Part shown: piece by piece, positions 1 to 64,000 of the stretch | Layout: every line of letters begins with the position of its first letter | Position numbering within the stretch: position 1 is the stretch's first letter | NCBI RefSeq assembly: GCF_017255015.1 | Contig: NZ_JAFKCS010000001.1 | Span: 182,772 to 246,771 of the forward strand | Direction of reading: 5' to 3' | Source: Bowmanella yangjiangensis | GTDB lineage: Bacteria; Pseudomonadota; Gammaproteobacteria; Enterobacterales; Alteromonadaceae | DNA: 64,000 bases | The notes under the pieces: generated by a model | What the model saw: only the letters and a program-made list of their open reading frames with translations | Databases searched by the model: none | Told to the model about the DNA's origin: nothing | Made by a program: the position numbers and the translations under genes

Positions 1-453
1 TACCATACCCCATCCATGCGCCCCCGGCGCCCCCCATAACATCAGCAGGTAAAGCACAGCAGGAACAGCCATGCCACCAATAGCAGCACTTACTGACAGC
101 ATGGCCTGACGCGGCTGACGTAGTTCTCCTAGTACCAGTTCACGCTTAAGCTCAAGGGATACGACAAAAAAGAACAGGGTCATGACCGCATCATTTATCC
201 ATTCAAGTAGTGTCAGATGCAATCCGAATGGCCCAAGGTTTATCCCCGCCTCTACCTGCCATAAGGCGAGATATTGTGCTGACCAAGGCGAATTAGCGAG
301 TAGCATGGCCAAAATGGTGACCGCAAGCAAAATGCCTGCGGCGGCGGTTTCGATACGAAAAAAGCGCCCAAGGGGCTTGTTCACCCAATCGATCAGTTCT
401 TTGGGCATGCTTTGCAGTTTGCCATCCTTAGAAGCGGGAGCCGGGTTGTCCAT
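1..453 (-). CDS. nhaA: Na+/H+ antiporter NhaA (partial, C-terminus cut by the window edge)
   Basis: The 151 visible N-terminal residues match the NhaA family, which exchanges cytoplasmic Na+ for external protons in the inner membrane during salt and alkaline stress. Visible landmarks are RFFRIETAAAGILL at about residues 31-44, the INDAVMTLFFFVVSLELKRE segment near residues 88-107, and the following AAIGGMAVPAVLY helix. The frame stays open to base 1, so the rest, including the ion-binding aspartates, is outside the window. The ATG is 17 nt after the stop of the 60-aa gene upstream, so it is probably the last gene of the hflK-hflC-orf60-nhaA unit. The Shine-Dalgarno site is weak; a later ATG at residue 16 is possible. 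Confidence 0.9.
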   Translation of the reverse strand, partial: MDNPAPASKDGKLQSMPKELIDWVNKPLGRFFRIETAAAGILLAVTILAMLLANSPWSAQYLALWQVEAGINLGPFGLHLTLLEWINDAVMTLFFFVVSLELKRELVLGELRQPRQAMLSVSAAIGGMAVPAVLYLLMLWGAPGAHGWGMV

Positions 454-470
454 ATCCAGGCTAATCCACT

Positions 471-653
471 TTATTCATCTGTGACTGGGGAGGCGGGGAC
501 AATAACGTCGTGCTCGGTGTCCAGCCTGGCATAATTAATCGCATCCTGCAGTTTTTCATAACAATATTGCTTATACCAATACAGCTGTTTATATGTGGTA
601 CTTATTCCATATTGACGCATCAGAGTCTGGTTGTGTTTATTTATGTCATTCAT
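471..653 (-). CDS. Small hypothetical protein, 60 aa
   Basis: I do not recognise the family. The open frame extends to 677, but the ATG at 653 is preferred: it overlaps the end of hflC by 8 nt, the usual sign of translational coupling, and the preceding bases in hflC carry an AGG-type ribosome site. The product is soluble-looking, rich in Tyr, Gln and Asn, with a central YKQYCYEKLQDAINYAR stretch likely to form a helix and an acidic tail. It has no signal peptide or membrane segment. Its place between hflC and nhaA suggests a stress or membrane-quality role, but that is only context. Confidence 0.6.
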   Translation of the reverse strand: MNDINKHNQTLMRQYGISTTYKQLYWYKQYCYEKLQDAINYARLDTEHDVIVPASPVTDE

Positions 654-1656
654 TGGGATTGGCCTTGGGGTTAGCAACGTCCCCGACTGCGCTGAAGGCC
701 TGAGGGCGTTGGATAAATTGCATTAGCTCACCGTCACCGGCAAGCACCAAAGTGGTATTTTGATTAAATATTGCTGGGTAAGATTGCATGGTTCGAATAA
801 AGGCATAAAACGGTGCTGACGCTTTACTTTGGTTGTATGCCGAAGCATAGATAGCAGCGGCTCTGGCATCAGCCTCGCCACGTATTTCCTCAACTTGCCT
901 GTAAGCCTCGGATTGGATCCTGCTCAACTCGCGCTCCCGATTGCCGCGAATCCTGGCGGCTTCCCCCAGCCCTTCAGATAAAAAGCGTTCGGCGATTTGC
1001 CGACGTTCACTGATCATTCGTTCATAGATTTTGGGTCGCACGCTCTCATTGTAATTAATGCGTTTAAAGCGGATATCCAGCAGTTCAATACCAAACACCC
1101 GGACTTTTTCTGCTGCTGCCTGAAAAATTTCCAGTTCAACCAGTTTCCGTCCTTTGTGAATAGGCACCAAGGTTCCCATTTTCAGTGCCTTTTCCGCATC
1201 AGTAAGTAAGCCATCCAGCAGTGGCGTTCTGTCTTTGGTTGTTCTGATCAGCTCAATCAGTTCATGTTTAGCCACCGCATTGCGGGTCTCACTACCTAAT
1301 ATGTCATCCAATCGCGACTGTGCACTGCGCTCATCGCCAAGTCGCAAGAAATACTGTAAGGGTTGGGTTATTTTCCATCTGGCATACAAACTGACAGAGA
1401 TATACAGCTTGTCTTTGGTTGGCATATCCGAAGGGGTACCTTCCCATTCCAATATACGTTTGTCGATGGCATTAACCTTTTGAATAAAAGGAATTTTGTA
1501 TTGCAGATCAGCCGTGGTTATCGGTTCCCCCACCGGCTTGCCAAATTGTGTGATAACCACCTGTTCTACCTCTGAAACCGCATAAAACACGCTATACAGC
1601 AGAACGACGATAACTATACCGCTGCCTATCCACAGGTTTGCTGACCTTGCTCTCAT
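646..1656 (-). CDS. hflC: HflC-like SPFH/prohibitin membrane protein (FtsH modulator family)
   Basis: This 336-aa protein has one N-terminal membrane anchor (about residues 9-28) followed by an SPFH/Band-7 domain (EQVVITQFGKPVGEP, then KIPFIQKVNAIDKRILEWEG) and a long charged coiled coil with repeated ERE/RIRGNRE segments, as in HflC. In the known family HflC and HflK form a large periplasmic complex that binds FtsH and limits its proteolysis of membrane proteins. Its ATG overlaps the hflK stop by 4 nt. The pair is linked to nhaA and stress-type genes rather than hfq-hflX, so it may be a second, stress-linked HflKC copy; that is inference. Confidence 0.88.
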   Translation of the reverse strand: MRARSANLWIGSGIVIVVLLYSVFYAVSEVEQVVITQFGKPVGEPITTADLQYKIPFIQKVNAIDKRILEWEGTPSDMPTKDKLYISVSLYARWKITQPLQYFLRLGDERSAQSRLDDILGSETRNAVAKHELIELIRTTKDRTPLLDGLLTDAEKALKMGTLVPIHKGRKLVELEIFQAAAEKVRVFGIELLDIRFKRINYNESVRPKIYERMISERRQIAERFLSEGLGEAARIRGNRERELSRIQSEAYRQVEEIRGEADARAAAIYASAYNQSKASAPFYAFIRTMQSYPAIFNQNTTLVLAGDGELMQFIQRPQAFSAVGDVANPKANPNE

Positions 1657-2744
1657 GGCTTCACCTCGACGGACCTTGGCTGGTTGAGATTAAGTAGCGG
1701 CAGGATCCCTAAGGCCTGAATATCAACAATGATTTTGCTCTCTACCCTGGGCAGTACGTCCTGCATGGTTTCCAGGTAAATACGTTTGCGAGTGACTTCG
1801 GGGGCCTTTATATATTCTGCATACAAGGCGTTAAAGCGCAGTGCATCGCCTTGCGCCTCATTGATTCGTTTTAATCGATAACCATCAGCAGCACGGATAC
1901 GCTGATCGCGCTCCCCTTCAGCTAGCGGAATGACCTTGTTGTAATCACGCCTGGCTTCATTGATTAGCTTTTCTTTTTCCTGTTGGGCCTGGTTGACTTC
2001 ATTAAAAGATGCCTGAACTGGAACCGGGGGATTGATGTTTTTCAACTGCACCTGATCGATGCTGATGCCCATTTCATATTTGCTGGCTAACGCCTGCATT
2101 TTATCCAGCGCCTGTGCCTCTATCTCCTGTCGACCTATGGTAATCACTTCGTCAACTGTGCGATCACCTACTACCTCACGCATGACGGATTCAGACACAT
2201 AACGCAATGTTTGCCCCGGTTCTCGTACTTCAAATAAGTAGCTGACCGGGTCTGAAATTCGGTACTGTATAACCCACTCAACCAAAGCGGTATTCAGGTC
2301 ACCAGTGACCATCTGGGTTTCTCCGATTTGTCCGCGTTGAGGCGATGACTCCCGCTCGTCAACATAGCGTTGTCGAACATCACGTCTGGCAGTTTGATTT
2401 GGATCGGTGGACCCAGGCGTAGCAAAGCCAAATTCTTGTTTGAGTTGCCGCTTAGTTGGCACAATGGTTATTTGGTCAATGGCAAAAGGCAGCTTGATAT
2501 GCAGTCCGGATATTTCTAGTTGTGTAAATTGGCCAAAACGCTGCACAACCGCGACAGAATCGCTGGGCACGGTATAAACGGCGCTATAGATAGTCATTCC
2601 CAGCAATACCACAACAACAATTAAGATGGCTGCCGGACCACCGCCCCTGCCTGAGTTAAACCACTTTTTCATCAGTGCATCAAGATCCGGAGGATGCTTC
2701 GGGCCGCCGAATTGCGAAGAAGAATTGCCGGGGTCGATAGCCAT
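1653..2744 (-). CDS. hflK: HflK-like SPFH/prohibitin membrane protein (FtsH modulator family)
   Basis: This 363-aa protein begins with a short Gly/Pro-rich cytoplasmic stretch containing the PPDLD motif typical of HflK, then a membrane anchor at about residues 38-57. The SPFH domain follows (VPSDSVAVVQRFGQF and GLHIKLPFAIDQI), with a charged helical region (NEVNQAQQEKEKLINEARRD) and a conserved C-terminal helix. The N-terminal Gly/Asn-rich region is shorter than in the classical E. coli protein. It should assemble with the downstream HflC-like partner, whose gene overlaps its stop by 4 nt. The nearest upstream gene on this strand is the 42-aa gene, 159 nt away, so both may share a promoter. 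Confidence 0.88.
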   Translation of the reverse strand: MAIDPGNSSSQFGGPKHPPDLDALMKKWFNSGRGGGPAAILIVVVVLLGMTIYSAVYTVPSDSVAVVQRFGQFTQLEISGLHIKLPFAIDQITIVPTKRQLKQEFGFATPGSTDPNQTARRDVRQRYVDERESSPQRGQIGETQMVTGDLNTALVEWVIQYRISDPVSYLFEVREPGQTLRYVSESVMREVVGDRTVDEVITIGRQEIEAQALDKMQALASKYEMGISIDQVQLKNINPPVPVQASFNEVNQAQQEKEKLINEARRDYNKVIPLAEGERDQRIRAADGYRLKRINEAQGDALRFNALYAEYIKAPEVTRKRIYLETMQDVLPRVESKIIVDIQALGILPLLNLNQPRSVEVKP

Positions 2745-2793
2745 AGATTCACCATTTGGTCAGCCGGTTGTCATTGCTGGGGAATGCAGAGGA

Positions 2794-2811
2794 CCCCGGG
2801 AATCCCCGGGG
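2794..2811 (-). terminator. GC-rich hairpin between the 42-aa gene and hflK
   Basis: CCCCGGG and CCCGGGG form a 7-bp perfect stem around a 4-base loop. On the minus strand it follows the stop of the small gene and precedes hflK, so it could attenuate read-through or stabilise a processed mRNA end. There is no U-run after it on either strand, so a true intrinsic terminator is doubtful. Confidence 0.3.
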
Positions 2812-2903
2812 CCAGAGCTTGAGCATGCCAAACGCATTGTGCTTACGTACCCTTGTTGGGATAGGCATAGCTTTAGCGTTAATGGATGACGACCAGGCTA
2901 TTT

Positions 2904-3032
2904 CTAGCGCTTCTGTTGCTGCTTTTTATCTTGTGGTAGTGGCTGTTTTTGTGGCGCATTACCTTGGGCATGTTTCTGTTCCTGACCGGGTTTGATGTCA
3001 GCAGGTTTGGTTTCTTTATTGGGAGTTTGCAT
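2904..3032 (-). CDS. Small hydrophilic protein, 42 aa
   Basis: An ATG at 3032 is preceded by a good ribosome site (GAGGTG, 5 nt spacer) and opens a 43-codon frame ending in TAG. The product is strongly hydrophilic, made almost entirely of Lys, Gln, Pro, Asn and Glu (it begins MQTPNKETKPADIKPGQ and ends QQQKR), and is probably disordered. I do not recognise a family. Support for it being real comes from the ribosome site and from a copy of the local 20-bp regulatory element 74 nt upstream, the same spacing seen for the DUF1840 gene. It may head the hflK-hflC-nhaA unit. Confidence 0.55.
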   Translation of the reverse strand: MQTPNKETKPADIKPGQEQKHAQGNAPQKQPLPQDKKQQQKR

Positions 3033-3106
3033 AAGCACCTCGGGATTCTCGCTGCCAGCCTGATTGCTTGCAGCCTAAGCTCTACCTTATCTGCCCCTGC
3101 AACACC

Positions 3107-3126
3107 TTTCTGTTCGCTGACACACA
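3107..3126 (-). promoter_or_regulatory. CRP-like directional element, copy A (upstream of the 42-aa gene)
   Basis: Read towards the 42-aa gene the sequence is TGTGTGTCAGCGAACAGAAA, a 16-bp CRP-geometry site followed by GAAA. The next six bases, GGTGTT, are also shared with copy C, so A and C share the run ACAGAAAGGTGTT. The element ends 74 nt before the start codon. It is the most degenerate copy in its left half. Confidence 0.55.
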
Positions 3127-3186
3127 CAGGTTGCGAATATTTTTCGTTATTAATCTGTGGGGCAAAACAACATTTGTGTTGGTTTA

Positions 3187-3206
3187 AGTGCGAAAGCGAA
3201 CAGACC
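3187..3206 (+). promoter_or_regulatory. CRP-like directional element, copy B (upstream of the PRC-barrel unit)
   Basis: The sequence AGTGCGAAAGCGAACAGACC matches copy D at 19 of 20 positions (an uninterrupted 19-bp identity). It points to the plus-strand small frame at 3289 and the PRC-barrel gene. The gap to the ATG at 3289 is 82 nt. It sits 60 nt from the oppositely oriented copy A, making a divergent regulatory region. Confidence 0.6.
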
Positions 3207-3288
3207 TTTAAATGCCAGGTTGGCAAACTGGCTTTGCCAGGTGCTTGGTAATTTCTGGCCTGGTGAACAACCTAATGGAGCGTGTTTC

Positions 3289-3444
3289 ATGCAACACAGT
3301 TATAGTCTGGAAAAATATCCCCGATACCCTCCTCTGTCATTAGAGGACTTAAAAGAACGGCAATATCCTGGTCGATGCGAGCAACGACATCGAAGAAGGC
3401 GCAGGCCAATTTCAATCACCCCCCGAATTGGAGGCCGACAATGA
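3289..3444 (+). CDS. Small frame, 51 aa, possibly frameshifted, upstream of the PRC-barrel gene
   Basis: ATG at 3289 follows a GGAG site (8 nt spacer) and its TGA overlaps the next ATG (ATGA). The first 22 residues (MQHSYSLEKYPRYPPLSLED...) look natural, but the last part is an Arg-rich run unlike a real protein. After the A-run at 3351-3354, the +1 frame reads NGNILVDASNDIEEGAGQ and continues, hydrophilic and protein-like, to a TGA at 3482-3484. Loss of one A would give a single 64-aa protein. So this is a real short gene, a recently broken one, a sequencing error, or a programmed shift; I cannot tell which. Confidence 0.35.
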   Translation: MQHSYSLEKYPRYPPLSLEDLKERQYPGRCEQRHRRRRRPISITPRIGGRQ

Positions 3445-3893
3445 ACGTTTTAGCCCACGAAGTAAAACGAAGTCCGGCAAATGACGACACTCAGCAGAAG
3501 ACGGTGTTGAAACTCAGTGCCAGCACCTTATGCCATAACGATGTTTATAACCATAAGGAGCAGAAACTCGGCAAAATTGATAATTTGATTATTCGTTTAC
3601 CCGCGGGTGAGCTGACTTTTGCCATTATGTCAAATGGTGGGTTCTGGGGGATTGGCGAGAGACTACTGGCCGTTCCATGGCAAGCCTTGGTGCTGGACAG
3701 AAATCTGAAACGTTTTGTCTTGCCATTGTCTGTTGAACGCCTGGAGCGAGCCCCCTCGTTTGAGAGCCATGAATGGCCTGATATGGATGATCCACTCTGG
3801 GCTACAGAGATTCATAGCTTCTATGGCATTGGCCATGCCATGCCGCAGCAGCGCTCTGTAACTGAGAAAGGCACGGCCTTAGGACACGAATAA
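3441..3893 (+). CDS. PRC-barrel domain protein, 150 aa
   Basis: The open frame begins at 3375, but the ATG at 3441 has a strong GGAGG site 5-8 nt upstream and removes an implausible N-terminal tail. The core at about residues 28-95 (SASTLCHNDVYNHKEQKLGKIDNLII, then LTFAIMSNGGFWGIGERLLAVPW and ALVLD) is a PRC-barrel, the small beta-barrel fold also found in photosynthetic reaction centre subunit H and in RimM. Stand-alone PRC-barrel proteins often occur in bacterial stress-gene clusters. No signal peptide or membrane segment. It lies downstream of regulatory copy B and is closed by a terminator at 3900. Confidence 0.8.
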   Translation: MNVLAHEVKRSPANDDTQQKTVLKLSASTLCHNDVYNHKEQKLGKIDNLIIRLPAGELTFAIMSNGGFWGIGERLLAVPWQALVLDRNLKRFVLPLSVERLERAPSFESHEWPDMDDPLWATEIHSFYGIGHAMPQQRSVTEKGTALGHE

Positions 3894-3899
3894 CGCTTT

Positions 3900-3930
3900 G
3901 GGTAACAACTCATAAAAGTTGTTACCCTTT
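3900..3930 (+). terminator. Intrinsic terminator after the PRC-barrel gene
   Basis: An 11-bp perfect stem, GGGTAACAACT and AGTTGTTACCC with loop CATAAA, is followed by TTT. It starts 7 nt after the PRC-barrel stop and lies between converging genes, so it may serve both strands. Confidence 0.75.
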
Positions 3931-3951
3931 CCTAATGACTTTTTGCTTGGA

Positions 3952-4674
3952 TTAGCCCGTGTGGTGGTGTCGTAATGGTAAACAAACGTTGTAGTTATCT
4001 ATTTCTGTGCGGTAACAGTTGCAACTGTAACTTTCGAGTCCTGATCTTGAAATCACTTCTATGCGGCCTCGCTGATACCGGATCACACCATTTTCCTGCA
4101 ATTGTCTTGCCGCCAGGGTGACGGCACTGCGCCTTACTCCCAGCATTTGCGCCAGTGCTAAGTGGGTGAGGATTAAGATACTCTTGTCTGCGCGGTCATG
4201 TCCCATCAGCAACCAGCGGGCTAATCGCGACCTGACATCATGATGGGAGAGGCAAGCTGCACTCAGCGTCAATTGTCCCAGTTGTAAAAAGAGGTAAAGT
4301 TTTATAACCCGTCGAAGTTCTTTGCTTAATTTTACTTGCCTGATAAACGTCAGTGGCGACAGCGATAGCGCCAGTCCTGCTCCCTGAACGATCACGCCAA
4401 AAGGTGCGCGACGTACGCCCAGTAAAACACTTGCACCTATTACCCCTTCGCAGCCTAACAAGGTTACATCTGTATGTTGCTTATCTTCATGGGCCGCATG
4501 CAAGCCTGCATACCCGGTTAACGGAAAGTACACTTTGCGGATGTCCTTGCCAACCTCATGTAAGCATTGACCAACATGCAATTTCTCGACATTGCAGAGT
4601 TCAACAAACGCCATATATTGTTTGCGCGGCAATTGACAGAGCAATCTATTTTGTAAACTCGACAATGCTGGCAT
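3952..4674 (-). CDS. Crp/Fnr-family transcriptional regulator (paralog 1)
   Basis: About 240 residues: an N-terminal cyclic-nucleotide-binding-like beta barrel (VGQCLHEVGKDIRKVYFPLTGYAGLHAA...) and a C-terminal winged helix-turn-helix (LTHLALAQMLGVRRSAVTLAARQLQENGVI). The Fnr cysteines that bind an iron-sulfur cluster are not arranged as expected, and the effector pocket differs from Crp, so the ligand is unknown. I prefer the ATG at 4674, which has GGGAGA 10 nt upstream, over 4692, which has no clear site. It lies beside a second paralog and among five copies of a CRP-geometry element, which makes it a candidate for that element's binder. Confidence 0.85.
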   Translation of the reverse strand: MPALSSLQNRLLCQLPRKQYMAFVELCNVEKLHVGQCLHEVGKDIRKVYFPLTGYAGLHAAHEDKQHTDVTLLGCEGVIGASVLLGVRRAPFGVIVQGAGLALSLSPLTFIRQVKLSKELRRVIKLYLFLQLGQLTLSAACLSHHDVRSRLARWLLMGHDRADKSILILTHLALAQMLGVRRSAVTLAARQLQENGVIRYQRGRIEVISRSGLESYSCNCYRTEIDNYNVCLPLRHHHTG

Positions 4675-4791
4675 AAACAGAGTATCTCCCATTCACAACC
4701 CAGACACAGATGTTAGTTTGGCATCGAGGGGCTGTATGCCCACAGCAGCTGTTGTTCTTGGTTAGAGGTCTATTGGAATATCGCTTTTAAG

Positions 4792-5523
4792 CTAGTTATG
4801 TGTTGTTGTTCTGGTGTAAGCCGCAAGGCGGTCTGTTTCCGTTTTGACGACCTGATAGCACTCACAACTGAGTTGTTCCAACTTAGAACGGTCGACAACG
4901 GTGATATGTCCGCGGCTATAAGTAATTACCCCTGCTCGCTGAAGTTTTCCTGCTGCTTCTGTTACGCCCTCCCGCCTGACGCCAAGCATATTGGCAATCA
5001 GCTCCTGGGTCATGGTTAACTGATTGCTTGGCAAGCGATCCAGCGACAACAGCAGCCAGCGGCATAATTGTTGATCAATGGAATGATGGCGGTTACAAAC
5101 TGCCGTTTGCGCCATTTGGGTAATTAGTGACTGGGTATAGCGTAACATCAACATACGTAGCTCTGGCGATGCATTAAAATCCATGCGCATCTGGCTGGCT
5201 GGCATCTGAAATGCCCAGCCGCCGCTTTGCACTATGGCCTGACTGGGGGTGCTGTCCCCGCCCATAAATACTGCAATACCGACAATACCTTCATTGCCAA
5301 CCACAGAAATTTCGGCGGAGGCTCCGTCCTCCATTACATACAGCAGAGATACGATACAATCGACAGGGAAATACACGGTATTTAACTGCTGACCGGATTC
5401 GTAAACAACTTTGCCCAAAGGTAACTCCGTCAGTCTGAGGCTGGGGAATAGTCGTTGCTGTGCTTCCAAAGTTAAGGCCGCCAGCAGCTTGTTGTCTGTT
5501 GGGACAGGGTGACTCATAGGCAT
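4792..5523 (-). CDS. Crp/Fnr-family transcriptional regulator (paralog 2)
   Basis: This 243-aa protein has the same architecture as its neighbour: an N-terminal sensory barrel (LPLGKVVYESGQQLNTVYFP, then GNEGIVGIAVFMGG) and a C-terminal HTH (MTQELIANMLGVRREGVTEAAGKLQRAGVI). In the recognition helix an Arg-Arg-Glu-Gly replaces the Ser-Arg-Glu-Thr of E. coli CRP, keeping the Arg-Glu pair that reads the half-site. The start is supported by a GAGGAG site. It is 99 nt from the end of the next regulator gene, and both face the same way. A tandem duplication with later divergence is the simplest reading. Confidence 0.87.
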   Translation of the reverse strand: MPMSHPVPTDNKLLAALTLEAQQRLFPSLRLTELPLGKVVYESGQQLNTVYFPVDCIVSLLYVMEDGASAEISVVGNEGIVGIAVFMGGDSTPSQAIVQSGGWAFQMPASQMRMDFNASPELRMLMLRYTQSLITQMAQTAVCNRHHSIDQQLCRWLLLSLDRLPSNQLTMTQELIANMLGVRREGVTEAAGKLQRAGVITYSRGHITVVDRSKLEQLSCECYQVVKTETDRLAAYTRTTTHN

Positions 5524-5610
5524 GAAATCTCCTCAATCAGCTAAAGGGCATGTCAGGCATCGAATTTGAATGGCAATGTCTGCTATGCCTGTCGCTAGCA
5601 GGTTTTAGTG

Positions 5611-5796
5611 TTAAGGCTGTTTACTATCCATAACAATCTCAACAATGTCCGCTGGTTGAGATTTCTTCAGAAAAACAGCTGACTGGACCAGTGCTTTAGG
5701 CCAATGTGGGCTGACATCGGACGGATTGGCCTGCCCTAGCGGTGAATGTAAAGGGGCCGTTGCTTTGAAGGGATGCGTTGGTATTTGCTCAGTCAT
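5611..5796 (-). CDS. Small hypothetical protein, 61 aa
   Basis: A good GGAG site 6 nt upstream precedes the ATG at 5796. The product is Pro- and Ser-rich in its first half (HPFKATAPLHSPLGQANPSD) with a more ordered C-terminus (FLKKSQPADIVEIVMDSKQP). I do not recognise it and see no signal peptide or membrane helix. Its promoter region has copy C of the local 20-bp element, ending 65 nt before the start codon, which places it in the same putative regulon as the 42-aa, PRC-barrel, lipoprotein and DUF1840 genes. Confidence 0.6.
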   Translation of the reverse strand: MTEQIPTHPFKATAPLHSPLGQANPSDVSPHWPKALVQSAVFLKKSQPADIVEIVMDSKQP

Positions 5797-5861
5797 GTGT
5801 TTCTCCGGACAAAAAGTTTAAGCATTGGTAGAAGAGACACAATAACCAGCTTCAGAACACC

Positions 5862-5881
5862 TTTCTGTACGATAGCGAACA
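5862..5881 (-). promoter_or_regulatory. CRP-like directional element, copy C (upstream of the 61-aa gene)
   Basis: Read towards the 61-aa gene: TGTTCGCTATCGTACAGAAA. It shares the next six bases (GGTGTT) with copy A. It ends 65 nt before the start codon. Confidence 0.6.
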
Positions 5882-6034
5882 CAACCATTAAAAGGTATTC
5901 GCGGTAACTTTTCCAACACATCGGCATAGTTCGCCCAACTCCTACCAGTTTGGTGTCCGATGCTTTGTCGGTTTTATTTTCATCAGATTCCTGAGCAGGC
6001 TAATTATAAGGAAGTTTAAGTAAAACGCAGTCTA

Positions 6035-6054
6035 TGTGCGAAAGCGAACAGACC
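6035..6054 (+). promoter_or_regulatory. CRP-like directional element, copy D (upstream of the lipoprotein operon)
   Basis: The sequence TGTGCGAAAGCGAACAGACC differs from copy B only at its first base. The gap to the ATG at 6210 is 155 nt, the longest of the five. The element centre is roughly 80 nt before the start point predicted from the promoter at 6092-6119, a distance at which CRP-type activators can work. Confidence 0.6.
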
Positions 6055-6091
6055 AGCACTATGTTGCTAAGCATACTTCAAAATAAGATGT

Positions 6092-6119
6092 TTGTATTTC
6101 AGCCTGTTTTCAGTATAGG
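6092..6119 (+). promoter_or_regulatory. Candidate promoter of the lipoprotein operon
   Basis: TTGTAT, a 16-nt spacer and TATAGG resemble sigma-70 -35 and -10 boxes. The predicted start is near 6126, giving a leader of about 85 nt. The match is only fair. Confidence 0.35.
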
Positions 6120-6209
6120 ACAAGGATCGTCGGGTGTGGCACGGCCAGGTTGTTGCAGTTATAGACTTCGATAACGGCATGCGAATGCTCAGGTTCTTAG
6201 GAGGTCACG

Positions 6210-6626
6210 ATGGAAAAAATTTGTGGGGTGTTTACTCCTGAAAATCCAAGACGTTGTGTTCGACAAGGCAAGTTAACTGTATTGGCAATCCTGCTTTATG
6301 TTAGCGCCTGTGTCACTCAGCCGCCATCGCCTGACTTGATTATTGAAGAGGTTAAGCAGGGGCTTGTGCAATTGCAGCAATCAGATTTGCCGTTGTCTGC
6401 ATCTGAACTAATGCAGGCTCAACAATTGCTTAACCAGGCAAAATATGCACAAGAACGCAAGCAGATAGTGGTTGCCACACGACTGGCCGAAAGGGCCAGG
6501 CTCATTGCTCAACTGGCATTGGCAAAGGCCAGCTTGCATCAGGCAGAAGTGCTGAATGACGAACTACGAACTCGTATTGATCTGCTAAGACTGGCCCGAC
6601 AACACAGCAATGGCATAAGGCCATGA
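6210..6626 (+). CDS. Small lipoprotein, DUF4398-like, 138 aa
   Basis: The ATG has a near-perfect AGGAGG site. A charged N-region precedes a hydrophobic stretch and a lipobox-like LYVSAC, with Cys at about residue 34; lipidation would leave a helical periplasmic protein. The mature part (ASELMQAQQLLNQAKYAQERKQ, then ATRLAERARLIAQLALAKASL) has the Ala/Gln/Leu-rich amphipathic helices of DUF4398 proteins, usually found next to OmpA-type envelope proteins. The stop overlaps the next gene's ATG (ATGA), so the two lipoproteins are coupled. The unusually long n-region before the hydrophobic stretch is odd. Confidence 0.7.
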   Translation: MEKICGVFTPENPRRCVRQGKLTVLAILLYVSACVTQPPSPDLIIEEVKQGLVQLQQSDLPLSASELMQAQQLLNQAKYAQERKQIVVATRLAERARLIAQLALAKASLHQAEVLNDELRTRIDLLRLARQHSNGIRP

Positions 6627-7069
6627 ATACATTATTGCCCCCCAGCGCGGGTCTGCCTTTGGATGGTCACTTTAAGCATTCGGCACTTATATGTTTCACC
6701 TTGATTGTTTGTATGGCCTGTTCTGGCACATTGCCTGTTATATCCGACGTAACACATGTTAAGCAGCGTTTGAATAGCCTGAAAGTCAACAATCGAATAT
6801 CCAGCCTGGCCAATCCGGAATTTGATGCGGCCTTTGCAGCAGTTCGTGCGCTGGAACAAAATGACGGGCGCGACCCGCAACAGTTCCAGTATTTGCTGTG
6901 GATGGCGGAGCATAAAATCGAGCTGGCGGATATCGTGTCCAGAACCCACTATTTGCAATATCAACGCACTTCACTCATGGAACTGTTAGATGACTTACAG
7001 CGCAAGACCTTGTTGTCAAACTTTGGCGAGGAAACATTAAGTCAGGAAGAATCCTTAGGTAAACACTAA
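6623..7069 (+). CDS. Small lipoprotein, 148 aa, partner of the DUF4398-like protein
   Basis: It overlaps the previous gene by 4 nt. A hydrophobic segment (ALICFTLIVCMAC) ends in a lipobox-like sequence with Cys at about residue 33. The mature region is helical (LANPEFDAAFAAVRALEQND, then QYLLWMAEHKIELADIVSRT) and resembles the all-helical envelope lipoproteins related to DUF4398. Both proteins are likely anchored in the outer or inner membrane facing the periplasm. The exact function is unknown. A PAS-GGDEF gene follows after 53 nt and may be in the same transcript. Confidence 0.65.
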   Translation: MNTLLPPSAGLPLDGHFKHSALICFTLIVCMACSGTLPVISDVTHVKQRLNSLKVNNRISSLANPEFDAAFAAVRALEQNDGRDPQQFQYLLWMAEHKIELADIVSRTHYLQYQRTSLMELLDDLQRKTLLSNFGEETLSQEESLGKH

Positions 7070-7122
7070 GAAAGTGCTGTCTGCCATCGCGGCGCAAACC
7101 GGACGAACAGCGGAAGGTCATA

Positions 7123-8379
7123 ATGAAACAAAATATCGATGTGTTGATCGTAATTCGGGAGCAAGTGACCGCCAACATTCTGGGCCACAATATAGCATTG
7201 TCGATGCCAGGGCTGCGCCTGTGTAGGGTGCGCACGCCAGAGGCTGCACTAACCTTTGCTCGCAGCCACAAAGTTAACACTCTGATAATCGGACTGCCAA
7301 GTGAGGACTTAGCCCGCATCGACGTGCATGCATTCCAGCGAATTTCCCCTAAAACCCTTTTATTGCTGCTGCCCTTCAAATTATCAGGTCGGCATAAATG
7401 GCTGGCTCTGGTGTTGGCCTGGTTGTCCGACTACCAGCTACGTCATGCTAAACACACTCAACAAACTTGTTTGGCTCATCAAGCCCTAAGTGCAATGGAA
7501 GAAGCGGTCATCAGTTGTAACAGGCAAGGACTCGTTACCTACATTAATAACATGGCTGAATACTTGATCGGCCTTAAGCGAAGTGACGCCATTGGACGGC
7601 CGCTTTCCAGCATACTTGAAGTTGCTCAGGATCCCAGCGGACAAGCGCTCATCAACCAGATGGAGCAAGCCATCGCAAACAACAAAACGGTACCCCAACA
7701 ATGGCATTCACAACTGATCCACAAAAATGGTGAAAAAACCCATGTCAGAAACTCGGTGGCACCAATATTAGATCAGGCAGGCATCAATACTGGCGCAGTA
7801 TTGGTATTGCACAAAGCCAGCCGAAACATTATGACCATAAGGAAAATTTATCATCAGGCCAATTATGATTATCTTACTGATTTGCCTAATCGTGCCCTGC
7901 TTATGGAACGCTTAAACCTGGCCATCCGTTTAGCTATTCGGCACCACAAGCAGGTAGGCCTGTTGTTTGTTGATTTAGACCATTTTAAGTTGGTTAACGA
8001 TTCATTGGGGCACGATGCCGGTGACCAGTTGCTTAAATCTGTTTCAGGTAGGTTAGTTGACTGTGTTCGGACCAGCGACACGGTGTGTCGCCACGGAGGT
8101 GATGAATTTACAATTCTACTGACAGAAGTGGCTAATTTTGGCGATTGTGAGCAAGTGGCGCAAAAAATCCTCGATGCTTTTAGCATGCCTCATCAACTGG
8201 ATAACCAAGTCGTGGTGATCAGTCTGAGTATAGGAATCAGCGTTTTTCCCTGCGATGCCGAAAACAGTGACATGATGTTCAGGCATGCTGATCAGGCCAT
8301 GTATCTGGCTAAAAAGAAGGGGCGCAACCGATTCGAAGTGTATCCCTACGAAAGCTCTTCTGCACTGGCCCAAAACTGA
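7123..8379 (+). CDS. Diguanylate cyclase with N-terminal receiver-like and PAS domains
   Basis: 418 residues. The N-terminal ~110 residues resemble a degenerate receiver fold (NIDVLIVIREQVTANILGHN); I do not see a clear acidic pocket plus phospho-Asp. A PAS domain follows at about 130-235 (ISCNRQGLVTYINNMAEYLIGLK, IGRPLSSIL), then a GGDEF domain at about 250-405 with RHGGDEF near 323-329, the intact active-site motif. It should make cyclic di-GMP from two GTP in response to a PAS signal. The ATG has a GGAAGG site. Position after the two lipoproteins and within the element-D unit suggests co-expression under stress. Confidence 0.85.
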   Translation: MKQNIDVLIVIREQVTANILGHNIALSMPGLRLCRVRTPEAALTFARSHKVNTLIIGLPSEDLARIDVHAFQRISPKTLLLLLPFKLSGRHKWLALVLAWLSDYQLRHAKHTQQTCLAHQALSAMEEAVISCNRQGLVTYINNMAEYLIGLKRSDAIGRPLSSILEVAQDPSGQALINQMEQAIANNKTVPQQWHSQLIHKNGEKTHVRNSVAPILDQAGINTGAVLVLHKASRNIMTIRKIYHQANYDYLTDLPNRALLMERLNLAIRLAIRHHKQVGLLFVDLDHFKLVNDSLGHDAGDQLLKSVSGRLVDCVRTSDTVCRHGGDEFTILLTEVANFGDCEQVAQKILDAFSMPHQLDNQVVVISLSIGISVFPCDAENSDMMFRHADQAMYLAKKKGRNRFEVYPYESSSALAQN

Positions 8380-8579
8380 CAGTGGTTCGCTTAAGTGGCA
8401 GGGTATCAGAACCTTGCGGGAGGCATTTGAGAGTAACGCTTGATGTGCGAAATATTGGTTCCCTCGATACTCAGCCCCAGCCATATTTCTTTACAGCCCT
8501 ATATTTGGCAGCAAAGTGATAAATTCCCCCTCACCAATCGCCACAGATCCGGCAATAGTCACCCACGGTATGCAGTATT

Positions 8580-8873
8580 TTATTCCCACATCACATAAAC
8601 GTTAGCGCTGGCGGCCGCTTTCAGTAGTTCCAGCAAGGGGGCTGCGCGATCCTTGAGGGGGACTGGCCTTTCCTCTTGATCGTCGCTTGCCTGGTCGTCC
8701 CCAGGTAACGTCTTAACGGCGTCAGTTAGCTGTTTCAGCGCTTCTGGTACATCTTCGGCCGATATCGCACCGGGCACTGCTCCGCTGCGGCCCATCATTT
8801 TTAGCAGGGATACTGCCGCGCCACCAAAGAAGGTGACGTCGCCGTACATTTGGCAGGAAAAAGTTACCAGCAT
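8580..8873 (-). CDS. DUF1840 family protein, 97 aa
   Basis: The start (MLVTFSCQMYGDVTFFGGAAVSLLKMMG), the SGAVPGAI segment, the acidic linker with DDQ repeats, the LKDRAAPLLELLKAA helix and the C-terminal VMWE are diagnostic of DUF1840, small proteins of about 100-110 residues found in proteobacteria. The biochemical role is unknown. It is transcribed alone. Its upstream region has copy E of the CRP-like element, a perfect dyad, ending 75 nt before the ATG. Confidence 0.85.
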   Translation of the reverse strand: MLVTFSCQMYGDVTFFGGAAVSLLKMMGRSGAVPGAISAEDVPEALKQLTDAVKTLPGDDQASDDQEERPVPLKDRAAPLLELLKAAASANVYVMWE

Positions 8874-8948
8874 TGTGTTCTCCTAAATATAACAACCGCC
8901 GTTGCAGCCTGAGGTAAATTTCTGCCATATTCACGGATTTAGATTAAC

Positions 8949-8968
8949 GGTCTGTGCGCTGGCGCACA
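8949..8968 (-). promoter_or_regulatory. CRP-like directional element, copy E (upstream of the DUF1840 gene)
   Basis: Read towards the DUF1840 gene: TGTGCGCCAGCGCACAGACC. The first 16 bases have perfectly symmetric outer half-sites (TGTGCG and CGCACA) with the same 16-bp length as the E. coli CRP site TGTGA-N6-TCACA but C at half-site position 5. The GACC tail is shared with copies B and D. Confidence 0.65.
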
Positions 8969-9093
8969 GTGATCTAAATTGACCCGACAAGGAAATTACA
9001 CGGTAAGGGGAGTGAACCGGTTGATTTTTGCTGTAACCTTTTTAAAGTCCGCATTCCTGCTGCCAGTGTGATGCACAAGCACAATATATCGCA

Positions 9094-10458
9094 TTAACCT
9101 ACGGCCAATCTGGACTCCGGATACGCTATCGTTCTGCTTCTTGGACTGGCTAGGAAATAGGCGAGGGTTAACGGCCCTAGTCGTCCCATAAACATCAGAA
9201 AGATGATAATCAGTTCCCCTGCTGGCGAAAGGTTGGCGGTGAGTCCCCGGGACAGTCCTACAGTGCCAAGGGCAGAAACTGCTTCGAACACCACATCGAT
9301 AAAGGCCGCCTGTTCGGTGATCAATAGTAAGAATATTGAAATCCAGGTGACACCCACCGAGATAACGGTTAACGCCAATGCCTTTTGCACTGTACTGGTG
9401 GGCATGGTGCGGCCAAAGGCTGTGACAGCAGCGTCACGCCGCAGGAAACTGTAGGTTGCGAGCACCAACACCATAAAGGTCACTACCTTGATACCACTAG
9501 CGGTGCTTAACGATCCGCCGCCAATAAACATTAACAGCAATGTCAGTGCTGTGGTGGCGTCTTCCAGTTCGTGAATAGCCAGAGTATTAAAGCCCGCCGT
9601 CCTGGGTGTCACCGCCTGGAACCAGGCCGCCAGCCATTTTCCGCTGCTATTCAACGCACCGAGAGTGGCAGGGTTGTCGTATTCAATCCAGTAAATGGCT
9701 AACAAGGCAATAACATTGATGAGTAAGGTCCCGGTCAACATTAACCGACTGTACAGGCTAAGCTTACGCCAGCAACGTTTGCGCCACAGTTCCAACCAAA
9801 CAGAGAATCCAAGGCCGCCAGTGATAAATAATGCAGTAATAGTTAGGTTGATGACAGGATCGGCTACGTAAGGCATCAGGCTGTCAGGACTCAAGGCAAA
9901 ACCAGCATTGTTAAAAGCCGATATGGTATAGAAAAAACCGTGCAACAGGCTGGTGTGCCAACCCAGTTCAGGGGCCCAATAAAGGGTAAGGATGAGCATG
10001 CCGATGCTTTCTACAAACAGCGAAAACCATAGCACCGACTTTGCGGTGTTCACTAAGGTGGACGTGTCAGTCTGATTGAATGCTTCTTTCACTATTGTCT
10101 GCTGGAAAAAGCCGATTTTTCCACCGAGAGCCAGCAGCGTTACTACGGCAAAGGTCATCAGTCCCAAACCACCCAACTGAATAAGTACCGCAATCACCAA
10201 TTGCCCAAACAAAGTAAAAGCAGAACCTGTATCCACTACCACCAGACCAGTAACGGTTACCGCTGAGGTGGCAGTAAACAGGCTCTGCATCCATCCTATG
10301 GGGTGTGTAGTGGCAAAAGGCAGCTTTAACAACAGCATGCCAAGCAATATCAGTATCACAAACCCGCCACAAAGCACTAAAGGAGGGGCTGCATGGATTT
10401 TCTTCGACGCTTTTGGTTTACGCTCCAGACGGCGCACTCTGGGTTGCCACTGCACCAT
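9094..10458 (-). CDS. ktrB: KtrB/TrkH-superfamily potassium uptake channel subunit
   Basis: 454 residues with about eight membrane helices in four M1-P-M2 repeats. The four selectivity-filter loops are visible: TSAVTVTGLVVVD, ISAFNNAGFAL, TPRTAGFNTL and SALGTVGLSRGL, each with its filter glycine. This is the K+-translocating subunit of Ktr, a Na+-dependent K+ uptake system in the inner membrane. It starts 3 nt after the ktrA stop, so channel and gating subunit are co-translated. The length is normal for KtrB and shorter than TrkH. Confidence 0.9.
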   Translation of the reverse strand: MVQWQPRVRRLERKPKASKKIHAAPPLVLCGGFVILILLGMLLLKLPFATTHPIGWMQSLFTATSAVTVTGLVVVDTGSAFTLFGQLVIAVLIQLGGLGLMTFAVVTLLALGGKIGFFQQTIVKEAFNQTDTSTLVNTAKSVLWFSLFVESIGMLILTLYWAPELGWHTSLLHGFFYTISAFNNAGFALSPDSLMPYVADPVINLTITALFITGGLGFSVWLELWRKRCWRKLSLYSRLMLTGTLLINVIALLAIYWIEYDNPATLGALNSSGKWLAAWFQAVTPRTAGFNTLAIHELEDATTALTLLLMFIGGGSLSTASGIKVVTFMVLVLATYSFLRRDAAVTAFGRTMPTSTVQKALALTVISVGVTWISIFLLLITEQAAFIDVVFEAVSALGTVGLSRGLTANLSPAGELIIIFLMFMGRLGPLTLAYFLASPRSRTIAYPESRLAVG

Positions 10459-10461
10459 CAG

Positions 10462-11115
10462 TTAAACCAACCTGGGTGCCAGACTTTTCAAAACCGCCCG
10501 TGTACCGCAGAACAGCGCAATATCTTTGCCGCGCAGGGTGAATTGTTCGTCCGGCTTGGTGAACAATTCCTGCTCACGCTTCACCAGTAAGGTTTCCACA
10601 ATCCGCAAGTTATCACCCAGCAGTTCTGCAAGAGTCAGACCGCTCAGCTTGTCAGCGATATGCACTTCCACCACATAGTAGCCATGGCCTATTGACAGGT
10701 AATCGTTAACCATTGGGTAATTCAATGCCTGGGCCACCCGCACCCCCATGTCTTCTTCGGGGTGAATAATGCGCGATACCCCCAGCTTAGACAATATAGT
10801 GTGATGAGCGCTGGTGTTGGCTTTTACCCAAAGCTCCTGCACGCCGAGGTTTTTAAGGTGCAGGGTACATAGCAGACTGGCCTGCATATCTTCGCCTATG
10901 GCCACCAATACGGCATCGCTATTGGTCAGGTTCAGTTCTTTGAGTGCGCGTTCATCGGTGGCGTCGCAGATCACGGTATGGGTGAGTTCTTCAGCATATT
11001 GCTCGGCCAGTTTCTCGGCACTGTCGACGCCTGTCACGGTGTGCCCCAGATGAATCAGTTCCAGGCTTGCAGTGATGCCAAAGCGTCCCAGACCAATAAC
11101 GGTAAAATGTGCCAT
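10462..11115 (-). CDS. ktrA: KtrA/TrkA-type RCK regulatory subunit of K+ uptake
   Basis: 217 residues: an RCK N-domain with a Rossmann nucleotide loop (VIGLGRFGITASLEL) and acidic Asp closing the second strand (GVDSAEK), and a C-terminal RCK-C domain after about residue 140 (VVEVHIADKLSGLTLAEL). It forms a cytoplasmic ring that gates KtrB in response to ATP/ADP or NAD(H) in the known family. One RCK unit rather than the two of E. coli TrkA. It lies between trkH and ktrB in the operon, 16 nt after trkH, with an AAGGA site. Confidence 0.9.
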   Translation of the reverse strand: MAHFTVIGLGRFGITASLELIHLGHTVTGVDSAEKLAEQYAEELTHTVICDATDERALKELNLTNSDAVLVAIGEDMQASLLCTLHLKNLGVQELWVKANTSAHHTILSKLGVSRIIHPEEDMGVRVAQALNYPMVNDYLSIGHGYYVVEVHIADKLSGLTLAELLGDNLRIVETLLVKREQELFTKPDEQFTLRGKDIALFCGTRAVLKSLAPRLV

Positions 11116-11131
11116 ATAGGGAGTCCTTAGG

Positions 11132-12583
11132 TTAACGACGCCAGAACAAGGGGGAAAACAGCGCCAGAACGGTAAAATATTCCAGTCGTCCGAGGAGCAT
11201 AGCGACGCTGAGCAGCCATATGCCAGCGTCGCTGACCGGCAGGAAATTGCTGCCTACCTGGCCAAATCCCGGCCCCAGCACGTTGATGCAGGCTGCCACA
11301 GCCGTAAAGCTTGACCAGAAATCCAGACCAGTCTGCATTAATAACAAGGTCAGTACTAAAGACGAGCCTGCGGCAAATGACATAAAGCCCATTACTGCAC
11401 TGCGGACCTCGTTGTCTACGGCTTTATTCTGGTAACGCAGTGGCAACATGGCGCGAGGGTGAATAAGCTGCTGCATTTCACGCCGGATCAATTTAAAGGT
11501 GATGATATCGCGAATTATTTTATTGCCACCGGCGGTGGAGCCGGCACATCCGCCAAGGTAGGCACAAAAAACCAGAAACATAGCACTGGCAGCCGGCCAA
11601 CTGCTTAAATCTGCCGCGCCAAAGCCTGTGCTGGTAATAAAAGACACCACATGAAAGGCCGCAAAACTAAAGGATTCCAAGGAGTCATAGCGGCTTCCCA
11701 CAAGCAGATACAGCGCTAGAGCCACAGACAATGCTGCAACGATGAGGATAAACACCCGGGTTTCTTCATCCCGCCAATACAAATACGGCGCTTTGCCATG
11801 CAAGACGCGAAAATGCAGGCCGAAGCTGATGGCACCTAATAGCATAAATAGATTGGAAATGGCCAGTAGCAAATGACTCTCGAAATACCACATACTGGCA
11901 TCATGGGTAGAGAATCCGCCAGTAGAAACCGTGGTAAAACTATGCGCTATGGCGTCATAGGCACTCATACCGCCAAAATAGTAAGACAACGCGCACAAAA
12001 ATGTGATCAACAAATAGATAAACCACAAATAATGGGCAGTGTTTGCAATACGCGGCGATAGTTTATCGTCTTTCACCGGGCCCGGTGTTTCCGCCTTGAG
12101 CAACCGCATCCCGCCAACGTTTAGCATGGGTAACACGGCAACCACAAAGATCACCACACCCAGACCGCCCATCCACTGCAGAAATTGGCGGTACATCAGA
12201 AAGGATTTAGGCATGGCATCTAAGCCGGTTAGCACAGTGGCACCTGTGGTGGTCAGGGCGCTGACGGACTCAAACACCGCGTCGGTAAAGCTAACCCCGG
12301 TCACCAGCATAACGGGAAAGGCGCCCAATACACCGGTTAACGCCCAGGTCAGAGTGGCAAACAGCAGCGCATCACGAAAGCCAATTCGGCTCAGATCGGT
12401 GTCTTTCAACAGAAAGTTAATGACCAGCGCCAGAATCAGCATAAAGCAGGCTGGCTCAAAAAAGCGCGCTGCCATCTTGTCGCGAAACAGCACCAGGGAC
12501 AGCAGAGAAAATACCAACTGCACTATACCCATCCATAACATAGGCATGGCCAGCAATTTTACTACCTTGTCCAGCTTGACCAT
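11132..12583 (-). CDS. trkH: TrkH-family potassium transporter
   Basis: 483 residues, the typical TrkH length, with four filter loops: SALTTTGATVL, TTVSTGGFSTH, SFITSTGFGAAD and CINVLGPGFGQV. It is an inner-membrane K+ uptake protein that normally pairs with TrkA. Its neighbours are KtrA and KtrB downstream and KdpE 4 nt upstream, so two different translocating subunits may share the single RCK protein encoded here, unless a separate TrkA exists elsewhere. Confidence 0.9.
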   Translation of the reverse strand: MVKLDKVVKLLAMPMLWMGIVQLVFSLLSLVLFRDKMAARFFEPACFMLILALVINFLLKDTDLSRIGFRDALLFATLTWALTGVLGAFPVMLVTGVSFTDAVFESVSALTTTGATVLTGLDAMPKSFLMYRQFLQWMGGLGVVIFVVAVLPMLNVGGMRLLKAETPGPVKDDKLSPRIANTAHYLWFIYLLITFLCALSYYFGGMSAYDAIAHSFTTVSTGGFSTHDASMWYFESHLLLAISNLFMLLGAISFGLHFRVLHGKAPYLYWRDEETRVFILIVAALSVALALYLLVGSRYDSLESFSFAAFHVVSFITSTGFGAADLSSWPAASAMFLVFCAYLGGCAGSTAGGNKIIRDIITFKLIRREMQQLIHPRAMLPLRYQNKAVDNEVRSAVMGFMSFAAGSSLVLTLLLMQTGLDFWSSFTAVAACINVLGPGFGQVGSNFLPVSDAGIWLLSVAMLLGRLEYFTVLALFSPLFWRR

Positions 12584-12587
12584 GCTG

Positions 12588-13283
12588 CTAAGAGCCTTGT
12601 TTACCTGGCTCGGCGATAAAGCGATAACCGACGCCCGGCTCGGTCTGGATCAGTTTTGGACTGCCTGCATCATCGGCCAGTTTACGCCTTAACTGACTGA
12701 TGAAAATGCGCAGGTAATGGGTGTCTTCGGTGTGGGTATCACCCCAAATATTGCTCAGCAGTTGCTGTTGGGTTACCAGCTTGCCTGGGCGGCTGGCTAG
12801 ATAGCTTAGTAGGGCAAACTCCTTACGAGACAGGGCAACGGCTTGTCCCTCACGCCAGACCTGGTGATTGTCAATATCCAGACTAAGTCCATCAAATTCC
12901 AGTCTGGTTTGCGGTATCATTGGGCCAAGATCGCGCAGCAGCACCCGTATGCGGGCGATTAGCTCTTTGATACCAAAAGGCTTACTCAGATAATCGTTAG
13001 CGCCGCCTTCCAGCAAACGAACTTTTTCCTCTTCTTCATCCCTGGCAGTAAGCACTAATACCGGGACCTGGCTGATTTGGCGCAGTTCTGTCAGTAAACT
13101 AAAGCCATCTTTATCTGGTAAGCCTAAGTCCAGAATCACCAGATGTGGCTCCTGCTCCTGCATTTGCTGCATACCTTGTGCTGCCGTTAGTGCTTCCAGG
13201 TAACAAAAATGCTCGGCGGTCAGTGAAATACGCATAAAGCGCTGGATTTGCGGTTCATCGTCAATAACCAGAATTTTATGCAT
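12588..13283 (-). CDS. kdpE: KdpE-like OmpR-family response regulator
   Basis: 231 residues: a receiver domain with acidic pocket VIDDE and phospho-acceptor Asp52 in LVILDLGLPDKDG, the switch Thr in VLTARDEEE and Lys in YLSKPFG, then an OmpR-type winged helix (about 130-225, ending GVGYRFI). It matches KdpE. In E. coli KdpE activates kdpFABC under K+ limitation, but here the downstream genes are Trk/Ktr systems. Its start overlaps the kinase gene by 8 nt, so kinase and regulator are coupled. Confidence 0.88.
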   Translation of the reverse strand: MHKILVIDDEPQIQRFMRISLTAEHFCYLEALTAAQGMQQMQEQEPHLVILDLGLPDKDGFSLLTELRQISQVPVLVLTARDEEEEKVRLLEGGANDYLSKPFGIKELIARIRVLLRDLGPMIPQTRLEFDGLSLDIDNHQVWREGQAVALSRKEFALLSYLASRPGKLVTQQQLLSNIWGDTHTEDTHYLRIFISQLRRKLADDAGSPKLIQTEPGVGYRFIAEPGKQGS

Positions 13284-14298
13284 GGCTGCTTCCCTGTTGT
13301 AACGGCAGGCGTATACCCATAGTGCATCCTTGTGCCGACGCTAATATCGCGAGCTTGCCCTGATGGGCACGGACAATACCTGCTGCCACTGCCAGTCCCA
13401 AGCCGGTGCCGCCTTCACCCTTGTCCCCCTTGCGGGTGGAATAGAACAGCTCAAATACTTTGCCGTGATCTGCGGCAGGAATGCCTGGTCCCTGATCTTC
13501 CACCTTGATGTCCAGGCCGTTCAAATCGGCACTGACCACTATATTGACCTCGGATTCCGAATACTTAAGGGCATTGTCTACCAGGTTGTAAAGGGCTTGC
13601 TCCAGCAGGGATTCCCGTACTGGTATATCCGGCAAGTTAGCATCCAGCCGGACCTGAAGCCGGGGATTGTCCAACCTGCTCACTACCGCCTGAACGATAG
13701 GAGCGACAGATTGCATGGTAGTGGAAAATCGCATCTGCCCCTGTTGCAGCTTAGTGGCCTGCAACAGGTTTTCGATGTAGCGGTGCAACCGGTGGCTTTC
13801 ATCCAGTGCGCCTTGCAGTAACTCTTGCTGATCTTCGCTTGGTAACTTGCCGGCATAGGATTGCAGGGTACTCAGGGTGCCGATAATAGTGGCCAAGGGA
13901 GTGCGAAGATCATGAGAGACAGACAGCAGCACAGTGGAGCGAAGCTGCGCCTGGCGCAGGGCTTCCTGTTGGCTGCGATAGTAGGCGGCCAGGTGACTGG
14001 TGATTAGGGCGATAACCAGAAACACCAACATATTGACGATATCGTCAGCATCGGTCATATGCAGGGAATATCTTGGCTGGGTAAACAAATAGTTGAAGTT
14101 CAACGCCCCTATCAGCGCCGCAAGAATGGCCGGCAGGCGATCACCACGCAGTGCCACAGTGGCAACGCCTAACTGCAGTATCAGCAGTGTAGCCAGTTTG
14201 GGCAAAAACCACCAATCAAGCAGGTAACTGACCAAAGTGGTCAGCAGCATAGTCAGCAGGGCAAAAACATAAGGGTTAATGTGTTTGAAGGTCCGCAA
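13276..14298 (-). CDS. Short KdpD-like sensor histidine kinase (lacks the N-terminal KdpD/Usp region)
   Basis: 340 residues. It begins with the four-helix DUF4118 membrane domain of KdpD (about residues 10-107; GALNFNYLFTQPRYSLHM is typical), then a HisKA domain with His129 in SVSHDLRTPL and a HATPase domain (NLVDNALKYSE, DQGPGIP, GTGLGLAVAAG). Full KdpD is about 890 residues with an N-terminal KdpD domain and a Usp domain; both are absent and nothing upstream encodes them. The kinase core looks intact. It should sense K+ or ionic strength and phosphorylate the adjacent KdpE-like protein. Confidence 0.85.
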   Translation of the reverse strand: MRTFKHINPYVFALLTMLLTTLVSYLLDWWFLPKLATLLILQLGVATVALRGDRLPAILAALIGALNFNYLFTQPRYSLHMTDADDIVNMLVFLVIALITSHLAAYYRSQQEALRQAQLRSTVLLSVSHDLRTPLATIIGTLSTLQSYAGKLPSEDQQELLQGALDESHRLHRYIENLLQATKLQQGQMRFSTTMQSVAPIVQAVVSRLDNPRLQVRLDANLPDIPVRESLLEQALYNLVDNALKYSESEVNIVVSADLNGLDIKVEDQGPGIPAADHGKVFELFYSTRKGDKGEGGTGLGLAVAAGIVRAHQGKLAILASAQGCTMGIRLPLQQGSSHA

Positions 14299-14386
14299 AC
14301 TGCCATGGACTCAGGTTGTTGTTGTGTAGTATCAATTTACAACAAGCCGCGCACCGGCGGCGTAAAAGTTGCGTTAATTTATTGGT

Positions 14387-14415
14387 CTGTCGATGCTCTT
14401 ACCGAGCACCGACAG
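14387..14415. terminator. Hairpin between corA and the kdpD-like gene
   Basis: CTGTCGATGCTC and GAGCACCGACAG form a 12-bp stem with one G-T type mismatch around TTACC. It lies 6 nt after the corA stop on the minus strand. No U-run follows on either strand, so it may be a weak terminator or an mRNA-stabilising stem. Confidence 0.4.
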
Positions 14416-14421
14416 GTGAAA

Positions 14422-15375
14422 CTACAGCCAACCTTTGTATTTAAAGAACAGATAAGGGGTAATGCCCGACAGTACCATTAAGCCCAGCGCCCAGGGATAG
14501 CCCAGCATCCATTGTAGCTCAGGCATATGCTCAAAGTTCATACCGTAAATACTAGCCACCAAAGTTGGTGGTAAAAACACCACCGCCGCGATAGAGAATA
14601 TTTTAATGATCTGGTTTTGTTCGATATTGATAAAGCCCTGGGTGGAGTCCATCAGGAAGTTAATCTTGTCGAACAAAAAGGTCGTGTGAGCCATCAAAGT
14701 GTCGATGTCGCGCATGATTTCGCGGCATGATTCATGCAGCTCAGGGGCATCTCGCAAATGGCGTAACAAGAAAGAAATAGCCCGCTGAGTATCCATTAGG
14801 CACAAACGAATTTTACCGTTACTGTCTTCTGACTTAGCCAACTGAGCGATGGCTTCTTCCAGATCGGAACCTTCTTCCTCCAGCACCAGATAACTGGTTT
14901 TTTCGAGGTTACGGTGAATATCTTCGAGATTATCTGCCAGGTTCTCGACCTTTTGCTCCAGTAAGGTGATTAGCAGCTCGGCAGGGGAGTGGCTTTCAAC
15001 TTGGCCACGTCTGGCTCGCATGCGTAGCAAACGAAAATCAGCCAGTTCAGTATCGCGTATGGTGATGAGTCGATTGGGCTGCAGAATACAGGCCACCGAG
15101 GAGGTAACATGACGGCCTTCGCTTTGGGTCAGGAACAAGGAGTGTACGTGAATACCGGCCTGATCAACGAAGTAACGAGCTGAGGCTTCAATTTCCTCCA
15201 TCTCATCTAATTCCGGCAGATCCAACCGCATCATCTGTTGCAGCGCGTCACGCTCATCATCTTCCGGCTCCTGGGCGTCCAGCCAATGGGCCTGGGGCAG
15301 GGTTTGGTCCAGTGGCATATCGTCACAGGCCAGCTCTCGGATCAGGCCCCGCTCGATTCTGAATAGTTTCAGCAT
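14422..15375 (-). CDS. corA: CorA-family magnesium/cobalt transporter
   Basis: 317 residues with a large cytoplasmic helical N-domain, two C-terminal membrane helices and the family signature YGMNFEHMPE at the pore entrance. CorA forms a pentameric Mg2+ channel in the inner membrane gated by cytoplasmic Mg2+. The starting codon ATG follows the antiporter stop by 10 nt, with an AGGAGG-like site (TAGGAGGTAGGCC). The gene is thus cotranscribed with the Ca/Na antiporter. Confidence 0.93.
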   Translation of the reverse strand: MLKLFRIERGLIRELACDDMPLDQTLPQAHWLDAQEPEDDERDALQQMMRLDLPELDEMEEIEASARYFVDQAGIHVHSLFLTQSEGRHVTSSVACILQPNRLITIRDTELADFRLLRMRARRGQVESHSPAELLITLLEQKVENLADNLEDIHRNLEKTSYLVLEEEGSDLEEAIAQLAKSEDSNGKIRLCLMDTQRAISFLLRHLRDAPELHESCREIMRDIDTLMAHTTFLFDKINFLMDSTQGFINIEQNQIIKIFSIAAVVFLPPTLVASIYGMNFEHMPELQWMLGYPWALGLMVLSGITPYLFFKYKGWL

Positions 15376-15385
15376 GGCCTACCTC

Positions 15386-16351
15386 CTAGTGAGAAATGAT
15401 GCCGTAGCCCAGGTAGCCAGTGTAACTGAAATAGATCCCCAGTAGTACCGCGCCCTCCAAGCGCGTAATGCGACCGGGGCCCTTGATACCTATTGCCATC
15501 ACCAGCAACCCGACAGTGAGCACCAGCATCAGCGCCCAATCACGGGTTAATACTTCTGATTCAACGGTCAGCGGGTGGATACCGGCAGCGATACCTACCA
15601 CCGCCAGGGTATTAAACAGGTTGGAGCCGATAACGTTGCCAATCGCCAAGTCATGTTCACCTTTCTTGGCGGCCATAATGGAGGAGGCAAGTTCGGGCAA
15701 TGAGGTGCCGATGGCCACAATAGTCAGGCCGATGATCAGATCGCTAACCCCTAAGGATTGAGCCACAGTGACTGCACCCCATACCAGCATGCGGGAGCTC
15801 AACACTAAGAACAGCAGGCCGATGACTAACCAGATGACCGCCAGTTTCAGTGACATGGGATGGCTGTCCAGCTCATCGTCGACCTCACTGGCCAGGATGT
15901 CTTGGCGCTGACTCAGGCCTTCTTTGATAGACCACCCCATAAGGCCAAGCAGAACCACGAGTAAGATTGCCGCATCTACTCCGCCTAGATGCCCATCATA
16001 AATCAGCCAGCCTGCCAGCAAAGTGACGGCCAGGAGAATGGGTAATTCTTTACGAATAATCTGGGATTGCACGGCAATGGGAGCAATTAAAGCGGTAACA
16101 CCCAGGATCAGAGCAATGTTGGTGATATTCGAGCCGTAAGCATTGCCCAATGCCAGGCCTGGATTGCCATCTGATGCGGCAAGGGCCGAGACCACCATCT
16201 CAGGTGCGGATGTACCGAAACCGATAATTACAATACCAATCAGCAACGAAGGCATGCCCATATGCTTAGCCGTGGCCGCTGCCCCTTCGACGAATTTGTC
16301 TGCGCTCCATACCAGTAGAACCAGTCCTACCAAAATTGCCAAAGTTGCCAT
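15386..16351 (-). CDS. YrbG-type calcium/sodium antiporter
   Basis: 321 residues. The frame is open to 16444, but the ATG at 16351 (MATLAILVGLVLLVWSADKF) removes a charged 31-residue tail and has purine-rich GGAGGAGAAGAGAG upstream. Ten membrane helices form two inverted repeats, each with an Na/Ca exchanger motif: GFGTSAPEMVVSALAA with GNAYGSNITN, and AIGTSLPELASSIMAA with GNVIGSNLFN. The conserved acidic residues in both PE motifs bind the cation. It exchanges Ca2+ for Na+ or H+ in the inner membrane. Confidence 0.88.
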   Translation of the reverse strand: MATLAILVGLVLLVWSADKFVEGAAATAKHMGMPSLLIGIVIIGFGTSAPEMVVSALAASDGNPGLALGNAYGSNITNIALILGVTALIAPIAVQSQIIRKELPILLAVTLLAGWLIYDGHLGGVDAAILLVVLLGLMGWSIKEGLSQRQDILASEVDDELDSHPMSLKLAVIWLVIGLLFLVLSSRMLVWGAVTVAQSLGVSDLIIGLTIVAIGTSLPELASSIMAAKKGEHDLAIGNVIGSNLFNTLAVVGIAAGIHPLTVESEVLTRDWALMLVLTVGLLVMAIGIKGPGRITRLEGAVLLGIYFSYTGYLGYGIISH

Positions 16352-16507
16352 GGTCACTCTCTTCTCCTCCAGATTTGCGCGCCTTTGTACCTTAAGGCGC
16401 GTGTCAGGTAAACGGCTTTCAGGAAAAATAACGCGGATAGACAAAGACTATCCTTAGCGTTTGTATGTTACCTGACGGGGTCATTCAATTTTCAGTTTGT
16501 ACAGTGG

Positions 16508-17170
16508 CTACCCCACTGATTCGTGAACGCTGTTTTCTCCCAGCAATTCTTCGTAGCCAATCAGCGCCCCAAGACCGAGTAAAATGCTGCCGGATATTCT
16601 GTCCTGCCATAACGGAAACTGGGCATGTTGCGACAACCAGTTACCTAATTTGTGTGACAACAACGCCACCAGTAAATCGCAGCATAATGCGATAAGCATA
16701 TACACCATGCCCAGTACCAGCAATTGGCTGCTAATGGGGCCGGCCTCTGGCCTGACAAATTGTGGTAAAAAGGCCAGGAAGAACAATGCGGTTTTGGGGT
16801 TGGTTAGTTCAACCACAACGCTTTGGCGGAAAATGCGAGCCTTGCTCCAGGGTTTTAACCTGGTTTGCTGTGGCTGCCCATCGGGTTTAGCCATTAAATA
16901 ACTTATGCCCAGATAAATCAGGTAAGCGGCACCAGCGAGCTTAAGTAGGGTATAAGCCAGCGGGGAGTATTTGAATATGGCCGCCAGTCCCAATGCTGTG
17001 GCGATAACATAGATAAATGAACCTATGGCCAGTCCGCCTGCTGCGGCAACGCCCGCCTGATGTCCCTGCGACAGGCTACGGGCCATAATGTACAGATTCG
17101 ATGGGCCGGGTGATAGGCTGAGTAACAGCGCAGCCAATGAAAAGGTCAGTAGGATATCCAAAGAGGGCAT
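16508..17170 (-). CDS. LysE/RhtB-family exporter
   Basis: 220 residues with five to six membrane helices. The signature SLSPGPSNLYIMARSLSQGHQAGVAAAGGL lies near residues 18-47 in pieces typical of LysE/RhtB exporters, and the central ELTNPKTALFFLAFLPQFV is the second family motif. These proteins export amino acids or homoserine-lactone-like molecules; the substrate cannot be told from sequence. The start codon lies 4 nt after the stop of the amidotransferase gene upstream, so the two are probably co-transcribed. Confidence 0.88.
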   Translation of the reverse strand: MPSLDILLTFSLAALLLSLSPGPSNLYIMARSLSQGHQAGVAAAGGLAIGSFIYVIATALGLAAIFKYSPLAYTLLKLAGAAYLIYLGISYLMAKPDGQPQQTRLKPWSKARIFRQSVVVELTNPKTALFFLAFLPQFVRPEAGPISSQLLVLGMVYMLIALCCDLLVALLSHKLGNWLSQHAQFPLWQDRISGSILLGLGALIGYEELLGENSVHESVG

Positions 17171-17174
17171 AGTG

Positions 17175-17954
17175 TTACTCCTGTTTGTGGCCTATGGCCT
17201 CGCCCCGATGAAACAGTTGCCACTGCCCAGGTTGCATCTTATGCCATTGCTCGTTGCAGGTAAGGGGTTCGGTGGCGATAACGGTGACCACATCGTTAGG
17301 GGTGGTTTCACGGGTGAAATCGATGTCCACATCAATATCTGACAATCTGGCAATACCAAAAGGCGCACGCCGGGTGATCCAGTGTAGCTTGGTGGTGCAA
17401 TAAGCTAAAAGGTATTCCCCGTCGGACAGCAACATATTAAACACCCCCATTTCCCGCAGGATGTCGGCTTTTTTGCGGACAAAGTTAAACGCCTGACGGC
17501 GGCTCTTGGGTTTGTTCGGATAGTGTTTATCCAGTTCACTGAGCAAAAAGCAGAAGGCGCGTTCACTGTCGGTGGTGCCCACAGGGGTAAAACGAGCGGT
17601 TGGCAGACTTTGGTGATCTTTTAGCTGGCCGTTGTGGGCATAGGTCCAGTAGCGTCCCCACAATTCGCGGGTGAAGGGGTGGGTATTCTCCAGCCCTACG
17701 CGGCCACGATTGGCCTGACGGATGTGAGCGACCACAGCGGTGCTTTTGATCGGATAGTCCGAGACCAGTCTGGCCACTTCGGATTCATGGCTGGGCATAG
17801 GATCTTTAAAGGTGCAAACCCCTTTGTTCTGGTAAAAGGCCACGCCCCAACCATCGCGGTGCGGCCCGGTGCGCCCTCCGCGCTCGCGCAATCCTTTAAA
17901 GCTAAAGCAGATATCTGTCGGTACATTGGCCGACATGCCCAGTAATTCGCACAT
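17175..17954 (-). CDS. Class II glutamine amidotransferase, YafJ-like
   Basis: 259 residues. Cys2 becomes the N-terminal nucleophile after Met removal (MCELLGMSANVPTDI), as in Ntn-type class II amidotransferases. Further family landmarks are GPHRDGWGVAF, AHIRQANRGRVGLENTHPF and the NG pair in YAHNGQLKDH that forms the oxyanion hole. There is no synthase domain, so the acceptor is unknown, as for YafJ/EgtC-like proteins. Normal length. Downstream it is tightly linked to the LysE exporter. Confidence 0.9.
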   Translation of the reverse strand: MCELLGMSANVPTDICFSFKGLRERGGRTGPHRDGWGVAFYQNKGVCTFKDPMPSHESEVARLVSDYPIKSTAVVAHIRQANRGRVGLENTHPFTRELWGRYWTYAHNGQLKDHQSLPTARFTPVGTTDSERAFCFLLSELDKHYPNKPKSRRQAFNFVRKKADILREMGVFNMLLSDGEYLLAYCTTKLHWITRRAPFGIARLSDIDVDIDFTRETTPNDVVTVIATEPLTCNEQWHKMQPGQWQLFHRGEAIGHKQE

Positions 17955-18036
17955 AAAACAGCAAGATAAAGGTGACTTGCGGCTTAGTGTACCATTTCTG
18001 CCAATGGACAGCGTAACGGGTTATGGATGTGATGTT

Positions 18037-18058
18037 GGGCCAGGCTAGTGCCTGGCCC
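18037..18058 (-). terminator. Strong hairpin after putA
   Basis: GGGCCAGGC and GCCTGGCCC form a 9-bp perfect stem with loop TAGT, just 10 nt beyond the putA stop on the minus strand. No U-run follows, so it may be a rho-assisted or RNA-stabilising element. Confidence 0.5.
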
Positions 18059-18067
18059 ATGGCATCA

Positions 18068-21000
18068 TTAGTCGCCGAGGCTCAGCAGCGTGGTATTGCC
18101 GCCGATAGCGGTAATATTGTTGGTGCGGGTTTTCTCAGTAACAAAGCGGGTTAGGTAGTGTGGGCCGCCGGCTTTAGGGCCGGTACCGGACAGTCCCTGG
18201 CCGCCAAATGGTTGTACGCCAACCACAGCACCAATCTGGTTACGGTTAATGTACACATTACCTACATTTACGCGATCAGCGATATAGGCTGCTTTTGACT
18301 CGTTGCGAGTGTGGATGCCCAGTGTCAGGCCAAAGCCTGTGGCGTTAATGTCGTTGATGACCTGATCCAGCTTTTCTGCCTGATAGCGCACCACATGCAG
18401 GATAGGGCCGAAGTGCTCTTTATGCAGTTCACTGATGCTGCCAATTTCCACCGCGGTTGGGCACACGAAGCTACCTTCCGCTGTGTCTTCTGGCATGGTC
18501 GCGGTTGCCAGCAGCTTACCGGTTTTGCTGATGGTGGCAATATGCTCGTTGAGGCAACTTTGAGCGCGGGTGTCGATGACAGGGCCAACATCAGTTTTAT
18601 AATTGATGGGGTTACCCACGCTTAGCTCAGCCATAGCGCCTTTGAGCAGATCCAAAACCCGCTCGGCAACGTCATCCTGAACATACATCACACGCAGCGC
18701 AGAACAGCGCTGGCCAGCACTCATAAAGGCCGATTGAACCGCATCTTTGACGACTTGTTCAGGCAGGGCGGTGCTGTCTACGATCATGGCATTCTGGCCG
18801 CCCGTTTCGGCGATCAGTGTGGCAATGGCGCCATCCCGTGAAGCTAGCGCGCGGTTGATGGCTTTGGCAGTATCTGTACTGCCGGTGAAGCACACGCCTG
18901 TTACCCGCTCATCGCTGGACAGTTTGCCGCCGACTTCACTGCCACGGCCTGGCAGCAATTGAATTGCACCGGCTGGGATACCGGCCTCCAGCATTAACTG
19001 TACAGCACGATAGGCCACCAGACTGGTTTGCTCAGCGGGTTTGGCGATAACGGTATTGCCGGTGACCAACGCCGCTACGATCTGGCCGGTAAAGATGGCC
19101 AGTGGGAAGTTCCAGGGGCTGATACAGGCAAATACACCTCGCCCTTGTACAAATAGCTCGTTCAACTCACCTGTGGGGCCTGCCAATGGGCCATGGTAGG
19201 CATAAAGCTTGCGTGCTTCGATGGCGTAGTAACGACAGAAGTCCACGGCTTCGCGTACTTCATCAATACCGTCTTGCAGTAATTTACCGGCTTCCAGGGT
19301 GCACAGCGCGATCAGTTCGTGCTTATGCTGTTCCATCAAGTCAGCAAATTTTTCCAAGGCTTCTGCCCGGTTTTCTACCGGCGTGCGGTTCCACTCAGGG
19401 AAAGCTTGATAGGCGGCGGCAATAGCCTGCTCGGCAATGCTTGCATCAGCAAAGTGGATAGTACCAACTTGCTGCGCGCGGTTCTGCGGCGAGCACACTT
19501 GTACTAATTCCCCCTGGTTCAGGGTTTTACCGTTGATAATTGGGCCACCTTGCCATTGTTTACCAACAAAGCCGGTAACAGCGCTCATAAAGGGTTGAAA
19601 CATGGACTCAATATGCAAGTTGGTACCTTCGGAATTCTGACGGTTAGTAAAAATCTGAGTGGGCAATGGAATCTTGTCATTGGCCAAACTCGGCAGATGC
19701 TGCAGGCTCTCCAGCGGGTGATTGACCAGCGAAGAAACCGGCGTATTAGGGTCAACCAGCTTATGTACAAAGGAGCTGTTGGCGCCATTTTCCAGCAGAC
19801 GGCGGACCAGATAGGGCAACAGATCCTTATGCGCCCCGACTGGCGCGTAAATACGCACATTAGTGCGACCAGACTGGCCCAGTACACAGTCGTACAGCTC
19901 ATCACCCATACCGTGCAGGCGCTGGAATTCAAATTCCCGCTCACCGGCCATGCGGCGAATAGCAACAACAGTGTGAGCATTGTGCGTGGCGAACATAGGG
20001 TAAATAGCGCCTTGCGTATGCTCACTCAACAGAAAACGAGCGCAGGCCAGGTAGCTGGCGTCAGTACTGGCTTTACGGGTGTAGACAGGATAGTTGTCCA
20101 GGCCCATTTGCTGGCACAACTTGATTTCGGTATCCCAGTAGGCACCTTTGACCAGACGAACCGGGATCACATCGCCCTGTTCCTTCGCCAGTTGGGCAAT
20201 CCACATCAATACCGGCAAGGCGCGTTTGGAATAAGCCTGTACCACAATACCCAGCTGTCCCCAGCCCTGGATTTCCTGACTTCTGTAAATCTTCTCGATA
20301 AGTTTCAGAGACAGTTCCAGACGGTCGGCTTCTTCAGCGTCAATATTCACCCCGACATTGTGGCTGCGTGCCAGGGCGATGAGTTTGATTACCGACTCGG
20401 CCATTTCTCCCAAGACGCGGTCTTCGCAGGCCACTTCATAGCGCGGGTGCAAGGCCGATAACTTGATCGATATGGTTGGCGGTGCTGGGTATTCGTCACG
20501 GATGTTCTCTTTACCTATGGCTTTGATGGCATCGGCGTACGCTGTCCAGTATTTGTCGGCATCTTCTTGGGTCAGGGCTGCTTCACCCAGCATGTCATAG
20601 GAATGGGTGTAGCCTACCTTGCGCTGCTTACGGCTGGCTTTCAGGGCTTCTTCAATAGTGCGGCCCAAAACAAACTGCTTACCCATGATTTTCATGGCGG
20701 CGTACATGGCGTTACGCACTACCGGCTCGCCCAGGCGTGAAACCATACGATCGAATACTGATTCGCTGATACTCCCGGAAGATTTATCCAAATGGAAAAG
20801 TTTGCCGGTCAGCATCAGGCCCCAGGTCGAGGCGTTTACCAATAAGGAATCACTCTGGCTTAGGTGTGCACGCCAGTTGGCGCCTGATAGCTTGTCTTTA
20901 ATTAGTGCATCAGCCGTTCCTGCATCTGGAATACGCAGCAATGCTTCAGCCAGACACATGAGGATGACACCTTCTTGAGTATCCAGGCTGTATTGCTGCA

Positions 21001-21232
21001 AGAAGGCTGAAATGCCGTCGCCGCCTTTGGCCTCTTTACGCACTTGCTCTACCAATGCGGTAGCGTCAACACGTATGGCATCCAAACTTTGTTGTTCACA
21101 AGGAATCAGGCTTAGCAATTCCTGCAGATAATCGTTTTCGTCAACAATATAGTTGTCGCTGATAATGGCCGGCAACGCGGCAAGCGGAGGCAGCTGATAG
21201 CTGTCATTGAAGAGTTCGCTGGCTTTAAACAT
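18068..21232 (-). CDS. putA: Bifunctional proline dehydrogenase / L-glutamate-gamma-semialdehyde dehydrogenase PutA
   Basis: The frame opens at 21307, but the ATG at 21232 (MFKASELFNDSYQLPPL) has a GGAG site and gives 1054 aa. The N-terminal half is the FAD-dependent proline dehydrogenase (GWGQLGIVVQAYSKRALPVL, RLVKGAYWDTEIK, VRIYAPVG). The C-terminal half is an aldehyde dehydrogenase with FTGSTDTAK, general-base Glu in AETGGQNAMI and nucleophile Cys in SAGQRCSALR, near residue 820. It oxidises proline to glutamate with FAD and NAD+. The ribbon-helix-helix DNA-binding domain of E. coli PutA is absent, so this is the bifunctional form and cannot repress its own gene. Confidence 0.95.
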   Translation of the reverse strand: MFKASELFNDSYQLPPLAALPAIISDNYIVDENDYLQELLSLIPCEQQSLDAIRVDATALVEQVRKEAKGGDGISAFLQQYSLDTQEGVILMCLAEALLRIPDAGTADALIKDKLSGANWRAHLSQSDSLLVNASTWGLMLTGKLFHLDKSSGSISESVFDRMVSRLGEPVVRNAMYAAMKIMGKQFVLGRTIEEALKASRKQRKVGYTHSYDMLGEAALTQEDADKYWTAYADAIKAIGKENIRDEYPAPPTISIKLSALHPRYEVACEDRVLGEMAESVIKLIALARSHNVGVNIDAEEADRLELSLKLIEKIYRSQEIQGWGQLGIVVQAYSKRALPVLMWIAQLAKEQGDVIPVRLVKGAYWDTEIKLCQQMGLDNYPVYTRKASTDASYLACARFLLSEHTQGAIYPMFATHNAHTVVAIRRMAGEREFEFQRLHGMGDELYDCVLGQSGRTNVRIYAPVGAHKDLLPYLVRRLLENGANSSFVHKLVDPNTPVSSLVNHPLESLQHLPSLANDKIPLPTQIFTNRQNSEGTNLHIESMFQPFMSAVTGFVGKQWQGGPIINGKTLNQGELVQVCSPQNRAQQVGTIHFADASIAEQAIAAAYQAFPEWNRTPVENRAEALEKFADLMEQHKHELIALCTLEAGKLLQDGIDEVREAVDFCRYYAIEARKLYAYHGPLAGPTGELNELFVQGRGVFACISPWNFPLAIFTGQIVAALVTGNTVIAKPAEQTSLVAYRAVQLMLEAGIPAGAIQLLPGRGSEVGGKLSSDERVTGVCFTGSTDTAKAINRALASRDGAIATLIAETGGQNAMIVDSTALPEQVVKDAVQSAFMSAGQRCSALRVMYVQDDVAERVLDLLKGAMAELSVGNPINYKTDVGPVIDTRAQSCLNEHIATISKTGKLLATATMPEDTAEGSFVCPTAVEIGSISELHKEHFGPILHVVRYQAEKLDQVINDINATGFGLTLGIHTRNESKAAYIADRVNVGNVYINRNQIGAVVGVQPFGGQGLSGTGPKAGGPHYLTRFVTEKTRTNNITAIGGNTTLLSLGD

Positions 21233-21342
21233 AAAAACCCACTCCAGTAACACTGGGCTTAGGCCCGACCAAAACCGGGTGTAAGAATTATGTAACCAGA
21301 CACCCACCTAATTTTCGCGGAGTATATAGACCAGATTGCTTA

Positions 21343-21352
21343 TTGTATACAA
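21343..21352. promoter_or_regulatory. TTGTATACAA palindrome in the putA promoter region
   Basis: A perfect 10-bp dyad about 110 nt before the putA start. GntR-family regulators often bind GTATAC-centred dyads, and this PutA lacks its own DNA-binding domain, so an operator is plausible. A chance AT-rich palindrome is also possible. Confidence 0.25.
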
Positions 21353-21475
21353 AATGCAATGTACTTTTTTGGGCTGTCGTTTTTCAACCGCTAACAGTAA
21401 ACCAACTCTGTGGCTAAGTGGTATCTAAAAGCCTTTAAAATCAGGCGTTCTGGCTATGTTCCGGCTAAGCATGGG

Positions 21476-21507
21476 CAAATAAATAAGCCCGGTAAAGACC
21501 GGGCTTA
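21476..21507 (-). terminator. Intrinsic terminator after the YgiM-like gene
   Basis: A 10-bp perfect stem, TAAGCCCGGT and ACCGGGCTTA with loop AAAG, is followed on the minus strand by TTTATTTG. It lies 70 nt after the stop of the gene at 21577. Confidence 0.75.
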
Positions 21508-21576
21508 GCGACTAAAACTGACTCAGTGTTAAGTCAACTTTACAAAATGATCGAATGATCTGGAAAGGCGATGTGT

Positions 21577-22188
21577 CTACATCCAGCCATCATTACGACG
21601 ACGTTTTCTGGGGATCAGCATAACAATTACGCCCAGCACTATGCCAACCAGGCCGATAATGCCGCCGCGGGTCAGCCATTCAAGCTGCACCTTGTTGTCT
21701 TTGTTCGATAGCTCACGTTCAATCCTGTCGTGACGAGTCTGGAGTTCATCGAGTTTCGACTGCATTTGCTTATTACGAGAATTGAGATCGAGAATCTGCT
21801 GGTTTAGCAGATCGTTTTTTTGCTGGGCATCCTGCAGCGCAACTTGTGTATCTGACAAATTTTGCTGTAGCTGCGGCATGGCCTCGCGAACTGAGGGATT
21901 TTCATTGATAAAGCGGGAATCTACCCAACCAGTACGCTGCTTATCATCGATGATTTCAACAAAACCTTCAGTGTTGTCTCTCTGCAACAAAGTGACCTTA
22001 GTTCCCGCTGTCACTGAACCCAAAATGCGATAGTTGCGTCCAGGACCTGCATGCATAAAGGTATAAAGATCATCCGCGATATACACGGTTTCACCATCGG
22101 CGTCGTTGGGTTCCTGAGCCAGGACAGGGGATTGCATAAACAGGCCTGTCAGACAGATGATTAAAGAAAATGAACGAATTTTTGACAT
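21577..22188 (-). CDS. ygiM: TIGR04211/YgiM-like SH3 domain membrane protein
   Basis: 203 residues. A signal peptide (residues 1-24, ending PVLAQ) is followed by a bacterial SH3 domain (VYIADDLYTFMHAGPGRNYRILGSV, then TEGFVEIIDDKQRTGWVDSRFI), a coiled coil at about 105-165 (LNQQILDLNSRNKQMQSKLDELQ) and a C-terminal membrane helix followed by RKRRRN. This order matches the YgiM/TIGR04211 family: a periplasmic, membrane-anchored protein of unclear role. It is divergent from the CYTH-CHAD gene; ygiM and ygiF are also neighbours in E. coli. Confidence 0.88.
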   Translation of the reverse strand: MSKIRSFSLIICLTGLFMQSPVLAQEPNDADGETVYIADDLYTFMHAGPGRNYRILGSVTAGTKVTLLQRDNTEGFVEIIDDKQRTGWVDSRFINENPSVREAMPQLQQNLSDTQVALQDAQQKNDLLNQQILDLNSRNKQMQSKLDELQTRHDRIERELSNKDNKVQLEWLTRGGIIGLVGIVLGVIVMLIPRKRRRNDGWM

Positions 22189-22334
22189 GGGAGAAATAAG
22201 TCAGCCGGGTTGTAAATTTTTTAGATGGTATGGCCTGTACCTCGCAAAGGCAAGTGATTGGTGTGATTGGTCAATTGCCAAGTTGACCGCAATAGGGTTA
22301 AGGTTGGGGTTTGGCGAGTTCTTAATTCGTATAC

Positions 22335-23849
22335 ATGGAAACTGAAATAGAATTGAAATTGCTGGTCTGCAGTGACCTTGATGTGGTCGAACTGCTGAAA
22401 AGTAAGCTACTGCCTGGGCTGCAGGCACAAAGCTCATGCCGTCAGATGGCGCTATCCAATCGCTACTATGACACCCCGGATAAACAATTGCGTGGCATGG
22501 ATATGGGGTTTAGGGTGCGTGGCCGGGATGGGCGCTTTCAACAAACCTTGAAAACCGCCGGAAAGATCCAGGGCGGATTGCATCAACGCCCCGAGTACAA
22601 TGTTGAGCTGTCAGACCAATACCCCGATCTGAGTTTATTTGAATCCAGCATTTTTCCCGACGGTGTTTCTGTAGCGGCCTTACAGTCTGCACTGGTGCCA
22701 CTCTTTACTACCCATTTTCAGCGTTGTGCCATCGAATTGGTGTTTGAAAGTGGGACAGAATTGGAGTTGGTGTATGACAAAGGACAGGTGGCAACGGAGT
22801 CCCATCAGCAGCCAATTAATGAAATGGAAATCGAGCTGAAAAAAGGTGATGTCGGCGAGATATTTGTATTGGCCAGACAATTGAGTGACTTGATGCCGCT
22901 GCGCCTGGGCGCATTTAGTAAGGCTGCTCGTGGCTATTTGCTGGCGGCGGGTCAGGAGTTAACACCCAAACCGTTGCCGGATTTCCTAGTATTGCAGGAG
23001 TCTGATTCATTGGAGCAGGCCTTTATAAAGGCTGTGCATTATGGCATGGATTACTGGCAGTACCATGAACAATGCTATCTGGAAACGCAAAAGCCCAGAG
23101 CCCTGGCCGGTATGCGCGCGGGTATTCAACTGGTATCACAAGCCATCAGTTTGTATTTGCCAATGCTACAGTGCGACACATTGCTGGAATTGCAAGCCCG
23201 GCTGATACAGTTAAATAACGACTGGTACTGGGCTGAAAACTTACTGGCGATTAAAACACTGCGTTCCCGTAAGGGCCCATTTCGTAAGCGCTTGGCAAAA
23301 AGTGAGGAGTTACTTAGTTATCTGCGCGGGCGTTACGAAGGTTTGTTACTCCATTATCAACCGGACAACTTGATTCAACGCCAGCAAAGTGGCCAGTTAC
23401 AGGTTGATTTAGCTGCGTTGGCATTTGAGCAACCCTGGCGAGCCAGCGGCAATGCCTGGTCTTCGCCTGTGCAGGAGCATGCGAGAGGGTGGCTGGCACA
23501 AGGCTGGTTTGCCATCAGTCAAAGCATGCCTCGTAAAAAGAAGTTTAGCGCGCAGAACTATATTTCCAGTGAACCTCTGCTGCGTCAGACTTTGTTTAAT
23601 GGACTGTTTTTAGCGGGTTTATTCAGCCCTGAACACCGTGATCAATTCCGCGCACCCTGGTTAGATATCATCGATGGCATAGATGAGCTTAACGCTTTGC
23701 ATCTGCTAAAGTCTGAGTTAGATGTGGCCGATGTGCAAGACAAGGACGAATTACTGGTTTGGTGCAAAGACAAGATGGCCCATCTGCTGGACGTGATGGA
23801 ACAAAGTCGCAAGGCGGCACTGAAAATGGAACCCTACTGGAAACCTTGA
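22335..23849 (+). CDS. ygiF: CYTH-CHAD inorganic triphosphatase, YgiF-like
   Basis: 504 residues. The N-terminal CYTH domain starts with the ExExK motif (METEIELKLLV) and has further tunnel residues (NRYYDTPDKQLRGMDMGFRVR, LKTAGKIQGG, EMEIELKKG). The C-terminal half, from about residue 225, is a CHAD domain with conserved basic and His residues, known to bind polyphosphate. The E. coli counterpart hydrolyses inorganic triphosphate. The two lobes have normal lengths. The next gene begins 1 nt after the stop. Confidence 0.88.
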   Translation: METEIELKLLVCSDLDVVELLKSKLLPGLQAQSSCRQMALSNRYYDTPDKQLRGMDMGFRVRGRDGRFQQTLKTAGKIQGGLHQRPEYNVELSDQYPDLSLFESSIFPDGVSVAALQSALVPLFTTHFQRCAIELVFESGTELELVYDKGQVATESHQQPINEMEIELKKGDVGEIFVLARQLSDLMPLRLGAFSKAARGYLLAAGQELTPKPLPDFLVLQESDSLEQAFIKAVHYGMDYWQYHEQCYLETQKPRALAGMRAGIQLVSQAISLYLPMLQCDTLLELQARLIQLNNDWYWAENLLAIKTLRSRKGPFRKRLAKSEELLSYLRGRYEGLLLHYQPDNLIQRQQSGQLQVDLAALAFEQPWRASGNAWSSPVQEHARGWLAQGWFAISQSMPRKKKFSAQNYISSEPLLRQTLFNGLFLAGLFSPEHRDQFRAPWLDIIDGIDELNALHLLKSELDVADVQDKDELLVWCKDKMAHLLDVMEQSRKAALKMEPYWKP

Positions 23850-23850
23850 T

Positions 23851-24990
23851 GTGCTGAACGGCCTGGTTGATACATACCAGGTCAATGGAACATACATGCT
23901 ATTAAGTCAAACTCAAATTCTGTTGCTGGCAGCGTTGGCATTGTGGCTGGTTCCGTTGCTATTTATCTGGCTGCGCTATAGCCGTTTACCGCATGCGCAG
24001 GAATTACTGCTCGCCATACTCTTCCTGCCTTCTTTGCTGACTGACCAACTGATACTGTCCTTTGATAGTCAATCCCGTTGGGCTTTTCTGGCAGGGTTGT
24101 TTAATGGTATGCCGGTAATTGTCGCTGCCCTATTGGTTTTGGCTGTGGCTAAAACCGTGTTGGAAAAGGGCCTTTATCTGGTTTGGCCGATTTGGGCCTG
24201 CGTCTCTTTGGCGGTTTTACTGCAGATCCCCTTTTTGCTAATACCATTGGAGGATAAGCTACAGTTATTGCAGCAGCCTTTGCTCGGCAACTTGGCGGCG
24301 CACTGGCCGCTCTATGCCTACCTGGCCTTGTGTCATTTCATGGTGTTGTTCCTTGCCTTTAACGTCGAACAGAAGATCAGTGATTACCAGGCACATTTGT
24401 CTGATCAGGTGGTTGATGTGCATTTCTACCGCATGTCGGTGGCAGTGAAGCTATTCGGTGGTTTGATTATGCTGGCATTTGTTAGTCTAGTGTTGACCAT
24501 GCTGGTGGCTTTTGACCTGTTACCTTTTGACCACTGGCGGGAGTTTATTCATCTTGGCTATTACTTTCTGTTTATTGCCCTCAGCATCACATTGATGGAG
24601 TCCCGGCGGTATTCACCTTCTCCGCTAGACTATAAACAGCTCTCAGAACCTCATCACAGTGAAGCCTATTTGCAGGAGATCTTACATAGTGCAGAGAAAG
24701 CCATGATTCAGCATAAGGCGTATAAGATTATTGGCCTTAGGATCAAAGAGTTTGCTGAGCTCGCTAAGGTGAATCCCAGCGCCCTGGCTATCGCCACCCG
24801 TAAGCTGTTAAACCGTAACTTTCGTGCCTTTGTTTACCACTATCGTCTGGAATATGCCAAGAACGTGCTAATGCGCAGTGACGCTCGAGTGTCGGCTGTG
24901 GCGAAACGTCTGGGCTTCGATTCCGAAAAGTTCCTAAGTGGGGTATTTGTCAAATACATAGAGCAGATGGGTAAAGATGGGGGACATTAG
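23851..24990 (+). CDS. Membrane-anchored AraC-family regulator
   Basis: 379 residues from the GTG at 23851; the ATG at 23896 (364 aa, beginning MLLSQTQILLL just before the first helix) is an equally good start. About seven membrane helices fill residues 20-250, with no cytoplasmic sensor. After a linker, the C-terminal ~100 residues form an AraC-type double HTH (IGLRIKEFAELAKVNPSALAIATRKL, FRAFVYHYRLEYAKNVLM, SAVAKRLGFDSEKFLSGVF). It probably binds DNA from the inner membrane and senses a lipophilic or membrane signal. It is almost contiguous with the YgiF-like gene; the link between them is unclear. Confidence 0.78.
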   Translation: MLNGLVDTYQVNGTYMLLSQTQILLLAALALWLVPLLFIWLRYSRLPHAQELLLAILFLPSLLTDQLILSFDSQSRWAFLAGLFNGMPVIVAALLVLAVAKTVLEKGLYLVWPIWACVSLAVLLQIPFLLIPLEDKLQLLQQPLLGNLAAHWPLYAYLALCHFMVLFLAFNVEQKISDYQAHLSDQVVDVHFYRMSVAVKLFGGLIMLAFVSLVLTMLVAFDLLPFDHWREFIHLGYYFLFIALSITLMESRRYSPSPLDYKQLSEPHHSEAYLQEILHSAEKAMIQHKAYKIIGLRIKEFAELAKVNPSALAIATRKLLNRNFRAFVYHYRLEYAKNVLMRSDARVSAVAKRLGFDSEKFLSGVFVKYIEQMGKDGGH

Positions 24991-25062
24991 CCAGTTGGCT
25001 CATCCAGGCCTTAAATTAGTGAAAAAAGATAAATAATTCAGATGTTTGTAACAAGAGATTTT

Positions 25063-25092
25063 TTGTCTGACAAAATTCGTTTAAGGTATACA
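25063..25092 (+). promoter_or_regulatory. Candidate sigma-70 promoter of the GGDEF-EAL gene
   Basis: TTGTCT, an 18-nt spacer and TATACA match -35 and -10 boxes. The predicted start is near 25099, about 50 nt before the ATG of the next gene. Confidence 0.45.
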
Positions 25093-25147
25093 AAAGGCTG
25101 GATTAAGCGTACTGACGAAGCTGAATGATTCTTTCCGGCGTTGGTTA

Positions 25148-26941
25148 ATGCCGGCGCTTTTTACAGGGTTTTTGACCACTACCTGTTTGCTTTTGTTGAC
25201 GCTGCCGCAGAATTCACTGGCTCAAAGTGGCTATTGGTTATTTGTAGTATTGGTTGGCCTTGGCTATTACGCGACGACCTCCTGGCTTAAACACGCCGCT
25301 AGTCTGCTTTCTGTCCTCATCATTATCGTTGTGGGGATTGTTTTTCCACTTGATGTGGAAGTGCTGGAAGAGGCTTATTTATTTATCCCCCTGCTTTATC
25401 TGTTTATCTATCCCGGGAGTTTCTATCCCATAGGTATTGCTGTTTTATTGCTCAGTGCTTATCTGCCCAGCGTACCAAACTATGCGCTAGCCGAGTTGTT
25501 AGAGGATGTATCGGAACTTATTGTAATTAGTAGTTTTGCCACTGTAATGACCTACTTTCAACAAAATGCGGTCAAACAGATGCAGCGCTTTTGGCAGGAA
25601 AGTCGCACCGATGATTTAACCAAGTTTCCCAATCGCAAACGGCTAATTGAATGTGTCGGCCAATTAATGCAAGCCAATCTTTCTTTTGGGTTGTTGGTGG
25701 TCGATTTGGATGGCTTTAAACGTATCAATGATCAATTAGGGCATTCTATTGGTGATCAATTGTTGGTTTTGGTTGCCAACCGTATGAACCTGCTAACCAG
25801 CCCCAGCTGTCAGCTTTTTCACTTAGGCGGGGATGAATTTGCCTTGTTACTAAACCAGCAGGATGCCCTGACGGAAAAGACTCAAAGCTTGGCTGATGAA
25901 ATAATACGCCAGTCTGCGGAGCCTTATCGGTTACAGAACAAATCCTTTTATATCTCTGCCAGTATCGGTATCGCGTGCTTTCCAGAACATGCTCAGGAGC
26001 TACAGTCATTGCTTAGCTATGCTGATATGGCCATGTACCGGGCAAAAAGTCAGGGTAAGCAGCGTTATAGCCTGTTTAATAATGAATTGCTGAATAACAA
26101 TTTACGCCGCTACAAGCTGGAAAATCATCTTAAACGGGCCATCGAAAAGAATGAGTTACATTTGGTGTATCAGCCAAAAGTGGCTTTTGCTGATAGCAAG
26201 GTCGATTGCGCCGAAGTGTTGCTGCGCTGGCAGCACACCAAACTGGGAGCTATCAGCCCCGTTGAGTTTATCCCTATTGCCGAGCAAAGCCACTTGATCG
26301 TCGACATCGGCAATTGGGTGCTGGAGTCTGTGTGCAAACAAATAGTGGAGTGGAAACAACATTATCAATTGGACCGTGTTTCAGTGAATGTGTCCCCCCA
26401 GCAGTTGGCTCACATGGATTTTATCTCCAGTTTAGAGCACATACTTCGTCGTACTGGCTGTCAACCTGCGTGGTTGGAAATTGAGCAAACGGAAGGTTGG
26501 ATGATGGAAAATCCAGACGATAACATTGCCGTGTTTAAGCGTTTAAAAGCGCTGGGGGTTCGGCTCTCACTGGATGATTTTGGCGTCGCGTATTCATCTT
26601 TGAGTCAAATTGCTCGACTGCCGCTGGATGTGCTGAAAATCGACAAGAGTTTTGTTGAATATTGTGAGGTCGGTTCTCGAGAACATATGATAGTGCGCAC
26701 CGTTATTCAATTAGGGCGTAATCTTAAGTTGCAAACTGTAGCGGAAGGAGTGGAGACCGAAGCGCAGCGGCAAATACTGGATGCCGAGGGATGTGATATG
26801 TATCAGGGCTATCTGTTTTCCAAACCCGTTGACGGCAAGACTTTTGTCACCATGCTGGAGAAAAAGCCACAGGCCGATATCCCGCATTGCAGCAAAGAAC
26901 ATCAGCCCTCCTCCTGTCCGCTTAAGGCCGGTGATTCATAG
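25148..26941 (+). CDS. Membrane GGDEF-EAL cyclic di-GMP enzyme
   Basis: 597 residues. Residues 1-130 carry about five membrane helices, a MASE-like sensor. The GGDEF domain (about 150-310) keeps LGGDEF near residue 226. The EAL domain (about 325-580) has the signature as EVLLRW near 355, DDFGVAYSSLSQ and KIDKSFV; the ExLxR core is kept, so phosphodiesterase activity is likely, and cyclase activity is possible. No good ribosome site precedes the ATG, and the in-frame codons upstream (LTKLNDSFRRWL) look protein-like, so the true start may be a non-ATG codon slightly upstream. Confidence 0.87.
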   Translation: MPALFTGFLTTTCLLLLTLPQNSLAQSGYWLFVVLVGLGYYATTSWLKHAASLLSVLIIIVVGIVFPLDVEVLEEAYLFIPLLYLFIYPGSFYPIGIAVLLLSAYLPSVPNYALAELLEDVSELIVISSFATVMTYFQQNAVKQMQRFWQESRTDDLTKFPNRKRLIECVGQLMQANLSFGLLVVDLDGFKRINDQLGHSIGDQLLVLVANRMNLLTSPSCQLFHLGGDEFALLLNQQDALTEKTQSLADEIIRQSAEPYRLQNKSFYISASIGIACFPEHAQELQSLLSYADMAMYRAKSQGKQRYSLFNNELLNNNLRRYKLENHLKRAIEKNELHLVYQPKVAFADSKVDCAEVLLRWQHTKLGAISPVEFIPIAEQSHLIVDIGNWVLESVCKQIVEWKQHYQLDRVSVNVSPQQLAHMDFISSLEHILRRTGCQPAWLEIEQTEGWMMENPDDNIAVFKRLKALGVRLSLDDFGVAYSSLSQIARLPLDVLKIDKSFVEYCEVGSREHMIVRTVIQLGRNLKLQTVAEGVETEAQRQILDAEGCDMYQGYLFSKPVDGKTFVTMLEKKPQADIPHCSKEHQPSSCPLKAGDS

Positions 26942-26953
26942 CACGCCTTCCAC

Positions 26954-27613
26954 TTATGCCGGTTGTGTCTGCTGCTTATCCGCCAGCACCTGATGCTCCG
27001 CCGCCCAGATTTCATCTTGTTTTTGCACTTTCAGGGCGCTGACTCTATTGCAAATTCTGTCAACATAGCCAGTCAATACTGGTAGTTGTGGCAGCATATC
27101 GAACATCAAACCCCAGGCAAAAGAACTCCCCCATAGAATATCCGCCGCGCTCAGCTCGTCACCCAAGAGGTAAGGACGATTACGCAACGGCGTGAGTATG
27201 GTTTCCAGCATACTGTATTCATCGCAGTATACCGACACTGACTGGGGAGCTGGTTCGCGTTTCATAAATTTATCTACCATGGCCGGCTCATAACAGGCAG
27301 CGTAATAGACCATCCAACGCAGATATTCACCTCTGGTCGGGTCGGTCAAGGCTGGGGCCAGTTTGGCCTCAGGAAATAAGTCTGCCAGGTACAAGAATAT
27401 CGCCACTTGCTCTGTGATGATTTTGCTCTTGTGTGCCAGAGCTGGCACTTTGCCCAAGGGGTTAATGGCCAGATAGTCGGGTTGGCGCTGTTCCCCGGCC
27501 TTAATGTTAATCAGTTTAAGTTCAAAGGGGGCCTGCAGCTCTTCGAGTAAGGTCAGCGAGACCGAAGAACGGCTCTGAGGGGCATGGTAAAACGTCAGAT
27601 TATCTGATGACAT
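26954..27613 (-). CDS. Glutathione S-transferase family protein
   Basis: 219 residues. The N-terminal thioredoxin-like domain has FYHAPQSRSSVSLTLLEEL with the Ser expected to activate glutathione, PLGKVPAL with the cis-Pro, and ITEQVAIFLYLADLF with the Glu/Gln pair that holds the gamma-glutamyl group. The C-terminal part is the helical domain (LLGDELSAADILWGSSFAWG). It is a cytosolic detoxification enzyme with an unknown acceptor. It is divergent from the YafY-type regulator; the shared 99-nt region has a direct repeat that may be its operator. Confidence 0.88.
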   Translation of the reverse strand: MSSDNLTFYHAPQSRSSVSLTLLEELQAPFELKLINIKAGEQRQPDYLAINPLGKVPALAHKSKIITEQVAIFLYLADLFPEAKLAPALTDPTRGEYLRWMVYYAACYEPAMVDKFMKREPAPQSVSVYCDEYSMLETILTPLRNRPYLLGDELSAADILWGSSFAWGLMFDMLPQLPVLTGYVDRICNRVSALKVQKQDEIWAAEHQVLADKQQTQPA

Positions 27614-27681
27614 GTTTTCTCTCCTGTTTAAGTTTTATCAGCCAAAGGGATGGCAGCAGAGACAAAATAAGGCACCATACC

Positions 27682-27697
27682 TGTCAGATTGTGTCAG
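27682..27697. promoter_or_regulatory. Direct repeat TGTCAG-N4-TGTCAG, candidate YafY-type operator
   Basis: TGTCAGATTGTGTCAG lies in the 99-nt region between the divergent GST and YafY-type genes, 15 nt before the regulator's start. Short direct or inverted repeats of this sort are often bound by WYL-domain regulators that control the divergent gene. Confidence 0.4.
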
Positions 27698-27712
27698 GTT
27701 TAAAAACTAAAT

Positions 27713-28687
27713 ATGCGTGCCAGCCGCTTACTGAGCATCCTCATTACTTTACAAGCGAAAGGCCGGGTCACCGCCAGGCAGTTGGCTGACGAATGTCAGG
27801 TCTCTGTGCGTACTATTTATCGGGATATGGATGCGCTCAGCAGTGCAGGGATCCCGGTTTACAGTGAGCGCGGCGTGGAAGGCGGCTATTTACTGGTAGC
27901 CGGGCACCGTACACAGCTTAACGGCTTGTCGGGTGATGAAGCTGAAGCCTTGTTTATGTTGGGGCTGGCGGGGCAGGCTGCCGATCTGGGGCTGGGCAGC
28001 GCGGTGTCTGATGCTCAGTTAAAACTTTTGGCTGCACTGCCTGCAGCTCAGCGCAGTGGAGCCGAGCGCATGAGCAACAGATTTCATCTTGATGCACCAG
28101 CCTGGTTTAGTGAGGCCGATCAACCGCCCTATCTGGCTACCCTGGCCGATGCCGTGCGCAATCAACATAAAATTCGTGTGCGTTATCGCAGTTGGAAGGC
28201 GGAAAACGTCAGGGTGATTGCGCCGCTGGGATTAGTGCAAAAGAGTGGTCAGTGGTATTTGGCCGGTCAGGTTGAAGAGGACGTGCGTACATACCGGGTT
28301 GCACGTATGCTTGAGCTTGAGGTGCTCAGCGAGCACTTCACCCGGCCGCCTGATTTCAATTTGCCAGCCTATTGGCAGCAGAGCCTGCAGCGAATGGAAG
28401 ACGACCTATACAACCAAACCGCTTTGGTGAAAATCTCGCCGCAGGGGCGAAGGTGGCTGAAAGCCTTCTTATCGTCTTATCAGTTGCAGCGCTGTATCGA
28501 TATAGGCGAGCCAGACTGTCAGGGCTGGCAACGAATGCAGATCCCGGTAGGTTCAGTTTTTCACAGTGCCAGCGAGCTTTTGCGACTAGGGGCAGAGCTG
28601 GAGGTATTGTCACCGGAGGCGTTGCGAACCCAAATGCAGCAAATGACAATGGCCCTGGCTAAGCTGTATTCCTGCTCAGGCAAGTAG
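27713..28687 (+). CDS. YafY-family HTH/WYL-domain transcriptional regulator
   Basis: 324 residues. The N-terminal winged helix (RASRLLSILITLQAKGRVTARQLADECQVSVRTIYRDMDAL) is typical of DeoR-like YafY regulators, followed by GIPVYSERGVEGGYLL. The WYL ligand-binding domain occupies about 140-230 (IRVRYRSWKAENVRVIAPLGLVQKSGQWYLAGQVEEDVRTYRVARM), and a WCX domain ends the protein. Effector unknown. It probably controls the divergent GST gene and itself. Confidence 0.88.
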   Translation: MRASRLLSILITLQAKGRVTARQLADECQVSVRTIYRDMDALSSAGIPVYSERGVEGGYLLVAGHRTQLNGLSGDEAEALFMLGLAGQAADLGLGSAVSDAQLKLLAALPAAQRSGAERMSNRFHLDAPAWFSEADQPPYLATLADAVRNQHKIRVRYRSWKAENVRVIAPLGLVQKSGQWYLAGQVEEDVRTYRVARMLELEVLSEHFTRPPDFNLPAYWQQSLQRMEDDLYNQTALVKISPQGRRWLKAFLSSYQLQRCIDIGEPDCQGWQRMQIPVGSVFHSASELLRLGAELEVLSPEALRTQMQQMTMALAKLYSCSGK

Positions 28688-28788
28688 AGAGGCTCAGCGC
28701 TTCCTGCCGTCGACCCATTCAACGGGCCTTGTTATACTTGCTGCCCGCATGTTTGTGTTGAACACGCTGAAACTTACTAGGATCTACT

Positions 28789-29271
28789 TTGACCAACAAC
28801 GATATTTTACGGCGCATTCGTTACGCCTTTGATTTTAAAGACAATGCCATGGTGGAGGTGTTCGCGGCGGCGGATCATAAGGTGTCGGTTCAACAACTGC
28901 ATAACTGGCTGAGAAAAGACGATGATGCGCAATTTGTTGCCTTAAGCGATGCCGAGTTGGGCTTGTATCTGGATGGCCTGATTAATATTAAGCGCGGTAA
29001 ACGTGAAGGGGAGACGCCTCAAACCTTGCCACGCCTGACCAATAATGTGATCTTCCAGAAGCTACGTATTGCACTGAATATGAAGGCCGAAGATATTCTG
29101 GAGACCATGCAATTGGTGGATTTTCGTTTAAGTAAGCACGAGCTGAGTGCCTTTTTCCGAAAGCCCGACCACAAAAATTACCGCGAATGCAAAGACCAGA
29201 TCCTGCGTAACTTTTTAAACGGTGTGCAGCGCCGTTTGCGCCCTCAGGACCATAGCGTTTACCCACAGTAG
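28789..29271 (+). CDS. yehS: DUF1456 family protein, YehS-like
   Basis: 160 residues from a TTG start; the AGGA site 5 nt before it supports this choice. Two tandem copies of the DUF1456 repeat are visible: NNDILRRIRYAFDFKDNAMVEVF at about 2-24 and NNVIFQKLRIALNMKAEDILETM at about 85-107, each followed by an LxxWLRK/LSAFFRK segment. Such YehS-type proteins are cytosolic and of unknown function. A possible -10 box, TTATACT, lies just upstream of the start. Confidence 0.87.
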   Translation: MTNNDILRRIRYAFDFKDNAMVEVFAAADHKVSVQQLHNWLRKDDDAQFVALSDAELGLYLDGLINIKRGKREGETPQTLPRLTNNVIFQKLRIALNMKAEDILETMQLVDFRLSKHELSAFFRKPDHKNYRECKDQILRNFLNGVQRRLRPQDHSVYPQ

Positions 29272-29301
29272 TCTCACTCAATAAACAAGGATGTTGCAGG
29301 T

Positions 29302-29985
29302 ATGAAGTTAGTCGTTACCTTAGTACTGCTAAGTAGTTTTTTTGCTTCATTGGCCGAGGCGGCTGAGCCGTCGTCGCTCTGCCGTAGCTGGTTTGGTAAA
29401 TCTGGGGTGCAGAAAGGCCCGGATTGTGAGCTGTCATGCGCCGCACTTGGAGTGGGTATGGGCACCTACAACTGCCCTAACCAGTGTGCTTTACTATGCA
29501 AAGACGATGAGCAGGATGATTGCAAAACCCATCCGGTACTAAAACGTTATCAGGAACAGCGTGACCAACTGGCGGGACTGGATGATCAAGTGGCCAAACT
29601 CAATACCCAGGAACGCGACGGGGCCATATATATTTATGAAAGGCTATTGAGCGGACTTAAGGATACGGCATCCCATGCCACTAAAAATCCCATACCCGTC
29701 CCAGTGCTGGATAATGTCGATAACGTTAAAAAGATTTTTGACGGACAGCAGTTGGAAGGTGCATTGGGCATCATGTCTAACACCGCCTGGGCGCTGTTTC
29801 CCAAGTCTAAACGCCAGCAAATGGAAGCCCTATACATGGACACCATTAAGGCCCTAAATGGTGAGAGTAGTCTCGGCCAAGTACAGGATAAGCAGATGCG
29901 CCAGCAGGTGGAAAATACCCTGGCAGAGAGCCAGTGCTCTGGTGACTTAGCCAATGACTATGGTTTGAAGCCTTATAAGGAATAA
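29302..29985 (+). CDS. Secreted Cys-rich protein of unknown function, 227 aa
   Basis: I do not recognise the family. A clear signal peptide (MKLVVTLVLLSSFFASLAEA, cleavage near residue 20-21) precedes a Cys-rich segment with seven Cys between about residues 27 and 74 (CRSWFGKSGVQKGPDCELSC, YNCPNQCALLC), then a helical region (RDQLAGLDDQVAKLNTQER) and an eighth Cys near the end (ESQCSGD). It is likely periplasmic or secreted and disulfide-bonded. It starts 30 nt after the DUF1456 stop and may be co-transcribed with it. Confidence 0.7.
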   Translation: MKLVVTLVLLSSFFASLAEAAEPSSLCRSWFGKSGVQKGPDCELSCAALGVGMGTYNCPNQCALLCKDDEQDDCKTHPVLKRYQEQRDQLAGLDDQVAKLNTQERDGAIYIYERLLSGLKDTASHATKNPIPVPVLDNVDNVKKIFDGQQLEGALGIMSNTAWALFPKSKRQQMEALYMDTIKALNGESSLGQVQDKQMRQQVENTLAESQCSGDLANDYGLKPYKE

Positions 29986-29999
29986 CCGGCAGGCTCAAG

Positions 30000-30365
30000 T
30001 CACTCAGAACTATGGGCTGGCTGCCAAAGCTCAATGGGATTTCCTTCAGGATCATAAATACGGGCGAAGCGACCAATGTCGGAATCCCATTCTGCCCGGG
30101 TTTCGGCTTCTATGCCTGCCTGGGCCAACTGAGTCAACATGGCATCCAGGTCGTCTACGCGAAAGTTGATCATCCAGTTCTGCTTGGCTGGGAAGTAATC
30201 CGTATCTGCCGAAAACGGCATAAACACTGTGGGACCGGTTTGCTGTATCCAGATACCTTGCATAATGTCGATGCCCAGATTTTCGCTGTACCAGGTTGCC
30301 AGTGCTTTAGGATTTTGGCTTCTGAAAAACAAGCCACCTATGCCCATTACTTTTTGTTTGTTCAT
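30000..30365 (-). CDS. VOC/glyoxalase-family protein
   Basis: 121 residues with two betaalphabetabetabeta modules of the vicinal oxygen chelate fold (IGGLFFRSQNPKALATWYSENLGID and MINFRVDDLDAMLTQLAQAG). The C-terminal FARIYDPEGNPIELWQPA contains the metal-ligand Glu of the family. Members include dioxygenases, glyoxalases and antibiotic-binding proteins; the substrate is not predictable. It faces the Cys-rich gene, ending 15 nt from it. Confidence 0.87.
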   Translation of the reverse strand: MNKQKVMGIGGLFFRSQNPKALATWYSENLGIDIMQGIWIQQTGPTVFMPFSADTDYFPAKQNWMINFRVDDLDAMLTQLAQAGIEAETRAEWDSDIGRFARIYDPEGNPIELWQPAHSSE

Positions 30366-30457
30366 GTCATATACCGTTCCTGTAAGTTGGGTTCAGTGTA
30401 GACTGGCGTTTGGCAAAGTTGAATCCACAATGCATGCGATATCTGAGAGGAAAGCAA

Positions 30458-30745
30458 TTGAGAGTAGAAGAACGTGAGGCTTGGCAGCAAACCCGCGCTA
30501 AAGGACAGATGCGCTTTGTTCTGACTAACGGTGTGGCTTGGGCCCTGCCAATGCTGCTGATTATGCTGTATATCAACCAGCCTTTTGCTGGTGGGTGGTT
30601 TTCCAAAGCCGTATTGGTGCATTTGCTGGTTTGGCCTGTGGCTGGGCTGGTTTTCGCTTGGGTACTGTGGCATTTGACTGAGCGTAAGTATCATAAAGCT
30701 AACGGACAGCTACAAAGCACGGATGACGAGGAAAAGGAGCAATAA
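30458..30745 (+). CDS. Small two-helix membrane protein, 95 aa
   Basis: The frame opens at 30410, but the TTG at 30458 (LRVEEREAWQQTRAKGQMRF) has an AGAGGA site 6 nt upstream, while earlier TTG and ATG codons do not. Two membrane helices (VLTNGVAWALPMLLIMLYI and VHLLVWPVAGLVFAWVLWHL) are followed by a charged tail. The family is not recognised. The next gene, a helix-hairpin-helix protein, begins 1 nt after the stop, so they form one unit. Confidence 0.65.
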   Translation: MRVEEREAWQQTRAKGQMRFVLTNGVAWALPMLLIMLYINQPFAGGWFSKAVLVHLLVWPVAGLVFAWVLWHLTERKYHKANGQLQSTDDEEKEQ

Positions 30746-30746
30746 T

Positions 30747-30986
30747 ATGGCGTTTAGCGTGAAGGAAAGAGAAGCTTTATTGGCCGTAAAAGGGGTGGGA
30801 CCTACCGTAGTGAAACGATTTGAAGAAATCGGTATCGATTCGTTTGCCATGTTGGCAGGTTATCAACCACAAACTATTGCACAGCGTGTTGCCTCGATGT
30901 TGGGGACCACCTGCTGGAAAAACAGCCCGCAGGCACTGGCTGCCGTAGCAGCCGCCATTGCCAGAGCGCAGCAGTCGCTGGATTAG
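30747..30986 (+). CDS. Helix-hairpin-helix protein, 79 aa
   Basis: The ATG at 30747 ([25 protein letters not shown]) follows an AGGAG site; the earlier start at 30723 adds an unlikely basic tail. The [24 protein letters not shown] segment is a helix-hairpin-helix, a fold that usually binds DNA without sequence specificity, as in small Cdd1-like proteins. The rest is a short Ala-rich helix. The stop overlaps the converging ppnP gene by 4 nt. Confidence 0.75.
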
Positions 30987-31297
30987 TCAGCCAGATAGCT
31001 ACAGCAATAATCACTGACTGTCTCTACCTTCAGCTGGAAGGCGGCATTGGCCGATACATAAAACTGCTGACCAGCGTTAATTTGCTGCCAGTCTTCACCT
31101 GGTAGTTTAACTTGCAGACTGCCAGCCAGTATTTCCATCAACTCTTTCTCGCTAGTAGAGAACTCATACTCGCCCGGTTGCATAACACCTAAGGTTTTGC
31201 GGGTGCCATCGGCAAACAACACAGTACGGCTGGTGACTTTGCCATCGAAATAGATATTGGCTTCCCGTATTACCGACACATTATCAAACTGGGACAT
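30983..31297 (-). CDS. ppnP: Pyrimidine/purine nucleoside phosphorylase PpnP
   Basis: 104 residues, a one-domain cupin. The diagnostic stretches are [31 protein letters not shown] and [18 protein letters not shown], matching the YaiE/PpnP family. The E. coli member phosphorolyses several nucleosides to base and ribose-1-phosphate. Cytosolic, normal length. It stands alone on the minus strand, separated from the long catabolic operon upstream by two hairpins. Confidence 0.9.
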
Positions 31298-31345
31298 GCA
31301 GACTCCTTGGATGCGATACAGACTTGAACAGTTAGTGATTTACCG

Positions 31346-31384
31346 CTCGCTTAGCGGCGCGCGTTCAATGTGCCGCTAAGCGAG
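31346..31384. repeat. 13-bp perfect inverted repeat between ppnP and the catabolic operon
   Basis: CTCGCTTAGCGGC and GCCGCTAAGCGAG are perfect complements around a 13-nt loop. The stem is strong, but no U-run follows on either strand, so it may be a rho-assisted end, a protein-binding dyad in front of ppnP, or an RNA-stabilising stem. Confidence 0.55.
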
Positions 31385-31416
31385 ATGTGGGTCAATATCG
31401 TTATGTTTAGCTTGCT

Positions 31417-31442
31417 ACTAGAAGGTTATAACGCCTTCTAGT
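31417..31442 (-). terminator. Hairpin overlapping the stop of the last operon gene
   Basis: ACTAGAAGG and CCTTCTAGT form a 9-bp stem around TTATAACG and include the TAG stop of the gene ending at 31438. It may act with the 31346 stem to end the ten-gene transcript. No U-run. Confidence 0.4.
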
Positions 31443-32298
31443 GCTTGGCTTTCCAGCGTTTGATTTCGTTATCCAAACCTTGTTTGGATTTCTCTACTGC
31501 CTGCATGGGGGTTAGGTTATCAGGGTATTCCTCTTGCTCTACCACTAACCAATGGGTGCCACCTACCTCAATATTGGCGCTTAGCAGGGATTGCCAGTCG
31601 ATACCGTCCTGACCAATCAGGACCTTTTTGCCTTTGTCGCTGTCTCGCAACTTGGCTTTGTAGTGCGTGGTTAGCGTACGACCAGGGTAGGCGCGCACAT
31701 ACTCAGCCGGGTTGTAACCGGCAAAATAGCTCCAGCCTACATCCTGCTGTAGCACTAAATCATCTGGTGTATTAGCAGCGATATAGTCCCATAAGGTTTT
31801 GCTGCCGTGTCCACCCGTAGAGAACTCCTGGGCATGGTTGTGATAGCCAAAATGCAGGCCGTAGGCACTGACCAGGGGATAGAAGGCATTGAGATCGGCT
31901 ACGGTTTGCTTAACGGTTTCAGCTGCGAAGGCCCGTTCGTCCCAGGGTACAATCAAGGTAGGGCAGTTCAGCGCCTGATAAAAAGCCAGGGTGCGATAAC
32001 GATTGGCTTCGTTTAAGGCGTCAAAGCCAATGTGTGCGCCGGAGCAGGCCAAACCCAGTTCATCCATCCTGGCCTTAAGGGCTGCCGGTTTTTCAGCATA
32101 AGGGCCAAAGTTTCCGGCAAATTCCACGCCATCAAAGCCCATGGCAGCCAGTTTGCTTAGGGTGTCGTCAATATCACTTTTAATATCATCCTTAACCGAC
32201 CACAGCTGCACGCTGATCTTGGGCAGTTCTGTTGCCGCCTGAGCTGCGGTAAAAGGGAGAAGGCATAAAAGCGCACTCATCAATGGACGAATTTTCAT
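31438..32298 (-). CDS. Secreted xylose-isomerase-like TIM barrel protein (1)
   Basis: 286 residues from the ATG at 32298, which has an AAAGGAA site; the upstream extension to 32355 overlaps the previous gene and is unlikely. A signal peptide (MKIRPLMSALLCLLPFTAAQA) precedes an AP-endonuclease-2/xylose-isomerase barrel (KISVQLWSVKDDIKSDIDDTL, FDGVEFAGNFG, YHNHAQEFS, LQQDVGWSYFAG, VEQEEYP). The His and acidic residues at the barrel rim could bind a divalent metal. Such periplasmic barrels act as sugar isomerases, epimerases or 3-keto-glycoside lyases. Last gene of the ten-gene operon. Confidence 0.83.
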   Translation of the reverse strand: MKIRPLMSALLCLLPFTAAQAATELPKISVQLWSVKDDIKSDIDDTLSKLAAMGFDGVEFAGNFGPYAEKPAALKARMDELGLACSGAHIGFDALNEANRYRTLAFYQALNCPTLIVPWDERAFAAETVKQTVADLNAFYPLVSAYGLHFGYHNHAQEFSTGGHGSKTLWDYIAANTPDDLVLQQDVGWSYFAGYNPAEYVRAYPGRTLTTHYKAKLRDSDKGKKVLIGQDGIDWQSLLSANIEVGGTHWLVVEQEEYPDNLTPMQAVEKSKQGLDNEIKRWKAKH

Positions 32299-32320
32299 AT
32301 TGTTTCCTTTGCACTTGGCG

Positions 32321-34045
32321 CTACAAGCGCCCGGATTTAACTTGGTCAATGGCATAGTGTGCCGCTCTGGCAGTCAATGCCATAAAGGTCAGGGTGGGAT
32401 TAACCACCCCGGATGAACAAAAACTGGCTCCGTCGGTGACAAACAGGTTGGGTACATCATGAGCCTGATTGTATTTATTCAACACCGACTGTTTAGGGTC
32501 GTTACCCATGCGGGCGGTACCCACTTCGTGAATGGCCAGACCTGGCGGTGCGGTGGTGGCCTGTGAACGGATAGACTCGAAACCGGCAGTCGCTAGCATC
32601 TTATGCATAGTTTCGGCGGCATGCTGCATCATGCTCAGCTCGTTATCCGACCATTTGCAGTTAAAGTGCAATTGCGGAATGCCCCACTTATCTTTTTTAC
32701 TGGGGTGCAGACCCACTTGGTTATCCGCTTGCGGCAGCATCTCGCCCTGCGCACCCATCCATATTTGCCAGGGACCTGCCTGGGTCAAACGCTGTTTAAA
32801 GTCAGCGCCAAAACCATCTTGCTGACTCATACCTTGCCAACTGCCGCGAGTAGCTCCACCGGCTATGGCATAACCACGCTTAAAGTCCTTATGATAACGG
32901 GACGGCTCGAAATGCGAATTGGGGATGTAAATGCCGGTAGGTCGACGACCCCGGTAATATTCATCCTCGTAACCTGGAATACGGGCTGAGGCCCAGGCAT
33001 TGTAATTGTGATCCATCAGGTAACGCCCCAGTACGCCGGATGAATTGGCCAAGCCGTTGGGGAAGCGCTTGCTGGTGGAATTCAGCAGCACCTGTGTGGA
33101 GCCTAAAGTGGATGCACACAAGAACACTATCTTGCCGCGATATTCGCGTTGGCTGAGATTGTCATTGTCGACTACCCGCACACCGGTCACCCGCTGTTTG
33201 GCATCATCGTAAATCAGACTATGTACCACGCTGTTGGGGGCGATATGTAAATTGCCGGTGCGGGCTGCGGCGGGCAGGGTGGCACTCTGGGTGGAAAAAT
33301 AGGCACCGAAAGAACAGCCACGATAGCATTCGCTGCGCGCCTGGCAGGTAACCCGACCAAGCTCCAACTGGATTTTACTGGGCTGGGTTAAGTGAGCACA
33401 GCGCCCCACCACCATAGGTTTATCTGGAAAATGCTCAGCCAGACTGGTCTGAAAATCCAGCTCAGGTTTAGTTAATTCAAAGGCCGGTTGGGCAATGCTG
33501 TCTGGCAATTGCGGCAGATTATCCTGAGCCGCGGAAATACCGGCAAATGTTTCCACATAGTCATACCAGGGGGCCAGATCCTGATAGCGGATAGGCCAGT
33601 CGATACCCTGGTTATCTTTGGCATTGGCAGTGAAATCATACTCACTGAATCTGAAAGTCTGGCGTGCCCAAAGCAGCGACTTGCCGCCCAATTGATTAGC
33701 GCGGATCCAACTGAAGCTGGTACCTGGCTCCGTGCTGTAGGGCAGGTCACGATCATTGCCGAAAAAGTGCTTGCTGGTGTCATTAAAGGCATAACACTGT
33801 TTTTGAATAGCCTGGGTTTGGTCTACCAGCAAGTTTTCCGCCACGGTGCGGGTCGGGTATTCCCAGGGACCTTTGCCCTCGGTGGTATAGTCTTTTCGGT
33901 GTTCAACTAACCTGCCACGTTCAATAAGCAGGGTTTTAAAACCGGCCTCGCAGAATTCTTTGGCGGCCCAGCCACCGGTCACCCCAGAGCCGACAATCAG
34001 AACGTCAAACTCATCATCAGTGCTTTGCACAATATTCTCTTGCAT
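32321..34045 (-). CDS. GMC-family FAD-dependent dehydrogenase (1)
   Basis: 574 residues. An FAD-binding Rossmann motif (DVLIVGSGVTGGWAAKEF, then LLIERGR) begins at about residue 14. The C-terminal catalytic region has HEVGTARMG with the proton-accepting His and SSGVVNPTLTFMALTARAA with the second conserved Asn/His position. A Cys motif, C-x5-C-x3-C (CQARSECYRGC), matches the iron-sulfur ligands of Burkholderia FAD glucose dehydrogenase. There is no signal peptide, so it is probably exported with the Tat-tagged subunit 3 encoded 15 nt upstream. It likely oxidises a sugar or glycoside hydroxyl and passes electrons to a carrier. Confidence 0.88.
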   Translation of the reverse strand: MQENIVQSTDDEFDVLIVGSGVTGGWAAKEFCEAGFKTLLIERGRLVEHRKDYTTEGKGPWEYPTRTVAENLLVDQTQAIQKQCYAFNDTSKHFFGNDRDLPYSTEPGTSFSWIRANQLGGKSLLWARQTFRFSEYDFTANAKDNQGIDWPIRYQDLAPWYDYVETFAGISAAQDNLPQLPDSIAQPAFELTKPELDFQTSLAEHFPDKPMVVGRCAHLTQPSKIQLELGRVTCQARSECYRGCSFGAYFSTQSATLPAAARTGNLHIAPNSVVHSLIYDDAKQRVTGVRVVDNDNLSQREYRGKIVFLCASTLGSTQVLLNSTSKRFPNGLANSSGVLGRYLMDHNYNAWASARIPGYEDEYYRGRRPTGIYIPNSHFEPSRYHKDFKRGYAIAGGATRGSWQGMSQQDGFGADFKQRLTQAGPWQIWMGAQGEMLPQADNQVGLHPSKKDKWGIPQLHFNCKWSDNELSMMQHAAETMHKMLATAGFESIRSQATTAPPGLAIHEVGTARMGNDPKQSVLNKYNQAHDVPNLFVTDGASFCSSGVVNPTLTFMALTARAAHYAIDQVKSGRL

Positions 34046-34060
34046 CTGTTAAGCCTTCAC

Positions 34061-34669
34061 TTAAAACGGGTAACCGCCACTGTATGCTTTACCCACCGAT
34101 GCATAAGGCACCGAGCCTTTAAAACCGCCGGGAACCGGGTCATAAGCAAGCAGTTGTGTCATACCTACCTTGCTGGTGAAAAAGCCGAATACCACAAGGG
34201 CTTTAAGCATTTTAAACGCCTTGGTATCAGCTTGAGTAAAAGGGTCTTCAGTTGCTTCAAGTGCGGTTAACAAAGCAAGTTGCCCAGCTTGCTCGCCCTG
34301 ATAAAAGGCCTTGCCCCACTGGCCCAGCGCCACTGTATCTATTTTGTTAAGAATCACCGTGGCAACAGCTTGTTCATCGCTGTCAAAGCAATGCTTGAGC
34401 TGATTGTCTACAAACCAATGGCAGTCTGTTTCCAAGGCTCCAGGTGTATCTGTCTGCGGAATAATAAGGTCAGCCATGCTGGCTAAGGTTTTAAGCTGTC
34501 TTTCACTTAACAGTTGTAATTGTCGCAGCGCGCTGTCCTGCTGAAACGCCATGGCAACGGATAAGCCTGAACCACCCACTAACTGACTGGCAAACTGAGC
34601 CCCAAGTACAACACCTAAGCCTTTAAGCAGGCTCCGTCTGTTGAGGATGACATTGTTTTGAGTCGTCAT
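34061..34669 (-). CDS. Gluconate 2-dehydrogenase subunit 3-family Tat protein (1)
   Basis: 202 residues. The N-terminus has a twin-arginine export motif (NRRSLLKGLGVVLGAQF), followed by the family core (LKTLASMADLIIPQTDTPGALE and QLLAYDPVPGGFKGSVPY). Subunit 3 proteins of FAD dehydrogenases chaperone and carry the GMC subunit through the Tat pathway. Its stop is 15 nt before the GMC(1) start codon and its start overlaps the DUF1080 stop by 4 nt. Confidence 0.87.
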   Translation of the reverse strand: MTTQNNVILNRRSLLKGLGVVLGAQFASQLVGGSGLSVAMAFQQDSALRQLQLLSERQLKTLASMADLIIPQTDTPGALETDCHWFVDNQLKHCFDSDEQAVATVILNKIDTVALGQWGKAFYQGEQAGQLALLTALEATEDPFTQADTKAFKMLKALVVFGFFTSKVGMTQLLAYDPVPGGFKGSVPYASVGKAYSGGYPF

Positions 34670-35418
34670 AATGGTCTTGCCCAGATATTACGAAAACTAA
34701 CCAGGTTGCCATGATCCTGAAGTTGAATAGGGGCACAGCCATGGGCGGTGTAACTGGGCTCACCCAGCCATACGGTATCACCCTGGATCTCGGTGTGATT
34801 CTGCACCAGCACGCCATTATGCAGCACGGTAATAAACCCCGGTTGGGTCAGTTTGTCACCCTCGAAACGCGGGGCTTCAAAAATGATGTCATAGCTTTGC
34901 CATTGCCCCGGCTCACGCATAGCATTTACCAGCGGTATGGCTTGTTTATACAGTGACCCTGCCTGGCCATTGCTATAGGTGCGATTGTCGAATGAATCGA
35001 GAATCTGAATTTCGTAGCGCTGCTGCAGAAATACTCCGCTGTTATTACGCTGTTGCCCCTGCATATCCGGCTTAGGCTCAGGAACGCGCCATTCCAGATG
35101 CAACTGCACGTCACAAAATTCTGCTTTGCTGCGAATATCGCCGCTGCCTGGGGCGACGGTCATTACCCCGTCGGTCAGTTGCCAAGGTGCCTCGCCGCCT
35201 TTAACACTTAGCCACTGGCTAAGAGAATCGCCACCGAACAACACCACTGCATCTGATGGTGGGGCATTTAATGGTGCACTGACTACCTTTGGCACAGGCT
35301 CCCATACTTCGGTTTTTTGCGCCTGCTGTTCACGGTCGTCCTGGGCCATGGCAGTCTGTCCGACTATCAAGAGGAAGGCGGTGGCACTTAATACTTTGTT
35401 TCTGGTGTGCATAATCAT
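34666..35418 (-). CDS. Secreted DUF1080 (3-keto-disaccharide hydrolase-like) protein
   Basis: 250 residues. A signal peptide (residues 1-25, ending AMAQ) precedes a DUF1080 concanavalin-like beta sandwich: VVLFGGDSLSQWLS, FCDVQLHLEWRVPEP, NNSGVFLQQRYEIQILDSF, PGQWQSYDIIFEAPRF, VSFRNIWARPL. Known DUF1080 proteins include enzymes that cleave 3-keto glycosides. It is likely periplasmic. Its place between the two subunit 3 genes fits a route in which GMC enzymes make a 3-keto glycoside and this protein cleaves it; this is inference. Confidence 0.85.
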   Translation of the reverse strand: MIMHTRNKVLSATAFLLIVGQTAMAQDDREQQAQKTEVWEPVPKVVSAPLNAPPSDAVVLFGGDSLSQWLSVKGGEAPWQLTDGVMTVAPGSGDIRSKAEFCDVQLHLEWRVPEPKPDMQGQQRNNSGVFLQQRYEIQILDSFDNRTYSNGQAGSLYKQAIPLVNAMREPGQWQSYDIIFEAPRFEGDKLTQPGFITVLHNGVLVQNHTEIQGDTVWLGEPSYTAHGCAPIQLQDHGNLVSFRNIWARPL

Positions 35419-35440
35419 TTACTCGGCTATTTAGCGGATA

Positions 35441-36046
35441 TTAGGTTGCCCAGGCTTTGTCGCCTTTTTTATAGGGAAATTCGCCATCATAACGGCCAGG
35501 TACCGCCACATAGCGCAATACCTGAGTGGCGCCTGGTTTGGAGGTGAAGAAACCAAACAAGGTCAGCTGTTTAAATAAGGTGAAGTAGTGGGGCAGCACT
35601 TTATCTTCGTCTGGTGTACCGCCGGGACGGCCTAATTCCCAGTGCCGCACCTTATTCTGCTTGTTATAGCGGTAGGCTTCATCATTCAATTCAGTTAACA
35701 GACTGTGCTTGTGCTTTTGTTCAAGCAGCAAAAAGGGTTTGCTAAATTGGCTGAGCGCTGCCTCGTTAAGCTTCTGCATACCTTGTCTGAACAAGGCTTG
35801 CTCGCTAGGTAAGTAGCAATCACTGACCAGACGGGTCATCAACTGGCCAATATTAGCGTCTTTCGCTCCCGGGCTGTCGGTACGAGGAATAATGGTCTCG
35901 GCTACCTCGTTTAACAGCAGCACGTCATCAGCGCTAAAACCTGTGCCAAGCCGTTGAGCTGACTCAGCCGCCAGGGCCAGCGGATTACCGATAAAAGCGG
36001 CGCCGGTCGCGGCCGCAATCATTTTAAGCAGTTCACGTCTTTCCAT
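35441..36046 (-). CDS. Gluconate 2-dehydrogenase subunit 3-family Tat protein (2)
   Basis: 201 residues from the ATG at 36046. The start shares one base with the GMC(2) stop (TAATG). The N-terminus is short and twin-arginine-like (MERRELLKMIAAATGAAFIG), then the family core (NEVAETIIPRTDSPGAKDANI, YFTLFKQLTLFGFFTSKPGATQVLRY). It is a paralog of the other subunit 3 gene and should pair with the GMC(2) enzyme for Tat export. Confidence 0.87.
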   Translation of the reverse strand: MERRELLKMIAAATGAAFIGNPLALAAESAQRLGTGFSADDVLLLNEVAETIIPRTDSPGAKDANIGQLMTRLVSDCYLPSEQALFRQGMQKLNEAALSQFSKPFLLLEQKHKHSLLTELNDEAYRYNKQNKVRHWELGRPGGTPDEDKVLPHYFTLFKQLTLFGFFTSKPGATQVLRYVAVPGRYDGEFPYKKGDKAWAT

Positions 36047-37731
36047 TACAGATTTCCTCGCTTGAGTTCCTCTACAGCAAAGGCGGCAGCTCTGGCGGTC
36101 AAGGCCATATAGGTCAGGGATGGATTGACGCAAGACGCCGAGGTCATACAGGCGCCATCAGTGACAAACACATTAGGCGCATCCCACACTTGATTGTGCT
36201 TATTCAGTACCGAGCTTTTTGCATCCCGGCCCATTCTGGCGGTACCCATTTCATGAATACCCATGCCAGGCGCATAGTCGCTATCATAGCCTTTAACGTT
36301 TTTAAGTCCTGCTGCCTCAAACATTTCCATGGCATCGGCCTGCATGTCTTTGCGCATCGCCAACTCGTTTTGTTTGATTTCCACGTTCATAACCAGTACC
36401 GGCAAACCCCATTTATCCTTAACCTGATGATTCAGGTAAATGCGGTTGTCGTGATAGGGTAGGATCTCGCCAAAAGCCGACATGCCGATACTCCAGTGCC
36501 CCGGCTCACTCAACCCGGCTTTTAGCTCGGCGCCAATGCCCATCTCACGAATGTCTTTCTGCCAGCCCTGACGACTGGCACTGCCCTGATACCCGAAGCC
36601 GCGCAGATAGTCGCGCTTATCCTTGTGCCAGTTACGGTAGCGGGGAATGTAAAAACCGGCCGGGCGACGACCGAAAGTATACTTGTCTAAATAGCCTTCC
36701 ACATCGGCAGAAGCGCCCACCCTGAAATGGTGATCCATAACATTGTGACCCAGCTCGCCACTACTGCTGCCAAGACCGCCTTCCCAGACATCGGTGGCCG
36801 AGTTCATCAACAGCCAGGTGCTGTTAAAGGCTGAGGCATTCAGGAATACCAATTTGCTTTTATATTCAATAACCTGGTTGGTCTGTGCATCTATGACTTC
36901 GACGCCAGTGGCGCGCTTTTTATCTTTGTCATACAGCACTCTTGAGACGACTGAAAAGGGTCTTAAGGTCAGATTGCCGGTTTTAAGCGCGGCTGGCAGC
37001 GTGGCCGACTGGGTGCTGAAATAGCCACCAAAGGGGCAGCCCAGCCAGCACTTGGCGCGGTACTGGCAGTTAGTGCGGCCTTGTTCTGGCTTTGGTTCGG
37101 TAATGTTGGCACAACGGGAATGAATTAGGTGCCGGGTGCCGGCAAAGGCCTTTTTAATCCGCGCCGCCACGTCTTTTTCCACACAATTTAGTGGAATGGG
37201 TGGTTGAAACTGCCCGTCCGGCAGCACATCCAGCCCCTCTCGGCTGCCACTGATACCGGCGAAACGTTCCACATAATCATACCAGGGGGCCAGATCTTCG
37301 TAGCGGATGGGCCAGTCTACGGCGATACCTTCCTGAGCATTGGCAAGAAAATCCTGTTCATTAAATCGGTAGCTTTGTCTGCCCCACAGCAAGGAGCGCC
37401 CACCCACATGATAGCCACGGTACCAGTCGAATCGCTTGTCCTCGGTATAGGGAGCCTCTTTCTCATTGGCCCACATGCCGAAGGTGGATTCATTCAGCGG
37501 ATAATCACGACGCAGCACCGGATAATCCAGTTTCATTTGTTGGGTGGGTACATCGTGATGGGGATAATCCCAGGCTTCTTTGTGGGCATTTTTGTAGTCT
37601 TTGATGTGCTCGATATTTCTGCCGCGTTCCAGCATCAGCACTTTCAGACCCCGTTCACTCAGCTCTTTGGCGGCCCACCCGCCACTAATACCTGAGCCAA
37701 CAACTATTGCATCATATTCATTTACTGACAT
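36046..37731 (-). CDS. GMC-family FAD-dependent dehydrogenase (2)
   Basis: 561 residues, a paralog of GMC(1). FAD motif (AIVVGSGISGGWAAKELSERG, about 8-28 in parts), HEMGTARMGRD with the catalytic His, and SASCVNPSLTYMALTARAA. The same C-x5-C-x3-C motif is present (CQYRAKCWLGC). No signal peptide. Two complete GMC/subunit 3 pairs in one operon suggest two different substrates or positions. No cytochrome c subunit is encoded in the operon. Confidence 0.88.
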   Translation of the reverse strand: MSVNEYDAIVVGSGISGGWAAKELSERGLKVLMLERGRNIEHIKDYKNAHKEAWDYPHHDVPTQQMKLDYPVLRRDYPLNESTFGMWANEKEAPYTEDKRFDWYRGYHVGGRSLLWGRQSYRFNEQDFLANAQEGIAVDWPIRYEDLAPWYDYVERFAGISGSREGLDVLPDGQFQPPIPLNCVEKDVAARIKKAFAGTRHLIHSRCANITEPKPEQGRTNCQYRAKCWLGCPFGGYFSTQSATLPAALKTGNLTLRPFSVVSRVLYDKDKKRATGVEVIDAQTNQVIEYKSKLVFLNASAFNSTWLLMNSATDVWEGGLGSSSGELGHNVMDHHFRVGASADVEGYLDKYTFGRRPAGFYIPRYRNWHKDKRDYLRGFGYQGSASRQGWQKDIREMGIGAELKAGLSEPGHWSIGMSAFGEILPYHDNRIYLNHQVKDKWGLPVLVMNVEIKQNELAMRKDMQADAMEMFEAAGLKNVKGYDSDYAPGMGIHEMGTARMGRDAKSSVLNKHNQVWDAPNVFVTDGACMTSASCVNPSLTYMALTARAAAFAVEELKRGNL

Positions 37732-37784
37732 GCTCTTCCCCTAAAGGTGCGGGTTCGGTTGCCCGCATGCTGCACTACACCCAC

Positions 37785-38666
37785 CTATACGTCACAAATG
37801 GCAATGGCCTGTTGCAGGGAGGTAATTTTGCCGTCCATGCTGGGTGGGGTTGGAATAAACTCCTGAGCCAGGTAACCTTTAAAACCGGTGGCATAAATTG
37901 CCTTAGCAATGGCCCGGTAGTTGAGCTCCTGGCTGTCATCAATCTCATGTCGTCCGGGCACACCAGCGGTGTGGTAGTGACCGAAGTACTGATGGTTGTC
38001 ACGAATGGTGCGAATTACATCACCTTCGTTAATTTGCATATGGTAAATGTCATACAGCAGTTTAAAGTGCTCGCTGCCCAAGGCTTTGCAAAGCGCAATG
38101 CCCCAGGCCGAATTGTCAGCCATATAATCAGGGTGATCGACTTTGCTGTTGAACAGTTCCATTTGCAGCACCACCCCACGTTCTTGCGCGTGTGGCAGAA
38201 TCTGTTTCAGACCGGTTACGGCATTGGCAAGCCCAATGTCCAGACGCATGCCCCTTTTGTTGCCGCTAAAGCAGATGAGATTGGTGTAGCCCGCATCAGC
38301 CACCAGGTCGATATGCTTGATGTAGCGGGGGATTAGCTGGGCGTGAAACGCCGTGTCGCACCAGCCATCGGTGAGATTGAGCTCGGCACCGTTGCACATA
38401 GATGAGTCTATGCCAAAGCGCTTTAGTACCGGCCAGTCTTGTGGCCCGACTAAATCGATGGCGGAAAAGCCTAAGGCTTTGACTAGCTTGCACAGCTCCT
38501 CAATACTCAAGTCGCCATAGGTCCAGCGACTAACTGAATGGCGAATGTTACCTTTCAGTGTCGCAGTGCTGCTTTGGTTTACCGCGGCCAGCAGTGGCGA
38601 TGATAGCGCGCTTAAACCACCAGCCAGCGCCATGTGCTTGAATAGCTGACGACGACTATTATTCAT
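37785..38666 (-). CDS. Tat-exported xylose-isomerase/hydroxypyruvate-isomerase-like TIM barrel (2)
   Basis: 293 residues. The N-terminus SRRQLFKHMALAGGLSALSS has a twin-arginine motif. The barrel resembles the hydroxypyruvate isomerase family (FSAIDLVGPQDWPVLKRFGI, YTNLICFSGNKRG, VVLQMELFNSKVDHPDY, FKLLYDIYHMQINEGDVIR, FGHYHTAGVPGRHEIDD, GYLAQEFIPT), with the conserved Glu, Asp-His, His and Glu metal ligands visible. A periplasmic sugar isomerase, epimerase or lyase. It overlaps the MFS gene by 8 nt; a 53-nt gap with a small hairpin separates it from GMC(2). Confidence 0.85.
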   Translation of the reverse strand: MNNSRRQLFKHMALAGGLSALSSPLLAAVNQSSTATLKGNIRHSVSRWTYGDLSIEELCKLVKALGFSAIDLVGPQDWPVLKRFGIDSSMCNGAELNLTDGWCDTAFHAQLIPRYIKHIDLVADAGYTNLICFSGNKRGMRLDIGLANAVTGLKQILPHAQERGVVLQMELFNSKVDHPDYMADNSAWGIALCKALGSEHFKLLYDIYHMQINEGDVIRTIRDNHQYFGHYHTAGVPGRHEIDDSQELNYRAIAKAIYATGFKGYLAQEFIPTPPSMDGKITSLQQAIAICDV

Positions 38667-39894
38667 GGTTGGTTACTTGTTCGTTTTTGAAACTGAACAG
38701 GAACAGCACAAAGATTAACGCTGCAAAGCCTGCTGGGTATAGCCAGATTTGCTGCCAATCGTGACCGCCCTGCTCGGCAAAGCGGTCGGTGATTTGTCCG
38801 GCAACCCAGAACCCAACTAACATACCAACACCGTAAGTGGCTAGGGTGATCAGGCCTTGGGCGGCGCTTTTGGTGCGGTCGCTGGCCTTGGCATTGGTAT
38901 AAATCTGCCCTGACACAAAGAAGAAGTCATAGCAGATACCATGCAGGGCTATACCTACCAGCAACATAGCCATGGCGCTGCCAGCATCGCCGTAGGCAAA
39001 CAGCACATAACGCAACACCCACGCAGCCATGCCCACCAGTAAGGTCAGCTTTAAGCCAAAGCGCTGCAAAAACACCGGGAGTGCCAGCATAAACAGCACC
39101 TCTGAAACCTGCCCGAGGGTCATCTTGCCGGTGGCATTTTCCACGCCGATTTCGGTTAGAAAGGGGTTGGCATTTTGATAGTAAAAGGCCAGAGGAATGC
39201 AGATAAGTACTGAGGAAATGAAGAACAGTAGAAAGTTACGGTCTTTAAGCAGCGCTAAGGCGTCTAAGCCTAACATCTGCCCCAGACCGCTTTGTTCGTT
39301 ACCGGATTGCTTGGCGGATTTGGGCGGTGTGGCAGGCAGGCTAAAGCTGAACAAGCCTAGCAGCAAAGACGCCGCAGCGCAGAGGGCGAAGGTGTTTTTC
39401 AGCATGCCATCGGCAATAGCGGCCTTGGCATCCCAGGAAAACACATAACTAATCACCAGACCAGCCAGGATCCAGCCGATAGTACCCCATACCCGAATCT
39501 TGCCAAACTCCTTGGCGGGTTCCTGCATTTGCCCGAAAGATACCGAGTTGACCAGCGCCAGAGTAGGCATATAGGCAATCATATAGGCGAGTACATAAGG
39601 GTAGAAGCTGGCAAAATCCGTAGCGGTATACAGACAATACATCAGCACCGCGCCAAGCAGATGCAGCACCCCGAGTATACGTTCGGCATTAAAATAACGG
39701 TCGGCAATCAGGCCGATAATAAAAGGCGCAATAATGGCACCCCAGGACTGGGTGGCAAATGCCATGCCGATTTCACTGCCGCTGGCGCCTAAATTGTTAC
39801 CCAGAAAGGTGCCCAGAGTGACAAACCAGCCACCCCAGATAAAAAACTGCAGAAACATCATCAGGCACAGTTGGAATCGAATACCTGCTTTCAT
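38659..39894 (-). CDS. MFS nucleoside/sugar:H+ symporter, NupG-like
   Basis: The frame opens at 39966, but the ATG at 39894 (MKAGIRFQLCLMMFLQFFIWGGWFV) starts at the usual place for this family, giving 411 aa. Twelve membrane helices are visible. The N-terminal QFFIWGGWFVTLGTFL and the GSEIGMAFATQSWGAIIAPFIIGLIADRYFNAERIL segment are typical of NupG/XapB-like symporters, a group also found in sugar-catabolic clusters. It probably imports the sugar released in the periplasm. Confidence 0.87.
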   Translation of the reverse strand: MKAGIRFQLCLMMFLQFFIWGGWFVTLGTFLGNNLGASGSEIGMAFATQSWGAIIAPFIIGLIADRYFNAERILGVLHLLGAVLMYCLYTATDFASFYPYVLAYMIAYMPTLALVNSVSFGQMQEPAKEFGKIRVWGTIGWILAGLVISYVFSWDAKAAIADGMLKNTFALCAAASLLLGLFSFSLPATPPKSAKQSGNEQSGLGQMLGLDALALLKDRNFLLFFISSVLICIPLAFYYQNANPFLTEIGVENATGKMTLGQVSEVLFMLALPVFLQRFGLKLTLLVGMAAWVLRYVLFAYGDAGSAMAMLLVGIALHGICYDFFFVSGQIYTNAKASDRTKSAAQGLITLATYGVGMLVGFWVAGQITDRFAEQGGHDWQQIWLYPAGFAALIFVLFLFSFKNEQVTNHE

Positions 39895-39904
39895 GGTCAG
39901 CTCC

Positions 39905-40957
39905 CTATAAACCCAGGATTTTACGGTTGAGTGCATGGTCAGTACCGCTGGCAGCAAAGTCGTCAAAAGCTTTGTCTGTGGTGCGAATCAGATGGCGGCG
40001 AATAAATTCAGCCCCTTCCCGGGCACCGTCTTCGGGGTGTTTAATGCAACATTCCCATTCAAGAACGGCCCAGCCCTGATAACCATATTGAGTTAACTTA
40101 CTGAAAATCTGGCCGAAATCAATTTGACCGTCGCCCAGGGAACGGAACCGACCAGGGCGTTCCAGCCAGCCTTGGTAACCACCATAGACACCGCTACGGC
40201 CGTTTTTATTGAACTCGGCATCTTTGACATGAAAGGCTTTGATGCGCTCATGATAGATATCAATAAAGGCCAGATAATCCAGATGCTGTAATACAAAGTG
40301 GCTGGGGTCATACAGGATATTCGCCGCCGGGTGCTCATTGGTGGCTTGCAAGAAGCGTTCAAAGGTGACGCCGTCATGCAGATCTTCCCCTGGATGCAGC
40401 TCATAACAGATATCCACCCCTTGTTCGGCAAATTTATCCAGGATTGGCAGCCAGCGTTTGGCCAGTTCTTCAAAACCTTGCTCCACCAAACCGGCCGGAC
40501 GTTGTGGCCAGGGGTAGTGCGTGTGCCAAAGCAATGCGCCGGAAAAACTGGCGTGGGCGGTCAGTTTCATTCTGGCACTGGCCGTGGCAGCGGCCAGCAA
40601 CTGCTGTTTTGCCCACTCAGTGCGGGCGCCTGGGTTGCCTTTTACTGCATCCGGGGCGAAGCCATCGAACATTTGGTCGTAGGCCGGGTGTACGGCTACC
40701 AATTGGCCTTGCAGGTGAGTCGACAATTCGGTAATGGTCAGGCCATGACTGGTAGCGATGCCAAGGATATCATCACAATAATCCTGGCTGCTGGCGGCCA
40801 GTTCCAAATCAAATAAGCGCTTTTCCCAGGTTGGCAACTGTATACCTTGGTATCCCAGTCCCGCTGCCCATTGACAAATGCTGTCGAAACTATTGAAGGG
40901 GGCCGAATCTGAGGCAAATTGTGCCAGGAAAATGGCCGGGCCTTTGATATTGTTCAT
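39905..40957 (-). CDS. Xylose-isomerase-like TIM barrel sugar isomerase/epimerase (3)
   Basis: 350 residues without a signal peptide, so cytosolic. Family stretches: GLGYQGIQLPTWEKRLFDL, ELSTHLQGQLVAVHPAYD, VDICYELHPGEDLHDG, NILYDPSHFVLQHLDY, IKAFHVKDAEFNKNG and GWAVLEWECCIKHPEDG, with Glu, Asp-x-x-His, His and Glu ligands for a divalent metal. It likely works on the imported sugar with the Gfo/Idh enzyme whose stop overlaps its start by 4 nt. Confidence 0.87.
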   Translation of the reverse strand: MNNIKGPAIFLAQFASDSAPFNSFDSICQWAAGLGYQGIQLPTWEKRLFDLELAASSQDYCDDILGIATSHGLTITELSTHLQGQLVAVHPAYDQMFDGFAPDAVKGNPGARTEWAKQQLLAAATASARMKLTAHASFSGALLWHTHYPWPQRPAGLVEQGFEELAKRWLPILDKFAEQGVDICYELHPGEDLHDGVTFERFLQATNEHPAANILYDPSHFVLQHLDYLAFIDIYHERIKAFHVKDAEFNKNGRSGVYGGYQGWLERPGRFRSLGDGQIDFGQIFSKLTQYGYQGWAVLEWECCIKHPEDGAREGAEFIRRHLIRTTDKAFDDFAASGTDHALNRKILGL

Positions 40958-42126
40958 GCTTGGCCTCCTTGACCTGATAACTCGCTAACATTGGGCACTT
41001 TGTGCCATTTTTGCTCACTGTTACTTGCGGTTACCACTGTCTCGATAAAGGCCATACCGCGCAGTGCTTCACTGATACCAGGTAGCAATGAATGGATATC
41101 CTGATGTTGCTGGCGTGCCTGATGTACCTGCTCGGCGAACTGGCAATACAAATTGGCAAAGGCTTCTAAGTAACCTTCCGGGTGACCTGGCGGGGTGCGG
41201 GTAATACCGCCTAATGCGGCAGCACTAGGGGTGGCAGCGCGCAGCGTTTCAAAGGGTTTATCGGCATGCATCAGCTTGAGGCTGTTGGGCGATTCCTGCG
41301 ACCAGTCTAATGAGGCTTTTTCACCATACACCCGAATGCGCAGGTTGTTTTCCTCGCCCACTGCGATCTGACTGGCACTGAGCATTCCTCTGGCACCACC
41401 CGCAAAGCGCAGCATCACCACGCCATCATCGTCTAACTGGCGATTGCCACTGGCACTAATGTCGGCACTGAGTTCGGCAATATGATCATCACAGATAAAT
41501 TCGGCCAGATTTGCCGCATGCACACCAATATCCGCCATACAACAACTGCTACCCGCCTGCGCCGGGTCCAATCGCCAGGCCGCCTGTTTACCACTGTCGC
41601 CGCTTGGGTCAGCAAGCCAGCCCTGATGATATTCCACTGCCACTTTGCGGATCTTGCCAAGCTGGCCACTGACAACCAATTGTCTGGCGGCGACCACCAT
41701 GGGATAGCCAGTGTAAGTATGGGTAAGGGCATACAATCGGCCACTTTGTTGCTGTATGTCGGCAAGCTGCTTCGCTTCCGTTAAATTGAGGGTGGCTGGC
41801 TTGTCGCACAGTACGTGGAAGCCAGCTTGCAGAGCTTGCCTGGCGACATCAAAGTGCAAATGGTTGGGCGTGACGATGGCAACAAACTCCATCCGTTGTT
41901 CCGCGGGTAAGCGCGCTTCGGCGTCGAACATGGCTTGATAGCTTGCGTAACAACGCTGCGCATCAATACCCAACTGGCTGCTCATTTGTTGGGATTTGGC
42001 CGGGTCGCGGCTGAAGGCGCCACAGACTAACTGGATTTTTCCGTCCAGATTGGCGGCCATGCGATGTACTGCACCAATAAAGGCGTCGGGGCCACCCCCA
42101 ACCATTCCCATTCTGACTTTTTGCAT
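40954..42126 (-). CDS. Gfo/Idh/MocA-family NAD(P)-dependent oxidoreductase
   Basis: 390 residues. The N-terminal Rossmann fold has GMVGGGPDAFIGAVHRMAA, and the family motif CDKPATLNLTEAKQLAD has the catalytic-site Lys. The C-terminal domain holds the substrate pocket (MADIGVHAANLAEFICDDHI with conserved Asp and His). Members interconvert sugar hydroxyl and keto groups. As first gene of the operon and cytosolic, it could reduce the imported 3-keto sugar or oxidise a free sugar. Confidence 0.9.
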   Translation of the reverse strand: MQKVRMGMVGGGPDAFIGAVHRMAANLDGKIQLVCGAFSRDPAKSQQMSSQLGIDAQRCYASYQAMFDAEARLPAEQRMEFVAIVTPNHLHFDVARQALQAGFHVLCDKPATLNLTEAKQLADIQQQSGRLYALTHTYTGYPMVVAARQLVVSGQLGKIRKVAVEYHQGWLADPSGDSGKQAAWRLDPAQAGSSCCMADIGVHAANLAEFICDDHIAELSADISASGNRQLDDDGVVMLRFAGGARGMLSASQIAVGEENNLRIRVYGEKASLDWSQESPNSLKLMHADKPFETLRAATPSAAALGGITRTPPGHPEGYLEAFANLYCQFAEQVHQARQQHQDIHSLLPGISEALRGMAFIETVVTASNSEQKWHKVPNVSELSGQGGQA

Positions 42127-42310
42127 TTGTTACTGGCCTGAAAAAAGGGCTGTTAACAGAATGTTATCTCTACAGTCTTACGGATAAATAGAATAGAATC
42201 GGTTGCTTGTAGCATAAAATCGGCGCGTTCTTTTTTGGTGCATTGCCGGAATTATGAGTTTTTATCGGTTAAGTTCTTTTAAATCAAATTTTTAGGTTTA
42301 GGTGTTGGCA

Positions 42311-43054
42311 ATGTCGCTATTTTCATTACCAGAACAATCCAATGCATTTTTGCAATCCATGCCAGCCGCACAATGGCTGAAAATGTATGACTTGTTAACC
42401 GATGTTTTGGTGTGGGTCAAAGATAGCAATAGCCGAATTCAATATGCCAACCGGGCTTTTTTGGAACATACCGGCTTAGGTGCGTTAGAGCTGGCCTTGG
42501 GTAAAACCGATGATGATTTCGCGCCGCGTCATATAGCCCGCCAGTTTCTTGCTGACGACCAGAAGGTGCTGGAAGGGGAAATGATTAATGACAGGTTGGA
42601 AATGAATGTGCTGCGCAGCGGTGAACTGCATTGGTTTACTACCAGCAAAAGGGCGCTGTTTGATTTTGACGGGCACCGGGTAGGCACCTGCGGTATCTCC
42701 CGCCATTTGCACAAAACCTCAATTATGCTGGGTCCGCTGGCCAGCATTGAAAAGCCGCTGGAGCATATTCGCCGCAATTTTACCCAGCCTATTCCCATCA
42801 ATGCTCTGGCCGACCTTTGCCATGTGTCGGTCAGTGCGCTGGAGCGGCGTTTTCGCAAAGCGCTGGGCAAAACGCCTAAGCAATTGATTAACCAGCTTCG
42901 TCTGGACAATGCGCGGCGCTTGCTGGTAGAGACGGATTTACCTGTGTATCTGGTCGCAGAGCAGTGCGGTTTTAGTGATGCCAATTACTTCAGTCGTCAG
43001 TTTCTGGCCGAGTATGCCGAATCCCCCAGCAGTTTTCGTCAGGGGTTTCGATAA
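42311..43054 (+). CDS. PAS-AraC family transcriptional regulator
   Basis: 247 residues from the ATG at 42311, which has AGGTG about 6 nt upstream; the GTG at 42302 is an alternative. An N-terminal PAS domain (DVLVWVKDSNSRIQYANRAFLEHTGL, then LHWFTTSKRALFDFDGHRVGTCGISR) is joined to a C-terminal AraC HTH pair (INALADLCHVSVSALERRFRKALGKTPKQL and YLVAEQCGFSDANYFSRQF). It is divergent from the ten-gene catabolic operon, 184 nt apart, so it is the likely regulator. Its ligand may be a sugar-derived metabolite. Confidence 0.87.
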   Translation: MSLFSLPEQSNAFLQSMPAAQWLKMYDLLTDVLVWVKDSNSRIQYANRAFLEHTGLGALELALGKTDDDFAPRHIARQFLADDQKVLEGEMINDRLEMNVLRSGELHWFTTSKRALFDFDGHRVGTCGISRHLHKTSIMLGPLASIEKPLEHIRRNFTQPIPINALADLCHVSVSALERRFRKALGKTPKQLINQLRLDNARRLLVETDLPVYLVAEQCGFSDANYFSRQFLAEYAESPSSFRQGFR

Positions 43055-43071
43055 ATCGCTAGGGCTAATCG

Positions 43072-43557
43072 TCAGTTAAGGTGCTTCAACATAGGTTGGG
43101 CATTGTCGCCGTAACTGTCGCACAACTGTGCCTCAGTATGCTGGCTGAATCCCTGCTTTTGCCAGAATCCATCGGCGTTTTGCACAGCCACCAGGCTGAT
43201 ACTGTTGAATCCACCTGATTGGCTTTTTTGCTGCAGATGCGCCAGCAACTTTGCCGCTACGCCTTGTCCTCTGGCACTGGGGCAGACGGCGAGATCGTGC
43301 AGGTAGAGATTATCCGTATTTACTGATTCTACGGCATGATGCAATTTAGGCAGTTTACCGACTGGCCAGGGGTGAGCCAGCAGATAGCCTACTACCTGAT
43401 TGTGTTTATCCAACCCAACCAGGCAAGTGTCAGGCGAGGCCAGCCATTTACTTTTCAACACCGTCAGGGACTCGGGTTCGACATCATGATAGACCGCATC
43501 CTGAATTTTCAGAATGGCGGACCAGTGGTTGGGGACAATGTGGCTGATATTAACCAT
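43072..43557 (-). CDS. GNAT-family N-acetyltransferase
   Basis: 161 residues from the ATG at 43557, which has GGAG 6 nt upstream; longer starts at 43569 or 43686 run into the upstream terminator. The acetyl-CoA-binding motif appears as VCPSARGQGVAAKLLAHLQQ, preceded by DNLYLHDLAV and followed by ISLVAVQNADGFWQKQGFSQH. The acceptor is unknown. It is a single-gene unit converging with the PAS-AraC gene. Confidence 0.85.
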   Translation of the reverse strand: MVNISHIVPNHWSAILKIQDAVYHDVEPESLTVLKSKWLASPDTCLVGLDKHNQVVGYLLAHPWPVGKLPKLHHAVESVNTDNLYLHDLAVCPSARGQGVAAKLLAHLQQKSQSGGFNSISLVAVQNADGFWQKQGFSQHTEAQLCDSYGDNAQPMLKHLN

Positions 43558-43616
43558 CGACGACTCCATGACGGTAAAAGCGCAGTTTACCAAAGCCGGG
43601 TGGTAAAGGGATAAAC

Positions 43617-43640
43617 AAAAAGCCCCGCATTGAACGGGGC
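43617..43640 (-). terminator. Intrinsic terminator after the PKD-repeat lipoprotein gene
   Basis: On the minus strand GCCCCG, loop TTCAATG and CGGGGC form a tight GC stem followed by TTTTT. It starts 6 nt after the stop at 43647 and isolates the GNAT gene downstream. Confidence 0.85.
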
Positions 43641-43646
43641 CTAAGG

Positions 43647-46040
43647 TTACTTGTTGCAGATCTTGATTTGATGAACTATCGGCCACTCGGCTGCATCACT
43701 CAGGGGGCTGGTAAAGGTGCTCGTGCCGTCGGCCAGGGTCGCAGTAAAATCCGCGCTATCCGCTACCTGCAGAGCTAACTTTGCAGGTGCAGGTAGTGCT
43801 CGGCGCACTGTTGTCGTGTCCGATGAGAAATACAGCGTGCCATAAAACTTAAAGGGCAACACACCAGCTTGTTCACCCTCTGCCACTATCTTCAATGCGG
43901 GCGAAGTATCGCCAGAATAACCTTCACAGTAGGTCAGATTGAACTCGCTAGGGATTGGCCGGACCAAAGTCAGGTCGCCCAGTGCTATGGCGCTATCTGC
44001 GGTTTGCGCCAGATCTAAGTAGCTGGTAATCAAACCTTTGCCGATGTAAGTAAATTTAGCCGACAGAGGCCAGTCCCCATTCTGGGGCTGCGGGATCTTT
44101 AAGGTGAAATTACCGGTATCATCGCTACGGGCGAGATAATCGGCCTGGATAACTGATAGCGGTGGAACAGGTTGGCCTGCTGGATCCAGTAATCTGCCGT
44201 TGATAGTGAGCCGTGCCTGAGCTTGTTCCTCTACCTCAACATTCACATATCCGGCGCTGACGTTGTGCCCGTCGCTGACCTTAACCTGCAAGACATAGTC
44301 ACCAATATGTGTCGGCATAAAGCTGGCTTTTGCCTCACCAGAGTCACTGAACTGACTTTGCTCGGTATTCGGACCACTAAGCACCTTCCAACTGAAGCTG
44401 AGGTTGTCGCCGTCGACATCAAAACTGCTACTAGCGTCCAGGGTAATGGTTTGCCCCAGACTGGCCTGTCGCAACAACTGACCACTGATTTCAACCACCG
44501 GTGCATGGCTGTCTTCAACCCAGATTGCTTTGACGTGTGGATAGCTGTCAACCTGACCATCATAGGCAGTTAGCTGCACAAGATAGATACCAGGCTTGTC
44601 AGCACTGAATTGGGTATAGATACCCAGATTCCCCTCCAGCAGGGTATTGGCGCCTTCTGGTTTATCTAGGACATCCCAAAGATACTGCAGGCTGTCACCA
44701 TCTGAATCAAAGGTATTCAGGGCATCAAGTTGCGCTTTTTCGTTCAAAGCAATGCGCGGATTTTCGACGGAGAATGTTGCGAAGGGCGCATAATTTCGCT
44801 GGGCGCTGAGTAGATGCAGAGCGGGGGCGGAGCTTAGCTGCCCGTCTGACGTTGTGACCGAAACCAGATAATCTCCCACCGAGTCCAGTGTCAGTTCTGC
44901 CTCTGCAGAATCGCTATTTACCAGACTCTGCGCACTGCCATTGGGTTTGCTGATTAAGCGCCATTGGTAGCTCAGACTGTCATTGTCATCATCTTTACCT
45001 TGGGCATAAAGAGTGACTTTGTCGCCGGGGCGGTGAGGATGAATGATGTTGTTGATCTCAACTCTGGGGGCGCGGTTACCTTCCACCACGCGCAACATCT
45101 GGCGGGTTTTGCCCTGATAATGGCCGCTGGTCACTGTGAGCTCAATTTCATACTCGCCGGCCAGGTCAGCCTGAAACAAGGTTTCGAAATCTTCTGGGGC
45201 GCTCAAGCTGTATTGACTGTCTGTTGGGGCGTTGACTACCGACCAGTAATAGCCTGTCGGCTCATCATCCCAATTAGAGTAAGCTTTCAAAAGGGTATCG
45301 CGATTAGGTCGCAGTTCCTGACTAACGGCCGAGATCTTGGCGTTGGGTCTGACCTGGCCGGGTTCATAAGCCCATATCGACCATTGACGTTCTGCGCTGC
45401 GGCCGTTGCTATTCACTGTCAGGGTCAGTTTGTATTCACCTGGCTTGTCAGGAATAAAACGTGTTCTGTAAGTGCTTACTTCCTCAAGCGCTGCCTGGCT
45501 ATCTTCGGGCTTATGGAGCTGCCAGTTAAAGGCAACGGGAGCTTCGCCCAGCCGAGTAAACTGCTTGAAGCGACCATATAAGGCCACCAGTTCGCCAATT
45601 TGTGTGGAGTGGTCAGCCTCAATGTTAAGCAGAATTGGCTTTATGTCGTCTACCTCAAGGGTTGAGGTTGTGCTGTGCGATGCCCCTTTGCTATCTGTGA
45701 CCGTTAACGTGATGTGATACAGGCCAACGCTGGGTGGCACAAAGTCCAAAGTCTTTTCATCGTCTTTACCGGCGATGGCTGGCACCCCTTGTGGACCTAT
45801 AGCCGTCCATTTATAGCTAAGCTTGTCATTGTCTGGGTCATAACTGTCTGCGCCGGATAATTCCAGATTCTGGTCTATATCAATGCGTTCTTTGGGTTGA
45901 TATATTTTGGCGACCGGCGCGTTATTTTGCGGCTCCGGTACAGGCTTGGTTGGTGAACTATCTGAGCCAGAACCTCCGCCCCCGCAACCTGAAATAACGG
46001 CACATAATGCGAAGGTGGACAGCAAAGTGCTGTGTTGCAT
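43647..46040 (-). CDS. Large PKD/Ig-like-repeat surface lipoprotein
   Basis: 797 residues from the ATG at 46040 (AAAGGAA site). A lipobox ends at Cys19 (ALCAVISGC) followed by a Gly/Ser linker, as in outer-membrane lipoproteins. Six or more PKD/Ig-like domains follow; four have the motif D-x-D-x-D-x-L-x-Y/F-x-W, for example YDPDNDKLSYKWT, FDSDGDSLQYLWD and FDVDGDNLSFSWK. Residues near 610-670 form a different Ig-like fold (TINGRLLDPAGQPVPPLSV). The likely role is a rigid surface adhesin or polymer-binding stalk. No catalytic domain is seen. Confidence 0.82.
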   Translation of the reverse strand: MQHSTLLSTFALCAVISGCGGGGSGSDSSPTKPVPEPQNNAPVAKIYQPKERIDIDQNLELSGADSYDPDNDKLSYKWTAIGPQGVPAIAGKDDEKTLDFVPPSVGLYHITLTVTDSKGASHSTTSTLEVDDIKPILLNIEADHSTQIGELVALYGRFKQFTRLGEAPVAFNWQLHKPEDSQAALEEVSTYRTRFIPDKPGEYKLTLTVNSNGRSAERQWSIWAYEPGQVRPNAKISAVSQELRPNRDTLLKAYSNWDDEPTGYYWSVVNAPTDSQYSLSAPEDFETLFQADLAGEYEIELTVTSGHYQGKTRQMLRVVEGNRAPRVEINNIIHPHRPGDKVTLYAQGKDDDNDSLSYQWRLISKPNGSAQSLVNSDSAEAELTLDSVGDYLVSVTTSDGQLSSAPALHLLSAQRNYAPFATFSVENPRIALNEKAQLDALNTFDSDGDSLQYLWDVLDKPEGANTLLEGNLGIYTQFSADKPGIYLVQLTAYDGQVDSYPHVKAIWVEDSHAPVVEISGQLLRQASLGQTITLDASSSFDVDGDNLSFSWKVLSGPNTEQSQFSDSGEAKASFMPTHIGDYVLQVKVSDGHNVSAGYVNVEVEEQAQARLTINGRLLDPAGQPVPPLSVIQADYLARSDDTGNFTLKIPQPQNGDWPLSAKFTYIGKGLITSYLDLAQTADSAIALGDLTLVRPIPSEFNLTYCEGYSGDTSPALKIVAEGEQAGVLPFKFYGTLYFSSDTTTVRRALPAPAKLALQVADSADFTATLADGTSTFTSPLSDAAEWPIVHQIKICNK

Positions 46041-46235
46041 TTGTTTTCCTTTCTTAATCAGCAAATACATTCCGCCAGAAAGCATCTGGCATTGGCTGTT
46101 TCCCTTTTTTTGAGAAGCGGCAGAAAGTAGATAGAGAGGCCTCTTTAGTCAATTAATAGAATGTAAAACAATATGTTAATTGACCGCCTTCGGGAGGGCA
46201 GATTTTTTACTTGATTGTTTATCATTTGTACTGCA

Positions 46236-46261
46236 TAACTAACTGACCAGTCAGTTAGTTA
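46236..46261. promoter_or_regulatory. 26-bp inverted repeat, candidate TetR operator
   Basis: TAACTAACTGAC and GTCAGTTAGTTA are perfect 12-bp arms around a 2-nt centre (CA). It ends 10 nt before the TetR start codon, so the regulator would block its own promoter and that of the export operon downstream. Confidence 0.7.
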
Positions 46262-46271
46262 ATGAGGGATT

Positions 46272-46886
46272 ATGCGACGCGCTAATACCGATGCCGCGAA
46301 AGACTTGCGCCGTAACCAGTTTCTGGAGGCTGGCCTGCAGGAGTTCTTTGAACGTGGCTTCAGCCTGGCCAAAATGGAAAATATTGCCCGCCGTGCCGGC
46401 GTATCTAAAGGCACCCTCTACCTTTACTTTGACTCCAAACAGGACTTGTTTATGGCGATAGTCTCCTCGGTCGCTGTGCCCAGGGTCGAGATGTTGGAGG
46501 GGATTTTACGCCAGGCCAACGATTTTGAATTGGCCTTGGATTTGTTAGTTAATGCCTTACCCATGATGATTCAGGACTCCAAGTTGCCCATGCTTGCCAA
46601 GGTGCTTATAGGCGATGCTTTTGCATTTCCTGAAGTGGTGAAGCGCTATCGACAGGATGTGATCGAAAGAGCCCTGGCAAGTCTTACTGACTTGATCCAG
46701 CGCGGTTGTGAAAGCGGCCAGTTGCACACCGACAATCCACACAATGCTGCGCGCTTAATGGTAGCGCCGGTGATATTCAGTGCAATTTGGACCGTGGTGT
46801 TTGAGCAGGGGGCGGAGCAAAAACTGGATCTCACCTCATTGTTTCAAACTCACAAGAGCATGCTGCTCAAGGCCTTAAGGAAATAA
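46272..46886 (+). CDS. TetR-family transcriptional repressor
   Basis: 204 residues. The N-terminal HTH is clear (MENIARRAGVSKGTLYLYFDSKQDLFMAIV) and the rest is the all-helical ligand domain. The ligand is unknown. Its stop is 1 nt before the HlyD gene, and the whole set (TetR, HlyD, ATPase, permease) is one operon resembling ybhR-type export systems with their CecR/YbiH regulator. A perfect inverted repeat precedes it. Confidence 0.9.
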   Translation: MRRANTDAAKDLRRNQFLEAGLQEFFERGFSLAKMENIARRAGVSKGTLYLYFDSKQDLFMAIVSSVAVPRVEMLEGILRQANDFELALDLLVNALPMMIQDSKLPMLAKVLIGDAFAFPEVVKRYRQDVIERALASLTDLIQRGCESGQLHTDNPHNAARLMVAPVIFSAIWTVVFEQGAEQKLDLTSLFQTHKSMLLKALRK

Positions 46887-46887
46887 G

Positions 46888-47820
46888 ATGAAAAGATATC
46901 TATTACTTGTTGCCTTGCTGGCGGGCTGTAGTGATGTCCCCCCGGATAATAACTATACAGGCTATGTGGAAGCCAGGCAGTTGCTGGTTGTTGCCCCGCA
47001 ATCCGGCTGGTTGCTCGAACAGTCAGTCACTGAAGGCCAGCAAGTGCAGGCAGGGCATGCTTTGTTTCAATTGGAAGCCGAACGGGAAGGGTTGGATGTG
47101 CAACAGGCAAAGCAGGTGGTGATGCAAAAGCAGGCACTGTTGGCCGACTTACAAAAAGGCGCCAGACAGGAAGTGCTGGACCGCCTGACCGCGCTGATTA
47201 CTGAAGCCAACGCCCGGCTCGAACTGGCCGAGTTAGTTGCGGCGCGAGAAACACAAACCGCGGCGCAGCTGCTCAGTAGCCAGGCAAGTCTTGATCAAGC
47301 CATAGCAAATTTGGCGGTAGCCAAGGCACAGGTCACGCAGCTTGAAGATCAGTTAGCCGAGGCCAGTTTGTCGGCCCGTCCCGATGTAATCAGCGCGGCG
47401 CAAGCGGATTTAGAGGCGGCACAACAAAGACAACGAATCAGTGAATGGCAGCAAAGCCAGCGTTTTGTGACCGCCAGGCAAAGTGGCTGGGTGGATGATG
47501 TGTTCTATCGGCCCGGTGAGTTTGTTATGGCCGGCACCCCTGTACTTTCCATACTGCTAAACGGGCAGTTTAAGGTGCGCTTTTATGTACCTGCCAGCCT
47601 ATTGTCGGGTTTGCAGCTTGGCCAACAGGTGCGCATTCAGGCAGAGGGTAAGCCCGCTCCCCTCTCCGGAACCATCAGTTTTATGGCTAAACAGGCTGAA
47701 TTTACTCCACCTGTGCTGTACAGCAAGGGCAGCCGAGACAAGCTGGTGTTTCTGGTCGAAGCGGATCTGGCTGAAGACGCTGATTTGCCTGTGGGATTGC
47801 CAGTGGATGTCAGCTTATGA
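46888..47820 (+). CDS. HlyD-type periplasmic adaptor lipoprotein
   Basis: 310 residues. The N-terminus [14 protein letters not shown] has a lipobox with Cys14. A split biotinyl-lipoyl domain (NYTGYVEARQLLVVAPQSGWL and FVTARQSGWVDDVFYRPGEFVMAG) flanks a long coiled coil at about residues 65-190, and a beta-barrel follows (KVRFYVPASLLSGLQLGQQVRIQ). It would link the ABC exporter to an outer-membrane channel. The stop overlaps the ATPase start by 4 nt. YbhG-like. Confidence 0.88.
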   Translation: MKRYLLLVALLAGCSDVPPDNNYTGYVEARQLLVVAPQSGWLLEQSVTEGQQVQAGHALFQLEAEREGLDVQQAKQVVMQKQALLADLQKGARQEVLDRLTALITEANARLELAELVAARETQTAAQLLSSQASLDQAIANLAVAKAQVTQLEDQLAEASLSARPDVISAAQADLEAAQQRQRISEWQQSQRFVTARQSGWVDDVFYRPGEFVMAGTPVLSILLNGQFKVRFYVPASLLSGLQLGQQVRIQAEGKPAPLSGTISFMAKQAEFTPPVLYSKGSRDKLVFLVEADLAEDADLPVGLPVDVSL

Positions 47821-48746
47821 GTGAACTGGCCATTGATGTTCGGGGATTGGTAAAGCGCTTTAACGATAAGGCCGTGGTGCGAGGCGTCGACCTGCAAATG
47901 CCCAAAGGGCAGGTATGGGGATTTCTCGGCCCCAATGGTTCCGGAAAAACCACCACTATTCGCATGATCTGTGGGCTGCTTGAGCCGTCCGAAGGAGAGG
48001 GGCGCTGTCTGGGCTTTGATATTCGCAAGCAAGCCAGGCAAATCAGAGATGCCACCGGCTATATGACGCAGAAGTTTTCCTTTTGGGAAGACCTGACCAT
48101 AAGAGAAAACCTGGCGTTTGTTGCCCGCTTGTATAACTTGCCAAAACGCGGGCAGCTAGTGGACCAAACCTTGGCAAAGTTAGGTTTAACTGAACGTCAG
48201 AATCAGCTCAGTGGTGCTTTGTCGGGCGGATGGAAGCAACGCCTGGCGCTAGCAGCAGTGACCATGCATAAGCCGGACTTGTTGCTGTTAGACGAACCGA
48301 CCGCTGGCGTTGATCCTCAGGCCCGGCGAGAGTTCTGGGATGAGATACATCAGCTTTCGAACCAGGGTATGACAGTGTTAGTGTCCACTCACTATATGGA
48401 TGAGGCCGAACGTTGCGATAAAATTGTTTATCTGGCCCATGGTAATATTCTCACCCAAGGGCGGGTAGCCGATGTCATTCAAAGGGCTGGCCTTATTACC
48501 TTTCAGGGCAAAGGTGAGCAGGTGAGAAGACTGGCAGAGCAGCTCAAAGGAACGCCTGGTGTCGAGCATGTGGCATTTTTTGGTGCCGCCTTACATATCA
48601 GTGGCCGGGATAGGGCAAAGTTGCAGTCAGCCATTCAAGCCCTACCTAAAGATGATACCCACTGGCAGGAAATTCAGGCCAGTCTGGAAGATACTTTTAT
48701 CTCGCTGATGCAGGACGCTGGTAAAGACACCCGGGAGCATGGCTGA
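47817..48746 (+). CDS. ABC exporter ATP-binding protein
   Basis: 309 residues, one nucleotide-binding domain. Walker A GPNGSGKTTT near residue 41, Q-loop at YMTQKFSFWED, signature LSGGWKQRLALAA (W replaces the usual Gln-type position), Walker B LLLLDEP and the H-loop VSTHYMDEAE. The C-terminal extension (about 215-309) is common in drug and lipid exporters. It powers the permease encoded by the overlapping gene. E. coli YbhF has two such domains; here there is one. Confidence 0.9.
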   Translation: MSELAIDVRGLVKRFNDKAVVRGVDLQMPKGQVWGFLGPNGSGKTTTIRMICGLLEPSEGEGRCLGFDIRKQARQIRDATGYMTQKFSFWEDLTIRENLAFVARLYNLPKRGQLVDQTLAKLGLTERQNQLSGALSGGWKQRLALAAVTMHKPDLLLLDEPTAGVDPQARREFWDEIHQLSNQGMTVLVSTHYMDEAERCDKIVYLAHGNILTQGRVADVIQRAGLITFQGKGEQVRRLAEQLKGTPGVEHVAFFGAALHISGRDRAKLQSAIQALPKDDTHWQEIQASLEDTFISLMQDAGKDTREHG

Positions 48747-49882
48747 TGGATATCTGGGCCAGTTTGCAACGTATCTACGCCATTATGGCCAAGGAATTGG
48801 TGCAGATGCGCCGTGACCGCATGACCTTTGCCATGATGCTGGGGTTGCCGATTATCCAATTGATTCTATTTGGATTTGCTATTAACACTGACCCTAAATC
48901 ACTGCCCACTGCAGTGTATGCAGAAGACAATTCTGCCGTTGTGCGCAGGGTGTTAAGTGCCTTCGAGCAATCTGGCTATTACCAGTTGCTGCATAAGGCG
49001 AAGAGCCCCGAACAGGGCAGCGAGTGGCTGGCCAAAGGTGAGGTGTCTTTTGTTATTCATATACCGCAAGGCTTTACCCGAAAGTTAGTACGAGATGAAC
49101 AGCCGCAACTTTTAATCGAGGCCGATGCATCCGATCCGGCGGCTGCCTCTAATGCCATAGGTCAGGCCAAAGAAATTGTTAATCAGGCACTGCGTACTGA
49201 ATTGTTAGGGCCGCTGGCTTATCTGCAGACACCAGCGGCTCAGATTGAAGTGGTTATACATAAACGTTACAACCCCGAAGGAATTACCCAGTACAACATT
49301 GTGCCGGGGTTGTTGGGGGTGATACTGACAATGACCTGCGTAATGATCACCTCTATGGCAATGACCCGTGAAAGTGAGCGAGGTAATCTGGAGAATCTGC
49401 TGGCCATGCCCACCCGCCCCCATGAAATGATGCTGGGCAAAATCTGCCCTTACATTCTGGTGGGGCTGGTACAAACCCTGGTGATTCTTGGGGCGGCAAA
49501 GTTTCTGTTTGCGGTGCCGTTTTTCGGTAGTTTCGGGCTATTACTTTGTGGCGTGATGGTGTTTATTCTGGCTAATCTCTGTTTGGGCTTCACCTTTTCA
49601 ACAGTCGCTCGCAGTCAGATGCAGGCTATGCAAATGACCTTTTTCTTTTTTCTGCCTTCCATTCTGTTGTCTGGCTTTATGTTCCCGTTTCGCGGTATGC
49701 CGCAATGGGCACAAAGCATTGGCGAGGTGCTGCCCCTCACACATTTCTTGCGCATGGTGAGAGGCGTAATGTTAAAGGGTAACGGTCTTTTGGCGTTGCA
49801 GCAGGAGTTTGTGGCGCTGTTGCTCTTTATTGTGGTGGTAGGCACAGTGGCTATTCTTCGTTACCGGCGTACCCTGGATTAA
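48746..49882 (+). CDS. ABC-2-type exporter permease
   Basis: 378 residues. One N-terminal helix (MTFAMMLGLPIIQLILFGFAI), a large periplasmic region (about 45-170) and five C-terminal helices, with ITSMAMTRESERGNLENLLAMPTRPHEMMLGKICPY typical of ABC-2 permeases such as YbhS/YbhR. It overlaps the ATPase stop by 1 nt. Only one permease gene is present, so the channel would be a homodimer. Substrate unknown; drugs or amphiphiles are likely. Confidence 0.9.
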   Translation: MDIWASLQRIYAIMAKELVQMRRDRMTFAMMLGLPIIQLILFGFAINTDPKSLPTAVYAEDNSAVVRRVLSAFEQSGYYQLLHKAKSPEQGSEWLAKGEVSFVIHIPQGFTRKLVRDEQPQLLIEADASDPAAASNAIGQAKEIVNQALRTELLGPLAYLQTPAAQIEVVIHKRYNPEGITQYNIVPGLLGVILTMTCVMITSMAMTRESERGNLENLLAMPTRPHEMMLGKICPYILVGLVQTLVILGAAKFLFAVPFFGSFGLLLCGVMVFILANLCLGFTFSTVARSQMQAMQMTFFFFLPSILLSGFMFPFRGMPQWAQSIGEVLPLTHFLRMVRGVMLKGNGLLALQQEFVALLLFIVVVGTVAILRYRRTLD

Positions 49883-49896
49883 TCACGGCAGAATGG

Positions 49897-50427
49897 CTAA
49901 GGGGCAGACGCAACCTGCTGATCCACATAAATGAGTTGGTCTGTATTGAATCCTCTGTCCTTAGCCATCTGTTCAAACTTATCTATCACCTCAGGTTCTA
50001 CCTGCGGTGTGCGCGCAAGCAACCACAGATAATCCGTATCAGGGCCAGACACAAAGGCATATTGGTAATTCTGCTTGTCCAGCTCGAAAATGACATAAGA
50101 ACCATAAAACGGGCCGAAGAAGGACACTTTTAAGTAGCCGGTATCTGGCTCCTCAACAAAATAGGCTTTGCCTTCGGCTTCTCGCCATGTGTTTTCATCG
50201 GCGGAAAAACCTCGGTTAAGCACAGACACGCCCCCGTCCTCACGCATACTATAGTTAGCAGTGACCTGACTCAGGCCAGCTTCAAAACTGTGATCAAGAC
50301 GCGCAATTTCATACCAGCTACCCAGATAGCGGTTCAGTTCAAAGCCTTTAACCGGCTCTACCCTATCCGGCATGCCAGTGCAGCCGCTTAGCCCCAAAAA
50401 ACTTAACAGTAATAACAGCGTTCGCAC
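49897..50427 (-). CDS. blc: Bacterial lipocalin, Blc-like lipoprotein
   Basis: 176 residues. A lipobox ends at Cys16 (SFLGLSGC). The lipocalin signature is ELNRYLGSWYEIARLDHSFE (the G-x-W pattern) and YVIFELDKQNYQYAFVSGP with DYLWLLART. Blc proteins are outer-membrane lipoproteins that bind lysophospholipids or fatty acids and respond to envelope stress. Normal length. It ends 14 nt from the converging permease gene. Confidence 0.92.
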   Translation of the reverse strand: MRTLLLLLSFLGLSGCTGMPDRVEPVKGFELNRYLGSWYEIARLDHSFEAGLSQVTANYSMREDGGVSVLNRGFSADENTWREAEGKAYFVEEPDTGYLKVSFFGPFYGSYVIFELDKQNYQYAFVSGPDTDYLWLLARTPQVEPEVIDKFEQMAKDRGFNTDQLIYVDQQVASAP

Positions 50428-50491
50428 TTTGTCTTCCTTACCTTAAATCGTGAACAGGATGTGACTGAATACGCCGTGCAGATAATAAAGA

Positions 50492-52249
50492 TCAACTGCG
50501 CGAATACTCAGGGGCCCTTGATGTCAGTTTGTTTTGTGGTTTAAGCAGTCTGGCCATCATGATCCGCAGTTGCGCAGGCTTTACGGGTTTATGTAATGCT
50601 GGCAAGCCAGCTTTATCAAGCAACATCGCCACCGATTTATCGGTATCGCCGGTTAAAATCAAGGCGGGAATGTCGCCAAGCGAAGTGCGTAATTGTTGAA
50701 TTATCTCACAGCCATTCAAGGCCCCTGGCATACGGAAGTCACAGATGATTAAATCCGGTTTTGCCTGGTGTTGGATCTGACTCAGAACCTGCTCTGTGGA
50801 TGTTGCAGTTGTAACACTACACCCCCATTGGCTGAGTAATTTTTGCATGGCATGGACAATATCCAGTTCGTTGTCGACCAGCAAAATATGCTGGCCATCC
50901 AGGGCCATACTGGCGGTGGATAGAGACTTGGGTAAGCACTCTGCGCGTGGATCACCTAGTGGAAAAGACAGCACAAACTCGCTACCCTGGCCTGCGGTTG
51001 ATGTCAGCCGCAATGGGTGACCAAGCAAGTCCATAATGCGTTTGACTATAGATAATCCCAGCCCCAGCCCTTTTTGTTTGTCCCGCTCTGGGTTATCTAT
51101 TTGAAAGAACTCAGTAAAAATGTCTTCCAGATGTTCAGATGGAATGCCTATGCCAGTATCTTTGATATGCAAGTCCAGGCTATCGCCATGAATTTGGGTA
51201 AATACGCTGACACTGCCCTTATGGGTGTATTTAAGTGCGTTTACCAATAAGTTGGTGAGCACCAGTTCAAGCAGTGCCGGGTCGCTGAAGATATGCTGGG
51301 GCTTAGCTTGCACACTGAAAGTCAGACCTTTGCCATCGGCCTCCAGCGCAAACTGGCTGGCTAGTTTTTCCAGCAGCTTGCTCAAATCAAAATTTACTTT
51401 ATTGGGTTCAATGATACCTGCATCCAGCTTGGAGATATCAAACATCACACTGAGCAGGCTATTCAGTGAGTTCAGGCTGCGCCCCAAGTTATGCAAATCT
51501 TCAAGTTGCTCAGGCTGCTCCACTTTGTTGCTCAGCAACTCATAAAATAAGTTCGCTGCATGTAAGGGTTGGCGAAGGTCATGACTGGTAGCGGCCAGAA
51601 AGCGGGATTTGTCACGGTTGGCCCGATTGGCTTTGTCGGTTTGTTCTTTGAGATTGGCGATAAGGTCGATGTTCTCATATTTCAGTGCCAGCGAATTTTC
51701 AATCACACGGGATAGGTTCAAGCTAAAGGAGAAAGTTGCCAGTAAATACGCGGTGGCCCCCAAACTCATCCACTTGTAAAAGGCCTCGTCTTGCAAAAAC
51801 AGGTTGAGGATCAGTGGCAGCATAATGGGTATGGCAAAAGCGCTGTAGGTCATTGGGCGAGCGGACAATGAGGCGAGGCTGCCAGCCATCATGCAGACGA
51901 AGGTCAGGATCAGAAATGCCAGATTCTGCAGGGCAGATACGTCAAAAAATAAAATACCAGCGCTACCCCACAGGCATCCAGAGGCAAAAGCCAGCCAGGT
52001 TTGTTCACGACCAAAGTGGAACAACTCAGCATCGCTAACCTTTGAGGGATGGGTGTGCCTGAAATGTAGCCAGCGCATTAGGGTCAGCAAGTAGATGCCA
52101 CCCACCCAAATCAGGGCTGACAGGGTATAGCCTTCAATGGCCATGACTATCCCTAGCGGCAGGCAGCCGAACAGGTTACCCAGCAAAGTCGCGGGAGTGT
52201 TCCTATATAAAATCAGGATCTTATCTTTAGCTGCTAACTGCCGGTACAT
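50492..52249 (-). CDS. Hybrid sensor histidine kinase with membrane domain and C-terminal receiver
   Basis: 585 residues. About five membrane helices fill residues 15-190, then a short coiled coil, HisKA with His in AATSHDLRQPLHAANLFYELL near residue 224, HATPase (LTNLLVNALKYTHKG, DTGIGIP, GLGLGLSIVKRIM) and a C-terminal receiver with DNELDI and phospho-Asp in IICDFRMPGALNG. It would autophosphorylate and pass phosphate to its own receiver and perhaps to the LuxR-type regulator just upstream. The signal is unknown. Confidence 0.88.
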   Translation of the reverse strand: MYRQLAAKDKILILYRNTPATLLGNLFGCLPLGIVMAIEGYTLSALIWVGGIYLLTLMRWLHFRHTHPSKVSDAELFHFGREQTWLAFASGCLWGSAGILFFDVSALQNLAFLILTFVCMMAGSLASLSARPMTYSAFAIPIMLPLILNLFLQDEAFYKWMSLGATAYLLATFSFSLNLSRVIENSLALKYENIDLIANLKEQTDKANRANRDKSRFLAATSHDLRQPLHAANLFYELLSNKVEQPEQLEDLHNLGRSLNSLNSLLSVMFDISKLDAGIIEPNKVNFDLSKLLEKLASQFALEADGKGLTFSVQAKPQHIFSDPALLELVLTNLLVNALKYTHKGSVSVFTQIHGDSLDLHIKDTGIGIPSEHLEDIFTEFFQIDNPERDKQKGLGLGLSIVKRIMDLLGHPLRLTSTAGQGSEFVLSFPLGDPRAECLPKSLSTASMALDGQHILLVDNELDIVHAMQKLLSQWGCSVTTATSTEQVLSQIQHQAKPDLIICDFRMPGALNGCEIIQQLRTSLGDIPALILTGDTDKSVAMLLDKAGLPALHKPVKPAQLRIMMARLLKPQNKLTSRAPEYSRS

Positions 52250-52263
52250 AGCCTCAGGCGCCT

Positions 52264-52896
52264 TTAATCCAGGCCAAACTGTTGTGCTTTTCTGATGGCC
52301 TCCGCACGGTTTTTGGCGTCCAGCACCTTAAATAAAGTACTGATATGGGATTTCACTGTCGCCAGGCTGAGGAATAACTGCTGAGCTATTTCCTGATTAG
52401 GCAAGCCTTGTTTAACCAGTCTGAGTACCTCTACCTGACGAGTGGTCAAATTATGTTGCCTGGCCCAATGTTGCTGGGGCGGGGATGTATGCGGACGACT
52501 TACTCCACTCAGCGTATGGTCTGGAAACGCCAGCTCACCGGCCAGCACAGCGTGAATCGCAGTCAGAATCTCACCGCTGGACGCGGATTTAGCCATATAA
52601 CCCATGGCACCATATTGCTTGGCGCGATGAATGTCCTGTGGGTCTTGCGACGCCGTTACGACAATGACCGGCGTCAGGCTACCGATCTGCTCCATGTTTT
52701 GCAGAATGCTAAAACCATCGGCTAAGGGTAAGCGTAAATCTATCAGTGCCACATCGTAGTCACCGGTTTGCAGCATGGTTAGGGCAGTTTTACCGTCATT
52801 GGCACTGTCGATAGCCTGAACTCCAGGGACCGAGTATAAAATGGCGGTCAGGCCATCCAGAAAGAGTTGATGGTCATCGATCAATAAAATTTTCAA
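52264..52896 (-). CDS. NarL/LuxR-family response regulator
   Basis: The frame opens at an ATG at 53004, but that start has no ribosome site and adds 36 residues before the receiver. A TTG at 52896 with GGTGATGA upstream gives MKILLIDDHQLFLDGL and the usual 210-aa length. The receiver has acidic pair DD and phospho-acceptor Asp53 (VALIDLRLPLADG); the LuxR HTH is NLTTRQVEVLRLVKQGLPNQEIAQQLFLSLATVKSHISTLF. It is 14 nt before the hybrid kinase and the pair is likely one system. Whether the extra 36 residues are made is unsettled. Confidence 0.82.
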   Translation of the reverse strand: MKILLIDDHQLFLDGLTAILYSVPGVQAIDSANDGKTALTMLQTGDYDVALIDLRLPLADGFSILQNMEQIGSLTPVIVVTASQDPQDIHRAKQYGAMGYMAKSASSGEILTAIHAVLAGELAFPDHTLSGVSRPHTSPPQQHWARQHNLTTRQVEVLRLVKQGLPNQEIAQQLFLSLATVKSHISTLFKVLDAKNRAEAIRKAQQFGLD

Positions 52897-53068
52897 TTCA
52901 TCACCGTGCAGAGAGTCATTGGTTTTAGTGTGGCTGGCCAGCACCGCTATTTCCCATGCATCAGCTATACAACTTACTGATTTTAAAGAAGTGCTCAGCG
53001 TCATTAAGGTCAGAGGATACTGGTTTCTTGTTAGCCTGGGAATCGCTTCAGCGCCACTTGATGTAAAT

Positions 53069-53093
53069 AGTGTGAAACGGCCAGTTTCACACT
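53069..53093. repeat. 10-bp inverted repeat upstream of the response regulator
   Basis: AGTGTGAAAC and GTTTCACACT are perfect complements around GGCCA. This could be an operator (possibly autoregulation by the NarL-type regulator) or an RNA hairpin. Confidence 0.45.
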
Positions 53094-53150
53094 GGGTGAA
53101 TAGTCAAACATCTGCATTTCATACTTTTGGTCAGTTATTTTGCGCAAGCA

Positions 53151-53178
53151 GTGACAGTAGAATCATTCAGATAATAAT
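53151..53178 (+). promoter_or_regulatory. Candidate promoter of the small RNA or leader
   Basis: GTGACA, a 16-nt spacer and AATAAT resemble -35 and -10 boxes. The predicted start is near 53185, with the next feature in that direction being the terminator at 53244-53276. Confidence 0.3.
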
Positions 53179-53184
53179 ACTCTC

Positions 53185-53277
53185 CGGACAGACCTGCAGA
53201 CTGCTTCCCTAAGTCGAGCGGTGCCGGATCTCGTTAATTTGGCAATCTGCCGAAACTTTTTTCGGCAGATTTTTTTG
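53185..53277 (+). ncRNA. Candidate small RNA or attenuated leader, about 92 nt
   Basis: The predicted start at 53185 and the strong terminator ending near 53276 delimit an RNA of about 92 nt with no coding potential. There is no plus-strand gene upstream that would need the terminator. It may be an independent small RNA with an Hfq-type U-tail, or a premature-termination leader for the PEP-CTERM gene at 53341. Inference only. Confidence 0.35.
53244..53276 (+). terminator. Strong intrinsic terminator
   Basis: AATCTGCCGAAA and TTTCGGCAGATT form a 12-bp perfect stem with loop CTTT, followed by TTTTT. The U-run is on the plus strand only. Confidence 0.85.
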
Positions 53278-53340
53278 CGTTAGTTCGCTGTTTTGCACTT
53301 AACGCGAGAGCTTTTTGTTGCACTGGATGATGGTAACACT

Positions 53341-54039
53341 ATGAAATGTTTAAATAAATTCTCCGCTGGATGCGTGCTTTTTATTGGTTTGTTGGCAGGT
53401 TCAGCCAATGCCGCCATTATTAGTGGCACTCATTACACTAATGAAGGCAAACTGGTAAATCTCAGTGGTCTGGAATGGCTGAGCTGGGATGTTGCCATCG
53501 GCTTAAGTCGTGCCAGTATTGAAGCGGGTGAGATGGGACTGCTGGGTGCTGGCTGGCGTTATGCCACCCGTAAAGAACTCAGCGACCTGTTTCAGTCTGT
53601 GGCTCCTCAGGCTGGCCAAAGTCCGCTAAATTCAGATGGCACTAAGTGGCTATGGGAAGTCTTCGATAACCCCAGTTTTGCTGCACCTGCTTATGCCTCA
53701 CCAGGGGGGGCGGCAATGAGCCGCATTAAACACTTATTTGTGGGCGATGACGGTGAATGCTCTGCACACCTTACCGAGTCTTGTGTTGCTAATTGGCGCG
53801 CGTACGAGAGAGCTGATCTGGGCTATCTTGGCAACAACGGTTATTCATCGGTATACAACTATCGTTTGTTGAAAAACGCTGGCTCATCTGGATTGTTGAC
53901 ATCTACTAGCGAATTTAGCAGCGTCCTGGTCAGAGCCACCACCGCGGTTCCTGAGCCCTCCAGCCTGGCCATGTTTGCCCTGGGCTTGTTGAGCTGGGTG
54001 AGGTATCGTCGTCGGTCTGTCAGGGTCAAATGTGGCTGA
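53341..54039 (+). CDS. PEP-CTERM sorting-signal protein
   Basis: 232 residues from the ATG at 53341; the frame opens at 53293 but the signal peptide (MKCLNKFSAGCVLFIGLLAGSANA) starts here. The C-terminus has the PEP-CTERM signal: VPEPSSLAMFALGLLSW then a basic RYRRR cluster, the target of exosortase-mediated export and attachment. The middle (LNLSGLEWLSWDVAIGLSRASIE, WRYATRKELSDLF) resembles other secreted PEP-CTERM proteins of unknown function. The exosortase genes are not in the window. Confidence 0.85.
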   Translation: MKCLNKFSAGCVLFIGLLAGSANAAIISGTHYTNEGKLVNLSGLEWLSWDVAIGLSRASIEAGEMGLLGAGWRYATRKELSDLFQSVAPQAGQSPLNSDGTKWLWEVFDNPSFAAPAYASPGGAAMSRIKHLFVGDDGECSAHLTESCVANWRAYERADLGYLGNNGYSSVYNYRLLKNAGSSGLLTSTSEFSSVLVRATTAVPEPSSLAMFALGLLSWVRYRRRSVRVKCG

Positions 54040-54043
54040 GGTC

Positions 54044-54724
54044 TTAAAGATCTAAAAAGGCGTGCTGTAACAGTGCCTGAGTAAAGTTCTTTTTAAGGTA
54101 AAAGCCCCGTGGACGGGTTTGGATCCACTGCCCGTCTTTACCAATAGCCTGAGTCAGGGCATTGCCATCGGCCGCCTTGGGGCGAAGTTGCAAGACTTCG
54201 CCGTGGCGGGCGGTGATATTCTCCACCTGGCCCAGGGCGATCATTTCCATGATTTCTTCCCAGTCCTGGCGCAGCGCTTGTTCCTGCCGGGCATTAGGCT
54301 GCCACAAAAAAGCGCTGGCCACACGCCGCTGGGCGGGAGGAATGTCACGGCAGGCCTCAATTGGCACCCAGCATACACAGGCCAATTTGTTTTTGACGTT
54401 GGAATGCTCCCAACTGATTCCTGCTATTCCGGTGAGCGGCGCATAACAGACATAGGTGGTTTCCAGCGGTTTCCCCTGGCTATCGATAGGCAGGGTTTTC
54501 AGTTCTACCCCCAGCTCAGGAAAGTCCTGTTCGGGTTTAGAGCCTGCTTCGGCCCCCAGCCAGGTTTCCAGTAACTGGCCACTCCAACCTTTATGGCGAC
54601 GGAAATCTGCCGGTGTTTGCAGATTGGCCAGATCAGCCAATTCGCCTAAGCTATAACCCGCTAATGCCTGGGCGCGCTCGAGTAATTGCTCAACACTTTG
54701 GGGCGGCTGGCTAGCGGGCTGCAT
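54044..54724 (-). CDS. mutH: DNA mismatch repair endonuclease MutH
   Basis: 226 residues, normal length. The catalytic Asp, Glu and Lys are visible in [14 protein letters not shown]. MutH nicks the unmethylated strand at hemimethylated GATC sites after MutS and MutL activation. Its presence with the Dam-type pathway places this organism among gammaproteobacteria. It is followed in the typical order by rppH and ptsP. Its 5' end overlaps the YhhN-family gene by 14 nt. Confidence 0.95.
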
Positions 54725-55373
54725 GAGGTGCCGGTTCAGAGGCCATAGGAGCGACTTTAAGTGCGCCGTTGACTAAACAATATTGTGCAGCGTAGTAAGT
54801 CAGCATCACCGCATAAGCCGAATAAGGGAATGGTTGGATAAACAGATTCCAGGCCAACAGTGCATCAGAGATCAGAAAGCTGGTGGCCCCGATTAACAGG
54901 CAATATCCATGGCGGTTGGCCAACACTGCCATACTAGCCATGCTGCAAATCACCAGCATATAGGCAAGTACGGGCAAACGCATGGCGTCCAGTTTGGGTA
55001 ACAATTCCCATAACATTAACACCGCAAACACGCCCACAGCCAAAAGTGGCCAGAGCTTCCACGTTTGCCAATGTCGAAAACGCCAGAAGTTGCAGGCGTA
55101 TGTGACCTGGGCTAACAAAAAGGCACCTAGACCCAGTTCAAAACTGTTTTTGATCGGCAGCGCAAGGAAGATATCACCGGTGGCAGAGAAGGCCAGGGCC
55201 AATAGCAGTAGGTATTTATTACTGGTGGCGTTACGCAACACCAGCAACATCAGCCAGAATATGGGTAAGGCTTTCAGCAGAAAATCCATAGGGTAGGGGC
55301 GATAAGCCAAACTGAACAGATAGAACAGGCTGCTACCAGCGAATATCAGATTCCAGTGCGTACTTCTCATCAC
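54711..55373 (-). CDS. YhhN-family membrane protein (lysoplasmalogenase-like)
   Basis: 220 residues with seven to eight membrane helices. Family marks: [34 protein letters not shown] and [20 protein letters not shown]. Some YhhN/TMEM86 proteins hydrolyse lysoplasmalogens, but in bacteria the role is unclear. Two start codons (MM) are adjacent. It is transcribed with mutH on the minus strand and divergent from rppH. Confidence 0.82.
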
Positions 55374-55406
55374 GGACCCCGCTTTAGGTTTATGGTAATT
55401 CGCTCC

Positions 55407-55421
55407 CGGTGCAAAACACCG
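55407..55421. repeat. Small hairpin in the rppH upstream region
   Basis: CGGTG and CACCG around CAAAA form a 5-bp stem in the leader area of rppH. It is weak alone. Confidence 0.25.
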
Positions 55422-55438
55422 TTGTAATTAATCTTTCT

Positions 55439-55457
55439 GGGAGCTTTGAAAGCTCCC
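55439..55457. repeat. Hairpin in the rppH leader
   Basis: GGGAGCTT and AAGCTCCC are perfect complements around TGA, 52 nt before the rppH start codon. A short T-containing stretch follows (TAGTTTATGG). It might be an attenuator, an RNase-resistant stem or an unrelated palindrome. Confidence 0.4.
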
Positions 55458-55509
55458 TAGTTTATGGAAGAATGCGTGACTAGAAAAGAACTAATGCCCG
55501 GGAGTCTAA

Positions 55510-56034
55510 GTGATTGATGCCGAAGGATTCCGCGCGAATGTGGGCATAGTGATTTGCAACAGAATAGGGCAAGTATTTTGGGCAAGACGCTACGGCCAAC
55601 ATTCATGGCAGTTTCCACAAGGCGGAATTGATCAAGGGGAAACTGTCGAGCAGGCGATGTATCGGGAGCTCCATGAGGAAGTAGGGCTGCAACCTCAGGA
55701 CGTGGAAATTCTTGGTGTAACCAAGAATTGGGTAAGATACAAACTGCCGAAAAGGTTGATCAGACAGGGCAGCGATCCTGTTTGCATTGGGCAAAAACAG
55801 AAGTGGTTTTTATTGCGGCTGACCTGCAAAGAAGAAGACGTCAATCTTTTGCATTCGGGTCATCCCGAGTTTGATGACTGGCGCTGGGTTAGCTATTGGT
55901 ATCCTATTCGCAATGTTGTGTCATTCAAACGCGATGTGTATCGGCGGGTGATGAAGGAATTTGTACCTATCGCTATGCCAGTGCAGGGGCGCCCCCCTTT
56001 GGCTAATAAGCCAAAGCGTAGAAGGAGAAACTAG
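55510..56034 (+). CDS. rppH: RNA pyrophosphohydrolase RppH
   Basis: 174 residues from a GTG start, supported by GGGAG 5 nt upstream. The Nudix box is [17 protein letters not shown] followed by HEEVGL, with all catalytic Glu residues. RppH removes pyrophosphate from the 5' end of mRNA and starts decay. The C-terminus is basic (KPKRRRRN), as in the family. ptsP follows after 3 nt. Confidence 0.95.
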
Positions 56035-56037
56035 CTC

Positions 56038-58317
56038 GTGCTGACTCAGCTCAAGCGTATCGTTCAGGAAGTTAATCAAATTCCTATTCTGGACGATGCG
56101 CTTACCCTGTTGGCCAAACGCCTTAAAGAGGTGATGAAGGTAGATTGTTGTTCAATCTACCTGGCCAGCTATGAGCAGCAGCATTTTATGTTGATGGCGA
56201 CCGAGGGCCTGTCCAAAGAAGCCATCGGAAGGGTCGCCATTGGCTTTTCCGAAGGTTTGATTGGCTTGATTGGTCAGCGTGAAGAACCAATCAACGTCGA
56301 AGACGCCCAAAGCCACCCCAGATTCAAACATTATCCCGAAGTCAAAGAAGAGAAATACCACGCCTTTTTGGGCACGCCCATCATTCACCAGCGCAAGGTG
56401 TTGGGGGTGATGACCATTCAGCAGAAGCGCAAACGTAAGTTCAGTGAAGACGAAGAAGCCTTCCTGGTCACGCTGGCGGCGCAAATGGCGCTGGAAATTG
56501 CGCATGCCGAAGCCCGCGGTGCGCTGAACATCACAGATGAACTGACCAAGCAGAAATGGCAGAAATCACTGCGTGGAGTGCCTGGTGCCAATGGCCTGGC
56601 TATGGGTATTGGCCATGTTCCTAATATCAAGTTCAGCCTACGTGGCTTGATGCTCAGACGTAGCGCCGATGAATCCGGACAAATTGCCCTTTATCGTGAT
56701 GCGGTGCGGCAAACCCGTGATGAAGTGCAAAAGCTGTCGGACGGCATGCAAGGGCGCGTACCGGACGATGTTCTGGCCATTTTCAATCTGTATCAACATC
56801 TGCTGGATGCCAACAGTCTGGGCCATGAAGTTGAAGCTAAGATAGGTGCCGGATGGGACGCGGCTTCCTCGCTTAAAATGGTGGTGGAAAGCTATATCAA
56901 CCAGTTCCGTTCCATGGATGACCCTTATATGCAGGAACGGGCCGTCGATGTGGAGGATTTGGGTAATAGGGTGCTGGGGCATTTATTCAACACGTCTAAT
57001 ACACCGGTCTCTATTCCCGACCAGGCCATTTTAGTGGCCGAAGAGGTCAGTGCCTCCATGCTGGCTGAATTCCCTCACGGCAAATTGCAGGGCATTATTT
57101 CCATGCGTGGCTCGAATAACAGCCATGCTGCAATTTTGGCCCGGGCTATGGGGCTGCCAGCGGTGATGGGGGTTACCGATGTGCCGCTGTCATTGCTGGG
57201 TGGCAAGGAAATCTTATTGGATGGCTATTCTGGCGAGGTGATTGTTTCTCCCAGCCAGTCAATCCGACTGGAATTCCAACAGCTAATCAATGAAGAAAAA
57301 GAGCTCTATGGTCTGTTGCAGGAGCAAGCTGATCTACCCGCCGAGACCCGCGATGGATATAGAGTCGAACTGCTGATTAATGCAGGTTTATCCGCTGAAC
57401 TAGAAGGTGCGCACAGTGAAGCGGGGGACGGGGTTGGTTTATATCGCACCGAAGTGCCCTTTATGATGCGCGAGCGTTTCCCTTCTGAGCACGAACAGTG
57501 TCAGCTTTACCGCAGCGTACTGGAAATGAACCCGGCTAAATGCATCACTATGCGTACACTGGATGTGGGGGGAGATAAACCCTTACCCTATTTCGCCGTG
57601 ACGGAGGAAAATCCCTTCCTCGGCTGGCGGGGGATTCGCATGACGCTGGATCACCCCGAAATTTTTCTTGTCCAGGTTCGCGCCATGCTAAGAGCCAGTC
57701 TGGGGCTGGACAATCTGAAGATCATGTTACCCATGATCACCACCATCAATGAAGTTAACGAGTCAAAACGTTTAATTCGCCAGGCCTATTATGAAGTGGC
57801 GGAAGAGGCGCAAATTGAAGGTCTGACCCTGAGCATGCCCGAAGTGGGGGTGATGTTGGAAGTGCCAGCGGTTATTTACCAGTTGCCTCAGTTGGCCAGT
57901 AAGGTCGACTTTTTCTCAATCGGTAGTAACGATTTAACCCAGTATTTACTCGCAGTTGACCGCAACAATGCGCGGGTCTCCGGCCTTTACGATTCATACC
58001 ATCCAGCCGTGCTTAAGGCTTTGAAACTTATTGTTGAGGAAGCGAAGCGCTTTAATAAGCCGGTTACCCTGTGCGGGGAGCTTGCCGGAGAGCCGGGCGG
58101 CGCGATTTTGCTGCTGGCCATGGGCTATCGCAAACTCAGTATGAACAGTTTTAACCTGAGTAAAATCAAATGGGTAATCCGCAGCTTGAGTATGGCGGAT
58201 GCTCAGTTGCTGCTGGATGAAGTGTTGGAATTGGAACATCCTCACCAGGTGCGCGACAGAATCAATCGCCATCTGGAAACCCTTGGCCTGGGCGGTTTGG
58301 TGCGTGCGGGCAAGTAA
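56038..58317 (+). CDS. ptsP: PTS(Ntr) phosphoenolpyruvate-protein phosphotransferase PtsP
   Basis: 759 residues from GTG (AGGAG site). An N-terminal GAF domain (about 20-155), a swivelling domain with the phospho-His in RGSNNSHAAILARAMGLPAVMG near residue 360 and a C-terminal PEP-binding barrel ending in the active-site VTLCGELAGEPGG. This is enzyme I of the nitrogen PTS, passing phosphate from PEP to NPr. The GAF domain is typical and senses amino-acid or nitrogen status. Confidence 0.95.
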   Translation: MLTQLKRIVQEVNQIPILDDALTLLAKRLKEVMKVDCCSIYLASYEQQHFMLMATEGLSKEAIGRVAIGFSEGLIGLIGQREEPINVEDAQSHPRFKHYPEVKEEKYHAFLGTPIIHQRKVLGVMTIQQKRKRKFSEDEEAFLVTLAAQMALEIAHAEARGALNITDELTKQKWQKSLRGVPGANGLAMGIGHVPNIKFSLRGLMLRRSADESGQIALYRDAVRQTRDEVQKLSDGMQGRVPDDVLAIFNLYQHLLDANSLGHEVEAKIGAGWDAASSLKMVVESYINQFRSMDDPYMQERAVDVEDLGNRVLGHLFNTSNTPVSIPDQAILVAEEVSASMLAEFPHGKLQGIISMRGSNNSHAAILARAMGLPAVMGVTDVPLSLLGGKEILLDGYSGEVIVSPSQSIRLEFQQLINEEKELYGLLQEQADLPAETRDGYRVELLINAGLSAELEGAHSEAGDGVGLYRTEVPFMMRERFPSEHEQCQLYRSVLEMNPAKCITMRTLDVGGDKPLPYFAVTEENPFLGWRGIRMTLDHPEIFLVQVRAMLRASLGLDNLKIMLPMITTINEVNESKRLIRQAYYEVAEEAQIEGLTLSMPEVGVMLEVPAVIYQLPQLASKVDFFSIGSNDLTQYLLAVDRNNARVSGLYDSYHPAVLKALKLIVEEAKRFNKPVTLCGELAGEPGGAILLLAMGYRKLSMNSFNLSKIKWVIRSLSMADAQLLLDEVLELEHPHQVRDRINRHLETLGLGGLVRAGK

Positions 58318-58416
58318 TCCTGTAGCAACTTTTATAATTGGCCAATATGTCCTGCAACGGTGCGCATAGAGTGATAAAGTGACGCGCGCTAAAATCTCAG
58401 TTTCAGGATAGTTGCC

Positions 58417-59217
58417 TTGGATCCACTTATTTTTTTGATTGTCAGTTGTATGCTACTCGGCTGTATTGCTGGGGTATTAGCTGGTCTGTTGGGTATTGGC
58501 GGCGGTCTGGTGATTGTTCCTACCCTGGTATATTTGCTGCAGGTTAAACTGGGTTTGCCGCTAGAGATTGTGATGCCCATGGCGGTAGCAACCTCCTTGT
58601 CGACCATTATCTTTACCGGATTTTCATCCTTTCTGACCCACTACAAGCTGGGTAACCTGGATATGTGGGTGTTTCTAACCTGCTCTGTAGGGATTGCACT
58701 GGGGGCCGTGCTGGGCGCGCAGTTCGCTGCCTACATGCCGGCGGAGATGCTTAAACGCCTGTTCGCCGGGCTGATGATGTTATTGGCATTTCGTATGGCC
58801 TTTGGCAAGAACCGTGTCACAGAAGATTCACTCAGCCGTCCTAAGCTGGTTGGTATCGGTCTGGGGGTAGGAAGTGTATCGTCTCTGCTCGGAATCGGCG
58901 GTGGGGCCTTGCTGGTCCCAGCTCTGGTATGGTTCAGAGTGGCAATGAAGACTGCTATCGGCTGTGCGGCTGCCTGTGGCATGGTTATCGCGTTATTTGG
59001 TAGCGGCAGCTTTGTGCTGGCTGGATTGGGGCGCGCAGGGTTGCCGGAATACAGTCTTGGCTTTGTCTATCTGCCTGCCACGGTAGCTATTGTTAGTACC
59101 TCTATGCTGGCAGCCAATGTCGGGGCTAAGTGGGGGCATAATTTGCCCATTGCGACCTTAAAGAAAATTTTTGCTGGCTTTCTGGTTCTAGTAAGCTTGC
59201 AGATGTTTTTGAACTGA
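58417..59217 (+). CDS. TauE/SafE-family sulfite exporter-like membrane protein
   Basis: 266 residues from a TTG start with AGGA upstream. About eight membrane helices in two repeats: GVLAGLLGIGGGLVIVPTLVYLL and GVGSVSSLLGIGGGALLVPALVWF carry the LLGIGGG repeat of the family. It exports sulfite, sulfoacetate or similar organic sulfur anions in known members. Substrate here is unknown. It lies between ptsP and lgt, as in several gammaproteobacteria. Confidence 0.88.
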   Translation: MDPLIFLIVSCMLLGCIAGVLAGLLGIGGGLVIVPTLVYLLQVKLGLPLEIVMPMAVATSLSTIIFTGFSSFLTHYKLGNLDMWVFLTCSVGIALGAVLGAQFAAYMPAEMLKRLFAGLMMLLAFRMAFGKNRVTEDSLSRPKLVGIGLGVGSVSSLLGIGGGALLVPALVWFRVAMKTAIGCAAACGMVIALFGSGSFVLAGLGRAGLPEYSLGFVYLPATVAIVSTSMLAANVGAKWGHNLPIATLKKIFAGFLVLVSLQMFLN

Positions 59218-59302
59218 ACAACCTAAACACCTGTCTATCATCAGATGGTCGTTTTACATGTTTTTGATTTTTATATTATTTATTGTTTTTCTGGGTTTTT
59301 AA

Positions 59303-60100
59303 ATGACAGATTATTTTATCTTTCCACAGATTGATCCTGTGATTTTCAGCGTTGGGCCGGTCAGCCTGCGTTGGTACGGACTGATGTATCTGGTGGGATT
59401 TGTCGCTGCGTGGTTTCTGGCCGGAAAGCGTTTGCACCAAACCAATTGGACTCGTGAACAACTCAGCGACCTGATGTTCTATGGCTTTCTGGGGGTAATT
59501 CTAGGAGGTCGCATCGGCTATGTGTTCTTTTATCAGTTTGAACACTTCCTCGAAGAGCCCTTATATCTGTTTAAAATCTGGACAGGGGGAATGTCTTTTC
59601 ATGGTGGCCTACTGGGCGTTGTGGCTGCGTTCTGGTGGTTTGCCAAAAAGACCGGTTCAAGCTTGCTGCAGGTTGGGGATTTTATTGCACCCTTAGTGCC
59701 CATTGGGCTTGGCGCTGGGCGTATTGGCAACTTTATCAATGCCGAACTGTGGGGGCGCACTACGGATGTGCCTTGGGCTGTACTGTTTCCTGGTGCCGGC
59801 CCTTTGCCGCGTCACCCCTCGCAGCTCTATGAATTTTTCCTCGAGGGCCTGGTGCTGTTTGCCGTACTGTGGTGGTACAGCAGTAAACCTCGGCCCGTAG
59901 GCGCAATATCCGGCATTTTTTTGGCCGGTTATGGTGCATTCCGATTCGTGGTGGAATTTTTCCGCGAGCCGGATGCACATATCGGCTTATACAGCGGTGC
60001 TGTTTCCCAGGGGCAATTGCTCTGTATTCCTATGATTCTGATTGGTCTGGCCTTGATTGTACGGGCGGGAAGAAAGCCAGCTGAAGGGAGCAAAGCATGA
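59303..60100 (+). CDS. lgt: Prolipoprotein diacylglyceryl transferase Lgt
   Basis: 265 residues with seven membrane helices. Landmarks: [53 protein letters not shown] and [13 protein letters not shown], the family signature. It attaches diacylglycerol to the Cys of the lipoproteins encoded elsewhere, such as those near 6.2, 46 and 50 kb here. Its stop overlaps the thyA start by 4 nt. Confidence 0.95.
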
Positions 60101-60930
60101 AGCAATATCTCGAACTGATGCGACATGTACTGGATAACGGGTTTAAAAAAGAAGACCGCACCGGTACCGGCACCCTCAGCGTGTTTGGTTATCAGATGCG
60201 CTTTAATCTGGCTGATGGCTTTCCGCTGGTTACCACTAAAAAATGCCATTTACGCTCCATCATCCATGAACTGTTGTGGTTTCTTAAAGGTGAGACAAAT
60301 ATCGCTTATCTGAAAGAGAATAACGTCAGCATTTGGGATGAGTGGGCTACCGAAGAGGGCGATTTGGGCCCGGTTTATGGTAAACAATGGCGTAGTTGGC
60401 AGGGGGCCGACGGTCAGGTTATAGACCAGATCGCTGAAGTGGTCGAACAAATCAAGCATAACCCGGATTCCAGACGCCTGATAGTCAGTGCCTGGAACCC
60501 GGCCGTGTTGCCAGACACACAGTATTCACCCAAAGAAAATGCGGCCATGGGGCGTCAGGCGCTCCCCCCCTGCCATACTCTGTTTCAGTTTTATGTGCTG
60601 GATGGCAAACTCTCCTGCCAGCTTTATCAGCGCAGTGGTGATATTTTCTTGGGGGTGCCTTTTAATATCGCCAGTTATGCGCTACTGACATTGATGGTGG
60701 CACAGGTTTGCGGCCTGGAGCCGGGCGATTTTGTGCATACCTTTGGCGATGCCCATTTATATCTCAATCATCTCGAGCAAACCCAGATACAACTCGCACG
60801 GGAGCCCCATCCCTTACCGCAGATGAAGATTAATCCGCAGGTGAAAGACATCTTTTCCTTTAGTGTTGAGGATTTTGAACTGGTCAATTATCAAGCACAT
60901 CCTCATATCAAAGCGCCGGTGGCCATCTAA
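60097..60930 (+). CDS. thyA: Thymidylate synthase ThyA
   Basis: 277 residues. Catalytic Cys in [13 protein letters not shown] near residue 160; folate and dUMP contact stretches include [12 protein letters not shown] and [18 protein letters not shown]. It makes dTMP from dUMP with methylenetetrahydrofolate. Compared with the 264-aa E. coli enzyme it has an extra segment between about 145 and 157 ([17 protein letters not shown]) before the active site. lgt-thyA overlap is conserved across gammaproteobacteria. Confidence 0.95.
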
Positions 60931-60933
60931 GTT

Positions 60934-61944
60934 ATGGCAGCGCGGGTCCTCATTTGTGATGACTCTAAGTTTGCCCGGCGCCAACTAGCCCGGGCTATTC
61001 CCAAGCAATGGGACGTGGAAATCCAGTTTGCCGAGAATGGTCAGCAAGCGCTGGATATGATCCGCAGCAGTCACTTTGATGTTACTTTCTTAGATCTGAA
61101 TATGCCGGTGCTGGACGGTTACCAGGCCATGCAAGCCATCCGAGCGGAAGATTTGCAGACGCTGGTGGTCGTGGTTTCAGGGGATGTGCAGACGCAGGCC
61201 AGGCAGCGAATGATGAAGCTGGGGGCGCTGGATTTTATTGCCAAACCGGTGGACAGCCGCAGACTAGCCGGGCTTTTGCAACAATACGGCCTGTACGTTG
61301 GCGACGAACAAGGCCGCGATCTCACCGAGTACGAAGAAGATAACCTGCCATTTCGACTGGACGCCTACCGGGAACTCATCAACGTTGCTATGGGCCAGGC
61401 CGGTGACAAGTTGGCGCAGGTGCTGGGCGAATTTATTCATCTGCCGATTCCTAATGTTAACCAAATTGCCAGCAGCGAACTGAGCATGGCTATTGCTGAA
61501 ATTCAGCATAACAGCTATGTGTCCGCGGTATCCCAAGGCTTTGTCAGCGCTGGAATCAAAGGCGAAGCTCTGGTTATTTTTAATGATACGGATTTTGCCA
61601 GCCTGGTTGAGTTGCTTAAGTACAAGAGTCGCACGCTCTCTGAACAACTGGAAATCGAAGCCTTGATGGATCTGTCGAATATTCTTATCGGTGCCTGCCT
61701 TAATGGCTTGTCCAGTCAGCTCGGCATCAGATTCAGTTTAAACCATCCTATTATTCTTGGGCGCCATTGCGATCTGGAACAATTACTCAAGAGTAATGTA
61801 TCCCGCTGGAATCAGGTGGTAGCCATCGAGATTGGTTATTCCATCCATAGTCATAATGTCAATTTTGATTTGCTGTTGTTATTTCCCCAGGATGCCATGG
61901 ACAGCATGTTTGATAAGTTGATGCTGCTAAGCGGGGAGGCGTGA
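60934..61944 (+). CDS. Response regulator with C-terminal CheX/CheC-like domain
   Basis: 336 residues. The receiver has ICDDS, phospho-Asp54 in FLDLNMPVLDG, and IAKPVDSRR with the switch Lys. The C-terminal half (about 150-336) looks like a CheC/CheX-type phosphatase fold (IASSELSMAIAEIQHNSYVSAVSQGF; LMDLSNILIGACLNGLSSQLGI). It could dephosphorylate or sense a chemotaxis-like partner. It starts 3 nt after thyA and overlaps the PAS-GGDEF gene by 4 nt, so the two are a unit. Confidence 0.85.
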   Translation: MAARVLICDDSKFARRQLARAIPKQWDVEIQFAENGQQALDMIRSSHFDVTFLDLNMPVLDGYQAMQAIRAEDLQTLVVVVSGDVQTQARQRMMKLGALDFIAKPVDSRRLAGLLQQYGLYVGDEQGRDLTEYEEDNLPFRLDAYRELINVAMGQAGDKLAQVLGEFIHLPIPNVNQIASSELSMAIAEIQHNSYVSAVSQGFVSAGIKGEALVIFNDTDFASLVELLKYKSRTLSEQLEIEALMDLSNILIGACLNGLSSQLGIRFSLNHPIILGRHCDLEQLLKSNVSRWNQVVAIEIGYSIHSHNVNFDLLLLFPQDAMDSMFDKLMLLSGEA

Positions 61945-62906
61945 TGGATCTTTCCAGCCATCAGGAAATGGACGATCTACATTGGAAACTGGACTTGCTC
62001 GACTCCATCGAGGTGGGCATTGTGGTAATAGATCGCCAGTTCAGAGTTAAGGTCTGGAATGAGTTTATGCACAATCATAGCGGTATTCAGCCAGACAGTA
62101 TTCGCCACCAGTGCTTATTTGATTACTTCGATGAAATTGACCAGGACTGGTTCAGACAAAAAACCGAGCCGGTATTTACCCTTAAGAGCCCGGCTTTTGT
62201 CATCTGGGAGCAGCGCCCTTACTTATTCCGTTTCACCAGTTACCGGCCGGTGACCAGCGCCAGCGATGTGATGTACCAAAATATTACCCTGTTTCCTCTG
62301 GCGTCCCGCAGTGATGAAGCAGAACATCTATGTGTCGTGGTATACGACGTTACCGACGAAGTAATAAGTAAGCAGCGCTTGGCATCGGCTAATCAGCAGC
62401 TTCGCCAGATGAGTCGGGTGGACGGCCTGACCGGACTTTATAATCGCAGATATTGGGAAGAAAGCTGCGAGCAGGAATTTAAGCGCTGCATGCGTAATCA
62501 AGGCACATCCTCGGTGGTGCTGCTGGATATTGATTACTTCAAGAATATCAATGATACCTATGGGCACCCGGCCGGTGATCAGGTCATCCGGACCCTGGCT
62601 AAAGCGATTCGGCAAATTGTGCGGGAAACCGATCTGGCCGGTCGTTATGGCGGTGAAGAGTTCGCCCTAGTATTGCCCGATACTAGCGCTGAGGCAGCGC
62701 TACAAGTGGCAGAGAGAATTCGGGAATTTGTGCAAAAACAAGCGGTTGTTTACGAAGAACACAGCATCCCTTTCACCATAAGTTTGGGCATTTGCCAGTT
62801 TAATCCGTCATTTAAAGGCTATATGGCCTGGATTGAGCAAGCGGACAAGGCTCTGTATACCGCCAAAGACAGTGGCCGTAACAACAGTCAGATTCAAGGA
62901 CGCTAG
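61941..62906 (+). CDS. PAS-GGDEF diguanylate cyclase
   Basis: 321 residues. N-terminal PAS domain (LLDSIEVGIVVIDRQFRVKVWNEFMHNHSG), short linker with a coiled coil, and a GGDEF domain with active-site RYGGEEF near residue 237. There is a good fit to active cyclases, including DIDYFKNINDTYGHPAGDQ. It likely makes cyclic di-GMP and may be controlled by the REC-CheX protein whose gene it overlaps. Confidence 0.9.
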   Translation: MMDLSSHQEMDDLHWKLDLLDSIEVGIVVIDRQFRVKVWNEFMHNHSGIQPDSIRHQCLFDYFDEIDQDWFRQKTEPVFTLKSPAFVIWEQRPYLFRFTSYRPVTSASDVMYQNITLFPLASRSDEAEHLCVVVYDVTDEVISKQRLASANQQLRQMSRVDGLTGLYNRRYWEESCEQEFKRCMRNQGTSSVVLLDIDYFKNINDTYGHPAGDQVIRTLAKAIRQIVRETDLAGRYGGEEFALVLPDTSAEAALQVAERIREFVQKQAVVYEEHSIPFTISLGICQFNPSFKGYMAWIEQADKALYTAKDSGRNNSQIQGR

Positions 62907-62917
62907 GGCATATCCCC

Positions 62918-63355
62918 TTAGTCATCCAACAACCCATCTCGTAAGCGCATTAGGGTGGTCATAAAGTGGTTGACCTGCTCGGCACCCAAGGTATTTCGCA
63001 TTTGTTCCCGCATTAAGGCAGATACCCGCTCAATTTCTTCCAGATGGGGAGCCGCTGCCGCCGTCAGAAAAATCTGATACGCCCGTCTATCGTTAGGATC
63101 CTGCACTCTCTCGATTAACTGCTGATCAGAAAGTTGATCAAGTAACCTGGCCATGGTCATAGGTTGGATTTCAAGAGCATCTGCCAACTCAACTTGCTTC
63201 ACTCCTTCAAAGCGCGAGACATAGAACAACGCCCTAGCCTGAGCCAGAGTGAGTGGACCGCAGCGCAACCGTTGTTGGAAGAACTGTCGAATTAACCTAT
63301 TGGTGTCTGCGATAAGAAACGCCAAATTGTCGTGTTGCTCAGACATAGTGATCAC
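62918..63355 (-). CDS. MarR-family transcriptional regulator
   Basis: 145 residues. The winged helix is clear (ALFYVSRFEGVKQVELADALEIQPMTMARLLDQL, and the wing LIERVQDPNDRRAYQIFLT with the conserved DxRxx). MarR proteins respond to aromatic or oxidative ligands. It is divergent from the dioxygenase gene 102 nt away, so it probably represses that gene and itself. Confidence 0.9.
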   Translation of the reverse strand: MITMSEQHDNLAFLIADTNRLIRQFFQQRLRCGPLTLAQARALFYVSRFEGVKQVELADALEIQPMTMARLLDQLSDQQLIERVQDPNDRRAYQIFLTAAAAPHLEEIERVSALMREQMRNTLGAEQVNHFMTTLMRLRDGLLDD

Positions 63356-63457
63356 CTATTTAATAAGCTAAGGTTATTATATGCTAAGCGTTCTAATAGT
63401 CCAAGATTGGAAAATACGTAAAATAGCCCACAATGAAAGGACCAAGAGGAGAATCTT

Positions 63458-64000
63458 ATGTCCATCAGGCAACCCATACTCTTTGTTTCACATGGTGGCG
63501 GTCCATTACCCTTAATGGGGGACGCCAGCCATCAGGAAATGCTAGAGGCTTTTGCTGAGTTGAGAAGCGGCCTAACAGTGCCCATGGCTGTCTTGCTGAT
63601 CAGTGCCCATTGGGAGGAGACGGAATTTACCCTGACCGGTTCAGCATCGCCTGGGATGATTTACGATTACTATGGATTTCCACCTGAAACTTACCACTAT
63701 CAATATCCTGCGCCGGGTGCGCCGGAATTGGCGATACAGGTGAAGGCTTTATTGCAGGCTGCACAAATAAATGCACACCTGGATTTTCATCGTGGTTTTG
63801 ACCACGGCATGTTTGTGCCCATGATGCTGTTGTTCCCTGAAGCGGACATTCCCGTGGTGCAACTTTCGCTGAAAAAGGGCCTGGATGCGCATGCTCATTT
63901 AGCGTTGGGCGAGGCATTATCAGCACTCAGAGAGCAGGGCATCATGTTGATAGGTTCTGGTTACTCTTTTCATAATTTGTCTGCCATGATGGGGCTGAAA
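63458..64000 (+). CDS. DODA-type extradiol aromatic ring-opening dioxygenase (partial, C-terminus cut)
   Basis: The ATG at 63458 has an AAGAGGAGA site; the frame runs open to 64000, giving 181 residues. Landmarks are QPILFVSHGGGPLPLMGDASHQE (the metal-binding His), ISAHWEETEFTL, GMIYDYYGFPPETYHYQYPAPG, FDHGMFVPMMLLFPEADIPVVQLSLK and GSGYSFHNLSAM. This is the class-III LigB/DOPA dioxygenase family, like E. coli YgiD, which opens DOPA at the 4,5 position. The rest of the catalytic fold lies outside the window. Confidence 0.88.
   Translation, partial: MSIRQPILFVSHGGGPLPLMGDASHQEMLEAFAELRSGLTVPMAVLLISAHWEETEFTLTGSASPGMIYDYYGFPPETYHYQYPAPGAPELAIQVKALLQAAQINAHLDFHRGFDHGMFVPMMLLFPEADIPVVQLSLKKGLDAHAHLALGEALSALREQGIMLIGSGYSFHNLSAMMGLK

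Follow-up and report, generated by a model that had tools for sequence, protein, structure and literature searches.

A ten-gene operon of Bowmanella yangjiangensis very probably encodes a periplasm-to-cytosol route of glycoside cleavage, which proceeds by oxidation, elimination (or cleavage by a PF06439 protein), hydration and reduction and in which two modules appear to have been fused. From the observed sequences, residues, predicted folds, gene order and phylogeny we infer the activities, export, alpha/beta split, transport and substrate discussed below. The pathway has already been published; the composite architecture seems to be new. The genes run from 42126 down to 31438 on the minus strand of the window, the whole 64,000-nt stretch of DNA that was analysed, and the ten genes, order and coordinates (31438-42126) of a preliminary description agree with ORFs of that strand; the mechanical ORF list also has other ORFs overlapping them. 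The features, with their main evidence, are as follows.

42302..43054, plus strand: REG, divergent PAS and AraC-type regulator, likely operon controller (Pfam HTH_18/HTH_AraC/PAS_4)
40954..42126, minus strand: GFO, Gfo/Idh/MocA oxidoreductase, predicted cytosolic 3-keto-glucose reductase (Pfam; 3v5n; tree)
39905..40957, minus strand: HYD, cytosolic TIM barrel, predicted 2-hydroxy-3-keto-glucal hydratase (8ro4 match; tree)
38659..39894 (mechanical start 39966), minus strand: MFS, transporter of the Nuc_H_symport family, predicted to import the cleaved keto-sugar (Pfam; junction; tree)
37785..38666, minus strand: TIMtat, AP_endonuc_2 barrel, predicted periplasmic 3-keto-glycoside epimerase (Pfam; YcjR fold; Tat-type signal by eye)
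36046..37731, minus strand: GMC1, predicted FAD-GO/GlycDH-type glycoside 3-dehydrogenase, catalytic His493 (Pfam; motif)
35441..36046 (mechanical start 36133), minus strand: S3a, gluconate 2-dehydrogenase subunit 3 family, predicted GMC1 export partner (PF13618; junction; Tat-type signal by eye)
34666..35418, minus strand: DUF1080, PF06439 3-keto-disaccharide hydrolase family (PF06439; 4qhz; Sec-type signal by eye)
34061..34669, minus strand: S3b, second gluconate 2-dehydrogenase subunit 3 protein, predicted GMC2 partner (PF13618; adjoins GMC2-type genes; Tat-type signal by eye)
32321..34045, minus strand: GMC2, second GMC dehydrogenase, in a clade apart from GMC1 (Pfam; tree; motifs)
31438..32298 (mechanical start 32355), minus strand: OGE, secreted TIM barrel, predicted 3-keto-beta-glycoside 1,2-lyase or beta-eliminase (folds; residues)

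In gene order, Pfam assigned the ten products to GFO_IDH_MocA, AP_endonuc_2, Nuc_H_symport/MFS, AP_endonuc_2, GMC, Gluconate_2-dh3, PF06439 3keto-disac_hyd (that is, DUF1080), Gluconate_2-dh3, GMC and AP_endonuc_2; none of them belongs to a classical glycoside hydrolase family. For three genes the probable start is not the one in the mechanical ORF list (MFS, ATG about 39894; S3a, ATG 36046; OGE, ATG 32298). Judged from coordinates and junctions, neighbouring genes overlap or are at most 53 bp apart, a tight packing that suggests co-transcription and makes a single operon probable. The same ten-gene order was found again in four other genomes (loci L014, L015, L110 and L111), so the arrangement is not due to chance. 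Promoter and terminator scans gave counts near the shuffle level (14 versus 12.1; 18 versus 15.3).

The cytosolic barrel HYD is, by sequence, likely a 2-hydroxy-3-keto-glucal hydratase: its residues 1-350 align to 1-349 of 8ro4, a solved chain of that title (E 4e-178, 595 bits). This full-length match refines the proposal that the cytosolic barrel takes part in the finishing steps. The closest solved chain to GFO is 3v5n, titled "Oxidoreductase" (E 1.9e-99), and MFS matched Pfam Nuc_H_symport (E 9.5e-122).

Predicted fold and residues make OGE a likely 3-keto-beta-glycoside beta-lyase (eliminase). Its model (pLDDT 93.4) matched the BT1 and AL1 lyases at ranks 1 to 3, including the top matches 8tct and 8tcd (3-keto-beta-glucopyranoside-1,2-lyases), with the AtOGE structure, 8bvk, at rank 7. 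At 25% identity over the AtOGE stretch used, OGE residues H153, H155, D186, H212 and E254 align to AtOGE H132, H134, D163, H189 and E233; the AtOGE ligands H132, D163 and H189 and the catalytic H134 face identical residues, and the metal and catalytic residues of OGE are invariant in 31 of 31 rows. AtOGE, according to excerpts of PMC10628242, cleaves the beta-linked 3'-keto-cellobiose but not the alpha-linked 3'-keto-maltose. For the other exported barrel, TIMtat, an epimerase role is likelier than cleavage. Its top structural match and nearest fold is E. coli YcjR (6wn6, a 3-keto-D-glucoside 4-epimerase; TMq 0.69); structural alignment of the two gives 17-18% identity, and TIMtat differs from YcjR in carrying a Tat-type signal. 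The TIMtat model is mediocre (mean pLDDT 73.7), and the matches span a narrow E-value range, with ketose 3-epimerases close behind YcjR. Aligned to psicose epimerases, residues E170, D206, H232 and E269, invariant in 22 rows, fall at what we take to be the epimerase metal sites, an alignment that suggests the same metal role here. The preliminary description had the exported barrels "cleave or isomerise"; cleavage suits the secreted barrel, with its lyase folds, and the YcjR fold of the Tat barrel suits an epimerase and less a cleaver.

GMC1 carries APGMGIHEMGTAR, identical to the FAD-GO motif (taken as reference from mutagenesis primers in the available part of PMC4650693), with the catalytic His at residue 493, and also has the C-terminal ELKxGNL of that subfamily. 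The string APGMGIHEMGT is exact in 7 of 26 clade A (GMC1) rows, and HExG[TS] is found in 25 of the 26. The Tat partner S3a (PF13618, E 3.1e-32) lies directly downstream, the GMC1 stop and S3a start overlapping as TAATG; a downstream Tat partner with start-stop overlap is likewise described, in that part of PMC4650693, for FAD-GO of A. tumefaciens C58 and S. maltophilia GIN612. Motif and downstream partner together support membership of GMC1, at the sequence level, in the FAD-GO/GlycDH glycoside oxidoreductase subfamily. GMC2 differs from this subfamily in having the motif core only (IHEVGTAR), with PPGLAIHEVGTAR in place of the full motif and the catalytic His retained, and in its reversed gene order, S3b (PF13618, E 2.8e-29; adjoining GMC2-type genes in the locus listing) being upstream rather than downstream. 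It is 46% identical to GMC1 and belongs to its own group of 38 rows (SH-aLRT 100, quick tree), all of which retain the HExG and NPxLT motifs.

The DUF1080 protein matched PF06439 at E 1.7e-40 (139.5 bits versus a gathering cut-off of 26.8) and, in a search with the family profile, 4qhz at E 8.3e-96. Excerpts of PMC9007349 describe the PF06439 protein BT2157 as a 3-ketotrehalose hydrolase and link PF06439 genetically to lactose in Caulobacter; lactose being a beta-galactoside, an alpha-only role of PF06439 is strained.

The hydratase match, beta-lyase residues and folds, FAD-GO motif and PF06439 domain independently link their genes to characterised enzymes of such a route and support the 3-keto-glycoside reading first proposed. 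In the mechanism that we favour, GMC1 with S3a and GMC2 with S3b would be exported folded by means of their partners' Tat signals, and both pairs would oxidise the C3 hydroxyl of glycosides in the periplasm. OGE would beta-eliminate beta-linked 3-keto-glycosides to a leaving group and a 2-hydroxy-3-keto-glycal, the PF06439 protein would cleave 3-keto-glycosides beyond the reach of OGE, most likely alpha-linked ones, and TIMtat may epimerise the 3-keto-sugar, perhaps at C4. MFS would import the keto-sugar, HYD would convert glycal and water to 3-keto-glucose, and GFO would then reduce this to glucose.

The same chemistry would be expected by analogy with the A. tumefaciens GlycDH-OGE-HYD-Gfo operon, which, as far as excerpts of PMC10628242 describe it, has in common an FAD GMC dehydrogenase with Tat partner, a metal-dependent beta-eliminase barrel, a hydratase barrel and a Gfo reductase, acting in the order dehydrogenase, OGE, HYD, Gfo, although the authors describe what supports the hydratase step as preliminary. 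Our operon differs in uniting a second GMC pair, a PF06439 protein, a Tat epimerase-like barrel and MFS with these parts, and in an eliminase only 25% identical. The Caulobacter lac cluster (LacABC, DUF1080, a transporter, two epimerases and a reductase, as described in excerpts of PMC9007349) has a parts list nearly equal to the GMC1 module plus GFO, HYD and MFS; its lactose 3-dehydrogenase LacABC requires three components, whereas the third has no counterpart here, and two GMC pairs and a PAS-AraC regulator are present. Bacteroides, which also has a PF06439 protein (BT2157; same excerpts), and Alistipes are the sources of the lyases closest to the OGE predicted fold, BT1 and AL1 by their PDB titles. 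The Bacteroides system differs in its Gfo-type glycoside 3-dehydrogenase (NCBIfam BT_2158_fam) where FAD GMC pairs are found here. A gut 3-keto-glycoside pathway in which such a Gfo-type enzyme acts was reportedly described by Nasseri et al. in 2024.

We surveyed loci from 147 family genomes, a set drawn by GMC1 at E 1e-100, with thresholds set after identities had been seen (GMC1 clade at least 70%, GMC2 about at least 58%, OGE and DUF at least 40%, plus others). The loci span about 8-10 kb on either side, more distant genes falling outside; for GMC and HYD we used quick trees, whose branches carry SH-aLRT values alone; and the GMC fragments G132 and G106, as well as L020 (DUF1080 without GMC1) from the 86-locus table, were left out. 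GMC1 and GMC2 share a locus in only one Bowmanella/Lacimicrobium lineage, whose rows form one clade in the HYD, GFO and MFS trees and within each GMC clade. Among non-merged GMC1-clade loci, DUF1080 is present in 18 of 20, TIMtat in 16, and a LacI gene and an own AtOGE-like barrel in 13 each. Non-merged GMC2-clade loci have OGE (at least 40%) in 23 of 33 and HYD in 19, and GMC1-type DUF1080 and TIMtat in none. The operon HYD (support 99) and GFO (100/98) group with GMC2-type loci, and its MFS falls among GMC1-type loci. Two separable modules with common finishing enzymes appear to have been joined in this operon: the GMC1 cassette (MFS-TIMtat-GMC1-S3a-DUF1080) would have been inserted into a GMC2 operon (REG / GFO-HYD-S3b-GMC2-OGE), with HYD on one side and S3b on the other, so that one regulator, eliminase, hydratase and reductase would now be common to both dehydrogenases. 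The GMC1 locus L018 has GFO and HYD of GMC2 type, so such exchange also occurs outside the merged clade. In the wider class, DUF1080 was found at E 1e-50 in 3 of 368 other genomes, with no merged form in their regions, and in three plasmid regions, L104 (Parabacteroides), L105 (Rhizobium) and L106 (Alteromonas), the gene set is incomplete.

It is possible, though we put it forward tentatively, that a fixed chassis (REG, GFO, HYD and OGE) takes at least three GMC-clade cassettes, A (TIMtat-GMC1-S3a-DUF1080), B (S3b-GMC2) and C (DUF1080-GMC-S3), with Bowmanella as a double-cassette form, GMC2 as a new glycoside 3-dehydrogenase class, and both anomers and C4 epimers handled. Cassette C is under-sampled in the family set, which was drawn by GMC1. 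A strict pairing of GMC1 with DUF1080 and of GMC2 with OGE was dropped, because 13 of 20 non-merged GMC1 loci have their own AtOGE-like barrel, three Rheinheimera-type loci from an OGE scan (L051, L055 and L058) have OGE at 51-52% beside the GMC1 module and no GMC2, Bowmanella dokdonensis has OGE without GMC2, and cassette C occurs with OGE and without GMC2 in 13 of 80 loci of that scan (best 80 of 233). OGE thus also occurs apart from GMC2, and the GMC1 module does not rely on DUF1080 alone for cleavage. The scan loci, some of which end at contig ends, were found by OGE, so their OGE counts are biased, and they overlap the family set in species and are not independent of it; 17 of the 80 have OGE with no A, B or C dehydrogenase in view. 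Ten of 38 GMC2-clade rows have no OGE of at least 40% nearby, six with a more distant barrel within 9 kb and four with none; AtOGE blast at a stricter E-value misses the barrels of some merged loci, visible in another comparison.

That the two dehydrogenases are redundant, acting on the same substrates after a dosage or regulatory accident, is unlikely. The B. dokdonensis locus, which lacks S3b and GMC2 and keeps the rest, in a genome with one GMC match at E 1e-100, apparently lost the pair while retaining the eliminase, and FAD-GO enzymes reportedly accept a wide range of glycones and aglycones (excerpts of PMC4650693); however, the partner sets of the two clades are largely separate across the family, and five of the six genomes of the merged lineage retain both dehydrogenases. 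We consider it rather more doubtful that GMC2 oxidises another position, free sugars or polyols beside a normal GMC1 pathway. The 3-keto-lyase-type barrel (23 of 33) and HYD (19 of 33) of non-merged GMC2-clade loci fit best downstream of C3 oxidation, and HExG and NPxLT are kept throughout the clade, even though GMC2 stands apart in motif and clade, literature searches, in which the clade was not searched by name, met no characterised member, and GMC1 itself has fructose and glucose dehydrogenases as its closest solved chains.

An ancestral ten-gene form, from which separate GMC1 and GMC2 operons arose by loss, could account for the 5 of 49 family genomes with either clade that have both types at separate places. 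It appears very improbable given that HYD and GFO of the merged loci branch with the GMC2 type at well supported splits, that non-merged GMC1 loci have their own LacI gene and barrel, and that merged operons are a single clade in the trees made. Cyclitol (inositol-type) catabolism, suggested by the IolE-like barrels and Gfo/Idh through weak NCBIfam matches to myo_inos_iolE and myo_inos_iolG, was rejected and retains almost no credibility: the scores are far under their cut-offs (73.2 of 290 bits, 49.1 of 290 and 68 of 355), against 595 bits for HYD and the hydratase. PF06439 is not known to act in inositol catabolism.

The 3-keto route is a recent alternative to glycoside hydrolases, in which the pairing of dehydrogenase, lyase and hydrolase is at issue. 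Were the chassis reading true, GMC2 would be the first described member of its class, and both anomers and both C4 epimers of sugars would be handled under one regulator. The natural fusion, the swapping of cassettes among relatives and what seems to be a natural GMC2-S3b loss in B. dokdonensis offer ready comparisons. From them we would expect at least two dehydrogenases to feed into OGE, PF06439 and the Tat barrel to matter for some substrates only, and GMC2 to represent an enzyme class that deserves assays.

REG likely belongs to the operon unit as its controller, its relatives being found at 22 of 33 non-merged GMC2-clade loci versus 0 of 20 non-merged GMC1-clade loci. The preliminary description made no mention of this divergent gene (42302-43054). 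No CxxCH (heme-c) motif occurs in the ten operon proteins or REG, and no other electron acceptor is encoded among these genes. The third component of LacABC is a cytochrome c. A search of the organism's own genome with one Sphingomonas cytochrome gave no match and is uninformative, and a cytochrome may be encoded elsewhere.

Of the neighbour ORFs listed, 91 of 142 (20 GMC1 loci) and 81 of 195 (33 GMC2 loci) were given to Pfam. Nothing in the analysis spoke for or against the substrates suggested in the preliminary description, a fragment of a marine polysaccharide or a plant glycoside. The neighbour genes pointed to no clear substrate, with GH43, sulfatase, TonB-receptor and tryptophan-halogenase scattered among the 25 families listed of 81 and of 76. 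One GH1 gene was seen among the neighbour ORFs, in the first member.

According to the preliminary description, ten genes formed one operon for a possible 3-keto-glycoside pathway; the ORF listing bore out their order, and the Pfam search returned the families named for them.

42126-31438, minus strand: ten genes in the order GFO (Gfo/Idh/MocA), HYD (cytosolic TIM barrel), MFS, TIMtat (Tat barrel), GMC1, S3a, DUF1080 (the PF06439 protein), S3b, GMC2 and OGE (secreted barrel), S3a and S3b being the subunit 3 partners of GMC1 and GMC2
42302-43054, divergent: REG, a PAS-AraC regulator, counted as part of the operon unit

By ORF coordinates and junction reading, neighboring operon genes overlap or are separated by at most 53 bp. 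Judged by eye, TIMtat, S3a and S3b carry Tat-type signals, DUF1080 and OGE carry Sec-type signals, and no signal peptide was seen on GMC1, GMC2, HYD or GFO.

HYD matches PDB entry 8ro4, a "2-hydroxy-3-keto-glucal hydratase," end to end with 595 bits. OGE, which is 95%, 87% and 71% identical to its relatives in Bowmanella pacifica, B. denitrificans and B. dokdonensis, aligns with the Agrobacterium tumefaciens O-glycoside eliminase (AtOGE) with H132, D163, H189, E233 and H134 (AtOGE numbering) all conserved. In excerpts of PMC10628242, the first three are metal ligands, E233 coordinates weakly, and H134 is catalytic. These metal-ligand and catalytic columns are invariant in 31/31 aligned rows. 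The OGE AlphaFold model (pLDDT 93.4) retrieved the BT1 and AL1 3-keto-beta-glucopyranoside-1,2-lyases at ranks 1 to 3 and AtOGE at rank 7. A gut pathway is reportedly the subject of a 2024 Nature paper.

GMC1 contains APGMGIHEMGTAR, the motif that in FAD-GO surrounds the catalytic His493, and the GMC1 histidine likewise lies at residue 493. In the portions of PMC4650693 that give this reference motif, the Stenotrophomonas enzymes end in ELKAGNL, resembling ELKRGNL at the GMC1 C terminus, and the FAD-GO subfamily shows the same TAATG overlap that joins GMC1 to its Tat partner. In GMC2, the HExG and NPxLT motifs are conserved and the full FAD-GO motif is absent. Open-access literature searches, none of them aimed at the clade by name, turned up nothing published about enzymes of the GMC2 type or the Bowmanella ten-gene operon. 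The best fold for TIMtat was the 3-keto-D-glucoside 4-epimerase YcjR (TMq 0.69), with ketose 3-epimerases near behind, from a mediocre model (pLDDT 73.7). The PF06439 protein scored 139.5 bits against a Pfam cutoff of 26.8, its nearest PDB entry being 4qhz, a "putative glycosyl hydrolase."

The two dehydrogenases appear to belong to largely separate modules. A GMC1 search of 147 family genomes gave matches at E 1e-100 in 60 genomes, at 94 places; 80 regions were taken for these matches and combined with the window and the earlier-retrieved regions. A quick tree built from 92 GMC proteins placed GMC1 in a clade of 26 rows and GMC2 in one of 38 (SH-aLRT 100 each). Among the 20 GMC1-clade loci outside the merged lineage (the Bowmanella/Lacimicrobium lineage in which the two modules share a locus), DUF1080 was present in 18, TIMtat in 16, and a LacI gene and an AtOGE-like barrel of their own in 13 each; OGE at at least 40% identity and the PAS-AraC regulator were each found in 0/20. 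Of the 33 corresponding GMC2-clade loci, 23 carried OGE, 22 carried the regulator and 5 carried a DUF1080 of non-GMC1 type; GMC1-type DUF1080 and TIMtat were each found in 0/33. Tryptophan-halogenase family genes (6/81 scanned ORFs) and TonB receptors (4/81) neighbor GMC2-type loci such as L164 and L185. Forty-nine genomes had either clade: 15 had GMC1 only (B. dokdonensis among them), 24 had GMC2 only, 5 had both in a single locus, and 5 had both at separate places. Counting against a clean split, three of the best 80 of 233 loci found with OGE (L051 and L055, titled Rheinheimera, and L058, a gammaproteobacterial metagenome-assembled genome [MAG]) have OGE at 51 to 52% beside a GMC1 module without GMC2.

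The merged ten-gene order was found in the window genome and in G001, G002, G112 and G139, the last two sharing a genus code; among the best 80 of 233 OGE loci, it occurred only in B. pacifica, B. denitrificans and Lacimicrobium alkaliphilum. Merged rows form a single clade in the HYD, GFO and MFS trees and also inside each GMC clade. Merged HYD (SH-aLRT 99) and GFO (100/98) group with GMC2-type loci, and merged MFS falls among GMC1-type loci, although this placement is less well supported. Most simply, the operon would have arisen by a single insertion, in which MFS-TIMtat-GMC1-S3a-DUF1080 entered a GMC2 operon between HYD and S3b, presumably not bringing along the LacI gene and the AtOGE-like barrel that the GMC1 module has elsewhere. 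With that barrel as the query, only OGE was matched in the six merged-lineage genomes, once in each (E of 0.001 or less). In L018 (G008), the GFO and HYD of a GMC1 module fall with those of GMC2-type loci and the MFS is a different one, which reads as a further exchange between modules, distinct from the merger.

In B. dokdonensis (G004; L016:9065-10855, also L025), DUF1080 directly adjoins OGE, S3b and GMC2 are absent, and the genome has a single GMC match at E 1e-100. Because this species has apparently lost S3b and GMC2 yet retained OGE, the arrangement suggests that OGE also serves GMC1. G003, a fifth genome with the same genus code, gave no match to DUF1080, to GMC1 at E 1e-100 or to the barrel.

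We also followed DUF1080 across three cassettes: A (TIMtat-GMC1-S3a-DUF1080), B (S3b-GMC2) and C (DUF1080-GMC-S3). The window genome has one cassette C apart from the ten-gene operon.

Contig C223, L021:11422-14577: cassette C, standing alone

Identity to the window's counterparts is 25% for its PF06439 protein and 34% for its GMC protein; its subunit 3 carries a Tat-type signal and is lipoprotein-like by eye. DUF1080 was present in 19/21 family loci with A, 4/4 with A+B, 5/5 with B+C, 1/1 with C and 0/28 with B alone; among the best 80 of 233 OGE loci, the values were 4/4 for A, 3/3 for A+B, 13/13 for C and 0/23 for B. None of the cassettes was found in 27/86 family loci and in 37 of those best 80. 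Cassette C follows a GMC2 operon in 5/86 family loci. The 13 loci joining it to OGE among the best 80 of 233 are Pseudoalteromonas by title in 12 cases, and REG, GFO and HYD are also present in 12/13.

The A. tumefaciens chain runs from dehydrogenase through eliminase and hydratase to Gfo reductase, according to sections of PMC10628242 whose methods give a one-pot conversion setup and whose authors term the hydratase evidence preliminary. AtOGE is described there as cleaving 3'-keto-cellobiose and not 3'-keto-maltose, and excerpts of PMC9007349 tie PF06439 proteins to 3-ketotrehalose and 3'-ketolactose. On the basis of this selectivity and these ties, beta-linked 3-keto-glycosides would go to OGE and alpha-linked ones might go to the PF06439 protein. 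A strictly alpha-only role for the latter would not fit the Caulobacter 3'-ketolactose link, which is genetic in the same excerpts of PMC9007349.

Related sets also occur farther afield. L102, L103 and L109 are plasmids (Xanthomonas sacchari, Palleronia and Sphingomonas) with a GMC1 module or a related set; L102 and L109 have an annotated cytochrome c gene, which is absent from the Bowmanella operon. L076, titled an Akkermansia muciniphila MAG and possibly a mis-binned contig, encodes OGE and DUF1080 proteins 48% and 50% identical to those of the window.
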